NCBI RefSeq assembly: GCF_006439025.1
Contig: NZ_RCYZ01000001.1
Location: 372,001-436,000, forward strand
Source: Hymenobacter nivis
GTDB taxonomy: Bacteria; Bacteroidota; Bacteroidia; Cytophagales; Hymenobacteraceae
DNA: 64,000 bases
Direction of reading: 5' to 3'
The translations under genes and the position numbers were made by a program. The notes under the pieces were generated by a model. It saw only the letters and a list, made by a program, of their open reading frames with translations. It searched no databases and was not told the DNA's origin. Below, in pieces: positions 1-64,000 of the stretch; positions within the stretch are counted from its first letter, which is position 1, and every line of letters begins with the position of its first letter.

Positions 1-393
1 GGTGGCGTGCATGGCCGTGGTGCTCAGCCAGAATCCGGCCTTGATGGCCGTGCTGGCCTTGAGGTCGGCCCAGGTGGGCGTGTCCATGTAGAAGCCCTTG
101 TCGCCCCACCCGATGCCCACGTAGCCAAACGACGGGTCGTTGGCCTGGGTGTGGGCGTAGGGCAATTGCCGCGACCAGTCGAACTGGTCGGTGCGCACGG
201 GCAGCACCAGGTCGGAGTGCACGCCGTTGGTGAAGATGAATATTTCTACGTCGGCCGGGGCCCCGGGGTCGGCCTTGGCCACCGGAATGCGCTCAAGCAC
301 CAGGGCCGTGCCCATGTACAGGGCCACGGTGCCCACCACTGCTCCCACCGTGTAGCCGGCAATCTTCAAAGTTGTGCGGAGGAAAGCGGCCAT
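1..393 (-). CDS. DUF2459 (TIGR02117-type) membrane-anchored protein, 3' end cut by window
   Basis: The minus strand reads openly from an ATG at 393 to the window edge (131 codons, no stop), so the C-terminus is missing. The product begins with a hydrophobic segment at about residues 9-30 that is probably a signal anchor. It continues into IFTNGVHSDLVLPV, then GYVGIGWGDKGFYMDTPTW and a segment containing STTAMHAT. That order is typical of DUF2459/TIGR02117 proteins, first described near urease genes in some bacteria. The family has no proven biochemical role, and the conserved His and Asp residues suggest only a possible hydrolase-like fold. It is divergent from the membrane protein at 484. 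Family assignment is from recalled motifs and is good; function is unknown. Confidence 0.72.
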   Translation of the reverse strand, partial: MAAFLRTTLKIAGYTVGAVVGTVALYMGTALVLERIPVAKADPGAPADVEIFIFTNGVHSDLVLPVRTDQFDWSRQLPYAHTQANDPSFGYVGIGWGDKGFYMDTPTWADLKASTAIKAGFWLSTTAMHAT

Positions 394-427
394 GATACGG
401 TTGGGTTTAGGGCCGCAAGTACGGCAC

Positions 428-459
428 GGGGCCCCCGGAAATAACGCGCCGGGGGCCCC
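428..459. repeat. Perfect GC-rich inverted repeat in a divergent promoter region
   Basis: An 11-bp arm at 428-438 is matched perfectly by 449-459 with a 10-nt loop. It lies between the divergent genes starting at 393 and 484 and abuts the putative -7 box at 460. No T-run follows, so it looks more like an operator or mRNA hairpin than a terminator. The arms are built on the GGGGCCCC word common in this genome. Confidence 0.5.
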
Positions 460-467
460 TACCTTTG
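460..467 (+). promoter_or_regulatory. Putative Bacteroidota -7 box (TACCTTTG)
   Basis: TACCTTTG matches the Bacteroidota -7 consensus TAnnTTTG and lies 16 nt before the ATG at 484. No clear TTG -33 element is found at the usual 19-21 nt spacing, so the call rests on the -7 box and its position. Confidence 0.45.
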
Positions 468-483
468 GTTTTTAGCCGCGCCC

Positions 484-906
484 ATGCCCGTTCCCCCCGC
501 CCCCGCCGACGAAGAAATCTACCAAATCCCGGCCGCGTACCGGAAGATGGAAAACACCCACATCCTGTTCTGGCTCGTTAAGGACATCAGTTGGTGCATG
601 ATCTGGAAAACGCTGGGCCTGCTGATGGTGGGCCCCACGCTGGGCATCGCCCTGGTCATCGCCTGGCGCACGCGGGCCTACAAGTCGGAACTGGCCCACA
701 ACCTGGCCATCGTGTTTTGGATCACGGCCAACTCGTACTGGATGGCCAGCGAATTCTTCCACTTCGATACGGTGATGGTGGCCCCGGGCATCACCGGCAA
801 GCACCTGGCGCTGGTGCCGTTCCTCATCGGGCTCGGCATTCTGCTCTACTATTACCTCGTGCAAAAGCCCCGCGAAACGCGCGAAGCACAAGTGGCTACG
901 CTTTAA
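484..906 (+). CDS. Small multi-pass membrane protein of unknown function
   Basis: This 140-residue protein has a hydrophilic N-terminus of about 25 residues, followed by hydrophobic stretches at roughly 27-60, 72-92 and 103-124, suggesting three or four membrane segments. It is rich in aromatic residues and has a short basic C-terminal tail. I do not recognise a named family, although small inner-membrane proteins like this are common in Cytophagales. A TACCTTTG box 16 nt upstream supports the start. It is followed by the converging YiaA/B-type gene at 970-1371. Reading frame and codon use look normal for this genome. Confidence 0.75.
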   Translation: MPVPPAPADEEIYQIPAAYRKMENTHILFWLVKDISWCMIWKTLGLLMVGPTLGIALVIAWRTRAYKSELAHNLAIVFWITANSYWMASEFFHFDTVMVAPGITGKHLALVPFLIGLGILLYYYLVQKPRETREAQVATL

Positions 907-969
907 GCAGATATGGGGGCCCCAGCGAAGCGCTTGATTTACCGGGCAGGTGCCATTTAGAGCCCCGGC

Positions 970-1371
970 CTAGCCCTGCGCGGTGGGCCGGTTGGCGTCG
1001 CGCGTGTTTTTCTGCACGGCGATGGCGGCGAACAGGGCCAGCAAAAACGACATGCCGTAGAAGCCTTTTTCGCTGAGGGCCAGCGTGGCGTTCCACAGGC
1101 CCACCACCAGCAGCCCGATGGCCAGCACGGTAGAAAACCAGCTCAGGCCGTAGTAAATGTTGGTGACGGGGATGCCTTCAAGGCGGTCGCGCACGCTCTT
1201 TTGCAGCGAAATGGCCGAAAACAGCCCGTACATGAGGATGGTGAAGTAGTAGCCCTTTTCGTTCAGGGGCATCACGGCGTTGAACAAGCCCACCATGAAG
1301 GCGCCCATGCCCGCCACCAGGGCCACCCAGGAAGCACCAATAAAAGCAGGCGACGGTTGTTGAGGCGACAT
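970..1371 (-). CDS. YiaA/YiaB two-helix domain inner-membrane protein
   Basis: The 133-residue product is an internal duplication of a two-helix unit. Helices at about residues 11-31 and 43-57 are followed by a basic loop (QKSVRDR), then helices at about 76-95 and 104-118 and a second basic loop (QKNTRD). The repeated unit, with [15 protein letters not shown] in copy one and [15 protein letters not shown] in copy two, is the signature of the YiaAB domain (small inner-membrane proteins of unknown function). The open frame extends upstream, but the ATG at 1371 is preferred because the domain begins just after it and the upstream residues are low-complexity. Function is unknown. Confidence 0.85.
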
Positions 1372-1497
1372 GGCGGTAACTGGAATTAGGTGAGGGGCGA
1401 ATGAAGCGGCAAGTAAGGCAGAAACAATATATTTCCGGCGCAATGCCGGGGCCCTGAACGCAACCTTATGGGCGCACCGGCCGAACAAGGGCCCACC

Positions 1498-2259
1498 ATG
1501 CACTTTTCCGTCATCACCCCTACCCTCGACCGCCGCGCCCTGCTGCCCGAGGCCGTGGCCAGCGTCCGGGCCAGCACCGGCGCTCCGCTCGATTTCTCTT
1601 TTGATCACCTCGTGTTCGACAACGGCTCGCAGGACGATACCGCTGCCTACCTACGCACCGCCGCCGCCCAGCCGGGGCCCCCACTGCGCCACTGGCACCA
1701 CGCCACCCCCCAAACCGTGGGCCGCGCCCGCAACCTGGCCATCCGCGAGGCGGCCCCCGATGCCTGGCTCGTGCCCCTCGACGACGATGACCTGCTCCTC
1801 CAGCGCGCCCTCTACCACTACGGGGCCCAAATTGAAACCAACCCCGGCCGCCCCTGGCTGGTGGCCGATTTCCTGCGCGTGGACGAAAACCTGCGCTACA
1901 TGCCAGGCGAGGATTACTACGCCTGGAAATTCGACACGCCTACAGCCATGCTCCAGGCCATTTTCCGGGCCGAGCACTTCCTGCAAGGCAACGTGTGCTA
2001 CAGCCACGCCCTCATCGACCAGGTGGGCGGCTACGACGAGGAGCTGAAGATGGCCGAGGACCTGGATTTGTACGTCCGCTTCTTGCTGGCCGGGCACCTG
2101 CCCGTGGTGTGCCCGCACGTCAGCCACCTGCACCGCTTCCACACCCGCAACGTGAGCATCGGGGTGGACGCCGCTAAGCACAACGCCGACCTGCGGGTGA
2201 TTTACCAGAAGTACGCCGCGCAGCTGGGGGCCCTGGGCATCGCCGAGCCGGGCCGGTAG
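1498..2259 (+). CDS. Family 2 (GT-A fold) glycosyltransferase
   Basis: About 253 residues. It opens with [21 protein letters not shown], the usual nucleotide-sugar binding beta strand of GT2 enzymes. FDNGSQDDT follows near residue 38, and a clear acidic metal-binding run, [11 protein letters not shown], lies near residue 87. [17 protein letters not shown] near residue 180 matches the acceptor-site ED motif. A second in-frame ATG at 1468 would add ten residues; 1498 is chosen because the conserved strand begins immediately after it. It probably transfers a sugar to an envelope glycan or lipid. No partner glycan genes are adjacent, so the acceptor cannot be inferred. Confidence 0.85.
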
Positions 2260-2293
2260 CCGGGGCGATCGAGAACACGCTGCGCTAAATCAG

Positions 2294-3256
2294 CTACTTC
2301 ACCGGGGGCAGGAAGCAGTACTTGCGGTACACGGCCTGCCCGGCGGGGCTGGTGAGAAAAGCCACAAAGTCCTCGGCGGCCTGGGCGTGGGGAGCGGCTT
2401 TCATCACCCCGGCCACGTAGTTGGCCGTGATGTTTTCCTTGGCCGGAATCTCAATATTTTCCACCGGGTGGCCCAGCATTTTCTGGTAAAACGCCTCCGT
2501 GTACCACACCGGGGCGGCGTCGGACTGGTTATACAGCACCCGCATGGGCGACTGCCGGTGGTGAATTTGGGTTAGGAACGTGCTACCGGCCTGCACTTTA
2601 CTCGTCATCACGGCGGTGCGCAGCGCCGCGCCACCGGCCTTCTCGTACGCTTCCTCGATGCGCTTGCCAATGCCTTCCCAGGCGGGGTTGGGCATGCTCA
2701 CCCGCACCTCGGGCCGGCCCAGGTCGCGCAGGCCCTGCACCTTTTTGGGGTTGCCCTGGCGCACCAGTATGGCCAGCCGGTTTTGGGCATAGCTGCTGGT
2801 GTGGGCAAACCACTCGGGCGTCATATCCATCCGGCTTTTGCCAGCCGCGTACACGTCGGGCTTCAGGGCGATGCGCAAGTTGCCCACCACCAGGGCCCCA
2901 CCCTGTGCAATCTGCTTGGCCAGGATGCCGGGGGGCAGGGTTTCGACGAAAATGCGCTGGTATTGGGGATGGGCCTTGCGGAATTCGCGCAGCAAATCAT
3001 CGAGCACCATGAACTGATTGCCGCCAAAAAACACCACCAGCTGCGGGTCTACCACGTCGCCGTAGAGGTCGGGCACGTTGTCGATGCCGGGCACCGTGAA
3101 GGCCTCACCGGTCTGAAACGGCGCATTCCAGGGCGGGTCGAAGCGGTGGGCCGGCTCGGGCGGGGCGGGCTTCTGGGCGGGCATGGCTTGGGCGAGAGCA
3201 GCGGCTGGAACCAGCGCCAGCGCGGCCAGGGCAAGCAGGTGAGAAAAGCGTTTCAT
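2294..3256 (-). CDS. Periplasmic substrate-binding protein, molybdate/tungstate (ModA/PBP2) type
   Basis: This 320-residue secreted protein has a signal peptide ending near AALAQA (residue 23). The mature part has the PBP type 2 layout. QLVVFFGGNQFMVLDDLLREF lies near residue 73, a NRLAILVRQGNPKKV hinge region near residue 158, and VPN-like SMPNPAWEGIGKRIEEAY near residue 185. The C-terminal segment AEDFVAFLTSPAGQAVYRKY is characteristic of ModA-like extracellular solute-binding proteins. No permease or ATPase gene is adjacent, so it may be an orphan binding protein. It is last in a minus-strand run after a diheme cytochrome and a DsrE-like protein, which hints at an inorganic sulfur or metal oxyanion ligand (inference). 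Confidence 0.75.
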   Translation of the reverse strand: MKRFSHLLALAALALVPAAALAQAMPAQKPAPPEPAHRFDPPWNAPFQTGEAFTVPGIDNVPDLYGDVVDPQLVVFFGGNQFMVLDDLLREFRKAHPQYQRIFVETLPPGILAKQIAQGGALVVGNLRIALKPDVYAAGKSRMDMTPEWFAHTSSYAQNRLAILVRQGNPKKVQGLRDLGRPEVRVSMPNPAWEGIGKRIEEAYEKAGGAALRTAVMTSKVQAGSTFLTQIHHRQSPMRVLYNQSDAAPVWYTEAFYQKMLGHPVENIEIPAKENITANYVAGVMKAAPHAQAAEDFVAFLTSPAGQAVYRKYCFLPPVK

Positions 3257-3272
3257 GGGTAACCAATTCTTT

Positions 3273-3355
3273 GGCTGTCAGCTATTAGCTGTTAGCTTTT
3301 CCGTTAACTAATAAGTAGTTGCGGTAACTATTACTCAACTCAAAAGCTAACAGCG
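3273..3355. repeat. Inverted heptamer-repeat element A (AGCTRTT family)
   Basis: The left arm at 3273-3300 is four 7-bp units (GGCTGTC, AGCTATT, AGCTGTT, AGCTTTT). The right arm at 3342-3355 holds two units in inverse orientation (AAAAGCT, AACAGCG). The last two left units pair with the right arm over 13 bp. The element fills the spacer between the minus-strand genes 3365-3844 and 2294-3256, and its right arm lies 9 nt after the upstream stop codon. It shares its unit with the elements at 28515-28608 and 37912-37998. Confidence 0.7.
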
Positions 3356-3364
3356 CAGTACTCC

Positions 3365-3844
3365 CTACGGGTGCACCAGGGCCCAGCCCTGGGCCTGCCG
3401 GATTATCAACTCCCCGTTGCCGCTGGGCACGTAGGAGATGATGGGCAACAGCTCATCCTTGCTTATCTTCCTCTCCCTGATTGTGTTGAGGCACTGCGCC
3501 AGGATAACGCCCTTCTGCTTAAGGGCCGTGAGTTGCGCCTCGTAGGGCTGGTCTTTGCGAAAAACGGCCGTGCCGTTGGCAAAAGCCACCAGCTCGATGG
3601 TAATCTTGCCCTTTAGACGCGTGTCTTCCAGCGCGTTGCTGAGGTTGCGCAGCGTCTGCTGAATCAGCTTGGGGTCGTCGCTATCGAGCTGGTACACGGC
3701 GTTGTAGTGGGCAAGGTCGGCGGTGGCCCCCTGGAAGGTGCCCTTCTGGAAAGCTTCGGCGTCGGACATGGCAGCGGAGGTTTGGGCGTGGCTGGAAAAG
3801 GCGAAGCCAGCGGCGAGCGCGGCGGTCAGGAGCAAGGTTTTCAT
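3365..3844 (-). CDS. Secreted DsrE/DsrF-like (YchN-fold) protein
   Basis: The 159-residue product has a signal peptide (MKTLLLTAALAAGFAFSSHAQ). The mature domain carries features of the DsrE/DsrF superfamily: AHYNAVYQLDSDDPKLIQQTLRNLSNAL, KITIELVAFANGTAVF, then LKQKGVILAQCLNTIRERKI with a single conserved-type Cys, and a C-terminal basic strand ending in GWALVHP. Family members bind or relay sulfur in oxidation pathways, and a periplasmic version next to a thiosulfate dehydrogenase-like cytochrome fits that theme. It lies 39 nt downstream of the cytochrome gene on the same strand, so co-transcription is likely. Persulfide transfer is inferred, not shown. Confidence 0.8.
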   Translation of the reverse strand: MKTLLLTAALAAGFAFSSHAQTSAAMSDAEAFQKGTFQGATADLAHYNAVYQLDSDDPKLIQQTLRNLSNALEDTRLKGKITIELVAFANGTAVFRKDQPYEAQLTALKQKGVILAQCLNTIRERKISKDELLPIISYVPSGNGELIIRQAQGWALVHP

Positions 3845-3883
3845 GGGCAGGAAATAGGAATTAGAAAGTTAACTGCCAGCCAA

Positions 3884-4963
3884 TTACTCCGCACCTTTCT
3901 TGCCCTGGTTCATGGCCGCGTAGGGCCCCACCTGGTGCTGGTGCTGCGTAAACTGGTCGGCGTAAGGAGGATAGGGGCAGTCGACCGGCTTCTTACGCAG
4001 GTCGGGGTAATCGTGGTCGAGGTGGGCCATGTGGGGCCGGGGCATCGAGTTGATGTAGGCCGCCACGTCGTAGGCCGCCGCGTCGCTGAGCACGGTGTGC
4101 TCGGCGGTGGCCCCAAAGGGCATGTTGGCCTTGATGAAGCGGGCCGCCGTTTGCAGGCGGTGCATGCCGGCCCCGTCGTTGTAGCTGTCGGGGCCCCAGA
4201 GCGGCGGGTACTGGTACTGCGCGTCGGCGCCGACGCGCTGGCCCTGGCCGCCCGCGCCGTGGCAGCTGGCGCACTGCTGGGCAAACACGATTTTGCCCTG
4301 GCCCAGGTCGGCCGCCCGGTTGGGCATGGTAAACTTCACAAAGCCCTGGCCCTGCACCTTCTCCCCCACCGGTACCTGGCGGCCCAGCCATTTCATGTAG
4401 GTGATGATGGCCTTCATCTCCCTGCCAGCAAGCGGCAGCGGCCGGCCGTTGAGGCTGCGGGCCATGCACCCGTTGATGCGCTCCTCGAGGGTGCTGATGG
4501 CGTTTTCGCGGCCCTTGTAGGTGGGGTAGATGCCCCAAATGCCCACGTAGGGGGCCGAAAAGGCCTTTTGGCCGGCTTGCAGGTGGCAGTTCTGGCAGGC
4601 CAGGTTGCTGCCGGCCAGGCGCAGCAGCGGGGCCTTGGCCCGGGGCCCCAGGTACTGCGGCGTGTGCGCAATCAGCGCGTGGCCGTAGCGAATGAGCTCG
4701 CCCTCGGGGTTGTGCGCCACGCTGTCGAGCAGGAAGCGGGCCGGGGCGAAGAAGTTGGCGGACTGGCTTTTAGCCGGGGCCGGCGCGGTCGCCGTGGCGG
4801 CCAGCGGCGCGGCGGGCCGGGGCGGAAACACCAGCAGGTAGGCCGTCACGGCCACCACCAGCATTAGCAGGCCGGTGAGCCAGGTGAGCAGGCCCGCCAC
4901 CTTCACAAACACCTGCTTGTCTTCGGGTTGCAGGCGGGAAGCAGGATCAGGGGGCGGGGCCAT
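3884..4963 (-). CDS. tsdA: Diheme cytochrome c, thiosulfate dehydrogenase (TsdA)-like
   Basis: The 359-residue protein has one N-terminal membrane segment (about residues 22-46) and two class I cytochrome domains. CQNCH lies near residue 122 and CASCH near residue 233. In the first domain, AGQKAF, GIYPTYKGREN, TLEERINGCM and SLNGRPLP follow the TsdA pattern. The Cys in INGCM lies 39 residues after the heme His, close to the Cys that ligates the active-site heme in characterised TsdA enzymes. The second domain has ANMPFG, supplying a Met ligand for an electron-transfer heme. It probably interconverts thiosulfate and tetrathionate at the outer face of the membrane. It is the first gene of a three-gene minus-strand unit. 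Direction of catalysis cannot be read from the sequence. Confidence 0.75.
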   Translation of the reverse strand: MAPPPDPASRLQPEDKQVFVKVAGLLTWLTGLLMLVVAVTAYLLVFPPRPAAPLAATATAPAPAKSQSANFFAPARFLLDSVAHNPEGELIRYGHALIAHTPQYLGPRAKAPLLRLAGSNLACQNCHLQAGQKAFSAPYVGIWGIYPTYKGRENAISTLEERINGCMARSLNGRPLPLAGREMKAIITYMKWLGRQVPVGEKVQGQGFVKFTMPNRAADLGQGKIVFAQQCASCHGAGGQGQRVGADAQYQYPPLWGPDSYNDGAGMHRLQTAARFIKANMPFGATAEHTVLSDAAAYDVAAYINSMPRPHMAHLDHDYPDLRKKPVDCPYPPYADQFTQHQHQVGPYAAMNQGKKGAE

Positions 4964-5518
4964 GGCGAAGCGGATTACTAAGTATTAGGCTAATGACTGC
5001 TATTTAATCTTCTCAATAACAATATCTTACATTAAAAGCAATGCCTCCTTGATTTTGTCCAATTGCTTAACAATAACTGGCTATCAGCCGGCTAATATCG
5101 CCCCGGCCACCCATACATACCGCCTGCAGAACCCCCTGGGACGAAGCCGCGGAAACGACTACCCGCAGCGGCGCGCTCAAGGCGTAGGGTGGGCGGCCCA
5201 CCAAGCGCTACCCCGCCGGGCCAAGCGCCCCAAATTATTGAACATCAAGTTTCAGCTCCGGTAACTTACCAATATCGGGCTACTGCACTGGGGCGATGAA
5301 CGCACGAGCCTTCAACAATTCAACAGGACCCGGTCAATTAAAACGGGTTCTTGAAAAGAGCGTATATGAAGATATTATGAATTTTAGATCCCTCGGGGCC
5401 TGCCGCCAGTAGCTATCTTAGTATCCGGCGTAGGGCTCCTGGCCAGGGGCCCTACGCCGGGCGCGGCACCCGCCGGCTGTCTTATTCTTCTGCTTCCTTG
5501 TCCTTTCCCACCCACGTC
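4964..5518. other. Intergenic region with a 36-nt near-perfect palindrome
   Basis: This 555-bp region separates the divergent cytochrome gene and the small secreted protein gene at 5519. Its left part (4970-5045) is AT-rich and probably contains the cytochrome promoter. A palindrome at 5425-5460 pairs 18 bp with 18 bp with one G-T mismatch, and its centre (5438-5447) is a smaller perfect palindrome. No T-run follows it, so a protein-binding site or cruciform is as likely as a terminator. An open frame at 5049-5264 has no homology I recognise and is not called. Confidence 0.55.
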
Positions 5519-5881
5519 ATGAAAAAGGTCTTGCTATCGATTACCCTTGCCCTAACCGCCCTCGGCGCGTGGGCCATCTACCCGCAGGCCGCCGCGCCCA
5601 AGGGCTACTTGATGCTGGTGGGTAGCGGCCGGCCAGGCACCACAGGGGCCCCAGAGCTGACCACCGTGTGGCCCGACGGCCGCCGCGAGGTGCAGTCGCT
5701 GCGCACCATTAAAACCGGCACAGAGCGCTCCAGCACCTCAGCTGCCGTCGATCTGCACCAGGCCGAAGTGGTCAAGCTCAACGCTTTGTACAACCAGCAG
5801 TGGCGCTTGGTGAGCGTGGCCCAGAGCACCGTGGGGGTGGGTGCCACCACCGAAACCATCTACTTGCTGGAGAAGCGCTAA
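5519..5881 (+). CDS. Small secreted protein, DUF4177-like fold possible
   Basis: The 120-residue product has a signal peptide (MKKVLLSITLALTALGAWA). After about 30 residues it shows LMLVGSGRPG and ends with ALYNQQWRLVSVAQSTVGVG followed by a beta strand ETIYLLEKR. The pattern of a tryptophan strand, LVSV and a final basic strand resembles small DUF4177-type proteins, but the match is weak. The ATG at 5519 is chosen over an upstream frame extension because it directly precedes a canonical signal peptide. Function unknown. Confidence 0.65.
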   Translation: MKKVLLSITLALTALGAWAIYPQAAAPKGYLMLVGSGRPGTTGAPELTTVWPDGRREVQSLRTIKTGTERSSTSAAVDLHQAEVVKLNALYNQQWRLVSVAQSTVGVGATTETIYLLEKR

Positions 5882-5993
5882 GCCAGGGCCCCTAGCCCTG
5901 GTAGCTGGGCACGCTCGTCACTTGCGGCTCACTTTATAAAATCTTGCTGGCCAGAAGCTAAGCCTCTGGCCAGCGATTAACTACCTATTGCTT

Positions 5994-6419
5994 ATGGCAA
6001 CGATTCAACGGCTTCCAGGCAGCATCTACGTGACCCGGTTGGACTACGGGCGCCTGACCGACCTTGTGCGCCAGCCGCCGCCGGGCGCCTCGCCCGAGTT
6101 GGTAACTGTGCTGGGGCAGGAGCTGGCACGGGCGCAGCTGGTCGATTCTTACGAGATTCTGCCGCACGTCGTCACCATGAACTCGCGCCTCAAGTTGCGC
6201 CAGCTCCGCAGCGACGACGAGCTGTGCTTCACGCTAACGTACCCCCCGGCGGCCGACGAAGCCGCCGGGCAGCTCTCGGTGCTGAGCCCGCTGGGCGTGG
6301 CCGTGCTGGGCTGCTGCCTGGGCGACCAGTTTCAGTTGCAACAGCCCGGGGGCCCTGCCAACTACTGGGTCGAGGCCATCCTCCACCAACCCGAAGCCGC
6401 CGGCGACTGGGACAGCTAA
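5994..6419 (+). CDS. GreA/GreB-family factor, Rnk-like
   Basis: About 141 residues. The N-terminal part, IYVTRLDYGRLTDLV, matches the short helical N-terminus of Rnk-type proteins rather than the long coiled coil of GreA. The C-terminal half carries the GreA/GreB FKBP-like domain: VTMNSRLKLRQL near residue 61, then FTLTYPP and GQLSVLSPLGVAVLGCCLGDQF. Such proteins bind RNA polymerase near the secondary channel and modulate transcription. An in-frame TTG at 5988 lies just upstream; the ATG at 5994 gives the usual family start. It is flanked by unrelated small genes and appears to be a single transcription unit. Confidence 0.82.
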   Translation: MATIQRLPGSIYVTRLDYGRLTDLVRQPPPGASPELVTVLGQELARAQLVDSYEILPHVVTMNSRLKLRQLRSDDELCFTLTYPPAADEAAGQLSVLSPLGVAVLGCCLGDQFQLQQPGGPANYWVEAILHQPEAAGDWDS

Positions 6420-6605
6420 ACGTGCCTGCTGAGGGCTTGCTGATGGATTTTTGGAGTGATGCACACGCGCCACAGGGCCCCAAAATCAGTTGGCACCGTA
6501 AATTATATGGCTGACTTCAAGCCGCTTGGGTGAGCAACCAGGCGCCTAGCCCTCACGTGCTCGTATGACAGGCCAGTTCAAGCCGTCTTCATTCAAGCTC
6601 GTTTT

Positions 6606-7028
6606 TTGAAAAAGCTATTCATCTGCCTGCTGGCGGCCCTGCCACTGCCGGGCACGGTAGCGGCCCAGGCTGCCCGGCCGGCCGCCCCCACCGCCTACGT
6701 GTGGTTCCCACCGCTCGCCTCACGCTGGCCGCCGCCCTGGAAATAGCTGCCCGTGCCCGCGTCAAGGTTGCCACCCTCGATAAGCAAGTGTCGGTGGCCG
6801 TGGTGGATGCCAGCGGCCGAACCATCCTGCTGCTGTAGGGCGACGGCGTGGGGCCCCACAACACCGAGGCTGCCCGCCGCAAGGCCTACACCGCCCTCTC
6901 CACCAAACCCGCCACCCTGCTGCTGGGCCGCAGCGCCCGCGCCAACCCCGATACCTAGAACCTGGCCAACCTGCCCGAGCTGCTGCTGGGCGGTAGCCGG
7001 TATTACCACTCCGTAGCCAACTGTTTAA
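6606..7028 (+). pseudogene. Decayed GlcG/HbpS-type heme-binding protein gene
   Basis: A TTG at 6606 opens a signal peptide (KKLFICLLAALPLPGTVAAQA). The conserved domain then appears two frames over from 6719: LTLAAALEIAARARVKVATLDK, SVAVVDASGRTILLL, NTEAARRKAYTALSTK and LLLGRSARANPDT. A TG duplication at 6699-6703 would explain the shift: removing 2 nt restores YVVPTARLTLAAAL. In the domain frame there are two TAG stops at 6836-6838 and 6956-6958, both where the family has Gln (CAG changed to TAG). The C-terminal third (GGxP...GAIGVSG region) is missing. With one frameshift, two nonsense changes and a truncation, it is very probably non-functional. Confidence 0.85.
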
Positions 7029-7053
7029 CTGCGTTTTATTTTAATTTTTTTGC

Positions 7054-7473
7054 ATGAAAACCCTGTTCATTGCCCTGCTTAGCCTGCTGCCCCTGCTGGG
7101 CCTGGCCCAGCAAACGCCGCCCGCCTACCAGCTCAGCACCCACATTCTCGACATTAGCCGGGGCCTGCCCGCGCCCGGCGTCACGGTGCGCCTCGAGCGG
7201 TACGACGTCGCCAAAAAAACCTGGAGCTCGGTAGCCGAAAAGCAGACCGACGCCGCCGGCCGCATCGCCGACTTCCTGCCCACCGCCGGCCAGAAAACGC
7301 CCGCCACCGGCACCTACCGCCTCACCTTCCTCACCAAGCCCTACTTCGCGGCGCAGCAGCAAACCTCGTTCTACCCCTTCATCGAAGTGGTATTTGAGCT
7401 CACCGACGGCGCCCACTACCACGTGCCGATTACGCTGTCAGCCTTCGGCTATTCCACCTACCGCGGCAGCTGA
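7054..7473 (+). CDS. uraH: 5-hydroxyisourate hydrolase (transthyretin-like), secreted
   Basis: A signal peptide (MKTLFIALLSLLPLLGLAQ) precedes a transthyretin-related domain. AYQLSTHILDISRGLPAPGV has the conserved His, TDAAGRI the conserved Arg, and HYHVPITLSAFGYSTYRGS ends with the YRGS tetrapeptide that separates 5-hydroxyisourate hydrolases from transthyretin. The enzyme opens 5-hydroxyisourate to OHCU in urate breakdown. Here it would act outside the cytoplasm. The next genes are a META lipoprotein, an amidohydrolase and a nucleoside deaminase on the same strand, consistent with nucleobase use. No urate oxidase or OHCU decarboxylase is in the window. Confidence 0.92.
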   Translation: MKTLFIALLSLLPLLGLAQQTPPAYQLSTHILDISRGLPAPGVTVRLERYDVAKKTWSSVAEKQTDAAGRIADFLPTAGQKTPATGTYRLTFLTKPYFAAQQQTSFYPFIEVVFELTDGAHYHVPITLSAFGYSTYRGS

Positions 7474-7497
7474 TAAATACTTGCTTAACTGTTGCTT

Positions 7498-7944
7498 GTG
7501 AAAAATATTCTGTTCGCCCTGCTGCTCGCGCCCGCCGTACTGGCGGGCTGCGAAACTGCCCAGAAAACGCCCGCCGCCACAGCTTCGCGCCCCGAGGGCA
7601 TCGTTAATAAATACTGGAAGCTGGTGACGCTGGAAGGCCAGCCCGTGACGATGGGCCCCGGCCAGGAGCGCGAGGCCTTCTTCACGCTGCGCGACAGCAG
7701 CCGCGTCACGGGCTTTGGGGGCTGCAACGCGCTCAGCGGTAGCTACGAGCTGAACGAGCGCCAGTTGCGCCTGCGCTTCACCAACGTGCTCACCACCCTC
7801 AAGGCCTGCCCCGGCCCCGGCCCCGAACGCGGCTTTCTGAACGTGCTCAACCGGGCCGACAACTACACCGTGCGCGCCGACACGCTGCGGCTGAACGTGG
7901 GCCGCCGCGCCCCACTAGCCGTGTTTCACGCCGTTTATTTTTAA
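7498..7944 (+). CDS. META-domain (HslJ-like) lipoprotein
   Basis: About 148 residues with a lipobox (AVLAGC, Cys near residue 17). The domain then follows: NKYWKLVTLEGQPVTM, a segment ending in EAFFTLRDSSRVTGFGGCNALSGSY, and LRLRFTNVLTTLKACP. WKL, FGGCNxxxGxY and the later Cys are the standard META/HslJ markers. Related proteins are linked to heat-shock or drug-tolerance phenotypes, but mechanism is unclear. The start is taken as GTG at 7498 because it gives a compact Lys-containing signal peptide; a TTG lies at 7492. It is 24 nt downstream of uraH and probably co-transcribed with it. Confidence 0.85.
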   Translation: MKNILFALLLAPAVLAGCETAQKTPAATASRPEGIVNKYWKLVTLEGQPVTMGPGQEREAFFTLRDSSRVTGFGGCNALSGSYELNERQLRLRFTNVLTTLKACPGPGPERGFLNVLNRADNYTVRADTLRLNVGRRAPLAVFHAVYF

Positions 7945-8014
7945 GCGAAAGGCGTATTTTTTATTTTCAAATTATTGATTGTAAGTAATATATTTCCCAT
8001 TCCCACCTGTGCAA

Positions 8015-9241
8015 ATGCTTGACTTACTCGTAAAAAACGCGCGGCTCGACGACCACGAGGCCAGCGTAGACATCGGCATCGTGGGCGAGCAGATTACGCT
8101 GCTGGAGGCCGGCATTACGGCCCCGGCCCGCGTGGTGCTCGACGCCGAAAACCAATTTGTGTGCGCCGGCTTCTACGAAACCCACATTCATCTCGACAAA
8201 GCCTGTATTCTGAACCGCAGCCAAATAAAGGAGGGCACCAAGGAGGAGGCCACCAAGCAAACGCTGGAGGCCAAAAAGGATTTTACGGAGGACGACGTGT
8301 TTGCCCGCGCCAGCCGGGTGGTCGAAATGGCCATCAAGAAAGGCACCATGGGCCTGCGCACCTTCGTCGAAACCGACCCCCGCGCCGGCCTGCGCTCCCT
8401 GGCGGCCCTCAAGCGGGTGAAGGCAGCCTACGCCCCGGCCATCGACATCGAGCTGTGCGCCTTTGCCCAGGACGGCCTAACCCAGGAAATGGAAACCTAC
8501 GAGCTGCTGCGCCAGGCCCTGCAGCAGGGCGCCGACCTGGTGGGCGGCTGCCCCTACACCGACGACGACCCCGACCGCCACGTGGAATTGATTTTCGACC
8601 TGGCCGAGGAGTTCGACGTGAACGTAGATTTTCACCTCGATTTTGACCTCGACCCCGCCCAGTCGGGCATTCCCAAGATTGCCGAGCAAACCCGGCTCCG
8701 AGGCTACCAAGGCCGCGTGTCCATCGGGCACGTCAACAAGCTGAGCGCCATGCCCCCGGCCCGGCGCGCCGAGCTGGTGCAGCTGTTGCTGGACGCCGAA
8801 ATCGCCCTCATCGTGCTGCCCGCCACCGACCTGCTGATGATGGGCCAGGAGCATACCCACCTTATTCCCCGGGGGGTAGTGAATGCCAACGAGCTCAGCA
8901 CCAAGGGCCTACTCACCACCATCGCCAGCAACAACATCCTCAACGCCTTCACGCCCTACGGCGACGCCTCGCTGGTGCGCATGGCCAACATGTACGCCAA
9001 CATCGCGCAGCTCAGCACGGACGAGGAAATCCGCGCGGCCTACGAGATGGTGACCACCAACGCCGCCCGGTTGCTGGCCCGGCAGGCCCGCCTGCGGGTG
9101 GGCGGCCCGGCCACTTTCGTGCTGCTAGAGGCCCCCAGCGCCACCGATGCCATCCGCACCATCGCGCAGCCGCTGCTGGGCTACAAGAACGGCCGGCCCA
9201 CGTTTGCCAACCCAAAGGCCGTGCTGTACCCGGCTGGTTAA
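8015..9241 (+). CDS. Amidohydrolase of the cytosine deaminase (CodA)/AtzC-like family
   Basis: About 408 residues of a TIM-barrel metal-dependent amidohydrolase. The N-terminal beta domain (LLVKNARL) leads into AGFYETHIHLDKA (HxH metal ligands near residue 59), then FHLDFDLD (His ligand near residue 210), SIGHVNKLSAMP (His near residue 240) and ASNNILNAFTPYGDASLVRMAN near residue 308. The layout is that of cytosine deaminase and N-isopropylammelide hydrolase. However, the HCDE and HDD motifs of E. coli CodA are replaced by HLDF and SNN, so cytosine may not be the substrate. The ATG at 8015 is favoured over a GTG at 8009. It precedes the deaminase at 9280, probably in one operon. Confidence 0.8.
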   Translation: MLDLLVKNARLDDHEASVDIGIVGEQITLLEAGITAPARVVLDAENQFVCAGFYETHIHLDKACILNRSQIKEGTKEEATKQTLEAKKDFTEDDVFARASRVVEMAIKKGTMGLRTFVETDPRAGLRSLAALKRVKAAYAPAIDIELCAFAQDGLTQEMETYELLRQALQQGADLVGGCPYTDDDPDRHVELIFDLAEEFDVNVDFHLDFDLDPAQSGIPKIAEQTRLRGYQGRVSIGHVNKLSAMPPARRAELVQLLLDAEIALIVLPATDLLMMGQEHTHLIPRGVVNANELSTKGLLTTIASNNILNAFTPYGDASLVRMANMYANIAQLSTDEEIRAAYEMVTTNAARLLARQARLRVGGPATFVLLEAPSATDAIRTIAQPLLGYKNGRPTFANPKAVLYPAG

Positions 9242-9279
9242 GCGGATCGCCCAACAAGCAACTCCCCACCCCTCCTCTC

Positions 9280-9786
9280 ATGCCCACCAACCTGCCCCTC
9301 ACGCCCGCCGACTTACCCCACCTGCGCCACTGCCTGGCCCTGGCCACCGAGGCCCTGCACGCCGGCGACGAGCCCTTTGGCTCCCTGCTGGTGGGCCCCG
9401 ATGGCACGGTGCTGGCCCAGGCCCGCAACCGCGTCAACGAACTCAACCACCTGGCCCACCCCGAACTGGAGCTGGCGCAGTGGGCCGCTGCCCACCTCGC
9501 GCCCGAGGCCCGCGCCGGCGCTACCCTCTACACCAGCGGCGAGCACTGCCCCATGTGCGCCACCGCCCACGGCTGGGTGGGCCTGGGCAAAATCGTGTAC
9601 CTCGCCTCGGCCCAGCAGCTTACGCAGTGGCTGCTGGAGCTGGGCGCACCAGCCGGGCCCGTGCGCATGCTGCCAGTGCAGGAGCTCATTACCGATGCCC
9701 AGGTGGCCGGGCCGGCCGAGGGCGAGCTGCTGGCTGCCATCCGGGCGTTGCACGTGGCCTACCACACGCAGCGGCCGGCGGCGTAG
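9280..9786 (+). CDS. Nucleoside/nucleobase deaminase (CDA superfamily)
   Basis: A 168-residue zinc-dependent deaminase. DEPFGSLLVGPDGTVLAQARN is the substrate-binding strand, AHPELELAQWA provides the HPE catalytic pair (a variant of HAE) near residue 61, and SGEHCPMCATAHGW supplies the two zinc Cys near residues 90-93. Guanine and tRNA-adenosine type deaminases share this layout; Pro in place of Ala in HAE is seen in guanine deaminase-like members. It lies 38 nt after the amidohydrolase and probably works with it on a nitrogenous ring compound. Exact substrate unknown. Confidence 0.85.
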   Translation: MPTNLPLTPADLPHLRHCLALATEALHAGDEPFGSLLVGPDGTVLAQARNRVNELNHLAHPELELAQWAAAHLAPEARAGATLYTSGEHCPMCATAHGWVGLGKIVYLASAQQLTQWLLELGAPAGPVRMLPVQELITDAQVAGPAEGELLAAIRALHVAYHTQRPAA

Positions 9787-9813
9787 CAGCTCCTAATAGC
9801 TTTTAGCAAAAGC
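9787..9813. repeat. Degenerate AGCT-type heptamer tract after a stop codon
   Basis: Directly after the TAG at 9784-9786 there is a short tract of imperfect 7-bp units (AGCTCCT, AATAGCT, TTTAGCA). The units resemble the AGCTRTT repeats seen as full elements elsewhere in the window. Only one arm is visible. Confidence 0.35.
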
Positions 9814-9973
9814 ATGGATAGGACACATTCTGCACATTTCCGAACGGTTTCGACAGGGGCCCCAGGCCTTGGAAATAGGGGCCCCAGGAATTGGCAAGCG
9901 TGCTACGACGACAGAAAAAGTAGCTAAACTAATTCATCTCGACCCTTCTACTTATTACTTGTTTCTGGATTGC

Positions 9974-10030
9974 AAAAACGCCAAACCCAAGCATTCATTC
10001 AGTGAATGGATGCTTGGGTTTGGCGTTTTT
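9974..10030. terminator. Very long bidirectional terminator hairpin
   Basis: 28-bp arms (9974-10001 and 10003-10030) match with a single G-T pair, flanked by five A on the left and five T on the right. It lies between the converging deaminase and EamA exporter genes and would terminate both. A stem this long is unusual for an intrinsic terminator. Two direct copies of an 11-bp GGGGCCCC-containing word at about 9857 and 9879 lie upstream. Confidence 0.85.
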
Positions 10031-10065
10031 CAGCTTGAGAATAATTCTACAATTTACGGAATATT

Positions 10066-11007
10066 TTAATTGGCGTTAACGGTAATTTCTGCGGGTTTTC
10101 TTTTCCAGCCAATTAATAAAACGACGATAATTACTAGGGCCGTGCCGCAAATTTGCTCGAAGAATATTTTCTCGTGCAGGAAGAAATGTGCTTGCAAAAT
10201 GGTGGATACCGGCCCGATGCCGCTGATGATGGCCACATTGTTGGCGCCGATGCGCTTGAGGCCCTGCGACAGCATAAACGAGGGCAGCACGGTGGCCACC
10301 ACGGCTAGCGCCAACCCATAGGCCCACAGGCCTTTGCTGGTCACCAAGGCCTGGGCATTGCCCGCAAGGGCAAAGTGCACGAAGATGCCCCCGGTGGCGG
10401 CCAGCATGGCGTAGGCCGTGAATTTGTTGGCCCCGACGCGGGGAATAACCCAGCCGCTGCCCGCAATGTAAATGGAGTATGTAATGGCGCACAGAAACAC
10501 CATGAAGCTGCCGAGGTAGAAGTTCGGATTGCCCGCATCCAGCCGTAATTCGCCGAAATACGCCAGCGCAATGCCGGCATACGTGAGCAGCAGGGCCCCT
10601 TTCTGCACGGCCGTTATGCGCTGCTTAAATAAATAGACATTAATAAATACGGCGAAGCTGGGGTAGAGAAACAGGATGAGCCGCTCCAAGCCGGCCGATA
10701 TGTATTGCAGGCCAATAAAATCGAACAAGCTGCTCAAATAATAGCCGCACAGCCCGAGGCCAATTACCAGCAGCCACTCCCGCTGCGTCAGTTTGGCGCT
10801 ACTCTTTTGCCCGGCTACCAGAAAGGCTGCGGCCGCGTAAAAAGGCAGCGCAAACACCATGCGGAGAGTGAGCAGCGTCAGGGCATCGACGTGCGTACTG
10901 CCGAAAGCCAGCTTGACGATAATGGCTTTGGTAGAGAATAAGATAGCCCCCGCAACGGTGAGCAAAAAGCCCGGCACCGAGCGGGCGGGCGGCAACGAAT
11001 TACGCAT
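10066..11007 (-). CDS. EamA/DMT-superfamily membrane transporter
   Basis: The 313-residue protein has about ten hydrophobic segments forming two repeated EamA halves. The first runs from GFLLTVAGAILFSTKAIIVKLAF to the loop near residue 140. The second begins near residue 165 with NFYLGSFMVFLCAITYSIYIAGSG and contains PVSTILQAHFFLHEKIFFEQICGTALVI, the typical GP...L-E signature near the end. Members export metabolites such as amino acids or take up purine-like solutes. The start at ATG 11007 gives a short Arg-containing N-terminus; an upstream extension (to 11055) overlaps the aconitase terminator and is rejected. Substrate unknown. Confidence 0.88.
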   Translation of the reverse strand: MRNSLPPARSVPGFLLTVAGAILFSTKAIIVKLAFGSTHVDALTLLTLRMVFALPFYAAAAFLVAGQKSSAKLTQREWLLVIGLGLCGYYLSSLFDFIGLQYISAGLERLILFLYPSFAVFINVYLFKQRITAVQKGALLLTYAGIALAYFGELRLDAGNPNFYLGSFMVFLCAITYSIYIAGSGWVIPRVGANKFTAYAMLAATGGIFVHFALAGNAQALVTSKGLWAYGLALAVVATVLPSFMLSQGLKRIGANNVAIISGIGPVSTILQAHFFLHEKIFFEQICGTALVIIVVLLIGWKRKPAEITVNAN

Positions 11008-11019
11008 GGAAGACCGCAC

Positions 11020-11048
11020 AAAAAAAGCCGCCCCAAGCGGAGCGGCTC
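11020..11048 (-). terminator. Intrinsic terminator downstream of aconitase
   Basis: On the minus strand a GC stem (AGCCGC pairing with GCGGCT) is followed by a run of at least six T. It begins 23 nt after the aconitase stop and ends just before the EamA start, separating the two transcripts. Confidence 0.75.
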
Positions 11049-11070
11049 TTTGCAAATGATTAATTACCGA

Positions 11071-13362
11071 TTACTTCTGCGACAGCTGGGCTTCGCCGCT
11101 CTCTTTCAGGCGGATCAGGTTCAGGGCCGAACCGGCCTTAAACCACTCAATCTGGCCCTCGTTGTAGGTGTGGTTGAGGGTAATGAGGTCGGTGTCGCCG
11201 TCGTCGTGGCGCAGGCGCGCCTGTAGGGGCTTGCCGGGCTGGAAGTCCGTCAGGCCGAGGATGTCGATGAGGTCGCCTTCCTGAATCAGGTCGTAGTCAG
11301 CCTTGTTGGCAAAGGTGAGGCCGAGCATACCCTGCTTCTTCAGGTTGGTTTCGTGGATGCGGGCGAAGCTCTTCACAATCACGGCGCGCACGCCGAGGTG
11401 GCGGGGCTCCATGGCGGCGTGCTCGCGCGAGCTGCCTTCGCCGTAGTTCTCGTCGCCGATTACCACCGTGCCGACTTTCATGCTCTTATAGGCGCGGGCC
11501 GACTGGGGCACCGTGGCGTAGCCGTCGCCCTGCACGGCGAAGTTGCGCACCGAGTTGGTCTCCTCATTGAAGGCGTTAGTGGCCCCGATGAGCATGTTGT
11601 TGGAGATGTTGTCCAAGTGGCCGCGGTACTTCAGCCAGGGCCCGGCCATGCTGATGTGGTCGGTGGTGCACTTGCCTTTGGCCTTGATGAGGATGCGCAG
11701 ATCCGTTAGGTCGGTGCCTTCCCATGGCTTGAAGGGCTCGAGCAACTCGAGGCGGTCGGAGGCGGGGTTAACCAGCACTTGCACGCCCGAGCCGTCGGCG
11801 GCGGGGGCCTGGAAGCCGGCGTCCTCCACAGCGAAGCCGCGGGGGGGCATTTCCACGCCCACTGGCTCATCAAGCTTCACGGGGCCGTTGGTGCCGGGCA
11901 GCGTGTCGGTGAGGGGATTGAAGGTCAAATCGCCGGCGATGGCGAAGGCGGTCACGATTTCGGGCGAAGCCACGAAGGCGTGGGTGTTGGGGTTGCCGTC
12001 GTTGCGCTTGGCGAAGTTGCGGTTGAAGCTCGTGATGATGGAGTTCTTGCGCTTGGGGTCGTCGGTGTGGCGGGCCCACTGCCCGATGCACGGGCCACAG
12101 GCGTTGGCCAGCACCACGCCGCCCATCTCGGCAAACGTATCGAGGAGGCCGTCGCGGGCTACGGTGTAGCGCACCAGCTCCGAGCCGGGCGTGATGGTGA
12201 ACTCGGCGGCTACGTGCAGGCCCTTGGCCACGGCCTGCGCGGCGATGGAGGCGGCGCGGGTGATGTCCTCGTAGCTTGAGTTGGTGCACGAGCCGATGAG
12301 GCCCACTTCGAGCTTCTCGGGCCAGCCGTGCTCTTTCACAGCGGCGGCAAACTCCGAAATCGGCCAAGCGGCGTCCGGCGTGAACGGGCCGTTCACGTAG
12401 GGCTCCAGCTCGGAGAGGTTGATTTCGATGAGTTGGTCGTAGAACTTGCCCGGGTCGTTGTACACCTCATCGTCGGCGCGCAAGTGGGCCCCCACGGCAG
12501 CAGCGGCTTCGGCAATTTCGGCGCGGCCGGTGCCACGCAGGTAGTCGCCCATCTTCTCATCGTAGCCAAACACCGAGGTGGTGGCCCCGATTTCCGCGCC
12601 CATGTTGCAGATGGTGCCCTTGCCGGTGCAGCTCAGGCTTTCCGCGCCTTCGCCGAAGTACTCCACGATGGCGCCGGTGCCGCCCTTCACGGTGAGGATA
12701 CCGGCTACTTTCAGAATTACGTCTTTGGCCGAGGTCCAGCCGCTCATTTTGCCGGTCAGCTTCACGCCGATGACCTTGGGAAACTTCAATTCCCAGGCCA
12801 TGCCGGCCATCACGTCCACGGCATCCGCGCCGCCCACGCCGATGGCCACCATGCCCAGGCCGCCCGCGTTGGGTGTGTGCGAGTCGGTGCCGATCATCAT
12901 GCCGCCCGGGAAGGCGTAGTTCTCAAGCACCACTTGGTGGATGATACCGGCGCCGGGCTTCCAGAAGCCGATGCCGTATTTATTGGAAACCGAGGCTAGG
13001 AAGTCGTACACTTCCTTGTTTTCGGAGTTGGCTTCGGCCAAATCCTCGGTGGCGCCGTCTTTGGCCTGGATGAGGTGGTCGCAGTGCACGGTGCTGGGCA
13101 CGGCGGCGGTGGGCTTGCCGGCCTGCATGAACTGGAGCAGCGCCATTTGGGCGGTGGCGTCCTGCATGGCCACGCGGTCGGGGGCAAAATCAACGTAGGA
13201 AACCCCGCGCTCGTACGCCTGCTTCACTTCGCCGCCGTAGAGGTGAGCGTAGAGAATTTTCTCGGTGAGGGTGAGCGGGCGGCCCACCGCGGCGCGGGCC
13301 GCCTCGATGCGGGCCCCCATGCCGGCGTACACGCCGCGAATCATTTCCAAGTCGAATGCCAT
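11071..13362 (-). CDS. acn: Aconitate hydratase (mitochondrial-type)
   Basis: The 763-residue protein is full length for mitochondrial-type aconitase. It has [25 protein letters not shown] near residue 150, [14 protein letters not shown] near residue 357 (first cluster Cys) and [13 protein letters not shown] near residue 423 (the other two [4Fe-4S] Cys). The swivel domain follows with [14 protein letters not shown]-type [20 protein letters not shown] near residue 650. It interconverts citrate and isocitrate in the TCA cycle. It stands alone with its own -7 box at 13388 and a terminator at 11020. The ATG at 13362 gives the family-typical MAFDLEMI start. Confidence 0.95.
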
Positions 13363-13387
13363 AGGAGAAGTATAAAAAGTGGTTGTG

Positions 13388-13422
13388 CAAATGTAACATC
13401 CCCGATTAGGTTGCGCCTAATC
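13388..13422 (-). promoter_or_regulatory. Aconitase promoter -7 box with adjacent inverted repeat
   Basis: The minus strand carries TACATTTG (13388-13395), matching TAnnTTTG, 25 nt upstream of the aconitase ATG. Immediately upstream, GATTAGG and CCTAATC form a perfect 7-bp inverted repeat with a 5-nt spacer (13404-13422). It lies where the -33 region would be, which makes it a candidate operator. Confidence 0.5.
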
Positions 13423-13518
13423 CGGCGGGCGGCCGTTATTTAGTGGCCCGGCCTATACTTATAACTTAGTTGGGGCGGTCTGGGTTGTGGCCATTCACGT
13501 TTGCTTTTTGCCGTTGCC

Positions 13519-14838
13519 ATGAAGAATGTTGCATTTGCGTTGCTGGCTGGGGCCCTATTGAGCCTGGCGGGCTGCCAGGGTACCTCCTCCCCCACCGGCG
13601 CCGCGGCGGCCGGCGGCACCTCGGCAACGGCGCTGCTCACGCCGGGGCCCTGGCGCGGCGAGCTGGCCATGCAGGGCCAGCAACTACCGTTCCTGTTCGA
13701 AGTGAAGACCGAAGCCGGCCAGCCGGTGGTGTACCTCATCAACAAAGGCCTGAACGGCGAGGAGCGCCTGCGCTGCCCCGAAATATCCGCCGCCGGCGAC
13801 TCGGCCACCATCCGGCTCCACGCGTTCGACGCGGCCTTGGTGGTGCGGGCCGACGGCGCCGGCAAGCTGAAGGGCAACTGGGTGAAGTACGATGCCAAGG
13901 GGCCCTACCGCGTGCCGCTTGTGGCTTCGGCGGGGGCCCAACCACTATTCGTTGATGACGATAGCGGCGAAAAAAAGTTTATAGTTAAAGTGTCTGGCGG
14001 AAAAAGTGTTACCTTAAAAGTTCTATTTGAAGACGAAAAGGGAAATTCGTATCCAGCTGTTGGTGTCCTTTCTAACACCGGCAAAAACTATACAGGAACG
14101 TTCCTAACTACAACTGGCGACTACCGGTATTTAGCAGGCAACCTCGTTGGTCGAAAAGACAGTCCTCATCTATTATTATCAACTTTTGATGGAAGCCATG
14201 CCTTCCTTTTCGATGCAAAAGAGCAGCCCAACAGCACTTTAAAAGGCGACTTCTACTCGGGCAAAAGCGGACATGAAACCTGGACGGCCGTTCCCGACCC
14301 CAAGGCCAAGCTGCCCGACGCCGACACGCTGACCTACCTCAAAAAGGGCGAAAGCCGGCTGAGCTTCAAGTTTCCGAGCGTTGTGCCGGGGGCCAGCATT
14401 TCTCCCACCGACCCTAAGTACCGCGGTAAAGTAGTGGTGCTGCAAGTGCTGGGCTCGTGGTGCCCCAACTGCATGGACGAGACCAACTTCCTGGCCCCGT
14501 GGTACGAGAAAAACAAGCAGCGCGGCGTCGAAATCATCGGCCTGGGCTACGAGCGGATGCCCGAGTACGACAAGGCCGCGGCGCGTCTGCGCGGCATGAA
14601 GGAGCGGTTCAACATCGGCTACGACGTGGCCGTGGCCGGCGTGTCGAACAAAGATTCGGTGGCCAAGTCGCTGCCCCAGCTGGCCAAGTTTCTGGCCTTT
14701 CCCACCACCATCTTCATCGACAAGAAGGGCGCCGTGCGCAAGATCCACACCGGCTTCAGCGGCCCCGGCACGGGCAAGTACTACGCGGAGGAAACGGCGG
14801 CCTTCAACCAGGAAATCGACAAGCTGCTGAAGGAATAG
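13519..14838 (+). CDS. Lipoprotein with C-terminal TlpA/ResA-like thioredoxin domain
   Basis: The 439-residue protein has a lipobox (LSLAGC, Cys near residue 19). An N-terminal beta-rich region follows, then a thioredoxin fold from about residue 300: VVVLQVLGSWCPNCMDETNFL with a CPNC redox pair, GVEIIGLGYERM, and LAFPTTIFIDKKGAVRKIHTGF with the cis-Pro. Members reduce or rearrange thiols at the cell surface, for example in cytochrome c maturation. The ATG at 13519 gives a proper signal peptide. Residues about 143-255 are encoded by markedly AT-rich DNA with different codon choice (see findings). Confidence 0.87.
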   Translation: MKNVAFALLAGALLSLAGCQGTSSPTGAAAAGGTSATALLTPGPWRGELAMQGQQLPFLFEVKTEAGQPVVYLINKGLNGEERLRCPEISAAGDSATIRLHAFDAALVVRADGAGKLKGNWVKYDAKGPYRVPLVASAGAQPLFVDDDSGEKKFIVKVSGGKSVTLKVLFEDEKGNSYPAVGVLSNTGKNYTGTFLTTTGDYRYLAGNLVGRKDSPHLLLSTFDGSHAFLFDAKEQPNSTLKGDFYSGKSGHETWTAVPDPKAKLPDADTLTYLKKGESRLSFKFPSVVPGASISPTDPKYRGKVVVLQVLGSWCPNCMDETNFLAPWYEKNKQRGVEIIGLGYERMPEYDKAAARLRGMKERFNIGYDVAVAGVSNKDSVAKSLPQLAKFLAFPTTIFIDKKGAVRKIHTGFSGPGTGKYYAEETAAFNQEIDKLLKE

Positions 14839-14879
14839 GGCCCCGGTGGCGGGAACAAGCGCGGGTGTACTATATTACT

Positions 14880-14918
14880 AATCAATCGGTAGCCGTTTGC
14901 AACGGTCGATGATTGATT
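14880..14918. repeat. Interrupted hairpin upstream of the universal stress protein gene
   Basis: AATCAATC and GATTGATT (outer) and CCGTT/AACGG (inner) pair around a short internal mismatch, with a 2-nt apical loop. AATTTT follows on the plus strand. It may terminate the upstream lipoprotein transcript or sit in the leader of the gene at 14954. Confidence 0.5.
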
Positions 14919-14953
14919 GGTAATTTTCTCCTCCACCCCCACCCGCCCCGGTC

Positions 14954-15808
14954 ATGAAAAACATCCTCGTTGCCACTGATTTTTCGCCTGAAGCGCACCA
15001 CGCCTTCGAGGTTGCCGTGCAATTGGCCCAGCACACGGGCGGCCAGCTCACGCTGCTGCACGTGCAGGAAGACGCCGACGGGGCGGGGGGCGCTTTCAGC
15101 ACCGTGGGCGGGCCGGTGAGCGGCCACAGCATCGACCAGATTTTCACCCTCAAACTGCTGGAAACCACCAAGCGCCGCATGCACGCGCTGCAAGCCGAAG
15201 CCGCGCAACTGGCCCCCGGCGTGCCGGTGCAGGACGTGGTGGAGGTGGGGCGCGTGGGCGAAGGCATCCTGGCGGCCATTCAGCGCCACGGCACCGAGCT
15301 GGTGGTGGTGGGCGCGCGCGGCCACGGCGCCACGGAGCACTTCTTCGTTAGCTCGACCACCGAGCGCCTGATTCGGCTGGCTCCCTGCCCCGTGCTCACG
15401 GTGAAGCACCCGGAGCTGGCCTTTAAAGTAAAGCAGATTGTGTTTCCGTCCGATTTTGCGGAGGATGCCACCGGGGCCCTCGACGGCTTACGCCAGGTGC
15501 TGGCCGCGTTCCCCGACGCGACGCTGCACCTGCTGCACGTGGCCGCAGGGGACGGTGACCACGTGGCCCAGCAGCAAATGCAGGACTTTGCCCGGCAGCA
15601 CCAGCTGGCCCACGTCGTGGTGGCCGAAGTGGCCGCGAACCGCACCAGCGCGGGCATCGAGGAATACGCTCGGCGCGTGGCCGCCGACCTGGTGGTGATT
15701 CCGACCCACGTGCGCTTGGGCCTAAGCCACTTTTTCAGCGCCAGCATCGCCGAAACCGTGGCCACCCACGCCTTCCCTCCGGTGCTCACGTACCACTTCG
15801 CCGGCTAG
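14954..15808 (+). CDS. Universal stress protein with two Usp domains
   Basis: The 284-residue protein contains two tandem UspA domains. Domain 1 starts MKNILVATDFSPEAHHAFEVA and has the ATP-loop signature VVVGARGHGATEHFFVSSTTERLIRLAPCPVLTV (G-2x-G-9x-G(S/T)-like) near residue 117. Domain 2 starts KQIVFPSDFAEDATGAL and has LVVIPTHVRLGLSHFFSASIAETVATHAFPPVLTY, where the nucleotide loop is degenerate. Such proteins respond to stress and energy state. Its stop overlaps the stop of the converging P450 gene by 4 bp. Confidence 0.92.
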   Translation: MKNILVATDFSPEAHHAFEVAVQLAQHTGGQLTLLHVQEDADGAGGAFSTVGGPVSGHSIDQIFTLKLLETTKRRMHALQAEAAQLAPGVPVQDVVEVGRVGEGILAAIQRHGTELVVVGARGHGATEHFFVSSTTERLIRLAPCPVLTVKHPELAFKVKQIVFPSDFAEDATGALDGLRQVLAAFPDATLHLLHVAAGDGDHVAQQQMQDFARQHQLAHVVVAEVAANRTSAGIEEYARRVAADLVVIPTHVRLGLSHFFSASIAETVATHAFPPVLTYHFAG

Positions 15809-17238
15809 CCGGCAGCCGCCTGGGGCCCCTCCCGCAAGCGCAACCGCACCTGGAAGTCGCCCCGCGGCCGCAGGGTGATGAGCGGCTGCTTAACTACCAA
15901 CGGCTGGCCGGCGGGCCACTCCACGTCGAACACGCGCAGCAGCTCAATGGCCACCAGCTGCATTTCGGTGAGGGCAAATTGCAGGCCCACGCACAGCCGG
16001 GGGCCCCCGCCGAAGGGCGCGTAGGCAAACGGCACGAGCGGGCGCGGCGCATCGGGGGCGAAGCGGGCGGGGCGGAACTCGGTGGGCGCGTCCCAGTGCT
16101 GCGGGTCGCGGTGCAGGCCGTAGAGGTAGAGCGAGAACAGGGTGCCCTTCGGAATGCGCAGGCCCCGGTAGTCGTCGTCGGCCAGCGCCACGCGGTCCAC
16201 CATCCAAGCGGGCGGGTAGAGGCGCATGGTTTCCTGCACGGCCTGCAAGGCGCGGCCGAGGCGGGGCAAATCGGCAAACGTGGGGGCCCTATCGCCCAGC
16301 ACTTCAGCGGTTTCAGCTTGGATGTCCCGCGCCTCGGCCGGGTGGTGGGCCAGCAGGTACAGCAGCCAGGTGAGGGCGTTGGCGCTGGTTTCGTGGCCGG
16401 CCACGAGCAGAATCAGGGCTTCGTCGAGCAGCCGGTCGGGGGCCATCGGCTCGCCGGTGTCCTCGTAGCGGGCATCGAGCAGCATTTGCAGCAGGTCGTC
16501 GGGCGGGGCGGGGGCCCCGGGGGCGGCGCTGGCGGCCTGGCGCTGGGCAATGTAGCGGCCCAGCAGCGCCCGCAGCTCGGCCGTGAGGCGGTCGTGGTGG
16601 CGGAACTGGCCCCGCAGCCGCCGCCACCAGTTCAGGTACGGCTGGCGGATGGTGCGGATGTAAAACGCCTGAATCTCCGTAATAAGCTGGGCCAGGCGGT
16701 CCAATTCAGCCTCGGCGAAGCTGGTGCTGAACACCGAGCGGGCAATGATGCGGAACGTGAGCCGCGTGAGCAGCGCGTGGGCTGGCACGGCCACCGCCCC
16801 GCCGCTTTTGGCCGCGGCCTGCGCCAGGGGCCCCAGCGTGTCGGCCACCACTTCCTGCATCAGCCCGGTGAGGCCGGCCACCCGCTGGCGGTGGAAGCCG
16901 GGCTGGATGAGCCGGCGCTGGCGCAGCCAGTCGGGGCCCTCGTTGGTGAGCAGGCCGTGGCCGATGTAGCGCGCAAAGCCGAGCGTAAACTTCGATTTGG
17001 CGTAGTTGCGGTGGTTTTTCTGCAAAATGTGCTGCACTAGGCCGGGGTCGCGGGTGAGCACGCTGGGCTGCACCCCGCCGATGTAGAGCCGCGCCGTGTC
17101 GCCGAAGCCGGCGTGCACGGCGTCGAGGGCCCCGATGGGGTCGGCCACGAGCCGCAGCGAGCCGCGGATGGAGTGCCAGCGCGGCACTTGGGGCAGGACC
17201 AAGGGCGGGGTTTGGGGCCCCAAAGTATCGTCGGCCAT
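15805..17238 (-). CDS. Cytochrome P450
   Basis: The 477-residue enzyme has all P450 landmarks: the I-helix LLVAGHETSANALTWLLY near residue 275, the K-helix ExxR (QETMRLYPPAW) near residue 335, and the heme loop FAYAPFGGGPRLCVGLQFALTEM near residue 418 with the axial Cys. The N-terminal part (GLLTNEGPDWLRQRRLIQPGFH) resembles soluble bacterial CYPs of the CYP102/CYP175/CYP97-like branch, some of which hydroxylate fatty acids or carotenoids. No redox partner gene is adjacent. Substrate cannot be assigned. A TACCTTTG box lies 32 nt upstream. Confidence 0.93.
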   Translation of the reverse strand: MADDTLGPQTPPLVLPQVPRWHSIRGSLRLVADPIGALDAVHAGFGDTARLYIGGVQPSVLTRDPGLVQHILQKNHRNYAKSKFTLGFARYIGHGLLTNEGPDWLRQRRLIQPGFHRQRVAGLTGLMQEVVADTLGPLAQAAAKSGGAVAVPAHALLTRLTFRIIARSVFSTSFAEAELDRLAQLITEIQAFYIRTIRQPYLNWWRRLRGQFRHHDRLTAELRALLGRYIAQRQAASAAPGAPAPPDDLLQMLLDARYEDTGEPMAPDRLLDEALILLVAGHETSANALTWLLYLLAHHPAEARDIQAETAEVLGDRAPTFADLPRLGRALQAVQETMRLYPPAWMVDRVALADDDYRGLRIPKGTLFSLYLYGLHRDPQHWDAPTEFRPARFAPDAPRPLVPFAYAPFGGGPRLCVGLQFALTEMQLVAIELLRVFDVEWPAGQPLVVKQPLITLRPRGDFQVRLRLREGPQAAAG

Positions 17239-17269
17239 AGTGCGGGCGGGGCCCTAGTGGGGCCGCGCC

Positions 17270-17277
17270 CAAAGGTA
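17270..17277 (-). promoter_or_regulatory. Putative -7 box of the P450 gene
   Basis: TACCTTTG on the minus strand, ending 31 nt before the ATG at 17238. It matches TAnnTTTG and is the same octamer found at 460, 25767 and 49505. No TTG -33 element is evident. Confidence 0.45.
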
Positions 17278-17379
17278 GGCCGGGGCCCCGGGCCATCCTT
17301 TTGCCGGGCAGCCGCGTAAACCCGGGCAGGCCCCGCCGCGGGCCGCCGCTCTTTCTTCCAAAACCAACCCGATTGCCCC

Positions 17380-17691
17380 ATGTGGATTGCCCAAAACCCC
17401 GACCAAAACGCTCCCCTCGAAGACCTGCAAGGCCGCGCCGTGGGCCTCAAGTTTGAGTGCAACAAGTGCCACACCGAAGTCTTTACCGACCTGCTCGGCG
17501 TGCCCACCCCCGACCCAATGGCCGACTCGCTGGCCGACACCGACCAGTACGAAAAAGAGGAAGTAAAATGCCCCGGCTGCGGCATGATCCACACCCTGGA
17601 GGTGGACGCCACCTTCGACGGCGTGAAATTTAAGGTGAGCGACGTGGCCCCCGGCAGCGTCAGCTACCAGCTGGCCGAGCCTAAAGGCTAG
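17380..17691 (+). CDS. Small two-CxxC zinc-ribbon protein
   Basis: The 103-residue protein is hydrophilic and acidic. It has CNKC (in KFECNKCHTEVF) near residue 28 and CPGC (in EVKCPGCGMIH) near residue 64, enough to form one structural zinc site, with a beta-rich C-terminal segment. I do not recognise a named family. It is a single-gene unit transcribed away from the P450 gene and followed by a strong bidirectional terminator. Confidence 0.75.
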   Translation: MWIAQNPDQNAPLEDLQGRAVGLKFECNKCHTEVFTDLLGVPTPDPMADSLADTDQYEKEEVKCPGCGMIHTLEVDATFDGVKFKVSDVAPGSVSYQLAEPKG

Positions 17692-17711
17692 GGCATTGCG
17701 CACCGCTACAG

Positions 17712-17743
17712 AAAAGGCCGTTCCCTAGGGAACGGCCTTTTTT
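17712..17743. terminator. Bidirectional intrinsic terminator
   Basis: A perfect 14-bp inverted repeat (17712-17725 with 17728-17741) flanked by A and T runs. It lies between the converging zinc-ribbon gene and the polyprenyl synthase gene and would serve both. Confidence 0.9.
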
Positions 17744-17768
17744 AATGCTCCCCAGGAGTTCCAGGGCC

Positions 17769-18770
17769 CTATTTTTCCCGCTCAATGGTGTAGTTGATGA
17801 GCTGCTCGAGCGAAGTGCGGCTGGCCGATTCAGGAAAGGTGTGGAGGATGGCCAGGGCCTCGTCGCGGTACTTTTTCATGGTGGCCACGGCGTAGTCCAG
17901 CCCCCCCGACTGCTTCACAAACTCGATGACCTGCTGCACCCGCTCGCGGTGGCCCTCGTTGTTCTTGACGTTGAAAATCATGCGGCGCTTTTCCAGCCAA
18001 CTGGCCTGCTGGAGGGCGTAAATCAGCGGCAGCGTCATCTTTTTTTCCTTGATGTCGATGCCCACCGGCTTGCCAATTTCGGCCGTGCCGTAGTCGAACA
18101 GGTCGTCCTTTATTTGGAAGGCCATGCCCACTTTTTCGCCGAAGAGGCGAGCGCGCTCCACGGTTTCCGGATCGGCGCCGGTGGAGGCGGCCCCCACAGC
18201 GGTGCAGGAGGCGATGAGCGAGGCCGTTTTTTGGCGGATGATGTCGAAGTACACGTCCTCCGTGATGTCGAGCTTGCGGGCTTTTTCGATTTGCAACAGC
18301 TCGCCCTCGCTGAGCTCGCGCACGGCCCGGTTCACGATTTTCAGCAGCTGAAAGTCGTCGTGCTCCAGCGCTAGCTGCATCCCGCGCGAAAGCAGGTAGT
18401 CGCCCACCAGCACGGCTATTTTATTCTTCCACAGCGCATTGATGGAAAAAAAGCCGCGGCGGTAGTTGCTTTCGTCCACCACGTCGTCGTGCACTAGCGT
18501 GGCCGTGTGCAGCAGCTCGATGAGGGTGGCGCCGCGGAAAGTAGCTTCGGGCAGGGGCCCCGCGGCGTCGGGCAGGGCGATGCGGGCCGAAAAGAACACG
18601 AACATCGGCCGGATTTGCTTGCCCTTGCGCTTCACAATGTAGCCCATTATCTTGTCGAGCAGCAGCACGTTGGTGCGCATCGACTGGCGAAATTTGTGCT
18701 CAAACTCCGCCATTTCGGCCGCAATGGGGGCCTGGATCTGGTCGAGGGAAGCGGAGGTGGGCTGCGGCAT
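17769..18770 (-). CDS. Long-chain polyprenyl diphosphate synthase
   Basis: The 333-residue trans-isoprenyl synthase has the first Asp-rich motif in LVHDDVVDESNYRRG near residue 92 and the second in FQIKDDLFDYG near residue 217. KQIRPMFVFFSARIAL supplies the upstream basic substrate site. Length and motifs fit the octaprenyl/heptaprenyl synthases (IspB-like) that make the menaquinone side chain. A geranylgeranyl product feeding carotenoids cannot be excluded from sequence alone. The start at ATG 18770 is conventional. A perfect palindrome lies about 45 nt upstream. Confidence 0.9.
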   Translation of the reverse strand: MPQPTSASLDQIQAPIAAEMAEFEHKFRQSMRTNVLLLDKIMGYIVKRKGKQIRPMFVFFSARIALPDAAGPLPEATFRGATLIELLHTATLVHDDVVDESNYRRGFFSINALWKNKIAVLVGDYLLSRGMQLALEHDDFQLLKIVNRAVRELSEGELLQIEKARKLDITEDVYFDIIRQKTASLIASCTAVGAASTGADPETVERARLFGEKVGMAFQIKDDLFDYGTAEIGKPVGIDIKEKKMTLPLIYALQQASWLEKRRMIFNVKNNEGHRERVQQVIEFVKQSGGLDYAVATMKKYRDEALAILHTFPESASRTSLEQLINYTIEREK

Positions 18771-18814
18771 GGCGTGGCAATATTACGGCGTAACGGACGA
18801 GGCAGGGGCCGCCC

Positions 18815-18835
18815 GGGCGCAAAACTTTTGCGCCC
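18815..18835. promoter_or_regulatory. 21-nt perfect palindrome between divergent genes
   Basis: Ten-base arms (18815-18824 and 18826-18835) pair perfectly about a single central C. It is placed between the divergent polyprenyl synthase (start 18770) and alpha/beta hydrolase (start 18909) genes, a typical location for a dimeric repressor site. Confidence 0.45.
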
Positions 18836-18908
18836 CGAATGCCTTACTTGCGGGGCCCGCCCGCTGGCTGCGCCGCGGGGGCCCCGCCTCACCCCTGCCC
18901 CTGCACCC

Positions 18909-19769
18909 ATGCTCGCCCACGTTCCGTTCATTCTCACCGGCTTGCGCCACGGCCGGCCGTTTGCCGCCGATGCCACCTACCGCGCCGACGGCCGCGCCAA
19001 GCCGGTGGTGGTGTTTGTGCACGGCTTCAAAGGGTTTAAGGATTGGGGGCACTTCCCGCAGCTGGCCGATTTTTTTGCCGAGCAGGGCTTTGTGTTCGTT
19101 AAGCTGAACCTCTCGCACAACGGCGTGGTGGTGGGCGGCACCGGCGACCTGGAGGACCTGGACGCTTTCGGGCGGAATAATTTTAGCATCGAGCTCGACG
19201 ACCTCGGCCAGCTCCTCGACGCCCTGCACGCGCCCGGGGCCACGCCCCTGCCCGCGGCCGAGCTGGATTTGGGCCGGCTCGCGCTCGTGGGCCACAGCCG
19301 CGGCGGGGCCCTGGTGCTGCTCAAGGCCGCCGAAGACGCCCGCGTGCGGGCCGTGGCCACCTGGGCCGCCATCGCCGACATCGACCAGCGCTGGGGCCCC
19401 GAGGTGCTGGCCGAGTGGGCCCGCGCCGGCCACCTCCTGGTGCCCAACAGCCGCACCGGCCAGCCCCTGCCCATGTACTACCAGATTGTGGAGGACTACG
19501 AGGCCAACCGCGCGCGGCTCGACATTCTGGCCAACGTGGCGCACAACCTGCCCCAGCCCCTGCTCATCGTGCACGGCGACGCCGACGAAACCGTGCCCCT
19601 GGAGGCGGCCCACGCCTTGCACGCCGCCAAGCCGGGCGCCGAGGTGCTGGTGGTGCCCGGGGCCACGCACATGTTCGGCGGGGCCCACCCCTGGCCCACC
19701 GCGGGGCTACCCGAGCCCGCCGGCCTGGTGGCGGCGCGCACGGCCGATTTTTTTAATCGCCAAGCGTGA
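18909..19769 (+). CDS. Alpha/beta hydrolase (dienelactone hydrolase/peptidase-like)
   Basis: About 286 residues. PVVVFVHGFKGFKDWGHFPQLADFFAEQG provides the oxyanion-hole HG motif near residue 37. LALVGHSRGGALVLLKAAED has the nucleophile Ser in GHSRGG near residue 131. LLIVHGDADETVPLEAAHAL gives the acid Asp near residue 223, and GATHMFGG the catalytic His near residue 255. The triad is complete. The ATG at 18909 is preferred although the frame is open further upstream into the divergent gene. The stop overlaps folK by 4 bp (GTGA), so the two are translationally coupled. Confidence 0.87.
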   Translation: MLAHVPFILTGLRHGRPFAADATYRADGRAKPVVVFVHGFKGFKDWGHFPQLADFFAEQGFVFVKLNLSHNGVVVGGTGDLEDLDAFGRNNFSIELDDLGQLLDALHAPGATPLPAAELDLGRLALVGHSRGGALVLLKAAEDARVRAVATWAAIADIDQRWGPEVLAEWARAGHLLVPNSRTGQPLPMYYQIVEDYEANRARLDILANVAHNLPQPLLIVHGDADETVPLEAAHALHAAKPGAEVLVVPGATHMFGGAHPWPTAGLPEPAGLVAARTADFFNRQA

Positions 19770-20260
19770 GCGCGCCCGCCCTGGCCTACCTGCTGCTGGG
19801 CAGCAACCTCGGCGACCGCGCCGCCTACCTGCAAGCGGCGCGCACCGGCTTGGCCGCTGCGGGCGAAATCGTGGCCGCCTCGGGCATTTACGAAACCGCC
19901 GCCTGGGGCCCCGCCGACCAGCCCGCCTACCTCAACCAGGCCGTGGCACTGCGCACCGCGCTGGCGCCAGGGGCCCTGCTGGCCCACTGCCTGGCCACCG
20001 AAGCCGCCGCCGGCCGCGAGCGGCACGAGCGCTGGGGCAGCCGCACCCTCGACGTGGACGTACTCCTCTACGACGACCTCATCATCGACACCCCCGCCCT
20101 GACCGTGCCGCACCCGCGCCTGGCGCAGCGCCGGTTCGCGCTGGGGCCCCTGGCCGAAATTGCCGCCGCGCGGGTGCACCCGCAGCTACACCTCACCGTA
20201 GCTGAGCTATTGGTTATCTGCCCTGACCCGCTGGCCGTGCGGCCGTGGGCAGAGGAATAG
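19766..20260 (+). CDS. folK: HPPK: 6-hydroxymethyl-7,8-dihydropterin pyrophosphokinase
   Basis: The 164-residue protein starts with GTG overlapping the previous stop. It shows YLLLGSNLGDRAAYL, ETAAWGPADQPAYLNQAV, then HERWGSRTLDVDVLLYDD (the HPPK signature with metal-binding Asp pair) and LTVPHPRLAQRRFALGPLAEI. It transfers pyrophosphate from ATP to the pterin in folate synthesis. Coupling to an alpha/beta hydrolase is notable but has no obvious pathway meaning. Confidence 0.93.
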   Translation: MSAPALAYLLLGSNLGDRAAYLQAARTGLAAAGEIVAASGIYETAAWGPADQPAYLNQAVALRTALAPGALLAHCLATEAAAGRERHERWGSRTLDVDVLLYDDLIIDTPALTVPHPRLAQRRFALGPLAEIAAARVHPQLHLTVAELLVICPDPLAVRPWAEE

Positions 20261-20296
20261 AGCGGCGCCATTGCGCTTTGGCTTAAGGCTCTTGGC

Positions 20297-21478
20297 TCAG
20301 CGCCGGGGCCCTACTAGGGGCGGGCGCAGGCGCAGCTCGGCCACGTTGTGGCCCACGCGCAGGGCCGAGTAGCCCAGCCAGGCGGCCAGCACCAGGCCGT
20401 TCAGCACCTGCCGCCAGCGCACCGGGCCGGCTGCCGGCCACCGGGCCAGGGCCAGCAGCAGCATGGGGCCGGCCACCGGGGCCATGTAGCGTTCGGCGTC
20501 GTGCACCCCGCCGGTGCCCAGCCGGAAGGTGACGGCCACCATGTGGCCCAACACGTTGGCCACGACCAGCCACCAGCACAGCTGCAAGGCGGCCGTGGCC
20601 GACGACAGTGGCACGCGCCCCGGCCGGCCGCCTGGCCACAGCCACGCCAGCAGGCCCACCAGGCCCAGCGCCCACCAGGCATAGGGCACGGCCCCGTACC
20701 ACCCCGCGGCCAGGGGCCCAAACCAGCGTAGCATCACAAACCCGTACTGGGCCTGTAGCTCGGCGAGCATGGACCACCCGCCGGGTATCCGCACGACGCG
20801 GGGCCCCGCCAGCGCCGCGTGGATGCTCCACAACACTTCCCCGCTGGCGCAGCCGAGGCCGTGCGCCACCAACTGCCAGCGGCTGCGCGTGCGCCAGGCC
20901 CCGTTGGCCAGCAGGGCCACGCCGGCTCCTACCAGCAAAAACGCCCCGGAGGTGCGCTGCAAGGGCAGCAAGCACCCAACTAGCGTGGCCCAGCCCAGCC
21001 ACCGGCCGCTGTTGGTGCGCAGCCAGGCCAGCAGCGCACCGCTGTAGGCGGCGGCCAGCAGAAAGAACACCGGCTCCGACCAGATGAACTTGGCTGGCAC
21101 CAGCACGGCCGTGCTCAGGGCCAGGGCCAGGGGCAGCGCCCCGGCCCGGGGCCCTGGCAGCAAGCGGCGGCCCGCCCTGCTCCACAGCAGCAAGTGGCCC
21201 AGCAAAGCCAGGGCATACAGGCTACGAATGGCCCCAAACGAGCCGAATACGCTCAGCAGGGCCGGGTACAGGGGCCCCCACAGGCGGTAGGGCAGCCCGT
21301 CGGGGCCCAGCAGCTGGCCGCTGGCGCGCAGGCTGCGGGCCGCCGACAGGTAGCTGTACGAGTCGGCGGTGCCGCCAAACCCGCCCTGGCTGAGCACTCC
21401 GTACAGGCCCAGCACGACCAGCGCCGCGAGGCCCAGCGCCCAGTGGTAAGCACGGGCCGGGCCGGCCGCTGGCCTCAC
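20297..21478 (-). CDS. Polytopic membrane protein, GT39/ArnT-like glycosyltransferase family
   Basis: About 393 residues with roughly ten membrane segments. Near residue 37 GTADSYSYLSAARSLRASGQL follows the first membrane helix, the place where lipid-linked-sugar transferases carry an acidic catalytic loop (here GTADS). Near the end, HDAERYMAPVAGPMLLLAL resembles the RY(L/M) helix of GT39-like enzymes. The GTG at 21478 overlaps the fabD stop (GTGA), which decides the start and implies translational coupling. The longer upstream reading is rejected as it lies in fabD. Substrate unknown. Confidence 0.75.
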   Translation of the reverse strand: MRPAAGPARAYHWALGLAALVVLGLYGVLSQGGFGGTADSYSYLSAARSLRASGQLLGPDGLPYRLWGPLYPALLSVFGSFGAIRSLYALALLGHLLLWSRAGRRLLPGPRAGALPLALALSTAVLVPAKFIWSEPVFFLLAAAYSGALLAWLRTNSGRWLGWATLVGCLLPLQRTSGAFLLVGAGVALLANGAWRTRSRWQLVAHGLGCASGEVLWSIHAALAGPRVVRIPGGWSMLAELQAQYGFVMLRWFGPLAAGWYGAVPYAWWALGLVGLLAWLWPGGRPGRVPLSSATAALQLCWWLVVANVLGHMVAVTFRLGTGGVHDAERYMAPVAGPMLLLALARWPAAGPVRWRQVLNGLVLAAWLGYSALRVGHNVAELRLRPPLVGPRR

Positions 21479-22389
21479 TGCGCCGAGGCGACGGTGGCCG
21501 TGGGCACAATCTTCTTCACCAGGCCCTGGAGCACCTTGCCGGGGCCGCACTCCACAAACTCCAGGGCCCCATCGGCGGCCATGCGCTGCACCGATTGCGT
21601 CCAGCGCACGGGGGCCGTGAGCTGGGCCAGCAGGTTGGCCTTGATTTCGGCGGGGGCTTGGTGGGGCTGGCCGTCCACGTTTTGGTACACGGGGCAGCGG
21701 GCTTCGCGGAAGGTCGTCTTCTCGATGGCCTCGCCCAGGGCCGTGGCGGCCGACTGCATCAGGGGCGAGTGGAAGGCGCCGCCCACCGGCAGCAGCAGGG
21801 CGCGCTTGGCCCCGGCGGCCTTCAGCTGCTCGCAGGCCAGCTCCACGCCGCGCACCGCCCCCGACACCACCAGCTGGCCGGGGCAGTTGTAGTTGGCGGC
21901 CACCACCACGTCGCCCCCGGCGCTGATTTCCTGGCAGATGCGCTCCACCACGTCGTCGGCCAGGCCCAGGATGGCGGCCATCGTGCCGGGCTGCTCCTCG
22001 CAGGCGGCTTGCATGGCCTGGGCGCGCCGGGCCACCAGGCGCAGAGCATCGGCAAAGTCGAGGGCCCCGGCCGCCACCAGGGCCGAGAACTCGCCCAGCG
22101 AGTGGCCAGCGGCCATGCCCACCGCCCGCCCGGGCACGGCCACAAACTGGGCCACCGAGTGCACGAAAATGGCCGGCTGCGTCACGTCGGTGCGGCGCAG
22201 GTCGTCCTCCGAGCCGTTGAACATCAGCTCGGTGAGCGAAAAGCCGAGAATGTCGTTGGCCTGGGTGAGGAGCTGGCGGGCGGCGTCGTTGTTATCAAAC
22301 AGCTCGCGGGCCATGCCCGGAAACTGGCTGCCCTGGCCCGGAAATACAAAAGCCGGAGCCGGCAGCGAAGACGAAGAAGAAGGGGTCAC
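21475..22389 (-). CDS. fabD: Malonyl-CoA:ACP transacylase
   Basis: About 304 residues. AFVFPGQGSQFPGMARELFDNN lies near the N-terminus, the nucleophile GHSLGEFSALVAAGAL near residue 95, a catalytic-His segment VGGAFHSPLMQSA near residue 200, and CGPGKVLQGLVKKI near the C-terminus. It loads malonate on acyl carrier protein for fatty-acid synthesis. The start is taken as GTG at 22389, shortly before the conserved FVFPGQG; the open frame upstream is low-complexity and unlike the family. Gene 20297-21478 is coupled directly downstream. Confidence 0.93.
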   Translation of the reverse strand: MTPSSSSSLPAPAFVFPGQGSQFPGMARELFDNNDAARQLLTQANDILGFSLTELMFNGSEDDLRRTDVTQPAIFVHSVAQFVAVPGRAVGMAAGHSLGEFSALVAAGALDFADALRLVARRAQAMQAACEEQPGTMAAILGLADDVVERICQEISAGGDVVVAANYNCPGQLVVSGAVRGVELACEQLKAAGAKRALLLPVGGAFHSPLMQSAATALGEAIEKTTFREARCPVYQNVDGQPHQAPAEIKANLLAQLTAPVRWTQSVQRMAADGALEFVECGPGKVLQGLVKKIVPTATVASAQ

Positions 22390-22600
22390 GGAGAAGGAAG
22401 CGCGGGGGCGGAAAGTGGGTGGAAAGAGGGCCCCGGGCGGCGGGCGGCGGTGCCGCGCCCGCCCGGGGCAAGCGGGGCGCAAGCTGCACAAAAGCCCGCG
22501 GCCCACCAAATCGGGGCCGCTGCCTGGGGCCCCGCTGGCCGCCGCGGGGGCCCTAAAAAGCTATCCGGGCCAGGATTTATCACCCCGCCGTGGGGCCCCT

Positions 22601-22647
22601 AAAAAGCAAAAGCCGGACGACTCCCGTGAGGAATCCGCCCGGCTTTT
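22601..22647 (-). terminator. Terminator of the T9SS type B gene
   Basis: On the minus strand AAAAGCCGG pairs with CCGGCTTTT and is followed by GCTTTTT. It lies about 43 nt after the stop at 22690, before the fabD leader. Confidence 0.7.
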
Positions 22648-22662
22648 AGTTGCCTGCGAATG

Positions 22663-22683
22663 GAAAGCTATCAGCTAAAAGCT
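22663..22683 (-). repeat. Single-arm AGCT heptamer tract after a stop codon
   Basis: Read on the minus strand, three 7-bp units (AGCTTTT, AGCTGAT, AGCTTTC) follow the stop of the T9SS protein gene by 6 nt. They match the unit of the inverted elements at 3273, 28515 and 37912, but no opposite arm is present. A terminator follows. Confidence 0.5.
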
Positions 22684-22689
22684 CAGCAA

Positions 22690-25560
22690 TTACCGCACAA
22701 TCTGCACCCAGCCTTTGTAGGTGATTTTTGTGTTGGCGGCGTCGGCAAATTCGACTTCAGCCAGGTAGTAGTACAGGCCGTCCGATACCTTGCCGCTGCT
22801 GCCGCTTTCGCCCACAGCCCCGCCGCCGTCCCAGTTGATGAAGATGCGCGACGTGGTGGTGCTCTCAAAAACCTTCGCCCCCCAGCGGTTGAACGCCTTG
22901 AAGTGCACGCTCCGCAGCGGGCTGGCCGACTTGGGCTGGAAGATTTCGTTCACCCCGTCGCCGTTGGGCGTGAAGATGTTGGGCAGGATGAAGAACGGGC
23001 AATTGTTCTGGCACACCACGTTGCTGAGGGCGCTGCGCAAGCCGCCCGTGCTCACGGCCTGCACGGCGTAGCAGCCGCCCAGCTCGGGTAGGTTGCGGTG
23101 CACGTAGCTCATGGTATTGGTGGAGTCGAGCAGTGCCAGGGCCCCATCGACCGTGGGCCGGTAGAACACACGGTAGTAGGCAATGGGTGCACTACAGCCG
23201 GTGGGCACGGCGCTGGCGGTCCAGCGCAGGGAATTAGCGTAGGTCTGGTTGTCGCTGGGCGGGTTGCGGGCCAGGCTGTCGCAGTTCACTAAGGCCAGCG
23301 ACAGCACCGGCACGCAGGGCTGGTCGGTCAGCGTGGTGCAGATGATCTGGCTCTTGTTGAGCAGCTCGCTGAGGTAGCCGGTGGGGTTGTACTGGCCATT
23401 GGTCTGCACGTAGTAGCAGTAGGTGTTGCCCTTCACGAGGGCGGGATCTTTGTCCACGAAGGTGCCACCGGCGGTGGTCGACGTCACCGACCCTACTTGC
23501 GCGAAAGGGCCCCCGGCCGTGCCGCTGCGGAATACCAGGGTGGGCTTTTTGGTGTTGTCCCACGGCGTCTGGTAGGTCCAGTTCACGGTGATTTGCTTGT
23601 TGGGGCTGTCGGGCACCAGCGCGGTGCGCACGCTGCTGGCCGTGCCAGCGGGCTCCACAATCTCGGTGGTGCTGCCCGCAGCCGAGGCGTAGAACAGGTC
23701 GAGCTTGTAGGTGTACTGGTTGGCCGCGGTGTTGACGTTGGTATCCACAAACACCGAATCGGTGAGCGAAAACGGCGTGGCGCGTACCACGGTGTAGGCC
23801 GTGGCGGCCGGCGACAGGCCCACGGCCCGCGAGAGGCGGTAGCCCGAGGGCGTGTTCAGCAGCTGCGTGGTGGCCAGCTTGGCCGGCGACCACCGCACCG
23901 TAATCTGGCCCGTGGCGCTGGTCTGGTCCACGTCTACGTTCTTGAGGCGCGCCGACGAGCCGCCCACAGTGGCGCAGGCTTCGGCCGAGGCAATGCTGGC
24001 CCCAAGCGCGGGTAACGGGAAATCGGCGTAGATGCGGTAGCAATACGTCTTGCCCCGGTCGAGGCCCCGGCCCGCGTTGTCGTCCTTAAAGGCCGACAAA
24101 TCAGCCGTTACCGAGCCCACCAGCGTGTAGCCCGCACTCGCCGGAATACCCGTGTCGCAGGGCCCCGGCACGAAGTTCGACGAGTTCTCCTTGCGGTAAA
24201 TGCGGATGAAGCTGGCGTTGGAACAGATGTAGCGGTCCCAGGTCAGGGTCACTTGGTTGCCGGCGGGCACGGCGCGCAGGTTTTGGGGCGGGGGCCCCAC
24301 CACAGTGATGCGCCACACCTGCTCGTCCACCAGCGGGAAATCGGGGCTGGGCGGGCTGTCCTGGGCTCGGAAGACGACCGAGTAGGGCTCCTTGGCCACG
24401 TTGCTGCAATCGGTGGCCCAGGTGAAGCGGCCAGTGGCCGTGGGGGGCCCCTTGGCGCTTTGCGTGAACACGGCCGGCGGCAAAATGCCCGAGTAGGCAT
24501 TCAGGGTAACGGGGGTTGGCGCGGCGCTGCCCGCGGCACTGCCGTCGGTGGCCGTCACGGTGCCGGTCACAGTAGTGCCGGCTATCACGCACAGGTCGGG
24601 CGGAATCGTGAGGATGGGCCGCAGGTTGTTGGTGGGTATTACGATAATCTGTATGTCTTGTATTACCGTTCCAATCTGTTGCGCAGGAAATCCATCTATC
24701 CTCCGCCATTCCTGCACTTCAAAAGCTACGTTGTAAAAACCGGTTTGCAACGGCGCATTCCACGTAATTTGGCCAGTGCGTGAGTCCTGCTGGAAAATGG
24801 CCGCCCCCGATCCGTTGGATGCAGGTACCCCGTTGTAAGGCACTTGCCTGGCGTTGGCGTTGCCCGGCGTTTTGTCGGGATACACAAAGCCGGCGATGAC
24901 GGCCGGCACCGGCCTATTGTTGGTAGGCGTCGACGGGGCTTGCTGCGAAGGGCGCAGCTTGAACACCATCGAATCGCCGTCAGCATCATAGGCCCCGGGA
25001 TTGTGCAAATACACTTGGTTTTGGCCAGCCTTGTCTACGGCCGGCGTGCGCAGTATGGGGCTGCGGTTGAGGCCCAGCGCCGGATCGATGGTGAGGGCGG
25101 TGCTGACGTAGAAGGACTGCGTATTAGACTGTGTGCCAATAAAGTTTAAGATGCCCTGGTTGCGGTTTTCGCCAATAAAACTCGCAGTAAACTTACCCGC
25201 CGCTGGGTAGGTATGGTCGAAGTAAAAGACATCGAGGCCGGTATCGGGGCTGCCAGCAATCGGAATCACCTGTTTATTACCAGTACCAGATACGCGGTTT
25301 ACCGTCTGCGAAGTACCGTCGCCGAAGTACAAAGTGGCCGTTGGCTGGTCGGCGCTGGCCGGCGACAAATCCTGGTAGATGATCAGCTTGAAGAAGATCC
25401 GGTTGGGGTTGTGGGCAGCCGTGGTATCCACCTTGGCCTCGATGTTGCCAGCGCGGATGTGGGAGGCGCGTGCCGTGCCCGGCAGCAGGGCCCCCAGCAC
25501 CAACAACAACCCAAAGGTGGCCAACTGCCAATTGTACCAAATTGCGGAAAGTGCCTTCAT
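22690..25560 (-). CDS. Large secreted multi-domain protein with T9SS type B sorting domain
   Basis: The 956-residue protein has a signal peptide (WQLATFGLLLVLGALLPGTARA). The N-terminal part starts SHIRAGNIEAKVDTT, a common start for Bacteroidota adhesin-like proteins. It contains several Ig/PKD- and fibronectin III-like beta domains (for example PPQNLRAVPAGNQVTLTWD near residue 440). The C-terminal 90 residues are the gliding-motility C-terminal (CHU_C/type B) sorting domain: FFILPNIFTPNGDGVNEIF, then FKAFNRWGAKVFES and GLYYYLAEVEF. This directs export by the type IX system and attachment to the surface. The ATG at 25560 opens the signal peptide; the frame continues upstream but without coding character. 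Confidence 0.88.
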   Translation of the reverse strand: MKALSAIWYNWQLATFGLLLVLGALLPGTARASHIRAGNIEAKVDTTAAHNPNRIFFKLIIYQDLSPASADQPTATLYFGDGTSQTVNRVSGTGNKQVIPIAGSPDTGLDVFYFDHTYPAAGKFTASFIGENRNQGILNFIGTQSNTQSFYVSTALTIDPALGLNRSPILRTPAVDKAGQNQVYLHNPGAYDADGDSMVFKLRPSQQAPSTPTNNRPVPAVIAGFVYPDKTPGNANARQVPYNGVPASNGSGAAIFQQDSRTGQITWNAPLQTGFYNVAFEVQEWRRIDGFPAQQIGTVIQDIQIIVIPTNNLRPILTIPPDLCVIAGTTVTGTVTATDGSAAGSAAPTPVTLNAYSGILPPAVFTQSAKGPPTATGRFTWATDCSNVAKEPYSVVFRAQDSPPSPDFPLVDEQVWRITVVGPPPQNLRAVPAGNQVTLTWDRYICSNASFIRIYRKENSSNFVPGPCDTGIPASAGYTLVGSVTADLSAFKDDNAGRGLDRGKTYCYRIYADFPLPALGASIASAEACATVGGSSARLKNVDVDQTSATGQITVRWSPAKLATTQLLNTPSGYRLSRAVGLSPAATAYTVVRATPFSLTDSVFVDTNVNTAANQYTYKLDLFYASAAGSTTEIVEPAGTASSVRTALVPDSPNKQITVNWTYQTPWDNTKKPTLVFRSGTAGGPFAQVGSVTSTTAGGTFVDKDPALVKGNTYCYYVQTNGQYNPTGYLSELLNKSQIICTTLTDQPCVPVLSLALVNCDSLARNPPSDNQTYANSLRWTASAVPTGCSAPIAYYRVFYRPTVDGALALLDSTNTMSYVHRNLPELGGCYAVQAVSTGGLRSALSNVVCQNNCPFFILPNIFTPNGDGVNEIFQPKSASPLRSVHFKAFNRWGAKVFESTTTSRIFINWDGGGAVGESGSSGKVSDGLYYYLAEVEFADAANTKITYKGWVQIVR

Positions 25561-25740
25561 AACCGTTTCGTTGTGATTGAGGGCCCGCCAGCCGTCCCGC
25601 CGCGGGCCCGTAATAAACCTGTGTGCGAAGCTAACTTTTTTTTGCCCGTGCTGGTTACTTAGCCAGCCCACAACGCCGCCAACGACAGGCTCCCCCGATA
25701 AATTCACTGCCCCCGGCGCGTGCGGGCCAACGGCCTGGTT

Positions 25741-25774
25741 TTTTTGCCCGCTTAGCCCCTCGGCCCTACCTTTG
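25741..25774 (+). promoter_or_regulatory. sdhCAB promoter (-33 TTG, -7 TACCTTTG)
   Basis: TTG at 25744-25746 is followed after 20 nt by TACCTTTG at 25767-25774, matching the Bacteroidota two-part promoter. The sdhC ATG is 42 nt further on, leaving a leader of about 35-40 nt. Confidence 0.65.
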
Positions 25775-25816
25775 GGCAGCACAAACCTACTATTTCTCCG
25801 CCCTGCGGACCGTTTT

Positions 25817-26572
25817 ATGAGTTGGATTTCCAAAACTTTCTCCAGTAGCATCGGGCGCAAAATTGTCATGTCTCTCACGGGCTTGTTCCTGTGTACGTTT
25901 CTGGTGGTACACCTCATTGGCAACTTGCAGCTGTTCAAGCACGACGGTGGGACGGCCTTCAACATTTATTCGCATTTCATGGGTACCAACCCCATCATCC
26001 GCACCATCGAGTGGGGCCTGGTGTTGGGCTTTGGCTTCCACATCTACGAGGCGCTGATGCTGACGCGCCGCAACCAGGCCGCCCGCCCCCAGAAATACGT
26101 GGTGAACCACTCGGAGCAGAACTCGGAGTGGACCTCGCGCAACATGGGTATCCTGGGCAGCCTCATCCTCATCTTCCTCATCGTTCACCTCTACAACTTC
26201 TTCTGGCGCGCCCGCTTCGGCGGCCTCGACAAGATTGGTGGCACCGACGTTGAAACCCGCGACTACGACAACCTCTATATGGCCGTTGTGTCGTCGTTCC
26301 ACGTGTGGTGGTACGTGCTGCTGTACGTGGCCGCGCAGTTCTCGCTGGGCTACCACCTGTGGCACGGCTTCGGCTCGGGCTTCCAGACGCTGGGCCTGAA
26401 TCACCGCAAGTACACCCCGCTCATCAAGGCTGTGGGCTACGGCTTCGCCGTGGTGGTATCGGCGGCCTTTGCGGCAATGCCCCTCTACTTCTTCCTGTTT
26501 ACGGACGACAACGGCCAGCTCACTTCGGCCGTGTCGCCCCTGGTCCACTCCCTCACGCTAGCCCTGAAATAA
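25817..26572 (+). CDS. sdhC: Succinate dehydrogenase cytochrome b subunit
   Basis: The 251-residue protein has five membrane helices, as in the single-subunit anchor of type B succinate:quinone oxidoreductases. Heme-ligand His candidates are in [36 protein letters not shown] and [11 protein letters not shown]. The enzyme passes electrons from succinate to menaquinone. The ATG at 25817 gives [22 protein letters not shown]-type start; the open frame upstream contains the promoter. The next gene begins one base after the stop, so sdhC-sdhA are tightly linked. Confidence 0.94.
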
Positions 26573-26573
26573 T

Positions 26574-28508
<1,935 letters not shown>

Positions 28509-28514
28509 TTTTTC

Positions 28515-28608
28515 AGCTGTTAGCCATTAGCTGTTAGCTGTTAGCTCTGTGCCAATAGTTTAATAGCTCTGATGAAAACTAACAGCTAATAGCCAACAGC
28601 TAACAGCT
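28515..28608. repeat. Inverted heptamer-repeat element B (AGCTRTT family), sdhA-sdhB spacer
   Basis: The left arm at 28515-28549 has five 7-bp units (AGCTGTT, AGCCATT, AGCTGTT, AGCTGTT, AGCTCTG). The right arm at 28581-28608 has four inverted units (AACAGCT, AATAGCC, AACAGCT, AACAGCT). The arms pair in more than one register. The element fills the 109-nt spacer inside the sdh operon, so the transcript would carry a stable stem-loop between two co-translated subunits. Confidence 0.8.
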
Positions 28609-28617
28609 AGAGAGAAA

Positions 28618-29403
28618 ATGGCCGGTTCCAACCCCAACGCTAAACCGATGAACCTGACCCTGAACGTATGGCGGCAGCCCAGCCCCAAAGCGCAGGGAAA
28701 GATTGTGGAGTACCAAGTGAAAGACATTTCGCCTGAAATGTCCTTCCTGGAGATGCTCGACGTGCTGAACGAAGACCTGCTACACAAGGGCGAAGACCCG
28801 GTGGCTTTCGACCACGACTGCCGTGAGGGCATCTGCGGCTCGTGCGACTTGTTCATCAACGGCCGTTCGCACGGCCCGGAGAAGGGCACTACTACGTGCC
28901 AACTCCACATGCGCAAGTTTTCGGACGGCGACACCATTACCATAGAGCCCTGGCGCGCCAACTCCTTCCCAATCAACAAAGACCTAAGCGTGGACCGCTC
29001 GGCCTTTGACCGCATCATCCAGGCGGGCGGCTACGTGAGCGTGAACACCGGCGGGGCCCCCGACGGTAACGAGATTCCTATTCCGAAGGACATTGCCGAC
29101 CGGGCGTTTGAAGCGGCTACCTGCATCGGCTGCGGCGCGTGCGTGGCGGCATGCAAGAACGCATCGGCCATGCTGTTTGTGTCGGCCAAGGTATCGCAAC
29201 TGGCCCTGCTTCCCCAGGGCGACGTGGAGCGCAAAACCCGTGTCGAGAACATGGTGGCGCAGATGGACATCGAAGGTTTTGGGGCATGCACTAACATTGG
29301 CTCATGCGCTGCCGAATGCCCGGTGGGCATCTCGCTCGAGAACATCGCCATCCTGAACCGCGAGTTCTTGACTGCCAAGGCTACGTCAAATAATTTGGCA
29401 TAA
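28618..29403 (+). CDS. sdhB: Succinate dehydrogenase iron-sulfur subunit
   Basis: The 261-residue protein has the [2Fe-2S] ferredoxin domain ([17 protein letters not shown] near residue 64, then a later Cys in TTTCQLH). The C-terminal domain carries two further clusters in [18 protein letters not shown] near residue 169 and [15 protein letters not shown] near residue 222. It relays electrons from the flavoprotein to the membrane anchor. It ends 21 nt before a strong terminator, closing the sdhCAB operon. Confidence 0.96.
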
Positions 29404-29424
29404 GCTCATAAGCAAGTACCGGAA

Positions 29425-29459
29425 GGGTGCACTAGCTTAGCTAGTGCACCCTTTTTTTT
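29425..29459 (+). terminator. Terminator of the sdhCAB operon
   Basis: A perfect 12-bp stem (29425-29436 with 29440-29451) with a 3-nt loop is followed by eight T. It starts 21 nt after the sdhB stop. Confidence 0.95.
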
Positions 29460-29575
29460 GGCCATTGCCCCCTTTTTGTCGTAGAATTCCCGATATCATC
29501 TTATCAACGGTCATACAACTAACGGTCGTAGGAGCGGTTTAACCGTTGACTTTTGCTCCCTTATCCGCTTTTGCT

Positions 29576-30103
29576 TTGATTACCCTAATTGTCGGCACTA
29601 ACCGCCCCAACTCCCGTGCCCGCCGCGTGGCCACGCTCTACGCCACGCTGCTGCACGCATTAGGCGCCGAAACCCAGCTCCTGGACCTGGCTCACCTGCC
29701 CGCCGATGCGCTGGAGAGCACCCTTTACCACAACGCTGGTCAGCACGAAGCCTTCAACCACCTCGCCGCCAGCCTCGACGCCAGCGCCAAGGTGGTATTT
29801 TTCGTGCCTGAGTACAACTGCTCATTTCCCGGGGCCCTCAAGCTCTTCATCGACGGCCTCCCCTACCGCGGCGGCCTACGCGGTAAAAAGGCCGCCCTGG
29901 TAGGCCTGGGTACCGGCAGCCAGGGCGGTAGCCTGGCGCTGAGCCACCTCACCGACGTGCTCATGTACCTCGACTCGGCCGTGCTGCCCCAGCGTGTGCG
30001 CCTGCCCTTCATCGACAAAGAGTTGACTGCCGACGGGCAACTGGCTACGCCCCTACTTATGGAGCTGCTGCGCACGCAAGCGGCGGCGCTGCTGGCGTTT
30101 TAG
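29576..30103 (+). CDS. NADPH-dependent FMN reductase-type flavoprotein
   Basis: About 175 residues of flavodoxin-like fold: ITLIVGTNRPNSRARRVAT is the FMN phosphate loop, VVFFVPEYNCSFPGALKLFIDGL (PEYN motif) lies near residue 77, and ALVGLGTGSQGGSLALSHL near residue 110. These are marks of the NADPH-dependent FMN/quinone/azo reductase family. A TTG at 29546 would add ten residues; the TTG at 29576 gives the family-typical MITLI start. An inverted repeat (TCAACGGT around 29504 and ACCGTTGA around 29542) flanks the promoter region. Confidence 0.82.
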   Translation: MITLIVGTNRPNSRARRVATLYATLLHALGAETQLLDLAHLPADALESTLYHNAGQHEAFNHLAASLDASAKVVFFVPEYNCSFPGALKLFIDGLPYRGGLRGKKAALVGLGTGSQGGSLALSHLTDVLMYLDSAVLPQRVRLPFIDKELTADGQLATPLLMELLRTQAAALLAF

Positions 30104-30142
30104 CTTTGCGGGGTTCGTTGCTCACCCCCTCCCCTGCTTAGC

Positions 30143-31279
30143 TTGTCTGATTCTGCTTCCGTTGCGCCAGCTCCCGCGGGCCTTGCCGTGCCCGGCAGCC
30201 TACCCTCGGGCTACCGCCCGGCCCTAAACGGGGTGCGGGCCCTGGCCGTATGGCTGGTGGTGCTGGGGCACTGGACGCTGCTGCCCTTCCCAGTGGGCGA
30301 AATGGGCCGGCTGACGTTTTTTGTCCTCAGCGGCTACCTTATTTCGGGCATCGCCTGGAAGCAGGGGTTGTACCAGGGCCCAGCGCGCCGGTGGTGGGGG
30401 CCCTTGCGCACCTTCTACGCGCGGCGGGTGCTGCGCATTATTCCGCCTTACTACGCGGCCCTGGCCCTGGGGGCCCTGCTGCCCCTGGCCACCCTACGCG
30501 AGTACCCGGGCTGGTTTCTGCTGCCCGCTTCCAACCTGCTCTTCTACCGCCTGCAGCGCTGGGGCGAGGGCGTGGGCCACTTCTGGACCATGGCCGTCGA
30601 TGAGCAGTTTTACTTGCTTTGGCCGCTGCTGCTGGCCGTGGTGGGCCGCCGCACTGCCGCCTTTCTGGCCGTTGCGGTGGCCAGCCTGCTGTTTCGCATT
30701 TGGTGGGGCACCCACCAGGGGTCGGGGTTTGTGTTGGTGCTCCTGCCGGCCTCCCTCGATCTGTTTGCCTTGGGCGCGGTGCTGAAGCTAGTGGAGCGCC
30801 GGCCCGCAGTGCAGCGGTGGGCGCAGGGACGGTGGGCTTGCCTCGCCTGGGCGACCTGGGTGGCCTTTTGGTTTGCCACGCACCTCACCAACGCCCACGG
30901 CCTTTGGCTGTTGCTTTACCCCACCGTGGGCAGCGGGGCCGCGTTCCTCACCCTGAATTGGGTGTTGAGCCTGCCCGCCCGGCCGGCCGCAGGGCAGCGC
31001 CCCAGCCTACTGCTGCACCCCGCCTTGCAGTGGCTGGGCCAGCGCAGCTACGGCTGCTACCTCTACCACCTGATGCTGCCGGTGCTCTACCAGCGGGTGG
31101 TGTACCGGCTGTTTGCCGGGGCGGGCACGCGGGCCGAGTTGCTGGGGCCCCTGCCCACGGCCCTGCTCCTCACACCGGTGCTGCTGCTGATCACGGCGGC
31201 CTCGTGGCGGTGGATGGAAGCCCCCCTCGACCGCCTCAAGCACCGCCTATCCTACACGTCCACGAGCACCGTTTCGTGA
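30143..31279 (+). CDS. Acyltransferase 3 family membrane protein (OafA/YrhL-like)
   Basis: The 378-residue integral membrane protein has about ten helices. It carries the family motifs RPALNGVRALAVWLVVLGHW near residue 26, FFVLSGYLISGIAWK near residue 58 and FYARRVLRIIPPYY near residue 91. HFWTMAVDEQFYLLWPLLL near residue 145 holds the conserved H and E. These enzymes O-acylate sugars on envelope polymers. Start is TTG at 30143; no ATG is nearby. It is 39 nt after the FMN reductase gene, same strand. Confidence 0.9.
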   Translation: MSDSASVAPAPAGLAVPGSLPSGYRPALNGVRALAVWLVVLGHWTLLPFPVGEMGRLTFFVLSGYLISGIAWKQGLYQGPARRWWGPLRTFYARRVLRIIPPYYAALALGALLPLATLREYPGWFLLPASNLLFYRLQRWGEGVGHFWTMAVDEQFYLLWPLLLAVVGRRTAAFLAVAVASLLFRIWWGTHQGSGFVLVLLPASLDLFALGAVLKLVERRPAVQRWAQGRWACLAWATWVAFWFATHLTNAHGLWLLLYPTVGSGAAFLTLNWVLSLPARPAAGQRPSLLLHPALQWLGQRSYGCYLYHLMLPVLYQRVVYRLFAGAGTRAELLGPLPTALLLTPVLLLITAASWRWMEAPLDRLKHRLSYTSTSTVS

Positions 31280-31361
31280 GGCCCGCGCAAACCAAATCCC
31301 CTGTTGAGTAAGCACTAAAAAACCAAAAGCGTGGAGAGGCGTTTGCTTTTGCGCAACTACT

Positions 31362-31410
31362 AAAACGCGCAACGGCCCGCCCCGAATACTCAGGGCGGGC
31401 CGTTGTGCGT
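31362..31410 (-). terminator. Terminator of the dcw cluster after ftsZ
   Basis: A 13-bp perfect stem (31370-31382 with 31393-31405), extended by a few imperfect pairs, is followed on the minus strand by TTTT at 31362-31365. It lies 24 nt past the ftsZ stop and marks the end of the division gene cluster. Confidence 0.8.
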
Positions 31411-31428
31411 TGGGCCAGGGGCCCTAAG

Positions 31429-32898
31429 CTAGTCCACGTTATCGTGCAAAAAGCGGTTGTCGCCCAGCAGCTCGTTATCGTCGGAGAGGTTAAAACGAGA
31501 AATGTTTTGCTCCGAGCTGGGCACCACGGTTTCCAGCTTCACCTGGCGGCGCAGGTAGGCCGGGGCCTCGTACTGCGTCACGGCATCGGGCGGCAGGCCG
31601 TGGCTCAGCTCCTGCATGCGGCGGCGGCGCTCCTCAGCCTGGGCGTCCAGGGGACGCGGGCGGGCCGGGGCGGTAGTGGCGTTGGCCGGCAGCAGCACCG
31701 GCTCGCCGGGGCCCGTAATGGGCTGGCCCGTCAGCGGGGGCGTGTTGCCGGTCAAGCCAGGGCCGTCCAGGGTGAGGTGCACGCGGGCGGGCTCGGCCGG
31801 GGGCGGGCCGAAGCTCGGCACGAAGGGCGCGGCGGGGGCCCCAGCGGCGCTGGCGGGCGGCGCGGGCTGGCGCTCCGGCTCGGCAGCGGCTTCGGGGGCC
31901 GGGCGCTGGCCGGGCGTGGTGATGGTGTGCGCCTCGCGGGCAAAGCCCGTGGCAATCACCGTCACCCGGATGCTCTGGCCCAGCGTTTCGTCCACGCCGT
32001 GGCCGAAAATCATCTCCGCGTCCTGCCCAGCCTTGTCCTGGATGTATTCGGTGATTTCCGTTAGCTCGTCCATCTCCAACTCGTGCTCAATGCCCGACAT
32101 GATGGAGAGCAGGATTTTTTGGGCCCCGTGGATGTCGGTGTTGTTGAGCAGCGGCGAGTTCAGGGCCTCCTCGGCGGCACGGCGGGCGCGGTTTTCGCCG
32201 TCGGTGATGCTACTGCCCATCACGGCCGCGCCCGACTGCTTCATGGTCGTTTTCACGTCCTCGAAGTCCACGTTCACGTCGCTCGTCACCGTAATGATTT
32301 CGGCAATCGACTTGGCGGCTGTCGTCAGCACGGTATCGGCCTTGGCGAAGGCGGCGCTCATCGTCAGGTTGCCGTAAATCTGGGGCAGCTTGTCGTTAAG
32401 AATCACCAGCACCGTGTCGCAATGCGCACTCAGCTCCTTGATGCCTTCCTCGGCCTGCAGGCGCTTTTTCTTACCTTCAAACAGGAAGGGTGCCGTTACG
32501 ATGCCCACCGTCAGGATACCCAGTTCCTGCGCTACTTGCGCAATGACCGGGGCGGCCCCGGTACCAGTGCCGCCGCCCATGCCTGCCGTGATGAAGAGCA
32601 TTTTGGTACCCTGGTTCAGCAGCTCGCGGATTTGCTCCTTGCTTTCCAGCGCAGCCTGGCGGCCGCGCTCAGGCTTGGCGCCGGCACCGAGGCCCTCGGT
32701 CAGGTCCACCCCAATCTGGAGCTTGTTGGGCACCGTCGAGCTTTGCAGGGCCTGCTGGTCGGTATTGCAAATGATAAACTCCACGTCCTTGATGCCCTGC
32801 TTGTGCATGTGCTTCACGGCGTTGGAGCCACCGCCGCCCACCCCAATCACTTTAATGATGGATTTGGTCTGGGCAGGAATATCAAATTTGTAATTCAT
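31429..32898 (-). CDS. ftsZ: Cell division protein FtsZ
   Basis: The 489-residue tubulin homologue has GVGGGGSNAVKHM near residue 20, the GTP signature GMGGGTGTGAAPVIAQVA near residue 105 and the synergy-loop region DVNVDFEDVKTTMKQSGAAVMG near residue 207. A long disordered Pro/Ala-rich linker (about residues 325-440) follows, and the C-terminal tail is near EQNISRFNLSDDNELL. It polymerises into the Z ring. It is last in the dcw cluster. The ATG at 32898 is 8 nt from an inverted repeat element. Confidence 0.97.
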   Translation of the reverse strand: MNYKFDIPAQTKSIIKVIGVGGGGSNAVKHMHKQGIKDVEFIICNTDQQALQSSTVPNKLQIGVDLTEGLGAGAKPERGRQAALESKEQIRELLNQGTKMLFITAGMGGGTGTGAAPVIAQVAQELGILTVGIVTAPFLFEGKKKRLQAEEGIKELSAHCDTVLVILNDKLPQIYGNLTMSAAFAKADTVLTTAAKSIAEIITVTSDVNVDFEDVKTTMKQSGAAVMGSSITDGENRARRAAEEALNSPLLNNTDIHGAQKILLSIMSGIEHELEMDELTEITEYIQDKAGQDAEMIFGHGVDETLGQSIRVTVIATGFAREAHTITTPGQRPAPEAAAEPERQPAPPASAAGAPAAPFVPSFGPPPAEPARVHLTLDGPGLTGNTPPLTGQPITGPGEPVLLPANATTAPARPRPLDAQAEERRRRMQELSHGLPPDAVTQYEAPAYLRRQVKLETVVPSSEQNISRFNLSDDNELLGDNRFLHDNVD

Positions 32899-32905
32899 AT
32901 GAATT

Positions 32906-33014
32906 CATTTAACATTTAGCAATTAACATTTAACATTTTCGCTCGCAGCCCCCAATTGGGGCCCCCGAAATAAAAATGTCAGTTGTTAAATGATAAATGA
33001 TAATTGTTAAATGA
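32906..33014. repeat. Inverted heptamer-repeat element D (CATTTAA/TAAATGA), ftsA-ftsZ spacer
   Basis: The left arm at 32906-32940 has five 7-bp units (CATTTAA, CATTTAG, CAATTAA, CATTTAA, CATTTTC). The right arm at 32980-33014 has five units in inverse orientation (CAGTTGT, TAAATGA, TAAATGA, TAATTGT, TAAATGA). A GC-rich palindrome (CCCCAATTGGGG) sits between them. The right arm ends one base from the ftsA stop. The unit is unlike AGCTRTT elements, but period and architecture are the same. Confidence 0.8.
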
Positions 33015-33015
33015 T

Positions 33016-34404
33016 TTAGTAAGATTTATCGTCGTAGTCGTCAATCAGCAGCCCTTTGGTGCGGCTGAGGATGTCCTTAAAGAAGCCCGCGGCGCGGCTG
33101 GGCTGCTTGGGCTCTTTCTTGGGCTCAGGAACCGGGGCAGCCACTGGGCGCGCCGGCAAGGCGGCCTGCGGCGCAGGGGCCGCGGGCAGCGCTACGGGCG
33201 GCACCACGTAGGCGCTGGGCTCCTCGTCGAACAACGAGCGCGGGCTGCGCTCCTCTAGGCCCTGATAGCCCGAGAGCACAAGGCCCACGGTAGTGGCGTA
33301 CATCGGCGATTTCACAGCTTCGATGCGGCTCTTGCCCAGGTGCTGGTTGGGGTATCCGATGCGCGTGTCAAGGCCGGTGATGTACTCGGTGAGCTGCTCC
33401 AGGTTTTGGAGCTGCGAGCCGCCGCCAGTTAGCACGATGCCGGCCGAAAGCTGGTCGTGCAGGCCCATGCGGTAAATCTCGGCGTACACCAGCTCCATAA
33501 TCTCCGACATCCGGGCCTCAATGATAAAGGCCAAGTTCTTCAGCGAAACCTCCTTAGGCGGGCGGTTGGGCAGGCCGGGGATGCTCACAATTTCGTGGTC
33601 GCTGGCTTCCTCGGCAATGGCCTTGCCGAATTTCACCTTCAACTGCTCGGCCTGGCCGGGGGCCACGTTGCAGCCCTGCTTGATGTCTTGGGTGATGATG
33701 TTGCCGCCGAACGGCAACACCGCCGCGTGGCGGATGATGCCGTCCTTGAAAATAGCCAGGTCGGTGGTGCCGCCCCCAATGTCAATCAGGGCCACGCCGG
33801 CCTCCTTCTCCTCCTCCGAGAGGATGGATGTGGCGCTGGCCAGCGGCTCAAGGATGAGGTCGGCAATTTCCAACCCCGCCTTCGTCACGCACTTGTTGAT
33901 GTTATTAATGGCCGTGCTCTGGGCCGTGATGATGTGGAAATTGCCTTCCAGCCGCACGCCCTCGTAGCCCACCGGGTCCACAATGCCTTCCTCGTAGTCC
34001 ACCTTGTAGTCCTGGGGCATTACGTGGATGATCTGCGAGCCGGGCTGCGTCACGAGCCGGTACATGTCCTGGGTGAGGCGGTTTACGTCGTCGGGACCGA
34101 TCGTATCGGCCGAATTGCGCGTGATGCTGCCGTTGTGGCGCAGGCTTTTGATGTGCTGCCCGGCAATGCCCACATTCACCACGCCGATGCTGATGCCCGA
34201 CTGTTCTTCGGCCTGCCGGATGGCGCGGCGGATGGCATCCACCGTCTTGTCGATGTTGAGCACAATGCCCCGCGAAACGCCCTCCGACACGGCTTTGCCC
34301 ATGCCCAAAATTTCGAGTTTGCCGAATTCGTTTTTGCGGCCCACCAGGGCGCAGATTTTTGTGGTGCCGATGTCGAGCCCGACGACGATTTTATCCTGTT
34401 GCAT
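33016..34404 (-). CDS. ftsA: Cell division protein FtsA
   Basis: The 462-residue actin-fold protein has the phosphate-1 motif KIVVGLDIGTTKICALVG near residue 5, VALIDIGGGTTDLAIFKDG near residue 205 (phosphate-2) and GIVLTGGGSQLQNLEQL near residue 325. The C-terminus after about residue 400 is Pro/Ala rich with a basic amphipathic end (AGFFKDILSRTKGLLIDDY) that probably binds the membrane. It tethers FtsZ to the membrane. It sits between ftsQ and ftsZ, as usual. Confidence 0.97.
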   Translation of the reverse strand: MQQDKIVVGLDIGTTKICALVGRKNEFGKLEILGMGKAVSEGVSRGIVLNIDKTVDAIRRAIRQAEEQSGISIGVVNVGIAGQHIKSLRHNGSITRNSADTIGPDDVNRLTQDMYRLVTQPGSQIIHVMPQDYKVDYEEGIVDPVGYEGVRLEGNFHIITAQSTAINNINKCVTKAGLEIADLILEPLASATSILSEEEKEAGVALIDIGGGTTDLAIFKDGIIRHAAVLPFGGNIITQDIKQGCNVAPGQAEQLKVKFGKAIAEEASDHEIVSIPGLPNRPPKEVSLKNLAFIIEARMSEIMELVYAEIYRMGLHDQLSAGIVLTGGGSQLQNLEQLTEYITGLDTRIGYPNQHLGKSRIEAVKSPMYATTVGLVLSGYQGLEERSPRSLFDEEPSAYVVPPVALPAAPAPQAALPARPVAAPVPEPKKEPKQPSRAAGFFKDILSRTKGLLIDDYDDKSY

Positions 34405-34480
34405 GAGAGGGGTGCCTGGCGAAAGCAGTGGGGGCGGGTAAAAAAAAGAGCGGGCCGTCGCCCAATGTAGTTATATATCA

Positions 34481-34496
34481 GCGAATTGCTATTCGC
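34481..34496. repeat. Inverted repeat across the ftsQ stop codon
   Basis: GCGAAT and ATTCGC pair around a 4-nt loop, and the ftsQ stop codon (34489-34491) falls inside the repeat. It is the simplest of a series of repeats at 3' gene ends in this cluster. Confidence 0.45.
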
Positions 34497-35247
34497 AGAT
34501 GATTTGATTCTGGTACTCCACATTCACCCGATGGTAGGTATCCCACCCGAGGACTGAAGGAATTTGGCGGTAAAATACCATAAGCTTAGCGAATTTCTCG
34601 GGAATGTTGTCCGGGGGCCCGAACTCTACGCGCTGGTCGCCCACTTGCTGAGTGAAAGATAAGCGTCCATCGGCCCCGATAATTACCTCCGCCACCTGTG
34701 CCCGCCAAAAGGGATGTTCGTCCACGAAACGCAAAAACCCGAGGCAGCGTTGCCCCGTGCTGTCCTGAAAAAAATCGGCCGGCAGCGCCGCCCCGCCCGG
34801 CCGGGCCACCGTGGCCACCCGCGCCGTGTAGAGGGGCGAGAGGGGCAGCGGCCGGCCGGCGGCGTCCACGTAGGTGTCGAGGCGGGCGTCGGGGTGGGTG
34901 AGGCGGGCAATGGGGCGGTTCTGCGTCACGTCGGCGTGCAGGTCGCCCGAAAGGTCGCGGTACACCTGGGCGGTGCGCACAAACGGGTGGGCCGCGAGGC
35001 GAGCTTCCAATTCGCGCAGCCGGGGGCCCTCGGGGCGGGTGCCCAGCACGGGCTCCTGCCCGCCCTTGGTGAGCAGGGCCGTCACGCCCCGCTCGCTGAT
35101 GAAATAATTATCAAACTCGTTGGCGATGCGCACGTCTACGGCCCCCACCGGCCGGTGGGCTTGGCGCACGGCCGCAAACACGCCCAGCCCGCCCAGCACC
35201 AGGAGGCAAACGACAACAACTGAAAAATTACGAACGGTGCGGTGCAT
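34489..35247 (-). CDS. ftsQ: Cell division protein FtsQ/DivIB
   Basis: About 252 residues with a short N-terminal cytoplasmic tail, one membrane helix (VVVVCLLVLGGLGVFAAV) and a periplasmic part. The POTRA-like region is near FISERGVTALLTK, followed by LEARLAAHPFVRTAQVYRDLSGDLHADVTQNRPIARL, which is the conserved FtsQ beta domain. It links early and late divisome proteins. The ATG at 35247 is used; a TTG four codons upstream is possible. Position between murC and ftsA supports the call. Confidence 0.92.
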   Translation of the reverse strand: MHRTVRNFSVVVVCLLVLGGLGVFAAVRQAHRPVGAVDVRIANEFDNYFISERGVTALLTKGGQEPVLGTRPEGPRLRELEARLAAHPFVRTAQVYRDLSGDLHADVTQNRPIARLTHPDARLDTYVDAAGRPLPLSPLYTARVATVARPGGAALPADFFQDSTGQRCLGFLRFVDEHPFWRAQVAEVIIGADGRLSFTQQVGDQRVEFGPPDNIPEKFAKLMVFYRQIPSVLGWDTYHRVNVEYQNQIICE

Positions 35248-35358
35248 AAGTAACGGCAAGAAATCGAAGAAATAAATTAATTATTGTGCTTCGCAGAATT
35301 CAAAAATTGGATGCTGATTTTAATTTTACCAAGCCAAAATTTAGCGTTGCGGAATTAA
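35248..35358. other. AT-rich murC-ftsQ spacer with imperfect inverted repeats
   Basis: This 111-nt spacer is AT-rich compared with the flanking genes. AATTAATT occurs near each end (about 35275 and 35353), with partly matching inner sequences (CAAAAATTGG and CCAAAATTT), giving a weak inverted arrangement. The period-7 structure of the full elements is not clear here. No promoter-like box stands out. Confidence 0.35.
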
Positions 35359-36759
35359 TTATTTTTTCCAGCGCTCGGCAAAAATCGCTCTTAATTCTGG
35401 CACGAGGGTATCAATGTCGCCGGCCCCCACCGTGGCCAGCACTTCGAGCGGGTCGGTTTGGGCCCCGGCGAGCACCTGGGCCTTGGTTTGGATGGATTTG
35501 AGCGGGCTGGTGAGGCCGGCCAGGATGATATCCGACGTGACGCCAGGCAGTGGCAGCTCGCGGGCTGGGTAAATATCCAACAGAATTACCTCATCTGCAA
35601 TACTTAAACTCTGCGCAAAACCCTCGGCAAAATCGCGGGTGCGGGTGAACAAGTGGGGCTGGAACACTACCCGCAGCCGCCGCCCCGGGTACAGGGCCCG
35701 CACCGACCGCAAAAACGCCTCGATTTCGCGCGGGTGGTGGGCGTAGTCGTCCACGTACACCTGCCCCTGGGGCCCCGTGGCCACAAACTCAAACCGCCGC
35801 TTCACGCCCCGGTAGGCGGCCACGGCGGCCGTGATTTGTGCTGCATCTAGGCCTTCGATCTGCGCCACGGCGGCGGCGGCCAGCATGTTTTCCACGTTGT
35901 GGAAGCCGGGCACGGCCAGCGCCAGGCCTGGCAGGGCCCCCAGGGGCCCGTGCAGGTCGAAGTGGAACTCGTGGCCCTGGGCCGTCACGTCGGCGGCAAA
36001 TAGCTCGCGGCCCGGCGCGGCGGCCAGGCCGTAGTGGATGACGCGGGTGCCAGCGGGCACGGCCGCGGCCACGCTGGGGTCGGCGGTGTGGTTGATGAGC
36101 AGCGTGCCGCCGGGCTTGATTTGCCCCACAAACTGCCGAAACGAATCAATCAGGGCCCCTTGGGTGCCGTAAATGTCCAGGTGGTCGGCATCGGTGCTAG
36201 TCACAATGGCCACATCGGGGCGCAGGGTGAGGAAGCTGCGGTCGTATTCGTCGGCCTCCACCACCACGGGGGCCCCGGGCGACTGCGGCAGCAGCAGGTT
36301 GCTGCCCAGGTTTACGGCGATGCCGCCCAGGAAGGCTCCGGCGTCGTGGCCGGCGTGGTGCAACAGGTGAGCCACCATGCTGCTGGTGGTGGTTTTACCG
36401 TGGGTGCCGGCCACCGCAATCGTGCGCCGGCCCTGCGTGAGCACGCCCAGTACCTGGCTGCGCTTGCGGATGTCGTAGCCCTCGGCGCGCAACCAGGCCC
36501 ACTCGCGGCTATCGGCCGGAATGGCGGGCGTGAGCACCACCAGCGTTTGCGCCTTGTTTTCCCGCACCGCGGCCGGAATATTTTCTACCGCGTCGGCGTA
36601 GTGCACGGCAATTCCTTCCGCTTCCAAAGCCTGCGTGAGCGGCGTGGCGGTTTTGTCGTAGCCGCTGACCTGGTGGCCGTTGGCGCGAAACCACCGCGCC
36701 AGCGCCGACATGCCGATGCCCCCAATGCCCAGGAAGAAAATGTACGGAAACTGATCCAA
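35359..36759 (-). CDS. murC: UDP-N-acetylmuramate--L-alanine ligase
   Basis: About 466 residues. The N-terminal Rossmann motif YIFFLGIGGIGMSALARWFRANGH, the P-loop TIAVAGTHGKTTTSSMVAHLLHHAGH near residue 105, EADEYDRSFLTL near residue 170 and YAHHPREIEAFL near residue 345 are all classic MurC. It adds L-Ala to UDP-MurNAc. No ATG is available; a TTG at 36759 gives MDQFPYIFFLGIGG, close to usual family length, while a TTG at 36783 would add eight residues. It follows murG in the cluster. Confidence 0.95.
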   Translation of the reverse strand: MDQFPYIFFLGIGGIGMSALARWFRANGHQVSGYDKTATPLTQALEAEGIAVHYADAVENIPAAVRENKAQTLVVLTPAIPADSREWAWLRAEGYDIRKRSQVLGVLTQGRRTIAVAGTHGKTTTSSMVAHLLHHAGHDAGAFLGGIAVNLGSNLLLPQSPGAPVVVEADEYDRSFLTLRPDVAIVTSTDADHLDIYGTQGALIDSFRQFVGQIKPGGTLLINHTADPSVAAAVPAGTRVIHYGLAAAPGRELFAADVTAQGHEFHFDLHGPLGALPGLALAVPGFHNVENMLAAAAVAQIEGLDAAQITAAVAAYRGVKRRFEFVATGPQGQVYVDDYAHHPREIEAFLRSVRALYPGRRLRVVFQPHLFTRTRDFAEGFAQSLSIADEVILLDIYPARELPLPGVTSDIILAGLTSPLKSIQTKAQVLAGAQTDPLEVLATVGAGDIDTLVPELRAIFAERWKK

Positions 36760-36800
36760 GTGGCAATTATTAATTAGAAACAATAAATCGAAACAGCGAC

Positions 36801-36834
36801 GCTTTAATTAATTAAATTACTGCTTAATTAATTT
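36801..36834. repeat. TTAATTAA-type repeat across the murG stop codon
   Basis: Two copies of TTAATTAA lie 12 nt apart on either side of the murG stop (36817-36819). The last codons of murG (KLIK) are written in the repeat itself. Length and composition differ sharply from the GC-rich gene body. Confidence 0.45.
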
Positions 36835-37905
36835 CAATAGTTCATCGACGATGGCCGTGGTGGCATTGGGCCGGGCCAGCTCGCGCACCCGCGCTTGCAA
36901 CTGCTGCTGCCGGGGCCCATCGGCCAGCAGGCGCAGGGCCTCGTCGTAGAGGCGCTCGGCGGCGTGGGCGTCGGTGATGAGCACGGCGGCACCTTTCCCC
37001 ACCAGGGCCAGGGCATTTTTGGTTTGGTGGTCTTCGGCCACGTTGGGCGACGGCACTAGGATGCTGGCCTTGCCCGTGAGAGCCAGCTCACTCACCGACA
37101 GGGCCCCGGCGCGGCTCACTACCACATCGGCAACAGCGTAGGCCAGGTCCATGCGGCGAATGAATTCGTGGGCGAACAGGCCGTCGGCGGCGTAGGGGGC
37201 AGCCTGCTGCTTGGCCTCGGGGTAGTAGAGCTTGCCGGTTTGCCAGAGCAGCTGCACGCCGGCGGCTTGCAGGCGCGCCAGGGCGGCGGCCGTGGCCAGG
37301 TTGAGGGTGCGGGCCCCCAGGCTGCCGCCCACCACGAGCAGCGTTTGCTTAGCCGGGTCGAGGCCGAAAAACGCCAGGGCCTCAGCCCGGTCGCCGCCCA
37401 CAATTTCGGCCCGCACGGGGTTGCCGGTCAGCACCACCTTATCGGCGGGAAAGAACTTCTCCATACCCTCGTAGGCCACGCAGATGCGCGCCACCCGCCG
37501 GCCCAGCAGCTTATTAACCAAGCCCGCGTAGGAATTCTGCTCCTGAATGAGCGACGGAATGGCGCGGCTGGCGGCGGCCAGCAGCACCGGGGCCGAGGCG
37601 TAGCCGCCCACGCCCACCACGGCGTCGGGCAAAAAATCTTCGATGAGCTTGCCAGCCCGGCGCACCGAGCGGAACACCTTCACCGGAAACAGCAGGTTTT
37701 GGGGCGTGAGGCGGCGCTGCAAGCCGCTGATGTCGAGGCCCACGATGTCGTAGCCGGCCTCGGGCACGCGCGTCATCTCCATGCGGCCATTGGCGCCCAC
37801 GAAGAGGATAGCCGCGTCGGGGTGGCGGCGGCGCAGCTCGTTGGCTATGGCCACCGCTGGGAAGATGTGCCCGCCGGTGCCGCCGCCGCTGATTATGATT
37901 CGCAT
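36817..37905 (-). CDS. murG: Undecaprenyl-PP-MurNAc-pentapeptide GlcNAc transferase
   Basis: The 362-residue GT28 enzyme has the N-terminal loop IIISGGGTGGHIFPAVAIANEL, GVGGYASAPVLLAA near residue 95, QEQNSYAGLVNKLLGRRVARI near residue 123 and the sugar-nucleotide motif VVSRAGALSVSELALTGKASILVPSPNVAEDHQTKNA near residue 262. It makes lipid II from lipid I at the inner leaflet. It lies between ftsW and murC. Confidence 0.96.
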   Translation of the reverse strand: MRIIISGGGTGGHIFPAVAIANELRRRHPDAAILFVGANGRMEMTRVPEAGYDIVGLDISGLQRRLTPQNLLFPVKVFRSVRRAGKLIEDFLPDAVVGVGGYASAPVLLAAASRAIPSLIQEQNSYAGLVNKLLGRRVARICVAYEGMEKFFPADKVVLTGNPVRAEIVGGDRAEALAFFGLDPAKQTLLVVGGSLGARTLNLATAAALARLQAAGVQLLWQTGKLYYPEAKQQAAPYAADGLFAHEFIRRMDLAYAVADVVVSRAGALSVSELALTGKASILVPSPNVAEDHQTKNALALVGKGAAVLITDAHAAERLYDEALRLLADGPRQQQLQARVRELARPNATTAIVDELLKLIKQ

Positions 37906-37911
37906 AGTTTA

Positions 37912-37998
37912 AGCTGTTGGCTATCAGCTATTGGCTGATAGCTGCTTGTGCAATGATAATTAAAAAAGCGAACAGCTACCGGCTAATAGCTAACCGCT
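37912..37998. repeat. Inverted heptamer-repeat element C (AGCTRTT family), overlaps ftsW 3' end
   Basis: The left arm at 37912-37946 has five 7-bp units (AGCTGTT, GGCTATC, AGCTATT, GGCTGAT, AGCTGCT). The right arm at 37971-37998 has four inverted units (AACAGCT, ACCGGCT, AATAGCT, AACCGCT). The ftsW stop (37983-37985) and its last four residues (AVSY) are encoded inside the right arm. The left arm ends 6 nt from the murG ATG. Confidence 0.8.
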
Positions 37999-39182
37999 AC
38001 TTTTGGGATGCGGGGCGCGTCGGGGTCGGAGCCCACCACGGGGCGAATTTCGGGCTCGCCCCGGCTCACGGCCAGGATGATGCCGATGCTGATGCCGGTG
38101 AAAATCAGCGAAGTGCCGCCCATGCTCAGCAGCGGCAGCGGCAGGCCCGTGATGGGCCCCAGGCCCACGGCCACGCCCATGTTTACCAGTGCTTGCAGCA
38201 CCAGGCTGAAGCTGAGGCCCGCCGAAAGCAGGCCCCCGAAGGCGCCGTAGCTGTTCATCACCGTTTTCAGGCCCCGGTACAGCAGGGCCAGGTACAGCAG
38301 CAGCACCACGGCCCCGCCCAGCAGGCCGTATTCCTCGATGATGATGGCAAAAATGAAGTCGGAGTACGGGTGGGGCAGGATGTTGCGTTCGGTGCTTTTG
38401 CCGGGGCCCTTGCCGGCCACGCCGCCGGTGGCAATGGCGATGTAGCTGTGCTCAAGCTGGAACGGCGTCTTTTTATTAGGGTCGGAGAAGCTCGACACGC
38501 GCGACATCACGGTGCCCAGGCGCTGGCCGGCGGCCAGGCCCGCGCCGCCTAGCACCACGCCGATGCCCACCATCACGGCCATTTGCTTGAGCGGCACGCG
38601 CCCAATGAACATCAGCAGCATGCAGGTGGCAAACAGCAGCAGAGCCGTAGAGGCATTGCTGAGAATAATCAGGCCGCAGATGACGCCCACCCACAGCATT
38701 ACCGGCAGCAGCGTGGATTTGAAATCGTGCAGGTGCTGCTGGCGGCGGCTGAGCATGCTGGCCAGGTGCGAAATCAGGGCCAGCTTGGCCAGGTCGGAGG
38801 GCTGGAAGGTGAGGTGGATAACCGGAATGGTGAGCCAGCGCGAGGCATCATTGAGGGTGGTGCCGCCCACGAAAAACGTGAACAGCAGCAGCGGCACCGA
38901 AATCAGCAGCGCGTAGAGCGATAGGCGCGAGTAGTGCCGGTAATCGACGCGGTGCGCCAGCCACATCAGGGCCAGGCCCATGAAGATGAGGCCGCTGTGC
39001 TTGAGCACAATCATCTCTGCCGAGCCGGGCCGGCCGCGCATTTCGTTGCGGTAGGCCAGCGTGCCGGTGGCCGAGTACACCACGGCGATGCTGATGACGG
39101 AAAAGATGAGCACAATGGCCCACAGAATGGGGTCGCCCTTAAGGTTGCGCTGGAGCCAGTTGGGCCGGAAAGTGGTTTCCAT
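37983..39182 (-). CDS. ftsW: Lipid II polymerase FtsW (SEDS family)
   Basis: The 399-residue protein has about ten membrane helices with SEDS landmarks: PVIHLTFQPSDLAKLALISHLA near residue 127, GKSTERNILPHPYSDFIFAIIIEEYG near residue 265 with the catalytic-type Asp, and NMGVAVGLGPITGLPLPLLSMGGTSLIF near residue 335. It polymerises septal glycan together with the class B PBP at 43360-45810. The last residues (AVSY) come from a heptamer repeat arm, suggesting the original stop has been replaced. Confidence 0.95.
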   Translation of the reverse strand: METTFRPNWLQRNLKGDPILWAIVLIFSVISIAVVYSATGTLAYRNEMRGRPGSAEMIVLKHSGLIFMGLALMWLAHRVDYRHYSRLSLYALLISVPLLLFTFFVGGTTLNDASRWLTIPVIHLTFQPSDLAKLALISHLASMLSRRQQHLHDFKSTLLPVMLWVGVICGLIILSNASTALLLFATCMLLMFIGRVPLKQMAVMVGIGVVLGGAGLAAGQRLGTVMSRVSSFSDPNKKTPFQLEHSYIAIATGGVAGKGPGKSTERNILPHPYSDFIFAIIIEEYGLLGGAVVLLLYLALLYRGLKTVMNSYGAFGGLLSAGLSFSLVLQALVNMGVAVGLGPITGLPLPLLSMGGTSLIFTGISIGIILAVSRGEPEIRPVVGSDPDAPRIPKVAVSY

Positions 39183-39187
39183 AAATC

Positions 39188-39223
39188 GCAGGTTATGCAG
39201 ATTATATTGATTTACGCAGATTC
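39188..39223. repeat. Approximate 9-bp tandem repeat spanning the murD stop and murD-ftsW spacer
   Basis: Four units of about 9 bp (GCAGGTTAT, GCAGATTAT, ATTGATTTA, CGCAGATTC) cover the murD stop (39212-39214) and most of the 29-nt gap to ftsW. The final codons of murD (ESA) are inside the repeat. No opposite arm is seen. Confidence 0.5.
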
Positions 39224-40582
39224 AGACGGGCGTAATTCCTGCACGGCGGCAGCGAACTGACGGCCGCGGTCTTCGTAGTTTTTGAATAAATCGAAGCTGG
39301 CGCAGCAGGGCGAGAGCAGCACCACGTCGCCGGGCTGGGCCAGGGCCCCCGCGCGGCGCACGGCGTCGGCCATGCTTTGGGTTTCTTCCAGGTGCGGCAC
39401 CACGCCCTCAAACGCGGTGCGTAGCTTGGCATTGTCCACGCCCAGGCAGACCAGGGCCCTAACTTTTTGGCCGGCCAGGTCCAAGAGCGACGAGTAGTCG
39501 TTGCCCTTGTCGGTGCCGCCAGCAATCCACACAATTGGGGTTTTGATGCCCTCCAGTGCGTACCAGGCGGCTTCCACGTTAGTGGCTTTACTGTCGTTAA
39601 TATATTCTACCCCAGCAACCTCGCCCACGGCTTGTAAGCGGTGGTCGGCATTGCGGAAGGTGGCCAGGGCCCCTTCGATCTGGGCAATGCCTACGCCCGC
39701 TGTGCGCGCGGCCAGCACAGCGGCCAGCACGTTCTGGCGATTGTGCTCACCAATGAGCGGCGACTGCGCTGTATTAATTGTTTCGGTTTCGCTGTAATAG
39801 CCGGGCAGCAGGTCCACGCAAAGCTGTGTCGCCGCTTTGTAGTAGCCCGCAAGGTGCAGGTCGGCCCGGCGCTCCATACCAAAAGGCATTTTCATCACCG
39901 GTCGCAGCGCGGCCTGGAAGTGGCGCGTGATGTTCTCGTCGTCAGCGTTATAGATAAAGTAGCCGCTGCTGTCCTGCTTGCGGGCGATGCGCAGCTTGGC
40001 GTGGGCGTACTCGCTCAGCGAATAGTTGTAGCGGTCGAGGTGGTCGGGAGTGATGTTGAGCAGCACGGCAATCCAGGGTCGAAACTCATGGGTATCGTCG
40101 AGCTGGAAGCTACTGATTTCCAACACGTAGTAGTCGTGCTCATCGGCGATGACCTGCTCGGCAAAGCTGCGGCCCACGTTGCCGCCCAGGCCCACCTTCA
40201 GGCCCGCCTCCTTCAGCAAGTGGTAGGTGAGCAGCGTGGTGGTGGTTTTGCCGTTGGTGCCGGTGATGCAGATGCACTTGGCCTTGGTGTAGCGGCCCGC
40301 AAACTCAATTTCGGAAATAATTGGCGTTTGCTGCTCGCGCAGGGCCTGGATGACCGGGGCTTTTTCAGGGATGCCGGGGCTCTTGACCACCTCATCGGCG
40401 GCCAGGACCCGCGCCAGCGTATGCTGGTTTTCCTCGAATTCGATGCCTGCCTGCATCAGCTTTTCCTTGTAGCTGGCCAGAATGGCGCCGCGGTCCGACA
40501 CGAACACGGCGTGGCCCTTGGCCTGCGCCAGCAGCGCCGCCCCTACCCCACTTTCGGCCGCGCCGAGAATGACAATGTTCAT
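39212..40582 (-). CDS. murD: UDP-N-acetylmuramoyl-L-alanine--D-glutamate ligase
   Basis: The 456-residue ligase has NIVILGAAESGVGAALLAQAKG at the N-terminus, the P-loop [21 protein letters not shown] near residue 105, NITPDHLDRYNYSLSEYAHAKLRI near residue 180 and NDSKATNVEAAWYALEGI near residue 330. It adds D-Glu to UDP-MurNAc-L-Ala. The start is separated from the mraY stop by two bases, so translation is coupled. Confidence 0.96.
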   Translation of the reverse strand: MNIVILGAAESGVGAALLAQAKGHAVFVSDRGAILASYKEKLMQAGIEFEENQHTLARVLAADEVVKSPGIPEKAPVIQALREQQTPIISEIEFAGRYTKAKCICITGTNGKTTTTLLTYHLLKEAGLKVGLGGNVGRSFAEQVIADEHDYYVLEISSFQLDDTHEFRPWIAVLLNITPDHLDRYNYSLSEYAHAKLRIARKQDSSGYFIYNADDENITRHFQAALRPVMKMPFGMERRADLHLAGYYKAATQLCVDLLPGYYSETETINTAQSPLIGEHNRQNVLAAVLAARTAGVGIAQIEGALATFRNADHRLQAVGEVAGVEYINDSKATNVEAAWYALEGIKTPIVWIAGGTDKGNDYSSLLDLAGQKVRALVCLGVDNAKLRTAFEGVVPHLEETQSMADAVRRAGALAQPGDVVLLSPCCASFDLFKNYEDRGRQFAAAVQELRPSESA

Positions 40583-40584
40583 AG

Positions 40585-41805
40585 TTAGCGCAGCTTAAGG
40601 GTAACCAAGGTGATGACGGCCAGCATGATGCCCACAATCCAGAACCGCGACACGATTTTGGATTCGTGGTAGCCCAGCTTCTGGTAGTGGTGGTGCAGCG
40701 GCGACATGCGCAGGATGCGGCGGCCCTCGCCGTACTTGCGCTTGGTGTATTTGAAGTAGCTGACCTGGAGGATAACCGACAGGTTTTCAATTAGAAACAC
40801 ACCACAGAGAATGGGAATCAGCAGCTCTTTGCGCACAATCAAGGCCAGCACAGCGATGATGCCGCCCAGGGCCAGCGAGCCGGTATCGCCCATGAATACC
40901 TGCGCCGGGTACGAATTGTACCACAAAAACCCGATGCAGGCCCCCACGAACGCCGTGCAGAAAATGACCAGCTCGCCCGAATCCGGAATAAACATAACAT
41001 CCAGGTAATCAGCCAACAAGGCATTGCCGCTCACAAAGGCGAAAATGGCCAGCGTGATGCCGATGATGGCCGAGGTGCCGGCCGCCAGCCCGTCCAGCCC
41101 GTCGGTGATGTTGGCCCCGTTGCTGACGGCGGTGATCAGGAAGATGACGATGGGGATGTAGAAGATGCTGTACAGGCCGTTGAAAAACGTGCCCGCGGTG
41201 GCGAACAAGTCGCCGTAGTTCAGCTCGTTGTTCTTCATGAACGGCACGGTGGTAATCATCAGGTGCACGTCGTGGTACACTTTGCTGGCGTCCACTTCCG
41301 ATAGGGCCCCGTTGGGCAGCAGGTACTGGCGCACAGTTACTTCGTTCGAGAAAAACAGCACCCAGCCCACCGTGAGGCCCAGGCCCACCTGGCCCAGCAC
41401 TTTGAAGCGCCCACTCAGGCCCTCCTTGTTCTTGCGGAACACCTTGATGTAGTCGTCCAGGAAGCCAATCAGCCCGAGCCACACCGTGCTTATCAGCATG
41501 AGGATGATGTAGATGTTGCGCAGGCGGGCCAGCAGCAGCACGGGCACCAGAATGGCCAGCAAAATGATGAGGCCGCCCATCGTGGGGGTGCCTTTTTTCT
41601 CGTTCTGGCCTTGCAGGCCCAGGTCGCGGATGCTCTCACCGACCTGCTTTTGCTGGAGCAGGCGGATGAGGCGGCCGCCAAAAATCTGAGCAATGAGCAG
41701 CGAAATCACCACCGCCAGGCCGGCCCGGAACGTGGTGTATTGAAACACCCCGGTGCCGGGCATGTGGAAATGGTCGTGGAGGTAGCGGAAGAGGTAATAG
41801 AGCAT
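40585..41805 (-). CDS. mraY: Phospho-MurNAc-pentapeptide transferase
   Basis: About 406 residues and ten helices. Active-site loops are [25 protein letters not shown] near residue 115, [16 protein letters not shown] near residue 235 and [16 protein letters not shown] near residue 307. The HHH motif lies in [24 protein letters not shown] near the C-terminus. It makes lipid I. The ATG at 41805 is chosen; an in-frame TTG two codons upstream exists. Confidence 0.96.
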
Positions 41806-41842
41806 GGGCAACGGCGAATAAAGCGGGGCGGGGCCCCCGGCT

Positions 41843-43315
41843 TTACTTGTTCAAAGTTTCAAATAATTCGAGCAGGACTTCCTTGTCGTCGAAGTGCGTT
41901 TTCACGCCCTGCACGTCCTGGTAGTTCTCGTGGCCCTTGCCGGCCACCAGCACAATGTCGTGGGGCCCCACCCACTCGAGGGCGGCTTGGATGGCGGCGC
42001 GGCGCTCGGGCAGGGTGCGCACGCGGGCGGCGTCGGGGGCCAGCACACCAGCCTGCATCTGGGCCAGTATTTCGAGCGGGTCCTCGAAGCGCGGGTTGTC
42101 GGAGGTGAGCACCACCTGGTCGGAGAGGCGGGCGGCGAGGGCGGCCATCACGGGGCGCTTGGCGGCGTCGCGGTTGCCGCCGCAGCCCACCACCGTGACG
42201 ATGCGCTGCTCAGGCCGCCGAATCTGGTGCAAAGTTTGGAGCACGTTTTCCAGGGCGTCGGGCGTGTGGGCATAGTCGACGATGGCCGTGATGCGCTGGC
42301 CCGCCGACACCACCGGCTCGAAGCGGCCGGGGGCCGTGTTCAGGCCCGAGAGGATGGTGAGCACCTCTGTGGGGTCTTCGCCCAGCAGCACGGCGGCCCC
42401 GTACACGGCCAGCAAATTGTAGGCGTTGAACACGCCGATGAGCCGGAACTGAACCTCGCGGCCGTCAATTTCCAGGAATAGGCCGTGCACCTCGTTGGCG
42501 ATAAGGCGGGCCCGGAACGTGGCCGCCCCGCGCAGCGAGTAGGTTTCGCGGCGGGCGGCGGTGTTTTGCAGCATCACGGGGCCCCGCTTGTCGTCGGCAT
42601 TGGTGAGGGCAAAAGCCGTTTTGGGCAGCGCGTCGAAAAAGCCCTTCTTGGCCTTCAAGTAGTTGTCAAACGTGCCGTGGTAGTCGAGGTGGTCGTGGGT
42701 GAGGTTGGTGAAGATGCCGCCCGCGAAGCGCAGGCCCGTGACGCGGTGCTGGGCCACGGCGTGGCTGCTCACCTCCATGCAGGCGTGGGTGCAGCCGGCG
42801 GCCACCATGCGGGCCAGCAGCGCGTTCAGCCGGATGGCGTCGGGGGTGGTGTGGGTGGCGGGCACCACGGTTTCGTCGATCTGGTTCTGCACCGTGCTCA
42901 GCAAGCCGGCGTGGTAGCCCAGCTCGCGCAGCAGGCGATGCAGCAGCGTGGCGCAGGTGGTTTTGCCGTTGGTGCCGGTCACGCCGATCAGCTGGAGCCG
43001 GCGCGAGGGGTGCCCGTGGAAAGCCGCCGCCACCAGGCCCAGGGCCCCGGCGCTGTCGGCCACCTGCACGTAGGCCGTGCCGGGGTTGAGCACGGCCGGC
43101 AGCTCCTCGCAAATGACGGCCGCCGCACCCTGGGCCACGGCGGTCTCAATGAACTTGTGGCCGTCGGTGGCCGTGCCGCGCAGGGCGCAGAACGCCACCC
43201 CGGGGCCCGCCTCCCGCGAGTCGAGGGTGAGGCCGGTGATGGGCACATCGGCGGGGCCCTGCTGCTGGAGCACGGCTACGTCGGCGAGCAAGGAAAAGAG
43301 CGGGAGTGAAATCAA
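41843..43315 (-). CDS. murE: UDP-MurNAc-L-Ala-D-Glu--meso-diaminopimelate ligase
   Basis: The 490-residue ligase has the P-loop [26 protein letters not shown] near residue 108, [20 protein letters not shown] near residue 205, and [19 protein letters not shown] near residue 405. The DNPR motif is the marker for meso-diaminopimelate rather than lysine, so this organism should have DAP-type peptidoglycan. Start is TTG at 43315; no ATG is close. Confidence 0.95.
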
Positions 43316-43359
43316 GGGCAGAACCGCGGGGCCGCGGGGCTTTGGGGCGAAAAATGGGG

Positions 43360-45810
43360 CTAGGCGTGGGGAGTCGGCTTGCGGGGCTTGTCGGCGGCCA
43401 GGCGGGTCTTGGCGGGCTTGGCCTTGGTGGCGGGCTTCGGCTTGGGTTTATCAGCTTTGGGCTTGGCAGCAGTTTTAGCGGCGGGCTTAGCTTCCACTTT
43501 GGCCTTAGCTTTTGCCTCCGCCTTGGGTTTGGCCGGGGCCGTTTTAGGGGCCCCTACTTTGGCTTTGGCAGGGGCCGCCTTGGCAGTCACCGATCCAGCT
43601 TCCGTGGGCACTAGTAGGATATTCTCTTCCAGGTCGGTATGCTCGGGCTCGGGCAGGGCCCGGGGGGCGTCGTCGCGGGGGCCGGTGTCCACCAGCGTGA
43701 GGGTGATGGCGTCGCCGCGCTTGAAGGGGGCCCCGGCGGCCAAGCTTTGCCCGCGCACGCGGCCCGTGCCCAGGGCCCGCACGTGCAGGCCCCGGTTTTC
43801 GAGCAGAAACAGGGCATCGCGCAGGCTCAGGCCCCGGGCGTTGGGCACGCGGCCGGCGCGCATGGGATTCACCACCAGGGCTACGGTACGGGCGTGGAAC
43901 GCCGTATCGGACGCGCCCCGCACCCACTCCTCGCCGCCGGTAGCCTGGGTGTTGCCGACTAGGCCCAGCTTCTGGCAGACCAGGGCCAGTTCATCCTGCA
44001 TGCCGGCGCGCACCAGCGGCACGCGGCTCTTGTTCAGGCGGGCCTTGGCCAGCAGCGGGCGCTGGCTGAGCAGGTCGCGGGCCATGCACTTGTCGGCCAC
44101 CTCGCGGAACACCGGGGCGGCCACGTCGCCGCCGTACACGCGGCCGCGGCTGGGCGAATCAATCACCACGATGCAGCTGTACTTGGGCTTGTCGGCCGGG
44201 AAGTAGCCGCAGAAGCTGGTCGAGTACGTCTTGGTGTAGTGGCCATTCTTGAACTTCCAGGCGGTACCCGTTTTGCCGGCGATGGTGTAGTCTTTGGGCC
44301 GGATGCGGCTGGCGGTGCCCTCGGCCACCACGCCTTCCAGCATAGCCTTGAGCTTGCGTAGCGTGTTGTCGGAGCAGATTTTGGGAATCAGCACCCGCGG
44401 CGCAAACTCCTGCACCACTTGGTCGGCCTGCTTGATCTGCTTCACGATCATGGGAGCCACCTTCACGCCGTTGTTGGCCACAGCGTTGTAAAAGGCCAGG
44501 GTTTGCAGCGGCGCCAGCTTCAGCTCATAGCCAATGCTCATGGTGCTCAGCGAGGTGCGGCTCCAGCTGCGGTCGCGGGGGTCCTTCACGTAGGGCAGCG
44601 CCTCGCCGCTCATCTGGAAGCCCAGCGGCTTGTCGAGCCCGAATTTCTTGAGGTAGTCGGTGTACTGCGAGGGGTTGGCGGCGAAGTGCTCTTGCACCAG
44701 CCGCGCTACCCCGATGTTGCTCGATTTCTCAAACACCTGCTGCACCGTGATGCGGCCGTTGGGGTGCGAATCGGTCTTCACGGCCCCGCCGATGGACATG
44801 CGCCCGGGGCCCGTGTCCACCACGTCGTCGAGCGTGATGTTGGGGTAGGCCTCCATTAGGGCCATCATCGAGGCCAGTTTGAAGGTCGAGCCCGGCTCGG
44901 TGCGGCCCTGGTCGGCGAAGGCGTAGTTGTAGTCTTCCTTATAAGTGTCGTCGGCGGCGCGGCCCAGGTTGGCCACGGCCTTGATTTCGCCGGTAGCCAC
45001 TTCCATCAGAATCACGCAGCCGTACTGGGCGTTGTTATCCACCAGCGACTTGTACAGCGCGTTTTCGGCCACGTCCTGCAAGTTGATGTCGAGCGTGGTT
45101 TTGATGTCGTAGCCCGGCTGGGGCTTAATTTCGGTACCGTCGTAGAGCGGTTTCACGCCGCCTGGCACGCGCTCAAACAGGGCCTCGCCGGCCTTGCCCG
45201 CCAAGCTGGGGTCGAAGGTGAACTCCAGGCCCGCGCCGTGCTGCTGCTCATTCACGAAGCCCACGGTGCGCTGCGCCAGGCCCCCAAACGGCCGGAACCG
45301 CTTGTCGACCTTCTCAAAAATGGCGCCGCCGCGGTTGCGCTTCGCCCGGAAAATGGGCCACTGGGCCAGCAGCTTTTTCTCCTGGAAATTGATTTGGCGC
45401 GAGTTCAGGCGGATGTAGCGCAGGGCCGGCTCCTTGGCGCGGCGGGCGTTGGTGAGGCGCTGCTTGTACTCCTGCTTGGTGCGGTCGCCAAAGAAGTGCG
45501 ACAGGTGCCAGGCCAGCGAATCGACGCCGGCCTGAAACACGGCTTCTTCCACCACGCCGGGGTCCCAGGCCACCCGGTAGAAGGGCAGCGAGGTGGCCAT
45601 GATGCTCTCGTTGTCGGAGAAAATGTTGCCCCGCGTGGCGGGCACCGGCTGGTAGCTGATGCGCCGCTCTTGTTCCAGGGCCCGCCACTTGGCACCCTCC
45701 TGAAACTGGATGCGCGTGGCCTTCCACAGGATGAGGCCCGAGAACACGGCCACCCCCAGAAAGGCCAGCCGCACTCGCGTCACAATCGACTTTTTAACGC
45801 TGCCTTTCAT
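43360..45810 (-). CDS. ftsI: Class B penicillin-binding protein FtsI/PBP3 with PASTA domain and basic low-complexity tail
   Basis: The 816-residue protein has a short cytoplasmic start, one membrane helix (LAFLGVAVFSGLILWKAT) and a dimerisation domain. The transpeptidase core carries SxxK in GSTFKLASM near residue 307, SxN in KSSNIGVARL near residue 360 and KTG in AGKTGTAWKF near residue 515. A PASTA-like region (RVPNARGLSLRDALFLLENRGLHV) starts near residue 660. About 75 residues at the C-terminus are almost only Lys, Ala and Pro, which is unusual for FtsI. It cross-links septal peptidoglycan with FtsW. The ATG overlaps the upstream stop (ATGA). Confidence 0.95.
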   Translation of the reverse strand: MKGSVKKSIVTRVRLAFLGVAVFSGLILWKATRIQFQEGAKWRALEQERRISYQPVPATRGNIFSDNESIMATSLPFYRVAWDPGVVEEAVFQAGVDSLAWHLSHFFGDRTKQEYKQRLTNARRAKEPALRYIRLNSRQINFQEKKLLAQWPIFRAKRNRGGAIFEKVDKRFRPFGGLAQRTVGFVNEQQHGAGLEFTFDPSLAGKAGEALFERVPGGVKPLYDGTEIKPQPGYDIKTTLDINLQDVAENALYKSLVDNNAQYGCVILMEVATGEIKAVANLGRAADDTYKEDYNYAFADQGRTEPGSTFKLASMMALMEAYPNITLDDVVDTGPGRMSIGGAVKTDSHPNGRITVQQVFEKSSNIGVARLVQEHFAANPSQYTDYLKKFGLDKPLGFQMSGEALPYVKDPRDRSWSRTSLSTMSIGYELKLAPLQTLAFYNAVANNGVKVAPMIVKQIKQADQVVQEFAPRVLIPKICSDNTLRKLKAMLEGVVAEGTASRIRPKDYTIAGKTGTAWKFKNGHYTKTYSTSFCGYFPADKPKYSCIVVIDSPSRGRVYGGDVAAPVFREVADKCMARDLLSQRPLLAKARLNKSRVPLVRAGMQDELALVCQKLGLVGNTQATGGEEWVRGASDTAFHARTVALVVNPMRAGRVPNARGLSLRDALFLLENRGLHVRALGTGRVRGQSLAAGAPFKRGDAITLTLVDTGPRDDAPRALPEPEHTDLEENILLVPTEAGSVTAKAAPAKAKVGAPKTAPAKPKAEAKAKAKVEAKPAAKTAAKPKADKPKPKPATKAKPAKTRLAADKPRKPTPHA

Positions 45811-46697
45811 CGACGGGGGGTGGTAGTGGCTTGGGCACGAGCGGCTTGCTTCTTGTGCTCGGTTGTACTCTTTGTACTTTTTTTAACTGATTTCTTATCG
45901 TTGGGCTTAGCCAACACTTTAGCTTTGGGCTTCTCGGCCAGCACTTTAGGGGCCCGACGCACGGGCACGGGTGCAGGCGCGGCGGCCAGCGAATCTTCGG
46001 GGATGGCAGCGGCGATTTCGGGCTCGCCGTCGGTGCCCGCCGCGTTGGCGTAGCGGCGGCGGCCGGCGAGGGCATCGGCCCGCTGGGCGGCCAGCGAGTC
46101 GCGGCCGGCGCGGGCAGCCAGCGTGTCGGCCGTCAGCACGGGCATCAGCTCCAGAGCGGCGGCGTCGAGGTGGCCGGCTGGCACCTGGATGCGGAAGGGC
46201 GGCGACGAGCTTTCAACCAGCCCGAAGGCTGCCACTTTGCGGGCCACCTCGCTCTGCTTACTGGCCTCCATGTAGTCCGATTTCAGGGTGGTGTAATCGG
46301 CGCGCAAGTCCTCAGTTTCCTGCTTGAGGCGCTGGATGTTGCGGCTCATGCGGTTGCCGTAGTGCGTGTTGCCAATGTAGAGCAGCGTGAGGAACATCAC
46401 GAACAGCAGGTGCGGCAGGTAGCGCACCGGCAGCCCCTCGCGGAAGAGGCCGTCCACGCTCGTCATCCGGTCGAAAACCGAGAACAGGCTCCAGGTGCGG
46501 GGCACGCGCTCGGGGCGCGGCGGCGGGGCGGGCCGGGCCGGGCGCTCGGGGGCCGCCGCCCGCGGGCGGGGGGCTTCCGCCACGGGCTCCGGGACCGCGG
46601 CGGCCGGCGCGGGCGGGGGCCCATGCGCTGGCTCGGGGGCCCGGGGCACGTTGGCGCGGCGCGGCGCGTCGGTAGGTTTATAAGTATTGGCGGCCAT
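45807..46697 (-). CDS. FtsL-like single-pass divisome protein with long low-complexity ends
   Basis: About 296 residues: a Pro/Ala/Arg-rich N-terminal region (about 10-60), one membrane helix (YLPHLLFVMFLTLLYIGN) near residue 90, a short coiled coil (MSRNIQRLKQETEDLRADYTTLKSDYMEASKQ) and a periplasmic segment with VAAFGLVESSSPPFRIQVP. The C-terminus is Lys/Ala-rich. Gene position between rsmH and ftsI, plus the helix-coiled coil layout, matches FtsL. Bacteroidota versions are longer than E. coli FtsL (121 residues). The ATG at 46697 is preferred over an extension to 46757. Confidence 0.85.
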   Translation of the reverse strand: MAANTYKPTDAPRRANVPRAPEPAHGPPPAPAAAVPEPVAEAPRPRAAAPERPARPAPPPRPERVPRTWSLFSVFDRMTSVDGLFREGLPVRYLPHLLFVMFLTLLYIGNTHYGNRMSRNIQRLKQETEDLRADYTTLKSDYMEASKQSEVARKVAAFGLVESSSPPFRIQVPAGHLDAAALELMPVLTADTLAARAGRDSLAAQRADALAGRRRYANAAGTDGEPEIAAAIPEDSLAAAPAPVPVRRAPKVLAEKPKAKVLAKPNDKKSVKKSTKSTTEHKKQAARAQATTTPRR

Positions 46698-46831
46698 GCA
46701 GGAGCGGAAAGGCAAAAGGATGGGGCGGCCCGCCGGGCAATACCCCGCAACAGCCACCTACTTAACTCAACTTCTTAGTTACAAATTGTTTACACTAAAA
46801 TAACTCCTCCCAACAACGCGGTTACTTTGGC

Positions 46832-47755
46832 TCAATTGCGCACCGCAACCCGCAATTTAGCACTGCGGGCGCGGCTGTTCAGGGCCACTTCCTCGGCCGA
46901 GGCCTCATCAGGGCGGCGATTGAGGGCGGTGAATGGCTTGGTTTCATGGCCGAAAAAGTCCTTTTCTACCTCGCCGAAAAACTTGCCTTTGCCAATAAAA
47001 TTCTTCGCCAGCCGGTCTTCCAGCGAGTGGTAGCTGAGCACCACCAGCCGGCCGCCGGGGAGCAGTACGTCGGCCGTTTGGAGCAGCATTTCCTGCAAGG
47101 CGTCCATTTCCTGGTTCACCTCGATGCGCAGGGCCTGGAAAACCTGCGCCAAATACTTATTCTCCTTACCGCGCGGCATCACGCTCTGGATGGCCGTTTT
47201 CAGCTCCTGGATGGTGGCCAGCGGGCGGCCGCGGCGGGCCTGCGCCACGGTGGCGGCCAGGGTGCGGGCGTTGGTCACCTCGCCGTACATGCCAAAGATG
47301 CGGTGCAGGTCGGCTTCTTTGTATTCGTTGAGCACGTCGGCGGCCGTGGGGCCCCCGTCGGTGTCCATGCGCATGTCCAGGGGCCCGTCGAAGCGGGTTG
47401 AGAAGCCCCGTTCTGGCGTGTCGAACTGGTGCGAGCTCACGCCCAGGTCGGCCAGGATGCCGTCCACGGGCAGGGCGTCGCGGCGGCGCAGCTCGGCAGC
47501 CAGGTCGCGGAAGTTGGCCCGCACGAAGGTGAACTGCGGCCGGGCCAGGCGGGCAGCTTCGGCCTCGGCGTCAGCGTCTTGGTCGAAGCTGTAGAGGTGG
47601 CCCGTGGTGAGGCGCTCGAGCAGGCGCGCCGAGTGGCCGCCGCCGCCAAAGGTCACGTCCACGTAGCGGCCGCCGGGCTGCACGTCGAGCCCAGCCAGGC
47701 ATTCGGCCAGCAGCACGGGGCGGTGATAGGCGGTATCGTTGGGGCGCGGTTCCAT
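46832..47755 (-). CDS. rsmH: 16S rRNA (cytosine(1402)-N(4))-methyltransferase
   Basis: About 307 residues: YHRPVLLAECLAGLDVQPGGRYVDVTFGGGGHSARLLERL contains the SAM-binding loop. DGILADLGVSSHQFDTPERGFSTR near residue 95, ALRIEVNQEMDALQEML near residue 215 and VLSYHSLEDRLAKNF near residue 245 are the RsmH signatures. It methylates C1402 in the ribosomal P site. It is second in the dcw cluster as usual, with 2 nt between the mraZ stop and its ATG. A 134-nt gap follows before the ftsL-like gene. Confidence 0.96.
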   Translation of the reverse strand: MEPRPNDTAYHRPVLLAECLAGLDVQPGGRYVDVTFGGGGHSARLLERLTTGHLYSFDQDADAEAEAARLARPQFTFVRANFRDLAAELRRRDALPVDGILADLGVSSHQFDTPERGFSTRFDGPLDMRMDTDGGPTAADVLNEYKEADLHRIFGMYGEVTNARTLAATVAQARRGRPLATIQELKTAIQSVMPRGKENKYLAQVFQALRIEVNQEMDALQEMLLQTADVLLPGGRLVVLSYHSLEDRLAKNFIGKGKFFGEVEKDFFGHETKPFTALNRRPDEASAEEVALNSRARSAKLRVAVRN

Positions 47756-47757
47756 TA

Positions 47758-48219
47758 TTAAAAGGCCAGGGCGGTGTCGGTGGCCAAAAATTTCTGTGCC
47801 TGTTGGCTGAAGGTCTGTTGGTCTTTGATCAGGAATTCCTCGTAGCGGGCCGGGTCCCAGATTTCGCAGCGGTTGCCCAGGCCCACCACGATGGCCTCCT
47901 TCTCGATGCCAGCGTAGCGCAGCATGGTGCGCGGCAGCATAAAGCGGCTGATGCTGTCGAGCTCCACCTCCGTCATGCCCCGGAAAAAGTTGCGCTGGAA
48001 CTGCCGGTACTCCTCGTTGAACTCGTCGAGGGCCATCACTTTCTCGTGGATGACGCGCCAGGCGGCCCGCGGGTACAAAACCAGGCACGGCTCGAAGCCG
48101 CGCACCAGCACCAGCTGGTTGCCCGACTCGTCGGGCAGGTTGCCCTTCACCTTGGCCGGGAGCACGAGCCGCCCCTTGGGGTCGAGCTTGCATTCGTATT
48201 CGCCGGAGAGCAGGTGCAT
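47758..48219 (-). CDS. mraZ: Transcriptional regulator MraZ
   Basis: The 153-residue protein has two SpoVT/AbrB-like halves: LLSGEYECKLDPKGRLVLPAKVKG (DxKGR motif) and DSISRFMLPRTMLRYAGIEKEAIVVGLGNRCEIWDPARY. MraZ binds repeats upstream of its own gene and represses the dcw operon in E. coli. Suitable repeats lie at 48279-48303. The ATG at 48219 starts the first half directly; the frame is open upstream into the promoter. Confidence 0.96.
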   Translation of the reverse strand: MHLLSGEYECKLDPKGRLVLPAKVKGNLPDESGNQLVLVRGFEPCLVLYPRAAWRVIHEKVMALDEFNEEYRQFQRNFFRGMTEVELDSISRFMLPRTMLRYAGIEKEAIVVGLGNRCEIWDPARYEEFLIKDQQTFSQQAQKFLATDTALAF

Positions 48220-48250
48220 GGCGGGGCCAGGGAAAAGGGAGGGAAGTAAG

Positions 48251-48303
48251 CAAAAGTACGGGCCGCCTTTTGAATAACAACCACGATTTACCATTATTTA
48301 CCA
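48251..48303 (-). promoter_or_regulatory. mraZ promoter with overlapping MraZ operator
   Basis: Minus-strand TACTTTTG (48251-48258) fits TAnnTTTG and lies 31 nt before the mraZ ATG. TTG at 48278-48280 is 19 nt further up as the -33 element. Three boxes, TGGTA (48299-48303), TGGTA (48289-48293) and TGGTT (48279-48283), follow each other with exact 5-nt spacers. This is the box-spacer-box layout of known MraZ sites (TGGGN with 5-nt spacers in E. coli). The last box overlaps the -33 TTG, so binding should block RNA polymerase. Confidence 0.75.
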
Positions 48304-48409
48304 CAATCCCAAACCCGTTTTCAGGGCCCCAGGGGCACATTCGCTTGAGCTAGTGAGCGCATTTGCCAAAATGGCAGCTACTTTCGGGGCCACCCTAGCC
48401 GTTTTGCTC

Positions 48410-49438
48410 ATGCGCTTTTTCTCCTGGCGATTCCCCGCCCTTTCGTTGGCCGCCGGTGCGGCCCTGCTGCTCCACGGCCCGGCGGCCAACGCCCAGAAAC
48501 GGGCCCGGCCGGGGGCCCCGGTGGCCATTTTGTTCGTCGGCAACAGCTTCACCCACGGGGGGCGCTTGCCGGTGCAGCAGTACAACGCGGCCGCCGTGAC
48601 CGACGAAAACTACGGGCAGCCCCAGGGCACGCCCCGCCAAGGCAACCCGCCCGAGCTGGGGCCCTGGGGCGGCATCCCGGCCATTTTCAAGAAGCTGGCC
48701 GACGAGGCGGGGCTGAACTACGACGTGCACTCGGAAACCCTGAGCGGCCAAACCCTCAAGTTTCATTACGATAACGCCCTTTCCGTCATCGCCCAGCCGC
48801 GCTGGCAGGCGGTGGTGTTGCAGGAGTACAGCACGGGGGCCCTGCCGGAGCGGCACAGCGGCAAGCGGGCCGAATTTTACGACTACGGCACCCGCCTGGA
48901 GCAGGCCGTGCACCAAGCTAACCCCGCCGCCCGGCTGTATTTGTACGAAACCTGGGCCCGCGCCGACCTGACCTACCCGCCCAATAAGCCCTACTCGGGC
49001 CAGCCCGTGGACTCGATGACGGCCGACCTACGCGCCGGCTACTACGGCCTGGCGCGGGCCAACGGCCACTTTGCGGGCGTGGCCCCGGCCGGCGATGCCT
49101 GGCTGCGGGCCATTCAAACCGGCGTGGCCCTGCCCAACCCTTACGAACCAGCCGCCGGCAAGCTCGACCTCTGGACCGACGACCATTACCACCCCAGTTC
49201 CTGGGGCGCCTACCTGAACGCCTGCGTGCTGCTGGCCACCATCACCGGCCAAGACCCGCGCACCCTGGGGCCCCAGGAGCAGGCCGCCGCTACCCTGGGC
49301 ATTGCCCCGCCCGACGCCGTGGCCCTCCAACGCTTGGCCTACGAGCAGGTGCAAGCCTCGCCAAAGGCCGAGGCTATGCCCCGCCGTGGCCGGCTGAAAG
49401 CCAAGCATCAGCGTACCCAGGCCGCGCCAGTTCGCTAG
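48410..49438 (+). CDS. Secreted SGNH/GDSL-type hydrolase
   Basis: About 342 residues with a signal peptide (FPALSLAAGAALLLHGPAANA). Block I is VAILFVGNSFTHGGRLPV (GNS in place of GDS) near residue 35, and QEYSTGALP lies in the middle. WTDDHYHPSSWGAYLNACV near residue 245 holds the DxxH catalytic pair. Esterases and glycan deacetylases share this fold. Several in-frame starts exist from 48353; the ATG at 48410 directly precedes the signal peptide. Substrate unknown. It is divergent from mraZ. Confidence 0.8.
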   Translation: MRFFSWRFPALSLAAGAALLLHGPAANAQKRARPGAPVAILFVGNSFTHGGRLPVQQYNAAAVTDENYGQPQGTPRQGNPPELGPWGGIPAIFKKLADEAGLNYDVHSETLSGQTLKFHYDNALSVIAQPRWQAVVLQEYSTGALPERHSGKRAEFYDYGTRLEQAVHQANPAARLYLYETWARADLTYPPNKPYSGQPVDSMTADLRAGYYGLARANGHFAGVAPAGDAWLRAIQTGVALPNPYEPAAGKLDLWTDDHYHPSSWGAYLNACVLLATITGQDPRTLGPQEQAAATLGIAPPDAVALQRLAYEQVQASPKAEAMPRRGRLKAKHQRTQAAPVR

Positions 49439-49504
49439 GCGTCGCGGCGGAAGTTGTGCACGCAGCGGGGCCGAATTGTGTGCGCCGCCGGGGCCCCCAG
49501 GCCG

Positions 49505-49512
49505 TACCTTTG
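49505..49512 (+). promoter_or_regulatory. Putative -7 box immediately before a GTG start
   Basis: TACCTTTG lies only 4 nt before the GTG at 49517. If this -7 box is used, transcription would begin at or near the start codon, giving a leaderless message. Confidence 0.4.
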
Positions 49513-49516
49513 CGGC

Positions 49517-49954
49517 GTGAAACCCCGCTCCCTCGCCCACCGAATCGTCAGCCTGTGGCTGGCCGTGCTGGTGCTCACCGCCTCGGTGGGCCTCACGGTG
49601 GAGCGGCACACCTGCCGCTTTAGCGGGCGCAGCCGGGCCAACCTGGCGCTGCTGGGATCTGCCCCGCGCGGGTGCTATGGGACTGCCACGCCGCCGCGTA
49701 TTAAGGATGACTGCTGCGACTTCAGCAGCCACTTGCACAAGCTGACGGCGCCGGCCCACGCGCACGCCTTCGAGAAGGTGCTGGTGCCGGGGCCCCTGCT
49801 GGCGGCGTGGCTGCCGGAGTTGGCCTGGCCGCAGCGGCCGGCTTTCGAGGCCTCAGCGGGCGCGGCTGGGCCCCGCTGGTTTGCGGCCGATGCCTCGCCG
49901 CCGCCGCCGGGCGGGCGGGCCCTGCTGCGCTGGGTGGGCAAGCTGGTGGTTTAG
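49517..49954 (+). CDS. HYC_CC_PP-type small membrane/periplasmic protein
   Basis: About 145 residues. An N-terminal hydrophobic segment (IVSLWLAVLVLTASVGLTV) is followed by ERHTCRF, then a CC pair in DDCCDFSSHLHKL near residue 70 and a Pro-rich C-terminal stretch (ADASPPPPGGRAL). The His-x-Cys, Cys-Cys and Pro-Pro spacing matches the HYC_CC_PP family described in Bacteroidota. It is usually found with TonB receptors and heavy-metal genes, as here. A copper-related role is inferred from the neighbours. GTG at 49517 is the chosen start. Confidence 0.75.
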   Translation: MKPRSLAHRIVSLWLAVLVLTASVGLTVERHTCRFSGRSRANLALLGSAPRGCYGTATPPRIKDDCCDFSSHLHKLTAPAHAHAFEKVLVPGPLLAAWLPELAWPQRPAFEASAGAAGPRWFAADASPPPPGGRALLRWVGKLVV

Positions 49955-50048
49955 GGTTTTTCGAAAGAGACGGCCGCTGGTGCAGCGGCCACGGGCAGGG
50001 CTATTTAGCCCGGCCCTTCTTTTCGCAACGCCTTAACTAACAGCTATT

Positions 50049-52394
50049 ATGAAACTATTGCGCGGGCTTAGCCCGCTGCTGACCAGCGGCTTGCTGCTGG
50101 CGCTTGGGGCCCCTACCCCGGCCCGGGCGCAGGCCGTGCCCGGCCCGGTGCGGGGCGAAATCACGGAAAAAACCACGGCCGCGCCCCTGCCCGGCGCGCT
50201 GCTGCGCTGGCTGGCCGACGCCCCCGCCGCGGCCGACAACTTCCCCACCGCCACGGCCGATGCGGCCGGCCACTTTGTGCTGGCCCGCCCGGCTCGCGCC
50301 GCCGGCCGCCTGGTGGTGCAGGCCCTCGGCTACCGGCCCGATACGGTGGCCGTGCCCGCCGCCGGCAGCCCCTACCTGCGGGTGGGCCTGCGCCCCGGCC
50401 TGGAGCTGGGCGAGGTGACGGTGACCACACGGGCCCCCGCCTACTCGGCCATCACGCCCACCAACACGCAGGTAATCTCGGCCCGCGACCTCACCAAATC
50501 GGCCTGCTGCAACCTGGCCGAGAGCTTCGAAACCAACGCCGCCGTGGAGGTCACCACCTCCGACGCCGTATCCGGGGCCAAGCAGATTCAGCTGCTGGGG
50601 CTCGATGGGGCCTACTCGCTGCTGACCGTGGACAACCAGCCGGCCCTGCGCGGACTGGCCACGCCCTACCGCCTGGGCTACCTGGCGGGGCCCTGGATCG
50701 AGAACATCGAAATCATCAAGGGCACGGGCTCGGTGGTGAACGGCTACGAAGCCATTTCGGGCCAGATCAACATTAAGCTCAAGGAGCCCGAAAAAACCGA
50801 CCAGCTGCTGTTCAACGCCTACACCAACGACCTGGGCAAGTTCGACGTCAACCTCAACACCTCGGCCCGCCTCAACCCGAAGTGGAGCACCGTGCTATTG
50901 CTGCACACCGACCACCTGGGCCGGCGCGTGGACCGCAACAGCGACGGTTTTATGGACCTGCCGCTGGCCACGCAGTTCAACGCCGTGAACAAGTGGAAGT
51001 ACATTTCCGGCCACGGCTTCGTGACGGAAGTAGGCCTAGGGGCCCTGCACGAAGACCGGCAGGGCGGCCAGCTGGGCTTCCGGCCCGACGCGCCCGACGC
51101 CTACCGCCAAGCCTACGGCACCACCAACACCACCCGCCGCTACACGGCCTTCACCAAAACGTCGTACACCTGGCCCACCCGCCCGTTCCAAAGCCTGGGC
51201 TTGCTGATGAACGGCACGAGCCACGATTTTAACTCGACGTACTCGTTCAGCGACGTGACGGGGCCCCGGCACTACGACGGCACCCAGCGCACGGGCCAAG
51301 CCACGCTGCTGTTCCAAAGCATCATCGGGAGCACCACGCACGGCTACCGGGCGGGGCTGAGCTTTTTGTACGACGACTACCGCGAGTTTCTGGGCACCGG
51401 CCAGGCCATTGGCACCGAGACCCTGGCCGATGCCTACACCCGCGAGCACCGCACCCGCCGCGAGCTGGTGCCCGGGGCCTTCGCCGAGTACACGTACCAA
51501 AACAGCCGCAACCTGACCGTAGTGGCCGGCCTGCGTGCCGACCGTCACAACCTATACGGCTGGCAGGTGACGCCCCGCTTCAACCTGAAGTACGACGCCA
51601 CCCAAAACTCCATCTTCCGGCTCTCGGCGGGCCGCGGCTGGCGCGTGGCCAACCCCATCGCCGACAACGCCTACCTGCTGGCCAGCGCCCGCAGCTTCGT
51701 CATCGGCAACGCCCTGCGCCCCGAAACGGCCTGGAACATGGGCGGCAGCTTCACGCAGTATTTTGAGTTGTGGGGCCGCCAGGCCACGTTCGTGGCCGAC
51801 TACTACAACACCACGTTTGGCAACCAGGTGGTGGCCGATATGTACACCGCGCCCCAGCTCGTGCTCATCAACAACTTGGGCCCCGGCAGCCGCTCCTTCG
51901 CCCGCAGCGTGCAGGCCGAGCTGCAAGTGGAGCCCGTGAAGGGCTTGCAGGTGAAGGGCGCCTACAAGTACCTCGACGTGCGCACCACCTACGGCGACGA
52001 GCTATTGCCCAAGCCCCTCACCCCCAGCCACCGCGCCTTCCTGAACCTGGGCTACGCCTCGGCATTCGATAAGTGGCGGGCCGATTTCACGGTGCAGTGG
52101 TTCGGCCAGCGGCCCTTGGCCCACCTCGGCAACGACGCCACCCACCAGCACGCCCCCGGCCAAAGCACGGCCGTGTACTACGCCCCGCGCTACGCCGCGC
52201 TCAATACCCAAATCACCCGCGCCTTCAAGCGGCTGGAGGTGTACGCGGGCGTCGAAAATCTTACCAACTACCGCCAGCCCAATCCCATCGAAAGTGCTGC
52301 CTTCCCGTTCAGCCCCAACTTCGACGCCGCCATGGTGTGGGGCCCCGTGTACGGCCGCCTCACCTACGTTGGCCTCCGCTACCGGATCGAGTAA
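50049..52394 (+). CDS. TonB-dependent outer membrane receptor, metal (copper)-linked type
   Basis: The 781-residue protein has a signal peptide ending near PARAQA. A carboxypeptidase-regulatory-like domain follows (GEITEKTTAAPLPGALLRW to about residue 110). The plug domain contains SACCNLAESFETNAAVEV and IENIEIIKGTGSVVNGYEAISGQINIKLK near residues 150-240, and a 22-stranded barrel ends in GRLTYVGLRYRIE. The CCNLAESFETN plug is typical of receptors encoded beside HYC_CC_PP and HMA genes. It would import a chelated metal or small ligand. Two short hairpins occur in the 94-nt leader. Confidence 0.92.
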   Translation: MKLLRGLSPLLTSGLLLALGAPTPARAQAVPGPVRGEITEKTTAAPLPGALLRWLADAPAAADNFPTATADAAGHFVLARPARAAGRLVVQALGYRPDTVAVPAAGSPYLRVGLRPGLELGEVTVTTRAPAYSAITPTNTQVISARDLTKSACCNLAESFETNAAVEVTTSDAVSGAKQIQLLGLDGAYSLLTVDNQPALRGLATPYRLGYLAGPWIENIEIIKGTGSVVNGYEAISGQINIKLKEPEKTDQLLFNAYTNDLGKFDVNLNTSARLNPKWSTVLLLHTDHLGRRVDRNSDGFMDLPLATQFNAVNKWKYISGHGFVTEVGLGALHEDRQGGQLGFRPDAPDAYRQAYGTTNTTRRYTAFTKTSYTWPTRPFQSLGLLMNGTSHDFNSTYSFSDVTGPRHYDGTQRTGQATLLFQSIIGSTTHGYRAGLSFLYDDYREFLGTGQAIGTETLADAYTREHRTRRELVPGAFAEYTYQNSRNLTVVAGLRADRHNLYGWQVTPRFNLKYDATQNSIFRLSAGRGWRVANPIADNAYLLASARSFVIGNALRPETAWNMGGSFTQYFELWGRQATFVADYYNTTFGNQVVADMYTAPQLVLINNLGPGSRSFARSVQAELQVEPVKGLQVKGAYKYLDVRTTYGDELLPKPLTPSHRAFLNLGYASAFDKWRADFTVQWFGQRPLAHLGNDATHQHAPGQSTAVYYAPRYAALNTQITRAFKRLEVYAGVENLTNYRQPNPIESAAFPFSPNFDAAMVWGPVYGRLTYVGLRYRIE

Positions 52395-52502
52395 CAGTTT
52401 TCACGCCAAGCAGCGCCAAGTTTTCTGGTTTAATGCCACTCCGCTGGCGCGAAATCTGGCTTCGTTTTCGCACTATTTCCCCTTCTAATCTCTTTTCATT
52501 TT

Positions 52503-52877
52503 ATGAAAGCTCTTTCGTTTTTCCTCTTCGCCGCCTTCAGCGCGGCCGGTTTCAACGCCCAGGCTCAGACGGCTCCCTCCCCTGCCAAAGCCGTGGCCGG
52601 CACCGAAACGGTCAAGTTCAAAACCTCGGCCGTGTGCGACATGTGCAAGGCGCGCATTGAAAAAAGCATGGCCTACGAGAAAGGCGTGCAAAGCGCCTCC
52701 CTCGACGTGCCCACCAAAGTGCTCACGGTGAACTACCGCCCCGAAAAAACCAACACCGCCGCCCTGCGCGCCGCTGTGCAGAAGACCGGCTACGACGCCG
52801 ACGAGCAAACCGCCGACGCCCGCGCCTACAGCCGCCTACCCGAGTGCTGCAAAAAAACCGCCCCGGCCCACCAATAG
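52503..52877 (+). CDS. Periplasmic heavy-metal-associated (HMA, MerP-like) protein
   Basis: The 124-residue protein has a signal peptide (MKALSFFLFAAFSAAGFNAQAQ) and one HMA domain: VKFKTSAVCDMCKARIEKSMAYEKGVQSASLDVPTKVLTVNY with the CxxC metal site (CDMC) near residue 43. A C-terminal CC pair (LPECCKKTA) may be a second metal site. It probably binds Cu(I) in the periplasm. It is third in the 49517-52877 set and followed by a strong terminator. Confidence 0.9.
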   Translation: MKALSFFLFAAFSAAGFNAQAQTAPSPAKAVAGTETVKFKTSAVCDMCKARIEKSMAYEKGVQSASLDVPTKVLTVNYRPEKTNTAALRAAVQKTGYDADEQTADARAYSRLPECCKKTAPAHQ

Positions 52878-52892
52878 GGCCCCGGGGCCCTG

Positions 52893-52936
52893 GCTCAATA
52901 AAAAAGGCCCGCTTCGGCGGGCCTTTTTTATTGAGC
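52893..52936. terminator. Bidirectional terminator with UUCG tetraloop
   Basis: A perfect 20-bp stem (52893-52912 with 52917-52936), including A6/T6 tracts, closed by TTCG. It lies between the converging HMA gene and crtW. Confidence 0.95.
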
Positions 52937-52955
52937 GAATTTTTGAATCCATAGT

Positions 52956-53690
52956 TCAGACCTTCGTTTTCCACAGGCGCCACCAGGGCAGATAAGGCTG
53001 GTCGTGGTGCTCGTAGTGGTAGCCAAAGAAGTAGCACGTGGCGAAGGCCCAAGCATGGTGCCGTAACTGGCTGCGCGACTTGTGCTGGTTGTCGGGCGCG
53101 TGCTCGCCGCGGTGCGGCAAGTAGGTGCCAAAGAAGAAAAGCTGCAAGGTGGCCAGCACCGCCGGTATCATCCAAAAGGCGATGACGTTGGCCTGCAGGA
53201 AGTACAATTTCAGCACGTTGTAGGTCACGGCCATCAGCAGCACCTGCCACCAGGTTACGTAGTTCCAGGCGAAGCGGGCCAGCCAGGGCAGAAAGCCAGC
53301 GTGGTCTTCGGGGTGGAAATCGGGGTCTTCTTGCGTGCCCACGTGGCGGTGATGGTTGTGGTGCTTGGGCAGCTGGTTCGGAAACCAGTTATAGGCAAAC
53401 AGCACCGTGGCCACCGTACCAATGGCGTTGTTGAGGCGCTTATTAGGGCTTACTACGCCGTGCATGGCGTCGTGGGCCGTGATGAACAGGCCGGTATAGA
53501 GGTGCGTTTGAAGCAGCACTAGCAGGTAGGGCCCCGGCGCGTGCCAGTTGGGCTGGTAGCCGGCCAGCAACCAGGCCAGCAAACCACCCCAGGCCGCTAT
53601 AATCAGCAGGGCCACCGCTACCCCCTTGCCAGCCAACGGCGCGGGGGCCACGCGACGGGCCGAAACGAAGGAGGCAGCGGGGGCACTCAT
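52956..53690 (-). CDS. crtW: Beta-carotene ketolase (CrtW type)
   Basis: The 244-residue integral membrane di-iron enzyme has histidine boxes FITAHDAMHGVVSPN near residue 72, NQLPKHHNHHRHVGT near residue 105 and GYHYEHHDQPYLPWWRL near residue 222, with HRGEHAP between. The last box, ending PYLPWWRL, is characteristic of CrtW ketolases. It adds keto groups to the carotenoid ring and gives red or pink pigments. It is 17 nt downstream of ispH on the same strand, linking isoprenoid supply to pigment formation. Confidence 0.92.
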   Translation of the reverse strand: MSAPAASFVSARRVAPAPLAGKGVAVALLIIAAWGGLLAWLLAGYQPNWHAPGPYLLVLLQTHLYTGLFITAHDAMHGVVSPNKRLNNAIGTVATVLFAYNWFPNQLPKHHNHHRHVGTQEDPDFHPEDHAGFLPWLARFAWNYVTWWQVLLMAVTYNVLKLYFLQANVIAFWMIPAVLATLQLFFFGTYLPHRGEHAPDNQHKSRSQLRHHAWAFATCYFFGYHYEHHDQPYLPWWRLWKTKV

Positions 53691-53707
53691 GGGCTAAAAC
53701 AACATAA

Positions 53708-54559
53708 TTAAAGGCCCACCAGGGCTTCGCGCACCTGCTCCATCAGCCACATGGGCGTGCTGGTGGCCCCGCAAATACCCACCGACTGCCCCGGCCGGAA
53801 CCAAGAGCGGTCAATGTCTTCGACGTTGGAAATGAAGTGGGTGTCCGGGTTCGTTTCCTTGCACACCTGGTAGAGCACTTTGCCGTTGGAGCTTTTGGTG
53901 CCCGACACGAAGGCAATTTGGTCGAACTGCGCGGCGAAGCGGCGCAAGTCCTTGTCGCGGTTGCTCACCTGCCGGCAAATGGTGTCGTTGGCGTTCACCT
54001 GGTAGCCCCGGTTTTCCAGCTCGCTCTTGATGTTGTAAAAACTGGCCGTGCTCTTGGTCGTCTGGCTGTACAGGGTCAGGGCCGTGGGCAGCTCGTGGGT
54101 CATCAGCTCAGCCAGGCTCTCAAACACCACGGCCTGGCCGCCGGTCTGGCCCAGCAAGCCCAGCACCTCAGCGTGGCCGTGCTTACCGTAAATGAAGATT
54201 TGCTCGCGCTTGTCGAAGCTGGTTTTGATGCGGTTTTGCAGCTTCAGCACCACCGGGCAGCTGGCATCAATCAGCGTCAGGTTGTTCTCCAGGGCCAGCT
54301 TGTAGGTGCTCGGTGGCTCGCCATGGGCCCGGATGAGTACGGCCTCGTCGCGCAGCTCAGCCAGCCGCTCGTGGCAAATGATGCGCAGGCCGCGCTGTTG
54401 CAGGCGGTGCACTTCCTCGTCGTTGTGCACGATGTCGCCGAGGCAATACAAATACCCTTGCTCGTCGAGCAAGTCTTCCGCCATTTGAATGGCATAAATA
54501 ACCCCAAAGCAAAAGCCAGAGTTGGGGTCGATGCGAACACTGAGCGACAAAGGCGGCAT
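53708..54559 (-). CDS. ispH: 4-hydroxy-3-methylbut-2-enyl diphosphate reductase
   Basis: The 283-residue iron-sulfur enzyme has three cluster Cys in DPNSGFCFGVIYAIQMAED (residue 17), LIDASCPVVLKLQ (near 100) and ANDTICRQVSNRDK (near 194). IRAHGEPPSTY holds the substrate-binding His. VGICGATSTPMWLMEQV is the C-terminal signature. It makes IPP and DMAPP in the last step of the MEP pathway. It is first gene of an ispH-crtW pair. Confidence 0.96.
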   Translation of the reverse strand: MPPLSLSVRIDPNSGFCFGVIYAIQMAEDLLDEQGYLYCLGDIVHNDEEVHRLQQRGLRIICHERLAELRDEAVLIRAHGEPPSTYKLALENNLTLIDASCPVVLKLQNRIKTSFDKREQIFIYGKHGHAEVLGLLGQTGGQAVVFESLAELMTHELPTALTLYSQTTKSTASFYNIKSELENRGYQVNANDTICRQVSNRDKDLRRFAAQFDQIAFVSGTKSSNGKVLYQVCKETNPDTHFISNVEDIDRSWFRPGQSVGICGATSTPMWLMEQVREALVGL

Positions 54560-54598
54560 AGTGGCAGGGTAACCCGAAAAGCCCGCGTAAGGTTGCGG

Positions 54599-55792
54599 CT
54601 ACAATTTCCCGAAAATGCGGCGGCCCTCAAAATCTTCAATTACCTGGGCTTCCAGGGGGCTGTCTTTCACCACGGCGTTGTCGCGCCAGAACGCGGGATG
54701 GTAGCGCCGCTTTTTGATTTCTGCCAGGTCCTTCACATCCTGGGCCGTGTCGTGGTACTTCTGGCCGGGCGTGGGCGGGCCGTATTCGTACAGGAAAAAC
54801 TGGGAAGTCGTCGTCGTTTCCGACGGCACGCCCTTCACCGTCATCTGGATGTTGGCCACTACCTGCGTGCTGGCCAAGCGGCTGAGCGAGTCGCCCAGGG
54901 CCCCAAAGTTGGTAGTGATGCGAAACGCGCAGGGCCCAAACTGGATGGTGGGGTTGCTGGACGTGAACATGCCGGCCGTGGGCAGCTCCCGCTCGAAGCG
55001 GAACAGCGCCGCCGTGCGCGAGTCGATGTAGAGGGTACCGCTGGCCACCGGGTCGCCGGCCACCCGGGGCCCAAAATCCACCACGGCCAGCTCGCGGCCT
55101 TGGTCGCGCAGGGTTTGGCGCAGCACAAACCGGAAACGCTCGGCCGCCCGGGGCCCCAGCGGCACGGCCGTGCGGGTGGTTTCGCCGGGCAGCACAAAAA
55201 TGGGCAAGGCCCGCGTGTAGATGGAGAAGTTGTTCAGGCCCATAATGCCCGGCACGAAGGCGTAGCGGGCCTCGCCCAGCACCCAGCTGGGCATGTTGCG
55301 CGGCGTCAGCTTCACGTCGTAAAAGGCGTCGAAGAACTCGCGGTAGCGGCCGTTCTCGCGGGTCTTCTGGCGGTAGAAGCCCCGGCCGTACTGCACGTCG
55401 GCCTGGTGGCGCAGCAGCTTAGCGTAGCAGCGGGCCACCAGTTCTTCGGCCTCGGCGTTGGCCCGCACCGTCACCTCGGGAAGCGCCACGGCGCTGGCTT
55501 TGAGCACGATGCTCGTTGCCAGGGGCCCCGCTTGCACCGCCAGGGCCCCGGCGCGCGCATAGCTAATGCTGAGCACCACGAGCGGCTGCGGCAGCGCCAG
55601 CACCCGCAGCACGAATTCGCCCACTTCGTTGGTGGCGGTGCCGGTACGGCCATCGGCCAGAGCCACGCTGGCGTAGGGCACGGGCTGGCCCTTTTCGTCC
55701 ACCACCCGGCCCGTTACCAGGCCCTGGGCAGCGGCCGGGCCGTGGGCACATAGCAGAAGTAGGGCCCCCAGCAAACAGTAGAAGTAGCGCAT
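54599..55792 (-). CDS. Secreted protein with carboxypeptidase-regulatory-like domain
   Basis: About 397 residues. A signal peptide ending GPAAAQG is followed by a CarboxypepD_reg-like domain (LVTGRVVDEKGQPVPYASVALADGRTGTATNEVGEFVLRV) up to about residue 100. A larger beta-rich region follows, containing VTVRANAEAEELVARCYAKLL and GRGFYRQKTRENGRYREFFDAF, similar to the central part of DUF5686-type outer-membrane proteins but without the barrel. Function unknown, probably periplasmic or surface. The ATG at 55792 starts the signal peptide. It is 39 nt upstream of ispH. Confidence 0.78.
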   Translation of the reverse strand: MRYFYCLLGALLLLCAHGPAAAQGLVTGRVVDEKGQPVPYASVALADGRTGTATNEVGEFVLRVLALPQPLVVLSISYARAGALAVQAGPLATSIVLKASAVALPEVTVRANAEAEELVARCYAKLLRHQADVQYGRGFYRQKTRENGRYREFFDAFYDVKLTPRNMPSWVLGEARYAFVPGIMGLNNFSIYTRALPIFVLPGETTRTAVPLGPRAAERFRFVLRQTLRDQGRELAVVDFGPRVAGDPVASGTLYIDSRTAALFRFERELPTAGMFTSSNPTIQFGPCAFRITTNFGALGDSLSRLASTQVVANIQMTVKGVPSETTTTSQFFLYEYGPPTPGQKYHDTAQDVKDLAEIKKRRYHPAFWRDNAVVKDSPLEAQVIEDFEGRRIFGKL

Positions 55793-55849
55793 GGCCGCAA
55801 GGTAGCCCCGGCCATGCCAAGCCCGGCACCACCTATTTAAAAGAACAAA

Positions 55850-55883
55850 AAAAGGGCCTTCCGCCACTGCGGAAGGCCCTTTT
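55850..55883 (-). terminator. Terminator of the large T9SS type A gene
   Basis: A perfect 15-bp stem with a 4-nt loop, followed on the minus strand by seven T. It starts 19 nt after the stop at 55902. Confidence 0.93.
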
Positions 55884-55901
55884 AGCACAGCTAAGCGGTA
55901 C

Positions 55902-58900
55902 TTAGTACTTCACCACGCGGCTGCGTACTTGCTGGCCGCCCACGTTGAGGAGGTAGGTGCCCACGGGCAGGGCCCCCAGGTCTATCTCGCCCGAAGCGGG
56001 CAGGCTCAGCTCCTGCACCACGCGGCCCATCAGGTCGCTGATGCGCACGCGGGGGGCGCTGGCGGCCAAAGCGGCGGGCAGGGTGATGGTCACCTTACCG
56101 CTCGTGGGGTTCGGGTAGATGCTGATGTCCACCAAGCCATCGCTCTGCACCGATACCGTGGGCGAGTAGGCCACTTTGCCATCGTTGTCGATTTGCTTGA
56201 GGCGGTAGTAGCTCACGCCCGGCAGGGGCTGGCGGTCCACGGCGTCGTAGGTGGTGCGGGCGCTGGTGTTGCCCTGGGCGTCCTTGGTCAGCACCGTAGC
56301 AAACGTCTGGCCGTTCGAGCTGCGCTGCACCTCAAAGCTGCGGCTGTTCTTCTCGCTGGCCGTCACCCAGTTCAGGTTCACCTGCTTGTTGCGGAGCTGC
56401 GCCGTGAACGACACCAGCTCAACTGGCAGCGGCGTGAGGGGCTGGTTGTTGGGCACGAGGTAGTTTTCGGCGTTCAGCACCGCATCGTTGTTAAACTCGA
56501 AGGCGTAGAAGTAATACTGCGTGTTGGGGTCCAGGTTTGTTACCGTGAAGGTGCTGGAAGCGCCGCTGAACACTACGTAGGTGTTGGTCGATGCTTCAGT
56601 GGCCGTGCCGGTGCCAAAAATGTACGCCCCGTTAGCATCCGTACTACCCGGGTTGAAATTCTGCTTGTCCAGCGGGAACAAGTTGGTCGGCAGCTTCGAG
56701 TAGGTAGTGGAAGCAATTACCAAGCGGTTCTGGCCATAAGCCTTCCCAGCGGGCGGGCTGGCCAGGTTGAACGTGATGGTGGCGCTGGCACCGCCCGAGG
56801 CCCGGTTGATGGTGGCCGTCGACTGCACCGTAGGCTCAGTGGCGATGGCGAAGCCCGAAGCCTGGCCAAAGCCACTGTCCAGTGCGTTGAAGTTGCCGTC
56901 CTTGATACTCGGGTTTTTGAACTGCATTTCCTGCGCGGCATTACCCACCCGCACCGGCGCGAAACGCACCTGCAAAAGCTGGGAGAAGTTGCCCGTCGTC
57001 GGGTCGGGCGTTACGCTGCCCGTGCTGGTGTAGGTGGTACCGCCATCCAACGAGAACTCGAACTGGGGGGTCTGCGCGGGGTTGCGGTCCGATACGTCGG
57101 CCGGAAAGCGGATGGCTACATCGCTTCCCAGCAGGAATCCGTCGAGACGAACCGTGGCGGAGGCCGACACCGTGCCTTTAACAATGTTGGTGGGGAACGA
57201 AGGAATGGCGCGGCTCAGGCGGAGCGTGGGCTGGCTAATGCCCGTTACCGACACGTCGGTGATGGGGGCAGGCGAGCTCGAGCTGCGAATGTTAGCGTTC
57301 ACGGTCAAGGCGTTGTTGCCAGGCACGAAGCGCACGTACACGGTTTGCTGGGCCACGTTGCCGTTAGCATCTGGCACAAAGGTCAGCGACGATACGAAGT
57401 TTATGTTGTCGCTCGATACCTGGAAATAGCCAGCATTTTCGCCGTTGGGGGCCACCGTCAGGTTTTGCAGCAAGTTGGTACCGGCCACCCGGAACGACTG
57501 CGACGCCGACGCCGTGGTGGGGCGGGTAGCAAACGTGAAATCATTGTTGTTGGGGTTTACCACCGAGATGTCCGAAATGGCCCCGCTGTTGTTGGTAGCC
57601 GAGATGGACACCGGCGACGAAAGCGACCCGCTGGTAGCGGTGAGCTGCTCATTGTAAGCACCCTGGGGGATAGTGGCCACCAGCCGCACTTCGATGGTTT
57701 GGGTGGCTACTACGCCGTTGGTTTGCGCCAGCGTAAGGGGGTTGCTCGAGAAAGTACCACCGGCCGATGCATTGCGGAACTGGATGGTATTCTTGGTAGG
57801 AGTCAGCACAATGCCCTCGCTCAGGTTCGTGCCGCTGATATCGAACTGAAGCGTACCAGCGCTGCCGCTGCTGGTAACCGTGCCGAAGCTGAGGGCCCCG
57901 GGACTGGTAACAATCGTGGGGGTCGTGGGGGCTGGGTCACCCGTGCCGCTCACGGCCACGTTCTGGGTCACGCTGCCGCCACCGTTGGGGGTAGAGGCCA
58001 CTATGTTGTCGCTGTACTGCTTGGCGTCAACGGGGGTAAAGCGCACATCGATGGTGGTGCTGGCAATACTGCCGTTGGTGGGGGCCAGCACGATGGGGTT
58101 GGTCGAGAATAGGTCCGTACCCATGCGAATGCGGAAGCCCGTGGGGGGCGTAATGGTCACGTTACCCGCCAAGTTCTGGCCATTAATCGTGAACGATTTG
58201 ATGGTTGTGCTGGAGGCACCTACCACCACTGTGCCGAAGTCGGTAAGAGCATTGGACGATACGTTCAGTACCGGCGTAGGGGCCACGCCGGTACCGGACA
58301 CGGAGAGGTTGGTGCTGGCGGTGGTGCTGGTCAGCATCACCCGGCTCACATATCCCTGGGCTTTGGTGGGCTGAAATTTCACAAACAGCGTGGTGTTAAC
58401 CGAGCCATTGTTGCGAACCAATGTGGCCGTCGTACCATACGTGTTGCCATCGATGCTCACCAAAAAATCAGTGGGAGCCATCACCATGATATCAGCCTCG
58501 AGCGAAGTTCCCGTCACCGTCGTCGACATCGCACCAGATGTGGTATTAATAATCTGGTTATCAAAACCCAAAGCATTGGGGTTCACAGTAATAGCAGGAG
58601 GCCCGGGGGTCCCGTTACCCGTCAGCTTAATCGGCGACGGAGTAGAGGTTACCACTACTGAGTTTCCGCTAGCGTCTTGGGTGGGGGCGCTAAAATTGCG
58701 GTTGATAACCCCAGTAGCCGTCGGCTTGAAGCGCACATAGATAATGGTGTTGGCAATGGTGCCACCGGCGTCGGGCGTCAGCGTAATGCTGGTCTGGCCA
58801 AACGTCAAGTTATTGGTACTCCCCTCAAATCGGGTTGGGATAGCAATGGTAATTTCATCAGCTAATCCGCTGCCATTTACCGTGTAAGCCTTTGAGGAAG

Positions 58901-59060
58901 AGACACTTCCCAATTGGACATTCCCAAAATCCTGAGGGTTACTAGCGTCGTTCGGCGTGAGGGAAACCGTCTGGGCAAAGCCTAGTCCGGGCAAGGCCAG
59001 TAGCAAGCAGAGGCAGAGCCACCGCAGCCAGCTTGTTAATGGTGAGTAGGTATGTTTCAT
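55902..59060 (-). CDS. Large repetitive secreted protein with T9SS type A sorting domain
   Basis: The 1052-residue protein has a signal peptide (LCLCLLLALPGLGFA). About six beta-sandwich repeats of around 110 residues follow, each with a form of LxFGxVxxGxxSxTxxFxxxGxxLxxxIxI, then TxIxVRFxP and VSGTG. This resembles HYDIN/ASH-like choice-of-anchor D domains. After about residue 740 there is a fibronectin-like segment. The final 75 residues are the type A sorting domain (SIYPNPTSGKVTITLP, DLMGRVVQELSL, LPVGTYLLNV). It is exported by the type IX system and attached to or released from the surface. Very Thr/Ser/Asn-rich. Confidence 0.9.
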   Translation of the reverse strand: MKHTYSPLTSWLRWLCLCLLLALPGLGFAQTVSLTPNDASNPQDFGNVQLGSVSSSKAYTVNGSGLADEITIAIPTRFEGSTNNLTFGQTSITLTPDAGGTIANTIIYVRFKPTATGVINRNFSAPTQDASGNSVVVTSTPSPIKLTGNGTPGPPAITVNPNALGFDNQIINTTSGAMSTTVTGTSLEADIMVMAPTDFLVSIDGNTYGTTATLVRNNGSVNTTLFVKFQPTKAQGYVSRVMLTSTTASTNLSVSGTGVAPTPVLNVSSNALTDFGTVVVGASSTTIKSFTINGQNLAGNVTITPPTGFRIRMGTDLFSTNPIVLAPTNGSIASTTIDVRFTPVDAKQYSDNIVASTPNGGGSVTQNVAVSGTGDPAPTTPTIVTSPGALSFGTVTSSGSAGTLQFDISGTNLSEGIVLTPTKNTIQFRNASAGGTFSSNPLTLAQTNGVVATQTIEVRLVATIPQGAYNEQLTATSGSLSSPVSISATNNSGAISDISVVNPNNNDFTFATRPTTASASQSFRVAGTNLLQNLTVAPNGENAGYFQVSSDNINFVSSLTFVPDANGNVAQQTVYVRFVPGNNALTVNANIRSSSSPAPITDVSVTGISQPTLRLSRAIPSFPTNIVKGTVSASATVRLDGFLLGSDVAIRFPADVSDRNPAQTPQFEFSLDGGTTYTSTGSVTPDPTTGNFSQLLQVRFAPVRVGNAAQEMQFKNPSIKDGNFNALDSGFGQASGFAIATEPTVQSTATINRASGGASATITFNLASPPAGKAYGQNRLVIASTTYSKLPTNLFPLDKQNFNPGSTDANGAYIFGTGTATEASTNTYVVFSGASSTFTVTNLDPNTQYYFYAFEFNNDAVLNAENYLVPNNQPLTPLPVELVSFTAQLRNKQVNLNWVTASEKNSRSFEVQRSSNGQTFATVLTKDAQGNTSARTTYDAVDRQPLPGVSYYRLKQIDNDGKVAYSPTVSVQSDGLVDISIYPNPTSGKVTITLPAALAASAPRVRISDLMGRVVQELSLPASGEIDLGALPVGTYLLNVGGQQVRSRVVKY

Positions 59061-59560
59061 CTTATTGAAGTGTCAGGTTAACTAAGTGGACAGAGAATTA
59101 ATTATGAAAGATTAAATTGTATTATCCGTAGAAAATGGTTCAGACATAAAACAGTTTGTGATTAGGCTACGAAAATATTGCACTATTTTATGCAAAATCA
59201 ATCAAAATACCCAATTGAGTTGCATCAGCTAGGTATTTCAATTGACGAAGTTATACTAATCTAAGCGAACCCCCATTACTGTAGATCTATATTTTTAGTT
59301 ACCCTGCGAACAGCGAATACTATTTATATCCAATAAAATCAACCGTAATTAAAATAATCTAAAGCTATTTTTATTTTATATGGTTGGTTTTCAAATTATT
59401 GTGGTAAATAAATTATCTGACAAGGATAGACTGATAAAATGCATCTAAGACTGTTTTTTTTGCGTCTGACACAATAGCCCCTCTTGGTTCAATATATTTT
59501 CTGCACGATTTTTTGCATTACGCCCAGTTGAGGCCCTGTGCCGCAGCGGCCGTAAACAGC
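59061..59560. other. AT-rich intergenic island, no gene recognised
   Basis: About 500 bp of strikingly AT-rich DNA in a GC-rich neighbourhood. Stops are frequent in all frames and I find no convincing coding sequence, RNA gene or repeat. It probably holds the promoter of the T9SS protein gene that starts at 59060, although no clear TAnnTTTG is seen on the minus strand. Confidence 0.6.
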
Positions 59561-59613
59561 AAAATGGGCCCCCAGCGACCCCGCCCGCTAAGGGGGAGCA
59601 CGCCGGGGGCCCA
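59561..59613 (-). terminator. Probable terminator of the gene at 59648
   Basis: A 13-bp arm pair (59565-59577 with 59601-59613) with one mismatch, built on GGGCCCCC, is followed by TTTT on the minus strand. It starts 35 nt after the stop. Confidence 0.6.
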
Positions 59614-59647
59614 TCGGTGGCCGGGGGCTTATTAAGGTTATGCTACG

Positions 59648-60205
59648 TTATTCGGATACCTCGCCCAAGCGGGTAGCGTCGGCGGGGCTGACGTGGCCGC
59701 GGGCCACCAGGAAGCCGCGCACTGTGCGAAACGATTCGGCATCGAGGCCCGACCGGGGGTGGGCCAAAGCAGAGTTGAGCAGGAAGGCCTTGTCTTCGTC
59801 GACGTGCGTGCTCAGGCCCAAGAAGGCTGGCAGATTGCTTTCCACGGAGAAGCGCAGGAAGCGGATTTCGGCGTTGTCGGGGGCCAGGGCCACGGCCTGC
59901 GCAAAGGTGCGGGCCGCGTCCTGCACATAGGTGAGCTTGTTGAACATCGACGCGTCGCGGGCCCGGATGGCTTGGGCGGCGGCTTTGTAGCCCAGCACGA
60001 GGGCATCTTGGTCGTGATACTCGGCCAGGAGCTGATAGAATTTTTCGCCGGCGGCTTTATCGGCGGCGGCGAGTTCGTAGTGGCGGCGCAACAGCGCGGG
60101 TTCGTAGGGAGAAGGCATGGCAAAAGGGTACGCCGCTGGGCGCGCTGCGGCCGCCACCGGGGCTAAGGCAAGCAGCGCAGCGACCAATAAGTAATTCATA
60201 TTCAT
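59648..60205 (-). CDS. Small secreted alpha-helical protein of unknown function
   Basis: The 185-residue product has a signal peptide (NYLLVAALLALAPVAAAARP). It is helical, with AAQAIRARDASMFNKLTYVQDAARTFAQAVALAPDNAEIRFLRFSVESNLPAFLG resembling a single TPR-like pair. I do not recognise a named family. It is the last gene of the crtI-crtB unit (35 nt after crtB) and so may be co-expressed with carotenoid genes. Confidence 0.75.
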   Translation of the reverse strand: MNMNYLLVAALLALAPVAAAARPAAYPFAMPSPYEPALLRRHYELAAADKAAGEKFYQLLAEYHDQDALVLGYKAAAQAIRARDASMFNKLTYVQDAARTFAQAVALAPDNAEIRFLRFSVESNLPAFLGLSTHVDEDKAFLLNSALAHPRSGLDAESFRTVRGFLVARGHVSPADATRLGEVSE

Positions 60206-60239
60206 GGGGCCCCAAAGCTACCGCCCCGCCGCTGCCCAC

Positions 60240-61082
60240 TCACAGGCGCGCCAGCCGGTAGCGGAAGTACGAGCCCAGCAGCAGCAGCAGCTTAGTGTTG
60301 GTAGGCACCCGCACGCGCTGGTGCAGAATGTGCGCCGCGGGTAGGTTCTTAATCTTATAAAAAAGCTTCAGATAGTACACGTAGGCCAGGTAAACGCCCA
60401 GCCGGGCCGGGCGCGGCAGCTGCTGAATGCCGGCATATCCGGCCTCAAAATCAGCCCGGATGTCAGCCTCCACCTTGCGCTTGGCAGCGTCGTCAAATTC
60501 ATGGTACACCACGCCGGGGAAGTACACGCGGCCCCGATCTTCGTAGTCGGAGCGGATGTCGCGCAGAAAATTCACCTTCTGAAACGCCGCACCCAGCCGC
60601 CGCGCGGGGCCCCGTAGCCGCTCGAACATGGCCGGCTGCCCGTGGCAGAAGATGCGCAGGCACATGAGCCCCACCACTTCAGCCGAGCCGTAGATGTACT
60701 CATTATACAAGCCTGGGTGGTAGTGCTGGTCCTCCAAATCCAGGGCCATGCTGTGCAGGAAAGCGTCAATGAACTCCTGGTCGATGCCGTACTCGTGCAC
60801 TACGGCCTGGAAGGCGTGCAGCACCGGGTTCAGACTGAGGCCGGTAGCCAGGGCCTCGGCCGTCTGGCGCTGGAAATCGGCCAGCAGCGCTGCCCGGTCG
60901 TGGCCGTGGAAGGTATCCACAATCTCGTCGGCCCAGCGCACAAAGCCATACACGGCGTACACCGGCGCGTGCAGGCGCTCATCGAGCGTGCGGATACCCA
61001 GCGAAAACGACGTGCTGTAGCGCTTGGTAATGAGCTTGCTGCACGCCAGGCTGGTATCGGTGAATAGTTTAACGTGGTCCAT
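60240..61082 (-). CDS. crtB: Phytoene synthase
   Basis: About 280 residues. The trans-isoprenyl squalene/phytoene synthase signatures are YGFVRWADEIVDTFHG near residue 47 (first Asp-rich motif) and KVNFLRDIRSDYEDRGRVYFP near residue 165 (second). SFSLGIRTLDERLHAPVYA lies near the start. It joins two GGPP molecules to phytoene. The ATG at 61082 is chosen; an alternative start at 61142 would translate across a repeat tract and add 20 residues unlike the family. Confidence 0.94.
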   Translation of the reverse strand: MDHVKLFTDTSLACSKLITKRYSTSFSLGIRTLDERLHAPVYAVYGFVRWADEIVDTFHGHDRAALLADFQRQTAEALATGLSLNPVLHAFQAVVHEYGIDQEFIDAFLHSMALDLEDQHYHPGLYNEYIYGSAEVVGLMCLRIFCHGQPAMFERLRGPARRLGAAFQKVNFLRDIRSDYEDRGRVYFPGVVYHEFDDAAKRKVEADIRADFEAGYAGIQQLPRPARLGVYLAYVYYLKLFYKIKNLPAAHILHQRVRVPTNTKLLLLLGSYFRYRLARL

Positions 61083-61091
61083 GTTTTCAAT

Positions 61092-61172
61092 GAGTGAATG
61101 GGTAAGTGAGCGAATGAGCGAATGGGTAGCCGTTGCCAGCATTCATTCGCTCGTTTACTCATTCACCCATTC
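61092..61172. repeat. Inverted octamer-repeat element E, crtI-crtB spacer
   Basis: The left arm at 61092-61131 has five 8-bp units (GAGTGAAT, GGGTAAGT, GAGCGAAT, GAGCGAAT, GGGTAGCC). The right arm at 61141-61172 has four inverted units (ATTCATTC, GCTCGTTT, ACTCATTC, ACCCATTC). The crtI stop (61163-61165) lies inside the right arm, and the last residues of crtI are encoded by it. Same architecture as the heptamer elements, but period 8. Confidence 0.8.
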
Positions 61173-62650
61173 TCTTTAAGTACCTCCCCTGCTACTACCT
61201 GGCCCGAAATGAGCGACGGCGGCACCCCGGGGCCCGGCACGGTGAGCTGGCCCGTGAAGTACAAGTTACTCACCTTCCTGCTCTTAAGCGTGGGCTTGAG
61301 AATGGCGGTTTGCTTGAGCGTGTTGGCCAGGCCGTAGGCGTTGCCCTTGTAGCTGTGGTAGTCGGCCTGGAAGTCGCGGTGGGCGTAGCCGCGCTTAAAC
61401 ACCACGGCGTCGCGGATGGGATGACCGCAGTGGCGCTCCAGGCGGTCCATCAGCTGGTTGTAGTACCGCTCGCGGGTAGCCTCGGTATCGTCGAGGCCGG
61501 GGGCCACGGGGATGAGCAGGAACAGGTTTTCCTGGCCTTCGGGGGCCACGGTGGGGTCTGTTTTGCTGGGCACCGAGGCGTAGAACAGCGGCCGACTGGG
61601 CCACTGCGGCTGGGCGTAAATCTCGCGGGCGTGCTGGTTCAGGTCCTCATCGAAGAACAAGTTGTGGTGTCGCAGCTTGTCGAGCTTGCGGCTCACGCCC
61701 AGGTAGAATAGCAGCGACGACGGGGCCATGGTGCGGCTGTCCCAGTACTTTTCGTCGTAGTGGCGGTACTCGGGGGCCAGCACCTCCTGTTCAATGTGGT
61801 GGTAGTCGGCCCCGGCCACCACGGCATCGGCTGCAAAGAAACCCTGGGCGGTGCGCACGCCGGTGCTGCGGCCGTGCTCGACCACAATCTCCGTTACTTC
61901 CTGGTTGTAAAGTATTTCGACGCCCTGCTCCTCGGCCAGGCGAACCATACCTTCCACAATTTTGTGCATGCCGCCGAGCGGGTACCAGGTGCCCAGGGCC
62001 AGGTCGGCGTAGTTCATCAGCGAGTACAGGGCCGGCGTGTTTTCCGACACGGCCCCCAGAAACAGGATCGGAAACTCAACCAACTCCAGCAGCCGCGGGT
62101 CTTTAAAGAAGCGGCGCACGTGCTTGTGCATGCTCTGGAGCACGTCCATACGTAGCATGTCCACGAGCAGGCGCGGGTCGGCAAACTCAAGCACCGAGCG
62201 GCTGGGTGCGTACACGAGCCGGTTGATGCCCACCTCGTATTTATAAGCGGCTTGCTTGAGAAACTCGTCGAGCCGGGCCGCGCTGCCGGGCTCGTAATGC
62301 TCGAACAAGGCCCGCAGCTCGCTCATTTTCGCAGGGATGTCCACCGCTTCGGGGCCCTTGAATATGACCTGGTACGAGGGGTCGAGGCGCACCAGCTCGT
62401 AGTAATCGGCCACTTTTTTGCCAAAGCGAGCGAAGTACTTTTCGAACACGTCGGGCATCCAGTACCAGCTGGGGCCCATGTCGAAGGTGAAGCCTTGGGC
62501 CCGGAACACGCGGGCGCGGCCCCCGGGGCCTTCATTTTTTTCGAGCAGCGTGACGCGCCAGCCGGCCTGGGCCAAGGTACTGGCGGCGGCTAGGCCAGCA
62601 AAGCCGGCCCCGATGACAACGGCGTGTTTGGAAGCAGTGGAAGTAGGCAA
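61163..62650 (-). CDS. crtI: Phytoene desaturase
   Basis: About 495 residues of a FAD-dependent CrtI-type enzyme: VVIGAGFAGLAAASTLAQAGWRVTLLEKNEGPGGRARVF near the N-terminus, DMGPSWYWMPDVFEKYFARFGK near residue 57, YPLGGMHKIVEGMVRLAEEQGVEILYNQEVTEI near residue 230 and GQLTVPGPGVPPSLISGQVVA near the end. It desaturates phytoene towards lycopene. No ATG fits; TTG at 62650 gives MPTSTASKHAVVIGAGF. It ends within repeat element E. Confidence 0.94.
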   Translation of the reverse strand: MPTSTASKHAVVIGAGFAGLAAASTLAQAGWRVTLLEKNEGPGGRARVFRAQGFTFDMGPSWYWMPDVFEKYFARFGKKVADYYELVRLDPSYQVIFKGPEAVDIPAKMSELRALFEHYEPGSAARLDEFLKQAAYKYEVGINRLVYAPSRSVLEFADPRLLVDMLRMDVLQSMHKHVRRFFKDPRLLELVEFPILFLGAVSENTPALYSLMNYADLALGTWYPLGGMHKIVEGMVRLAEEQGVEILYNQEVTEIVVEHGRSTGVRTAQGFFAADAVVAGADYHHIEQEVLAPEYRHYDEKYWDSRTMAPSSLLFYLGVSRKLDKLRHHNLFFDEDLNQHAREIYAQPQWPSRPLFYASVPSKTDPTVAPEGQENLFLLIPVAPGLDDTEATRERYYNQLMDRLERHCGHPIRDAVVFKRGYAHRDFQADYHSYKGNAYGLANTLKQTAILKPTLKSRKVSNLYFTGQLTVPGPGVPPSLISGQVVAGEVLKENG

Positions 62651-62704
62651 AGCAAGGATGAAATTGGACCGGCAAGCTAGCAACGCCGCTGAAGAAAGGC
62701 CGCC

Positions 62705-62753
62705 AAAAAAGCCGCCGGCCCCGGCGCTGCTGATGCAACGCCGGGGCCGGCGG
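62705..62753 (-). terminator. Strong terminator between the sigma factor gene and crtI
   Basis: A perfect 15-bp GC-rich stem (62712-62726 with 62739-62753) followed on the minus strand by six T. It lies 29 nt after the sigma factor stop, so crtI must have its own promoter or depend on read-through. Confidence 0.93.
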
Positions 62754-62781
62754 ATAGTTTTAACCAAAGGCTATTTTGTAC

Positions 62782-63333
62782 TTAATCCTCCACGGCGTCG
62801 CTGGCATCAGCGGCGCTGGCTCCCACCGGAGCGTACACCTGCAGGGCCGCTTTCAAATCCTTGCGGGCAATGTGGATGCGGTTTTTGACGGTGCCGATGG
62901 GGATTTGCAGCTTTTCAGCAATCTCCAGGTACTTGTAGCCGATGTAATACATCATAAACGGTGTGCGGTAATCGGTGCCGAGGCTGGCAATGGCCTCGTT
63001 GATGTCGCGCACCACAAAATCGGACGTGGCCCCGTTGTGGGTGATGTAGTTCTGGTCGGTGTTGAAATACTGGAAATACTCCGTCGAATCGATATTGGAG
63101 CTGCGCTTGGTAATCTTGTTATAGTTATTGATGAAGGTGTTGCGCATGATGGTGTACAACCACGCCTTCAAGTTGGTACCCGCTTTGAACTTGTCTTTAT
63201 TCAAGAGGGCTTTAAGCAAGGTTTCCTGCACGAGATCCTTCGCATCGTCGGCGTCGCGGGTGAGGTTCAGGGCCGCGGGCCGCAGGGTAAGGGATATCCG
63301 CTGCACTTGCGAAGTGAATTCTAGCGAAGTCAT
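62782..63333 (-). CDS. ECF-type RNA polymerase sigma factor
   Basis: About 183 residues: region 2 is NLTRDADDAKDLVQETLLKALLNKDKFKAGTNLKAWLYTIMRNTFIN, and region 4 is DYRTPFMMYYIGYKYLEIAEKLQIPIGTVKNRIHIARKDLKAAL. A 38-residue acidic/Ala-rich tail follows. No anti-sigma gene is adjacent. It lies between crtZ and crtI-crtB, in an arrangement that suggests control of carotenoid genes (inference). The ATG at 63333 gives MTSLEFTSQVQRI; upstream extension is not supported. Confidence 0.92.
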   Translation of the reverse strand: MTSLEFTSQVQRISLTLRPAALNLTRDADDAKDLVQETLLKALLNKDKFKAGTNLKAWLYTIMRNTFINNYNKITKRSSNIDSTEYFQYFNTDQNYITHNGATSDFVVRDINEAIASLGTDYRTPFMMYYIGYKYLEIAEKLQIPIGTVKNRIHIARKDLKAALQVYAPVGASAADASDAVED

Positions 63334-63543
63334 AGAGCCTTGGTTTCGTGACGAAATAAGCAACCACCCAGCCCAAATTTCGCTGAAAACCCAGGCTATA
63401 GGGCCCGGCTTCCCAGCCCGGCTGAGTAACGATGCAAGGTACGGCAACTCGTTGGGCTACGGCTGAAATATAGGACCCCGCAATGTTAATTTTTTGCAAT
63501 TCAACCATTAGAATTGCTTATATATCCGCAGCAGAACTAATCA

Positions 63544-63564
63544 ATACATTGACTAGCAATGTAT
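63544..63564. promoter_or_regulatory. Inverted repeat between crtZ and the sigma factor gene
   Basis: ATACATTG and CAATGTAT pair perfectly around a 5-nt spacer (63544-63564). A second overlapping near-palindrome runs 63557-63572. Further left, GCAATTC and GAATTGC (63496-63517) form another inverted repeat. The region is AT-rich and has no T-run on the minus strand, so a regulator-binding site is more likely than a terminator. Confidence 0.45.
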
Positions 63565-63588
63565 GTACATTGATCTACCGCTGATAGC

Positions 63589-64000
63589 TTATTCGCTGGC
63601 CGCGGCCGGGGCCCGCCGCTGCGATTGCTCCCGTGCCAGGCGCAAATATTTGGGCGATACCCACAGCAGGCCAAACTCGGCCGAGCCATCGCGGCCGGTG
63701 GTTTTGTGGTGCATCTTGTGGGCCATATTGAGGGCCCGCAGGTAGGTGTTTTGAGATTTTTTCCAGAATCGCAGCCGGCCGTGGATCAGTACGTCGTGCA
63801 CGAAAAAGTACACGGCTCCGTAGGCCGCAATGCCCACTCCCACCCAAAACCACCAGCGGCTGCCGTTGCCCCCGGTGATGAACAGTGCCGCCGAGAGGGC
63901 CCCGTAGATGACGAAGAACAGGTCGTTGCGCTCGACTGGGTGCGGGTGGCGCACGTGGTGCGAGCGGTGCAGCACCCACAGGGGCCCGTGCTGCACAAAC
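63589..64000 (-). CDS. crtZ: Beta-carotene hydroxylase (CrtZ type), 5' end cut by window
   Basis: The minus strand reads openly from the window edge to the stop at 63589, with the N-terminus missing. FVQHGPLWVLHRSHHVRHPHPVERNDLFFVIYGAL carries HxxHH-type di-iron ligands, and VYFFVHDVLIHGRL and LNMAHKMHHKTTGRDGSAEFGLLWVSPKYL give the remaining histidine boxes. This is the fatty-acid hydroxylase superfamily, CrtZ branch, which hydroxylates the ionone ring. With crtW, crtI and crtB it indicates ketolated and hydroxylated carotenoids. Confidence 0.9.
   Translation of the reverse strand, partial: FVQHGPLWVLHRSHHVRHPHPVERNDLFFVIYGALSAALFITGGNGSRWWFWVGVGIAAYGAVYFFVHDVLIHGRLRFWKKSQNTYLRALNMAHKMHHKTTGRDGSAEFGLLWVSPKYLRLAREQSQRRAPAAASE

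Follow-up and report, generated by a model that had tools for sequence, protein, structure and literature searches.

The spacer between sdhA and sdhB in the 64-kb stretch of Hymenobacter nivis DNA analyzed here (the window) is filled by an element made of two facing arms of tandem heptamers, which begins 6 bp past the sdhA stop codon and stops 9 bp short of sdhB. This element, its neighboring genes and the related features found in the window were as follows:

26574 to 28508, plus strand: sdhA
28515 to 28608, plus strand: sdhA-sdhB spacer element; left arm AGCTGTT AGCCATT AGCTGTT AGCTGTT AG (28515 to 28544), 34-nt loop, right arm 28579 to 28608
28618 to 29403, plus strand: sdhB
3273 to 3355, minus strand: AGCTRTT element with a long loop and one short arm
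32905 to 33014, minus strand: ftsA-ftsZ spacer element with ATTTAAC-type heptamer arms and a 48-nt loop
37912 to 37998, minus strand: ftsW-murG spacer element with imperfect AGCTRTT arms
61089 to 61171, minus strand: octamer element with GTGAATGA-type arms and a 25-nt loop, overlapping the stop of the upstream ORF (61163)
22663 to 22684, minus strand: single degenerate AGCTRTT arm, soon after the stop at 22690
9788 to 9808, plus strand: single degenerate arm, weak, directly after the stop at 9786

The elements at 3273 to 3355, 28515 to 28608, and 37912 to 37998 had been described in an earlier interpretation of the same letters (the sequence-only reading) as inverted arms of AGCTRTT heptamers, and direct reading bore this out. 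All three lie between co-directional genes. The first and the last have the same units as the sdhA-sdhB element, with less perfect arms; the neighbors of the first are a DsrE-like gene (3365 to 3844) and a solute-binding protein gene (2294 to 3256), and in the last, the left arm (in gene sense) encodes the final FtsW residues together with the ftsW stop codon (37983 to 37985). The single-arm or degenerate copies proposed after the stops at 9786 and 22690 were also present, in a weaker form with 2 to 3 mismatches in 14. MurG identity to named Hymenobacter was 78 to 85%. With at most 2 mismatches allowed, two-unit matches numbered 19 in the window; three first-order Markov sequences matched to it in length gave 1, 0, and 0.

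An ungapped scan for inverted arms that was blind to the unit (score of at least 15, loops no longer than about 80) returned 8 sites in the window and none in any of three Markov controls. Five of these sites were short-loop hairpins (loops of 3 to 10, terminator-like or GC-rich), and the remaining three were the sdhA-sdhB element, the ATTTAAC element at 32905 to 33014 and the octamer element at 61089 to 61171. The last two, which the sequence-only reading had not named, share the build and differ in their units, so AGCTRTT is one class of a broader kind. At this first threshold the scan misses the imperfect copies at 3273 and 37912; a lower threshold recovered part of the former (3288 to 3354) and still missed the latter. 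In the spacer before the ORF at 50049 (49966 to 50048), terminator-like stems occur along with an isolated AACTAACAGCTATT remnant ending at the start codon. No Rfam family matched the window above its gathering score.

Across the window's own genome (5.44 Mb), AGCTRTTAGCTRTTAGCT at up to 3 mismatches gave 82 forward and 70 reverse matches, i.e., 152 overlapping matches, which is not a number of elements, compared to 0 and 1 for the reversed-pattern control. The AGCTRTT family put forward by the sequence-only reading is therefore real, but it is merely one of many unit classes, and at some sites the class changes while the hairpin is kept. Among 120 genomes of the genus, exact AGCTRTTAGCTRTT was present in 101 (0 to 185 matches per genome), AATTATGAATTATG in 65 and GAGTTATGAGTTAT in 30. 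Perfect (AATTATG)n arrays were seen at contig ends in one genome (G106:C9:7-76, C28:2-85, and C3:66145-66263), and such arrays therefore probably break short-read assemblies and are undercounted.

Placement relative to genes was surveyed in 70 sources (1.45 Mb), comprising the window, 40 stretches around sdhA-sdhB from relatives, 20 own-genome stretches (8 picked without regard to matches), and 9 named Hymenobacter loci; some sources share a genome, and genes without public annotation were called with a simple purpose-made caller. Long-loop hairpins numbered 127 per 564 co-directional, 25 per 115 convergent, and 5 per 116 divergent spacers of at least 60 bp, while short-loop terminator-like hairpins numbered 72 in convergent, 48 in co-directional, and 2 in divergent positions; these counts include many orthologous sites and are based on the simple gene caller. 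The window and the 8 unselected stretches (224 kb) together held 11 long-loop intergenic hairpins of all kinds. Among long-loop hairpins, the arms were periodic in 53 co-directional cases out of 127, in 3 convergent cases out of 25, and in none of the 5 divergent cases. The period of the 53 periodic co-directional elements was 7 in 46 cases and 8 in 7, and pooled arm identity was highest at lags 7 (0.384) and 14 (0.396), every other lag between 2 and 15 giving 0.23 to 0.30. Their arms had a G+C content of 36%, the window one of 63%. The median distance was 5 bp to the stop and 9 bp to the start codon. At the sites tested, the tracts are non-random relative to stops, as expected from the claim that the copies abut stop codons.

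To follow the sdhA-sdhB junction across species, we extracted 51 spacers, representing 47 distinct Hymenobacter genomes, 3 Pontibacter genomes, and 1 duplicate row (H. sp. CCM 8763, with spacer and flanks as in G079); the set consisted of the 30 best-matching of the 120 genus genomes, extended by further ones to 47 of the 120. Facing arms were present in 30 of the 30 best-matching genomes, with spacers of 93 to 126 bp. Among the 47 Hymenobacter genomes, spacer length varied from 93 to 130 bp, and 46 spacers folded with z < -2 relative to shuffles. The median fold z for all 51 was -6.3, with the weakest values for G082 (-1.2), whose spacer has no clear hairpin, and one Pontibacter (-1.5). No empty site was seen among the spacers examined.

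The arms themselves belonged to different classes: A (AGCTGTT) in 13 of the 51 spacers, C (AATTA-type) in 12, B (AGCTTGC) in 7, REP-like in 7, D (GAGTTAT) in 5, two smaller classes of 2 each, and 3 others, with labels assigned by regular expression and class C lumping AATTATG, AATTAAT, and two poor fits (G093 and G082). Unit class at this junction has little memory of descent. On a tree of the flanking coding sequences it required at least 28 changes in 50 rows, compared to 31.7 ± 1.7 for shuffled labels, and two genomes with 94% identical flanks (G039 and G103) carry different classes. Judged by eye, class A loops were alike in distant species and class B loops likewise, which suggests that a class moves as a complete element. 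Where the junction held class A or D, the genome was richer in that unit overall (P = 2e-4 and 6e-5, for species that are not independent), and no link with genome-wide abundance was observed for class C (P = 0.32). Same-class pairs were slightly more alike beside the spacer than further off (1.5% versus 0.2%, P = 0.002), a small effect among pairs that are not independent. It was also noted that in five genomes (G048, G103, G056, G067, and G008) the spacer is taken by a GC-richer palindromic family of the TGTCATSCTGAGCG type, with the recurring loop GTTACTAACCCAACG or a close variant.

Six junctions of one region were then compared, with spacers of <40 bp set to z = 0 (no hairpin). A hairpin (z < -2) was kept at sdhA-sdhB in 40 of 41 cases, at ftsA-ftsZ in 23/26, at ftsW-murG in 11/25, at ftsQ-ftsA in 6/26, at murD-ftsW in 5/23, and at murC-ftsQ in 4/26; retention at sdhA-sdhB and ftsW-murG differed with P = 7e-7 (Fisher test). 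The ftsW-murG spacer measured 77 bp in the own genome (G000), 109 bp in G011, 217 bp in G048, and 18 bp in both G077 and G018, the last value being read from the DNA, as the G018 row of the comparison is unreliable (a wrong 326-bp spacer, with the ftsW frame broken in the draft). The ftsA-ftsZ element of the window was near-identical in G018, H. negativus, and G048. G011, the nearest genome by DNA identity, has a different ftsA-ftsZ element, common to G077, and on the flanking-gene tree it falls just outside the group of G000, G018, G077, and G048. Orthologous sdhA-sdhB and ftsW-murG spacers were thus not conserved as ordinary sequence at the sites tested, in line with the sequence-only reading. 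Retention of the hairpin while all letters are replaced speaks most strongly for a function at sdhA-sdhB and ftsA-ftsZ; alternatively, these may be hot or old sites.

Whole elements could be traced in the clade of G058, where a terminator-bearing form is found as a polar interspersed repeat of about 165 bp, with degenerate units and TTCGTTC followed by the terminator AAGGCCCCGCACTC..GAGTGCGGGGCCTT and then by a perfect array. When the element was searched together with its flanking genes (L294), ten genomes of this clade gave 28 to 55 matches each; most of the matches listed were limited to the 165-bp element, and several were near full length at 80 to 91%. No array-free genome was found among the ten for this locus. 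Just upstream of the sequence to the left of the convergent L294 (query 1 to 904), a second copy with 89% identity represents a tandem gene duplication (L344, G058:C17:33069-33975). Arms adjoined the AAGGCCCCGCACTC..GAGTGCGGGGCCTT terminator at 6 of the 6 extracted loci holding it, in a locus set for part of which gene context was missing, and the single armless convergent terminator seen in a 20-kb stretch of G058 has a different sequence. By eye, the AGCTRTT loops of the own genome look unrelated except for TTCGTT and A-rich edges. The idea that arms alone are shared between copies was overturned by the homologous interiors in the G058 clade alignment.

Presence and absence were evident at a convergent site in ten genomes with flanks 86 to 95% identical (L286). 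Here, two genomes (G053 and G004) lack arms and have just a plain terminator. An A-type element occupies the site in G058, G079, G114, and G035, the G035 copy carrying a REP-like insert, while A-type remnants persist in G065, and G001 and G003 have a B-type element with another terminator. At the same site in G087 (L356), AGCTTGC-type (B) outer arms surround an AGCTGTT-type (A) terminator interior and an A array, a chimera that points to recombination or nesting between classes. Long perfect arrays were mostly confined to one arm, as slippage would give. No transposase or target duplication was identified, the latter having been looked for in the flanks read; the element ends are inverted. In sum, the elements are dispersed and modular, and orthologous sites can have or lack them.

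Could these be hairpins of a familiar kind? Transcription terminators or attenuators would fit the six convergent loci at which G058 arms bracket a real terminator-like stem. However, the features of an intrinsic terminator, a short-loop GC-rich stem followed by a T-run, were absent from the AT-rich arms and from the sdhA-sdhB spacers read, which have long loops and no T-run after the stem (short loops being set aside by definition in this test). Moreover, the sdhA and sdhB products belong to one complex, and the short-loop terminator-like hairpins of the same DNA are mostly convergent, and we regard this explanation as very improbable. REPs, in turn, are fixed short palindromes. Like the elements studied here, REPs and REPINs are dispersed intergenic palindromes often near stop codons, according to the available part of one account (PMC12306157), and the genus does have candidate movers, with Y1 transposases (IS200-like and RAYT-like, PF01797) in 83 of 120 genomes and two weak RAYT-like Y1 matches in the own genome. 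The arms here are, however, tandem arrays, and among 20 RAYT-like loci, chosen by judgement from match length and score, 17 had other palindromes and 3 had none detected by the scan, while a period-7 array was found at 0 of 20 by a test that does detect the elements at 28515 and 32905. An origin as REPINs moved by the genome's RAYT transposases was therefore rejected for the loci scanned, and we give it almost no credence. The two own-genome RAYT-like Y1 genes (L205, G000:C21:84101-84346, and L206, G000:C12:781363-781536) each have two long palindromes of their own kind (GTAGGGTGCGGGGCTTGCCCCC and CTGTACCGCCAAGCTGTGCTTGGC types). Integron attC sites were considered for the stop-adjacent palindromes as well; unit classes such as AATTATG presumably lack the attC core motif. 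The claim of an element family distinct from terminators and from the RAYT-linked palindromes examined accordingly held.

Tandem units close to start codons would also suit recognition by a regulator that binds RNA or DNA, the role put forward for TAACTGA repeats, but several unit classes coexist per genome and replace each other at one site, which a sequence-specific reader would hardly tolerate; such a role seems very unlikely, if a shade less so than termination. In 24 of 49 cases, arms read from the upstream gene had a stop in each of the three frames, compared to 10.6 ± 2.5 for dinucleotide shuffles. We treated a three-frame translation stop as a by-product and not as the purpose, because outward reading also gives such stops (19/49) and because a period not divisible by three does so for any stop-holding unit. 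A stronger challenge is that the elements are selfish or neutral repeats only, i.e., slippage products or a non-autonomous mobile element, persisting because they do no harm between stop and start, with sdhA-sdhB an old or hot site. This would be consistent with the dispersal, with the presence or absence at orthologous sites and with the rarity of long-loop hairpins in divergent spacers. It is also consistent with the base pairs themselves: sense-strand G-U mismatches were not in excess of A-C mismatches (41 versus 51), giving no sign of selection on the RNA strand, and the mRNA-shaping role suggested by the sequence-only reading found no support in this test. Against it stands the near-complete retention of the sdhA-sdhB hairpin through complete sequence replacement, compared to fewer than half of the cases at ftsW-murG, and we consider it rather unlikely that selfish or neutral spread is the whole story.

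Taken as a whole, the observations are probably best explained by dispersed spacer elements that are exchanged by recombination and kept at some operon joints for a useful hairpin. Each element has two arms of tandem units, 7 bp or at times 8 bp long, that face each other across an interior of about 10 to 100 bp or more; in convergent spacers this interior may include an intrinsic terminator. Whole elements would be copied within a genome, their arms would lengthen or shorten by slippage, and recombination would move copies from locus to locus and from species to species, the element at a fixed junction thereby giving way to one with other units. We infer this combination of copying, recombination, and slippage to be the most likely route. 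It is a more tentative suggestion that the hairpin at sdhA-sdhB and ftsA-ftsZ is kept for its effect on the transcript; there, selection would retain a hairpin of any sequence, the transcript most likely needing a stable stem-loop or an insulating spacer between cistrons. The sdhA-sdhB spacers of 47 Hymenobacter genomes form a natural hairpin-replacement series between well-conserved genes, and thus a ready-made experiment on structure versus sequence and on the exchange route. Since spacing and folding can be conserved without conservation of sequence, alignment-based searches miss such elements.

No paper on REPINs or on intergenic, inverted or tandem repeats in Hymenobacter was found in the open PMC literature, and among the titles listed, searches there for the unit words gave none about bacterial repeats. 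Cyanobacterial heptamer hairpins, on the other hand, have been noted for decades. The sequence-only reading had held the element to be unexplained by terminators, promoters or known REP sequences; this stands for terminators and for the RAYT-linked palindromes examined, but the kind is known from cyanobacteria, so the literature accounts for it better than that reading implied. In the part available of one report, short tandemly repeated repetitive (STRR) sequences typically repeat a 7-bp unit and are able to form a hairpin, e.g., between hupS and hupL, where transcript stability or translational coupling was suggested (PMC2670836). For Nostoc PCC 7120, the words ttgtcagttgtcag and ttgttagttgttag are listed, in the section available, as forming no hairpin by themselves (PMC2408588); both also form arms in the own genome of the window (L272 and L284). 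As far as these sources go, the likeness extends to tandem 7-bp units, intergenic position, many copies per genome, and a hairpin between neighbors (PMC2670836, PMC2408588), all of which were found for the Hymenobacter elements, with the hairpins lying between genes that are co-transcribed in the STRR case and are known here, from gene order, to be co-directional.

Replacement of one class by another also has a precedent. In the P6b stem of the Nostoc trnL intron, built of the heptanucleotide motifs TDNGATT or NNTGAGT, one class was repeatedly replaced by the other, according to the available portion of that study (PMC4476775). As in Hymenobacter, a whole stem is swapped for another class while structure is kept, and the class D unit TATGAGT even fits NNTGAGT. 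The trnL case, as described there, concerns one intron site and two classes, whereas the Hymenobacter elements occupy intercistronic sites genome-wide, and sdhA-sdhB alone has six named heptamer classes plus three unclassified spacers. The TAACTGA direct repeats described for Beggiatoaceae, for Cyanobacteria, and for five Bacteroidetes (PMC4679880) are similarly intergenic tandem heptamers, patchy over the same phyla, with shorter repeat-free spacers in some close relatives. Unlike the elements here, most of them are direct repeats, and those of Beggiatoaceae precede start codons; inverted arms and class replacement are not among the features described in the accessible text (PMC4679880).

Outside the genus, plasmid pPg_01 of the cyanobacterium Pseudanabaena galeata carries, between co-directional genes, an AGCTGTT-type arm that lies 18 bp away from a start codon and faces an AGCTTTT-type arm. 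BLAST matched the sdhA-sdhB element to 17 places on this plasmid (L330/L332), and the one read has the same build. In a sample of the phylum, AGCTRTTAGCTRTT was present in 38 of 296 genomes, patchily, with expansions in G409 (44), G130 (45), and G135 (22). It is a bolder and unlikely proposition that at least two phyla share heptamer words together with a spacer-exchange process that swaps whole hairpin cassettes at fixed junctions, which would make operon spacers interchangeable parts under structure-only selection. The Hymenobacter elements are a Bacteroidota counterpart of the cyanobacterial STRR kind, since the build and even the words match. They differ from STRR sequences, as the available text presents these, in belonging to Bacteroidota, in their many unit classes and in being replaced at orthologous junctions in dozens of species; what is new here is thus the other phylum, the many more unit classes, and the replacement at orthologous junctions.
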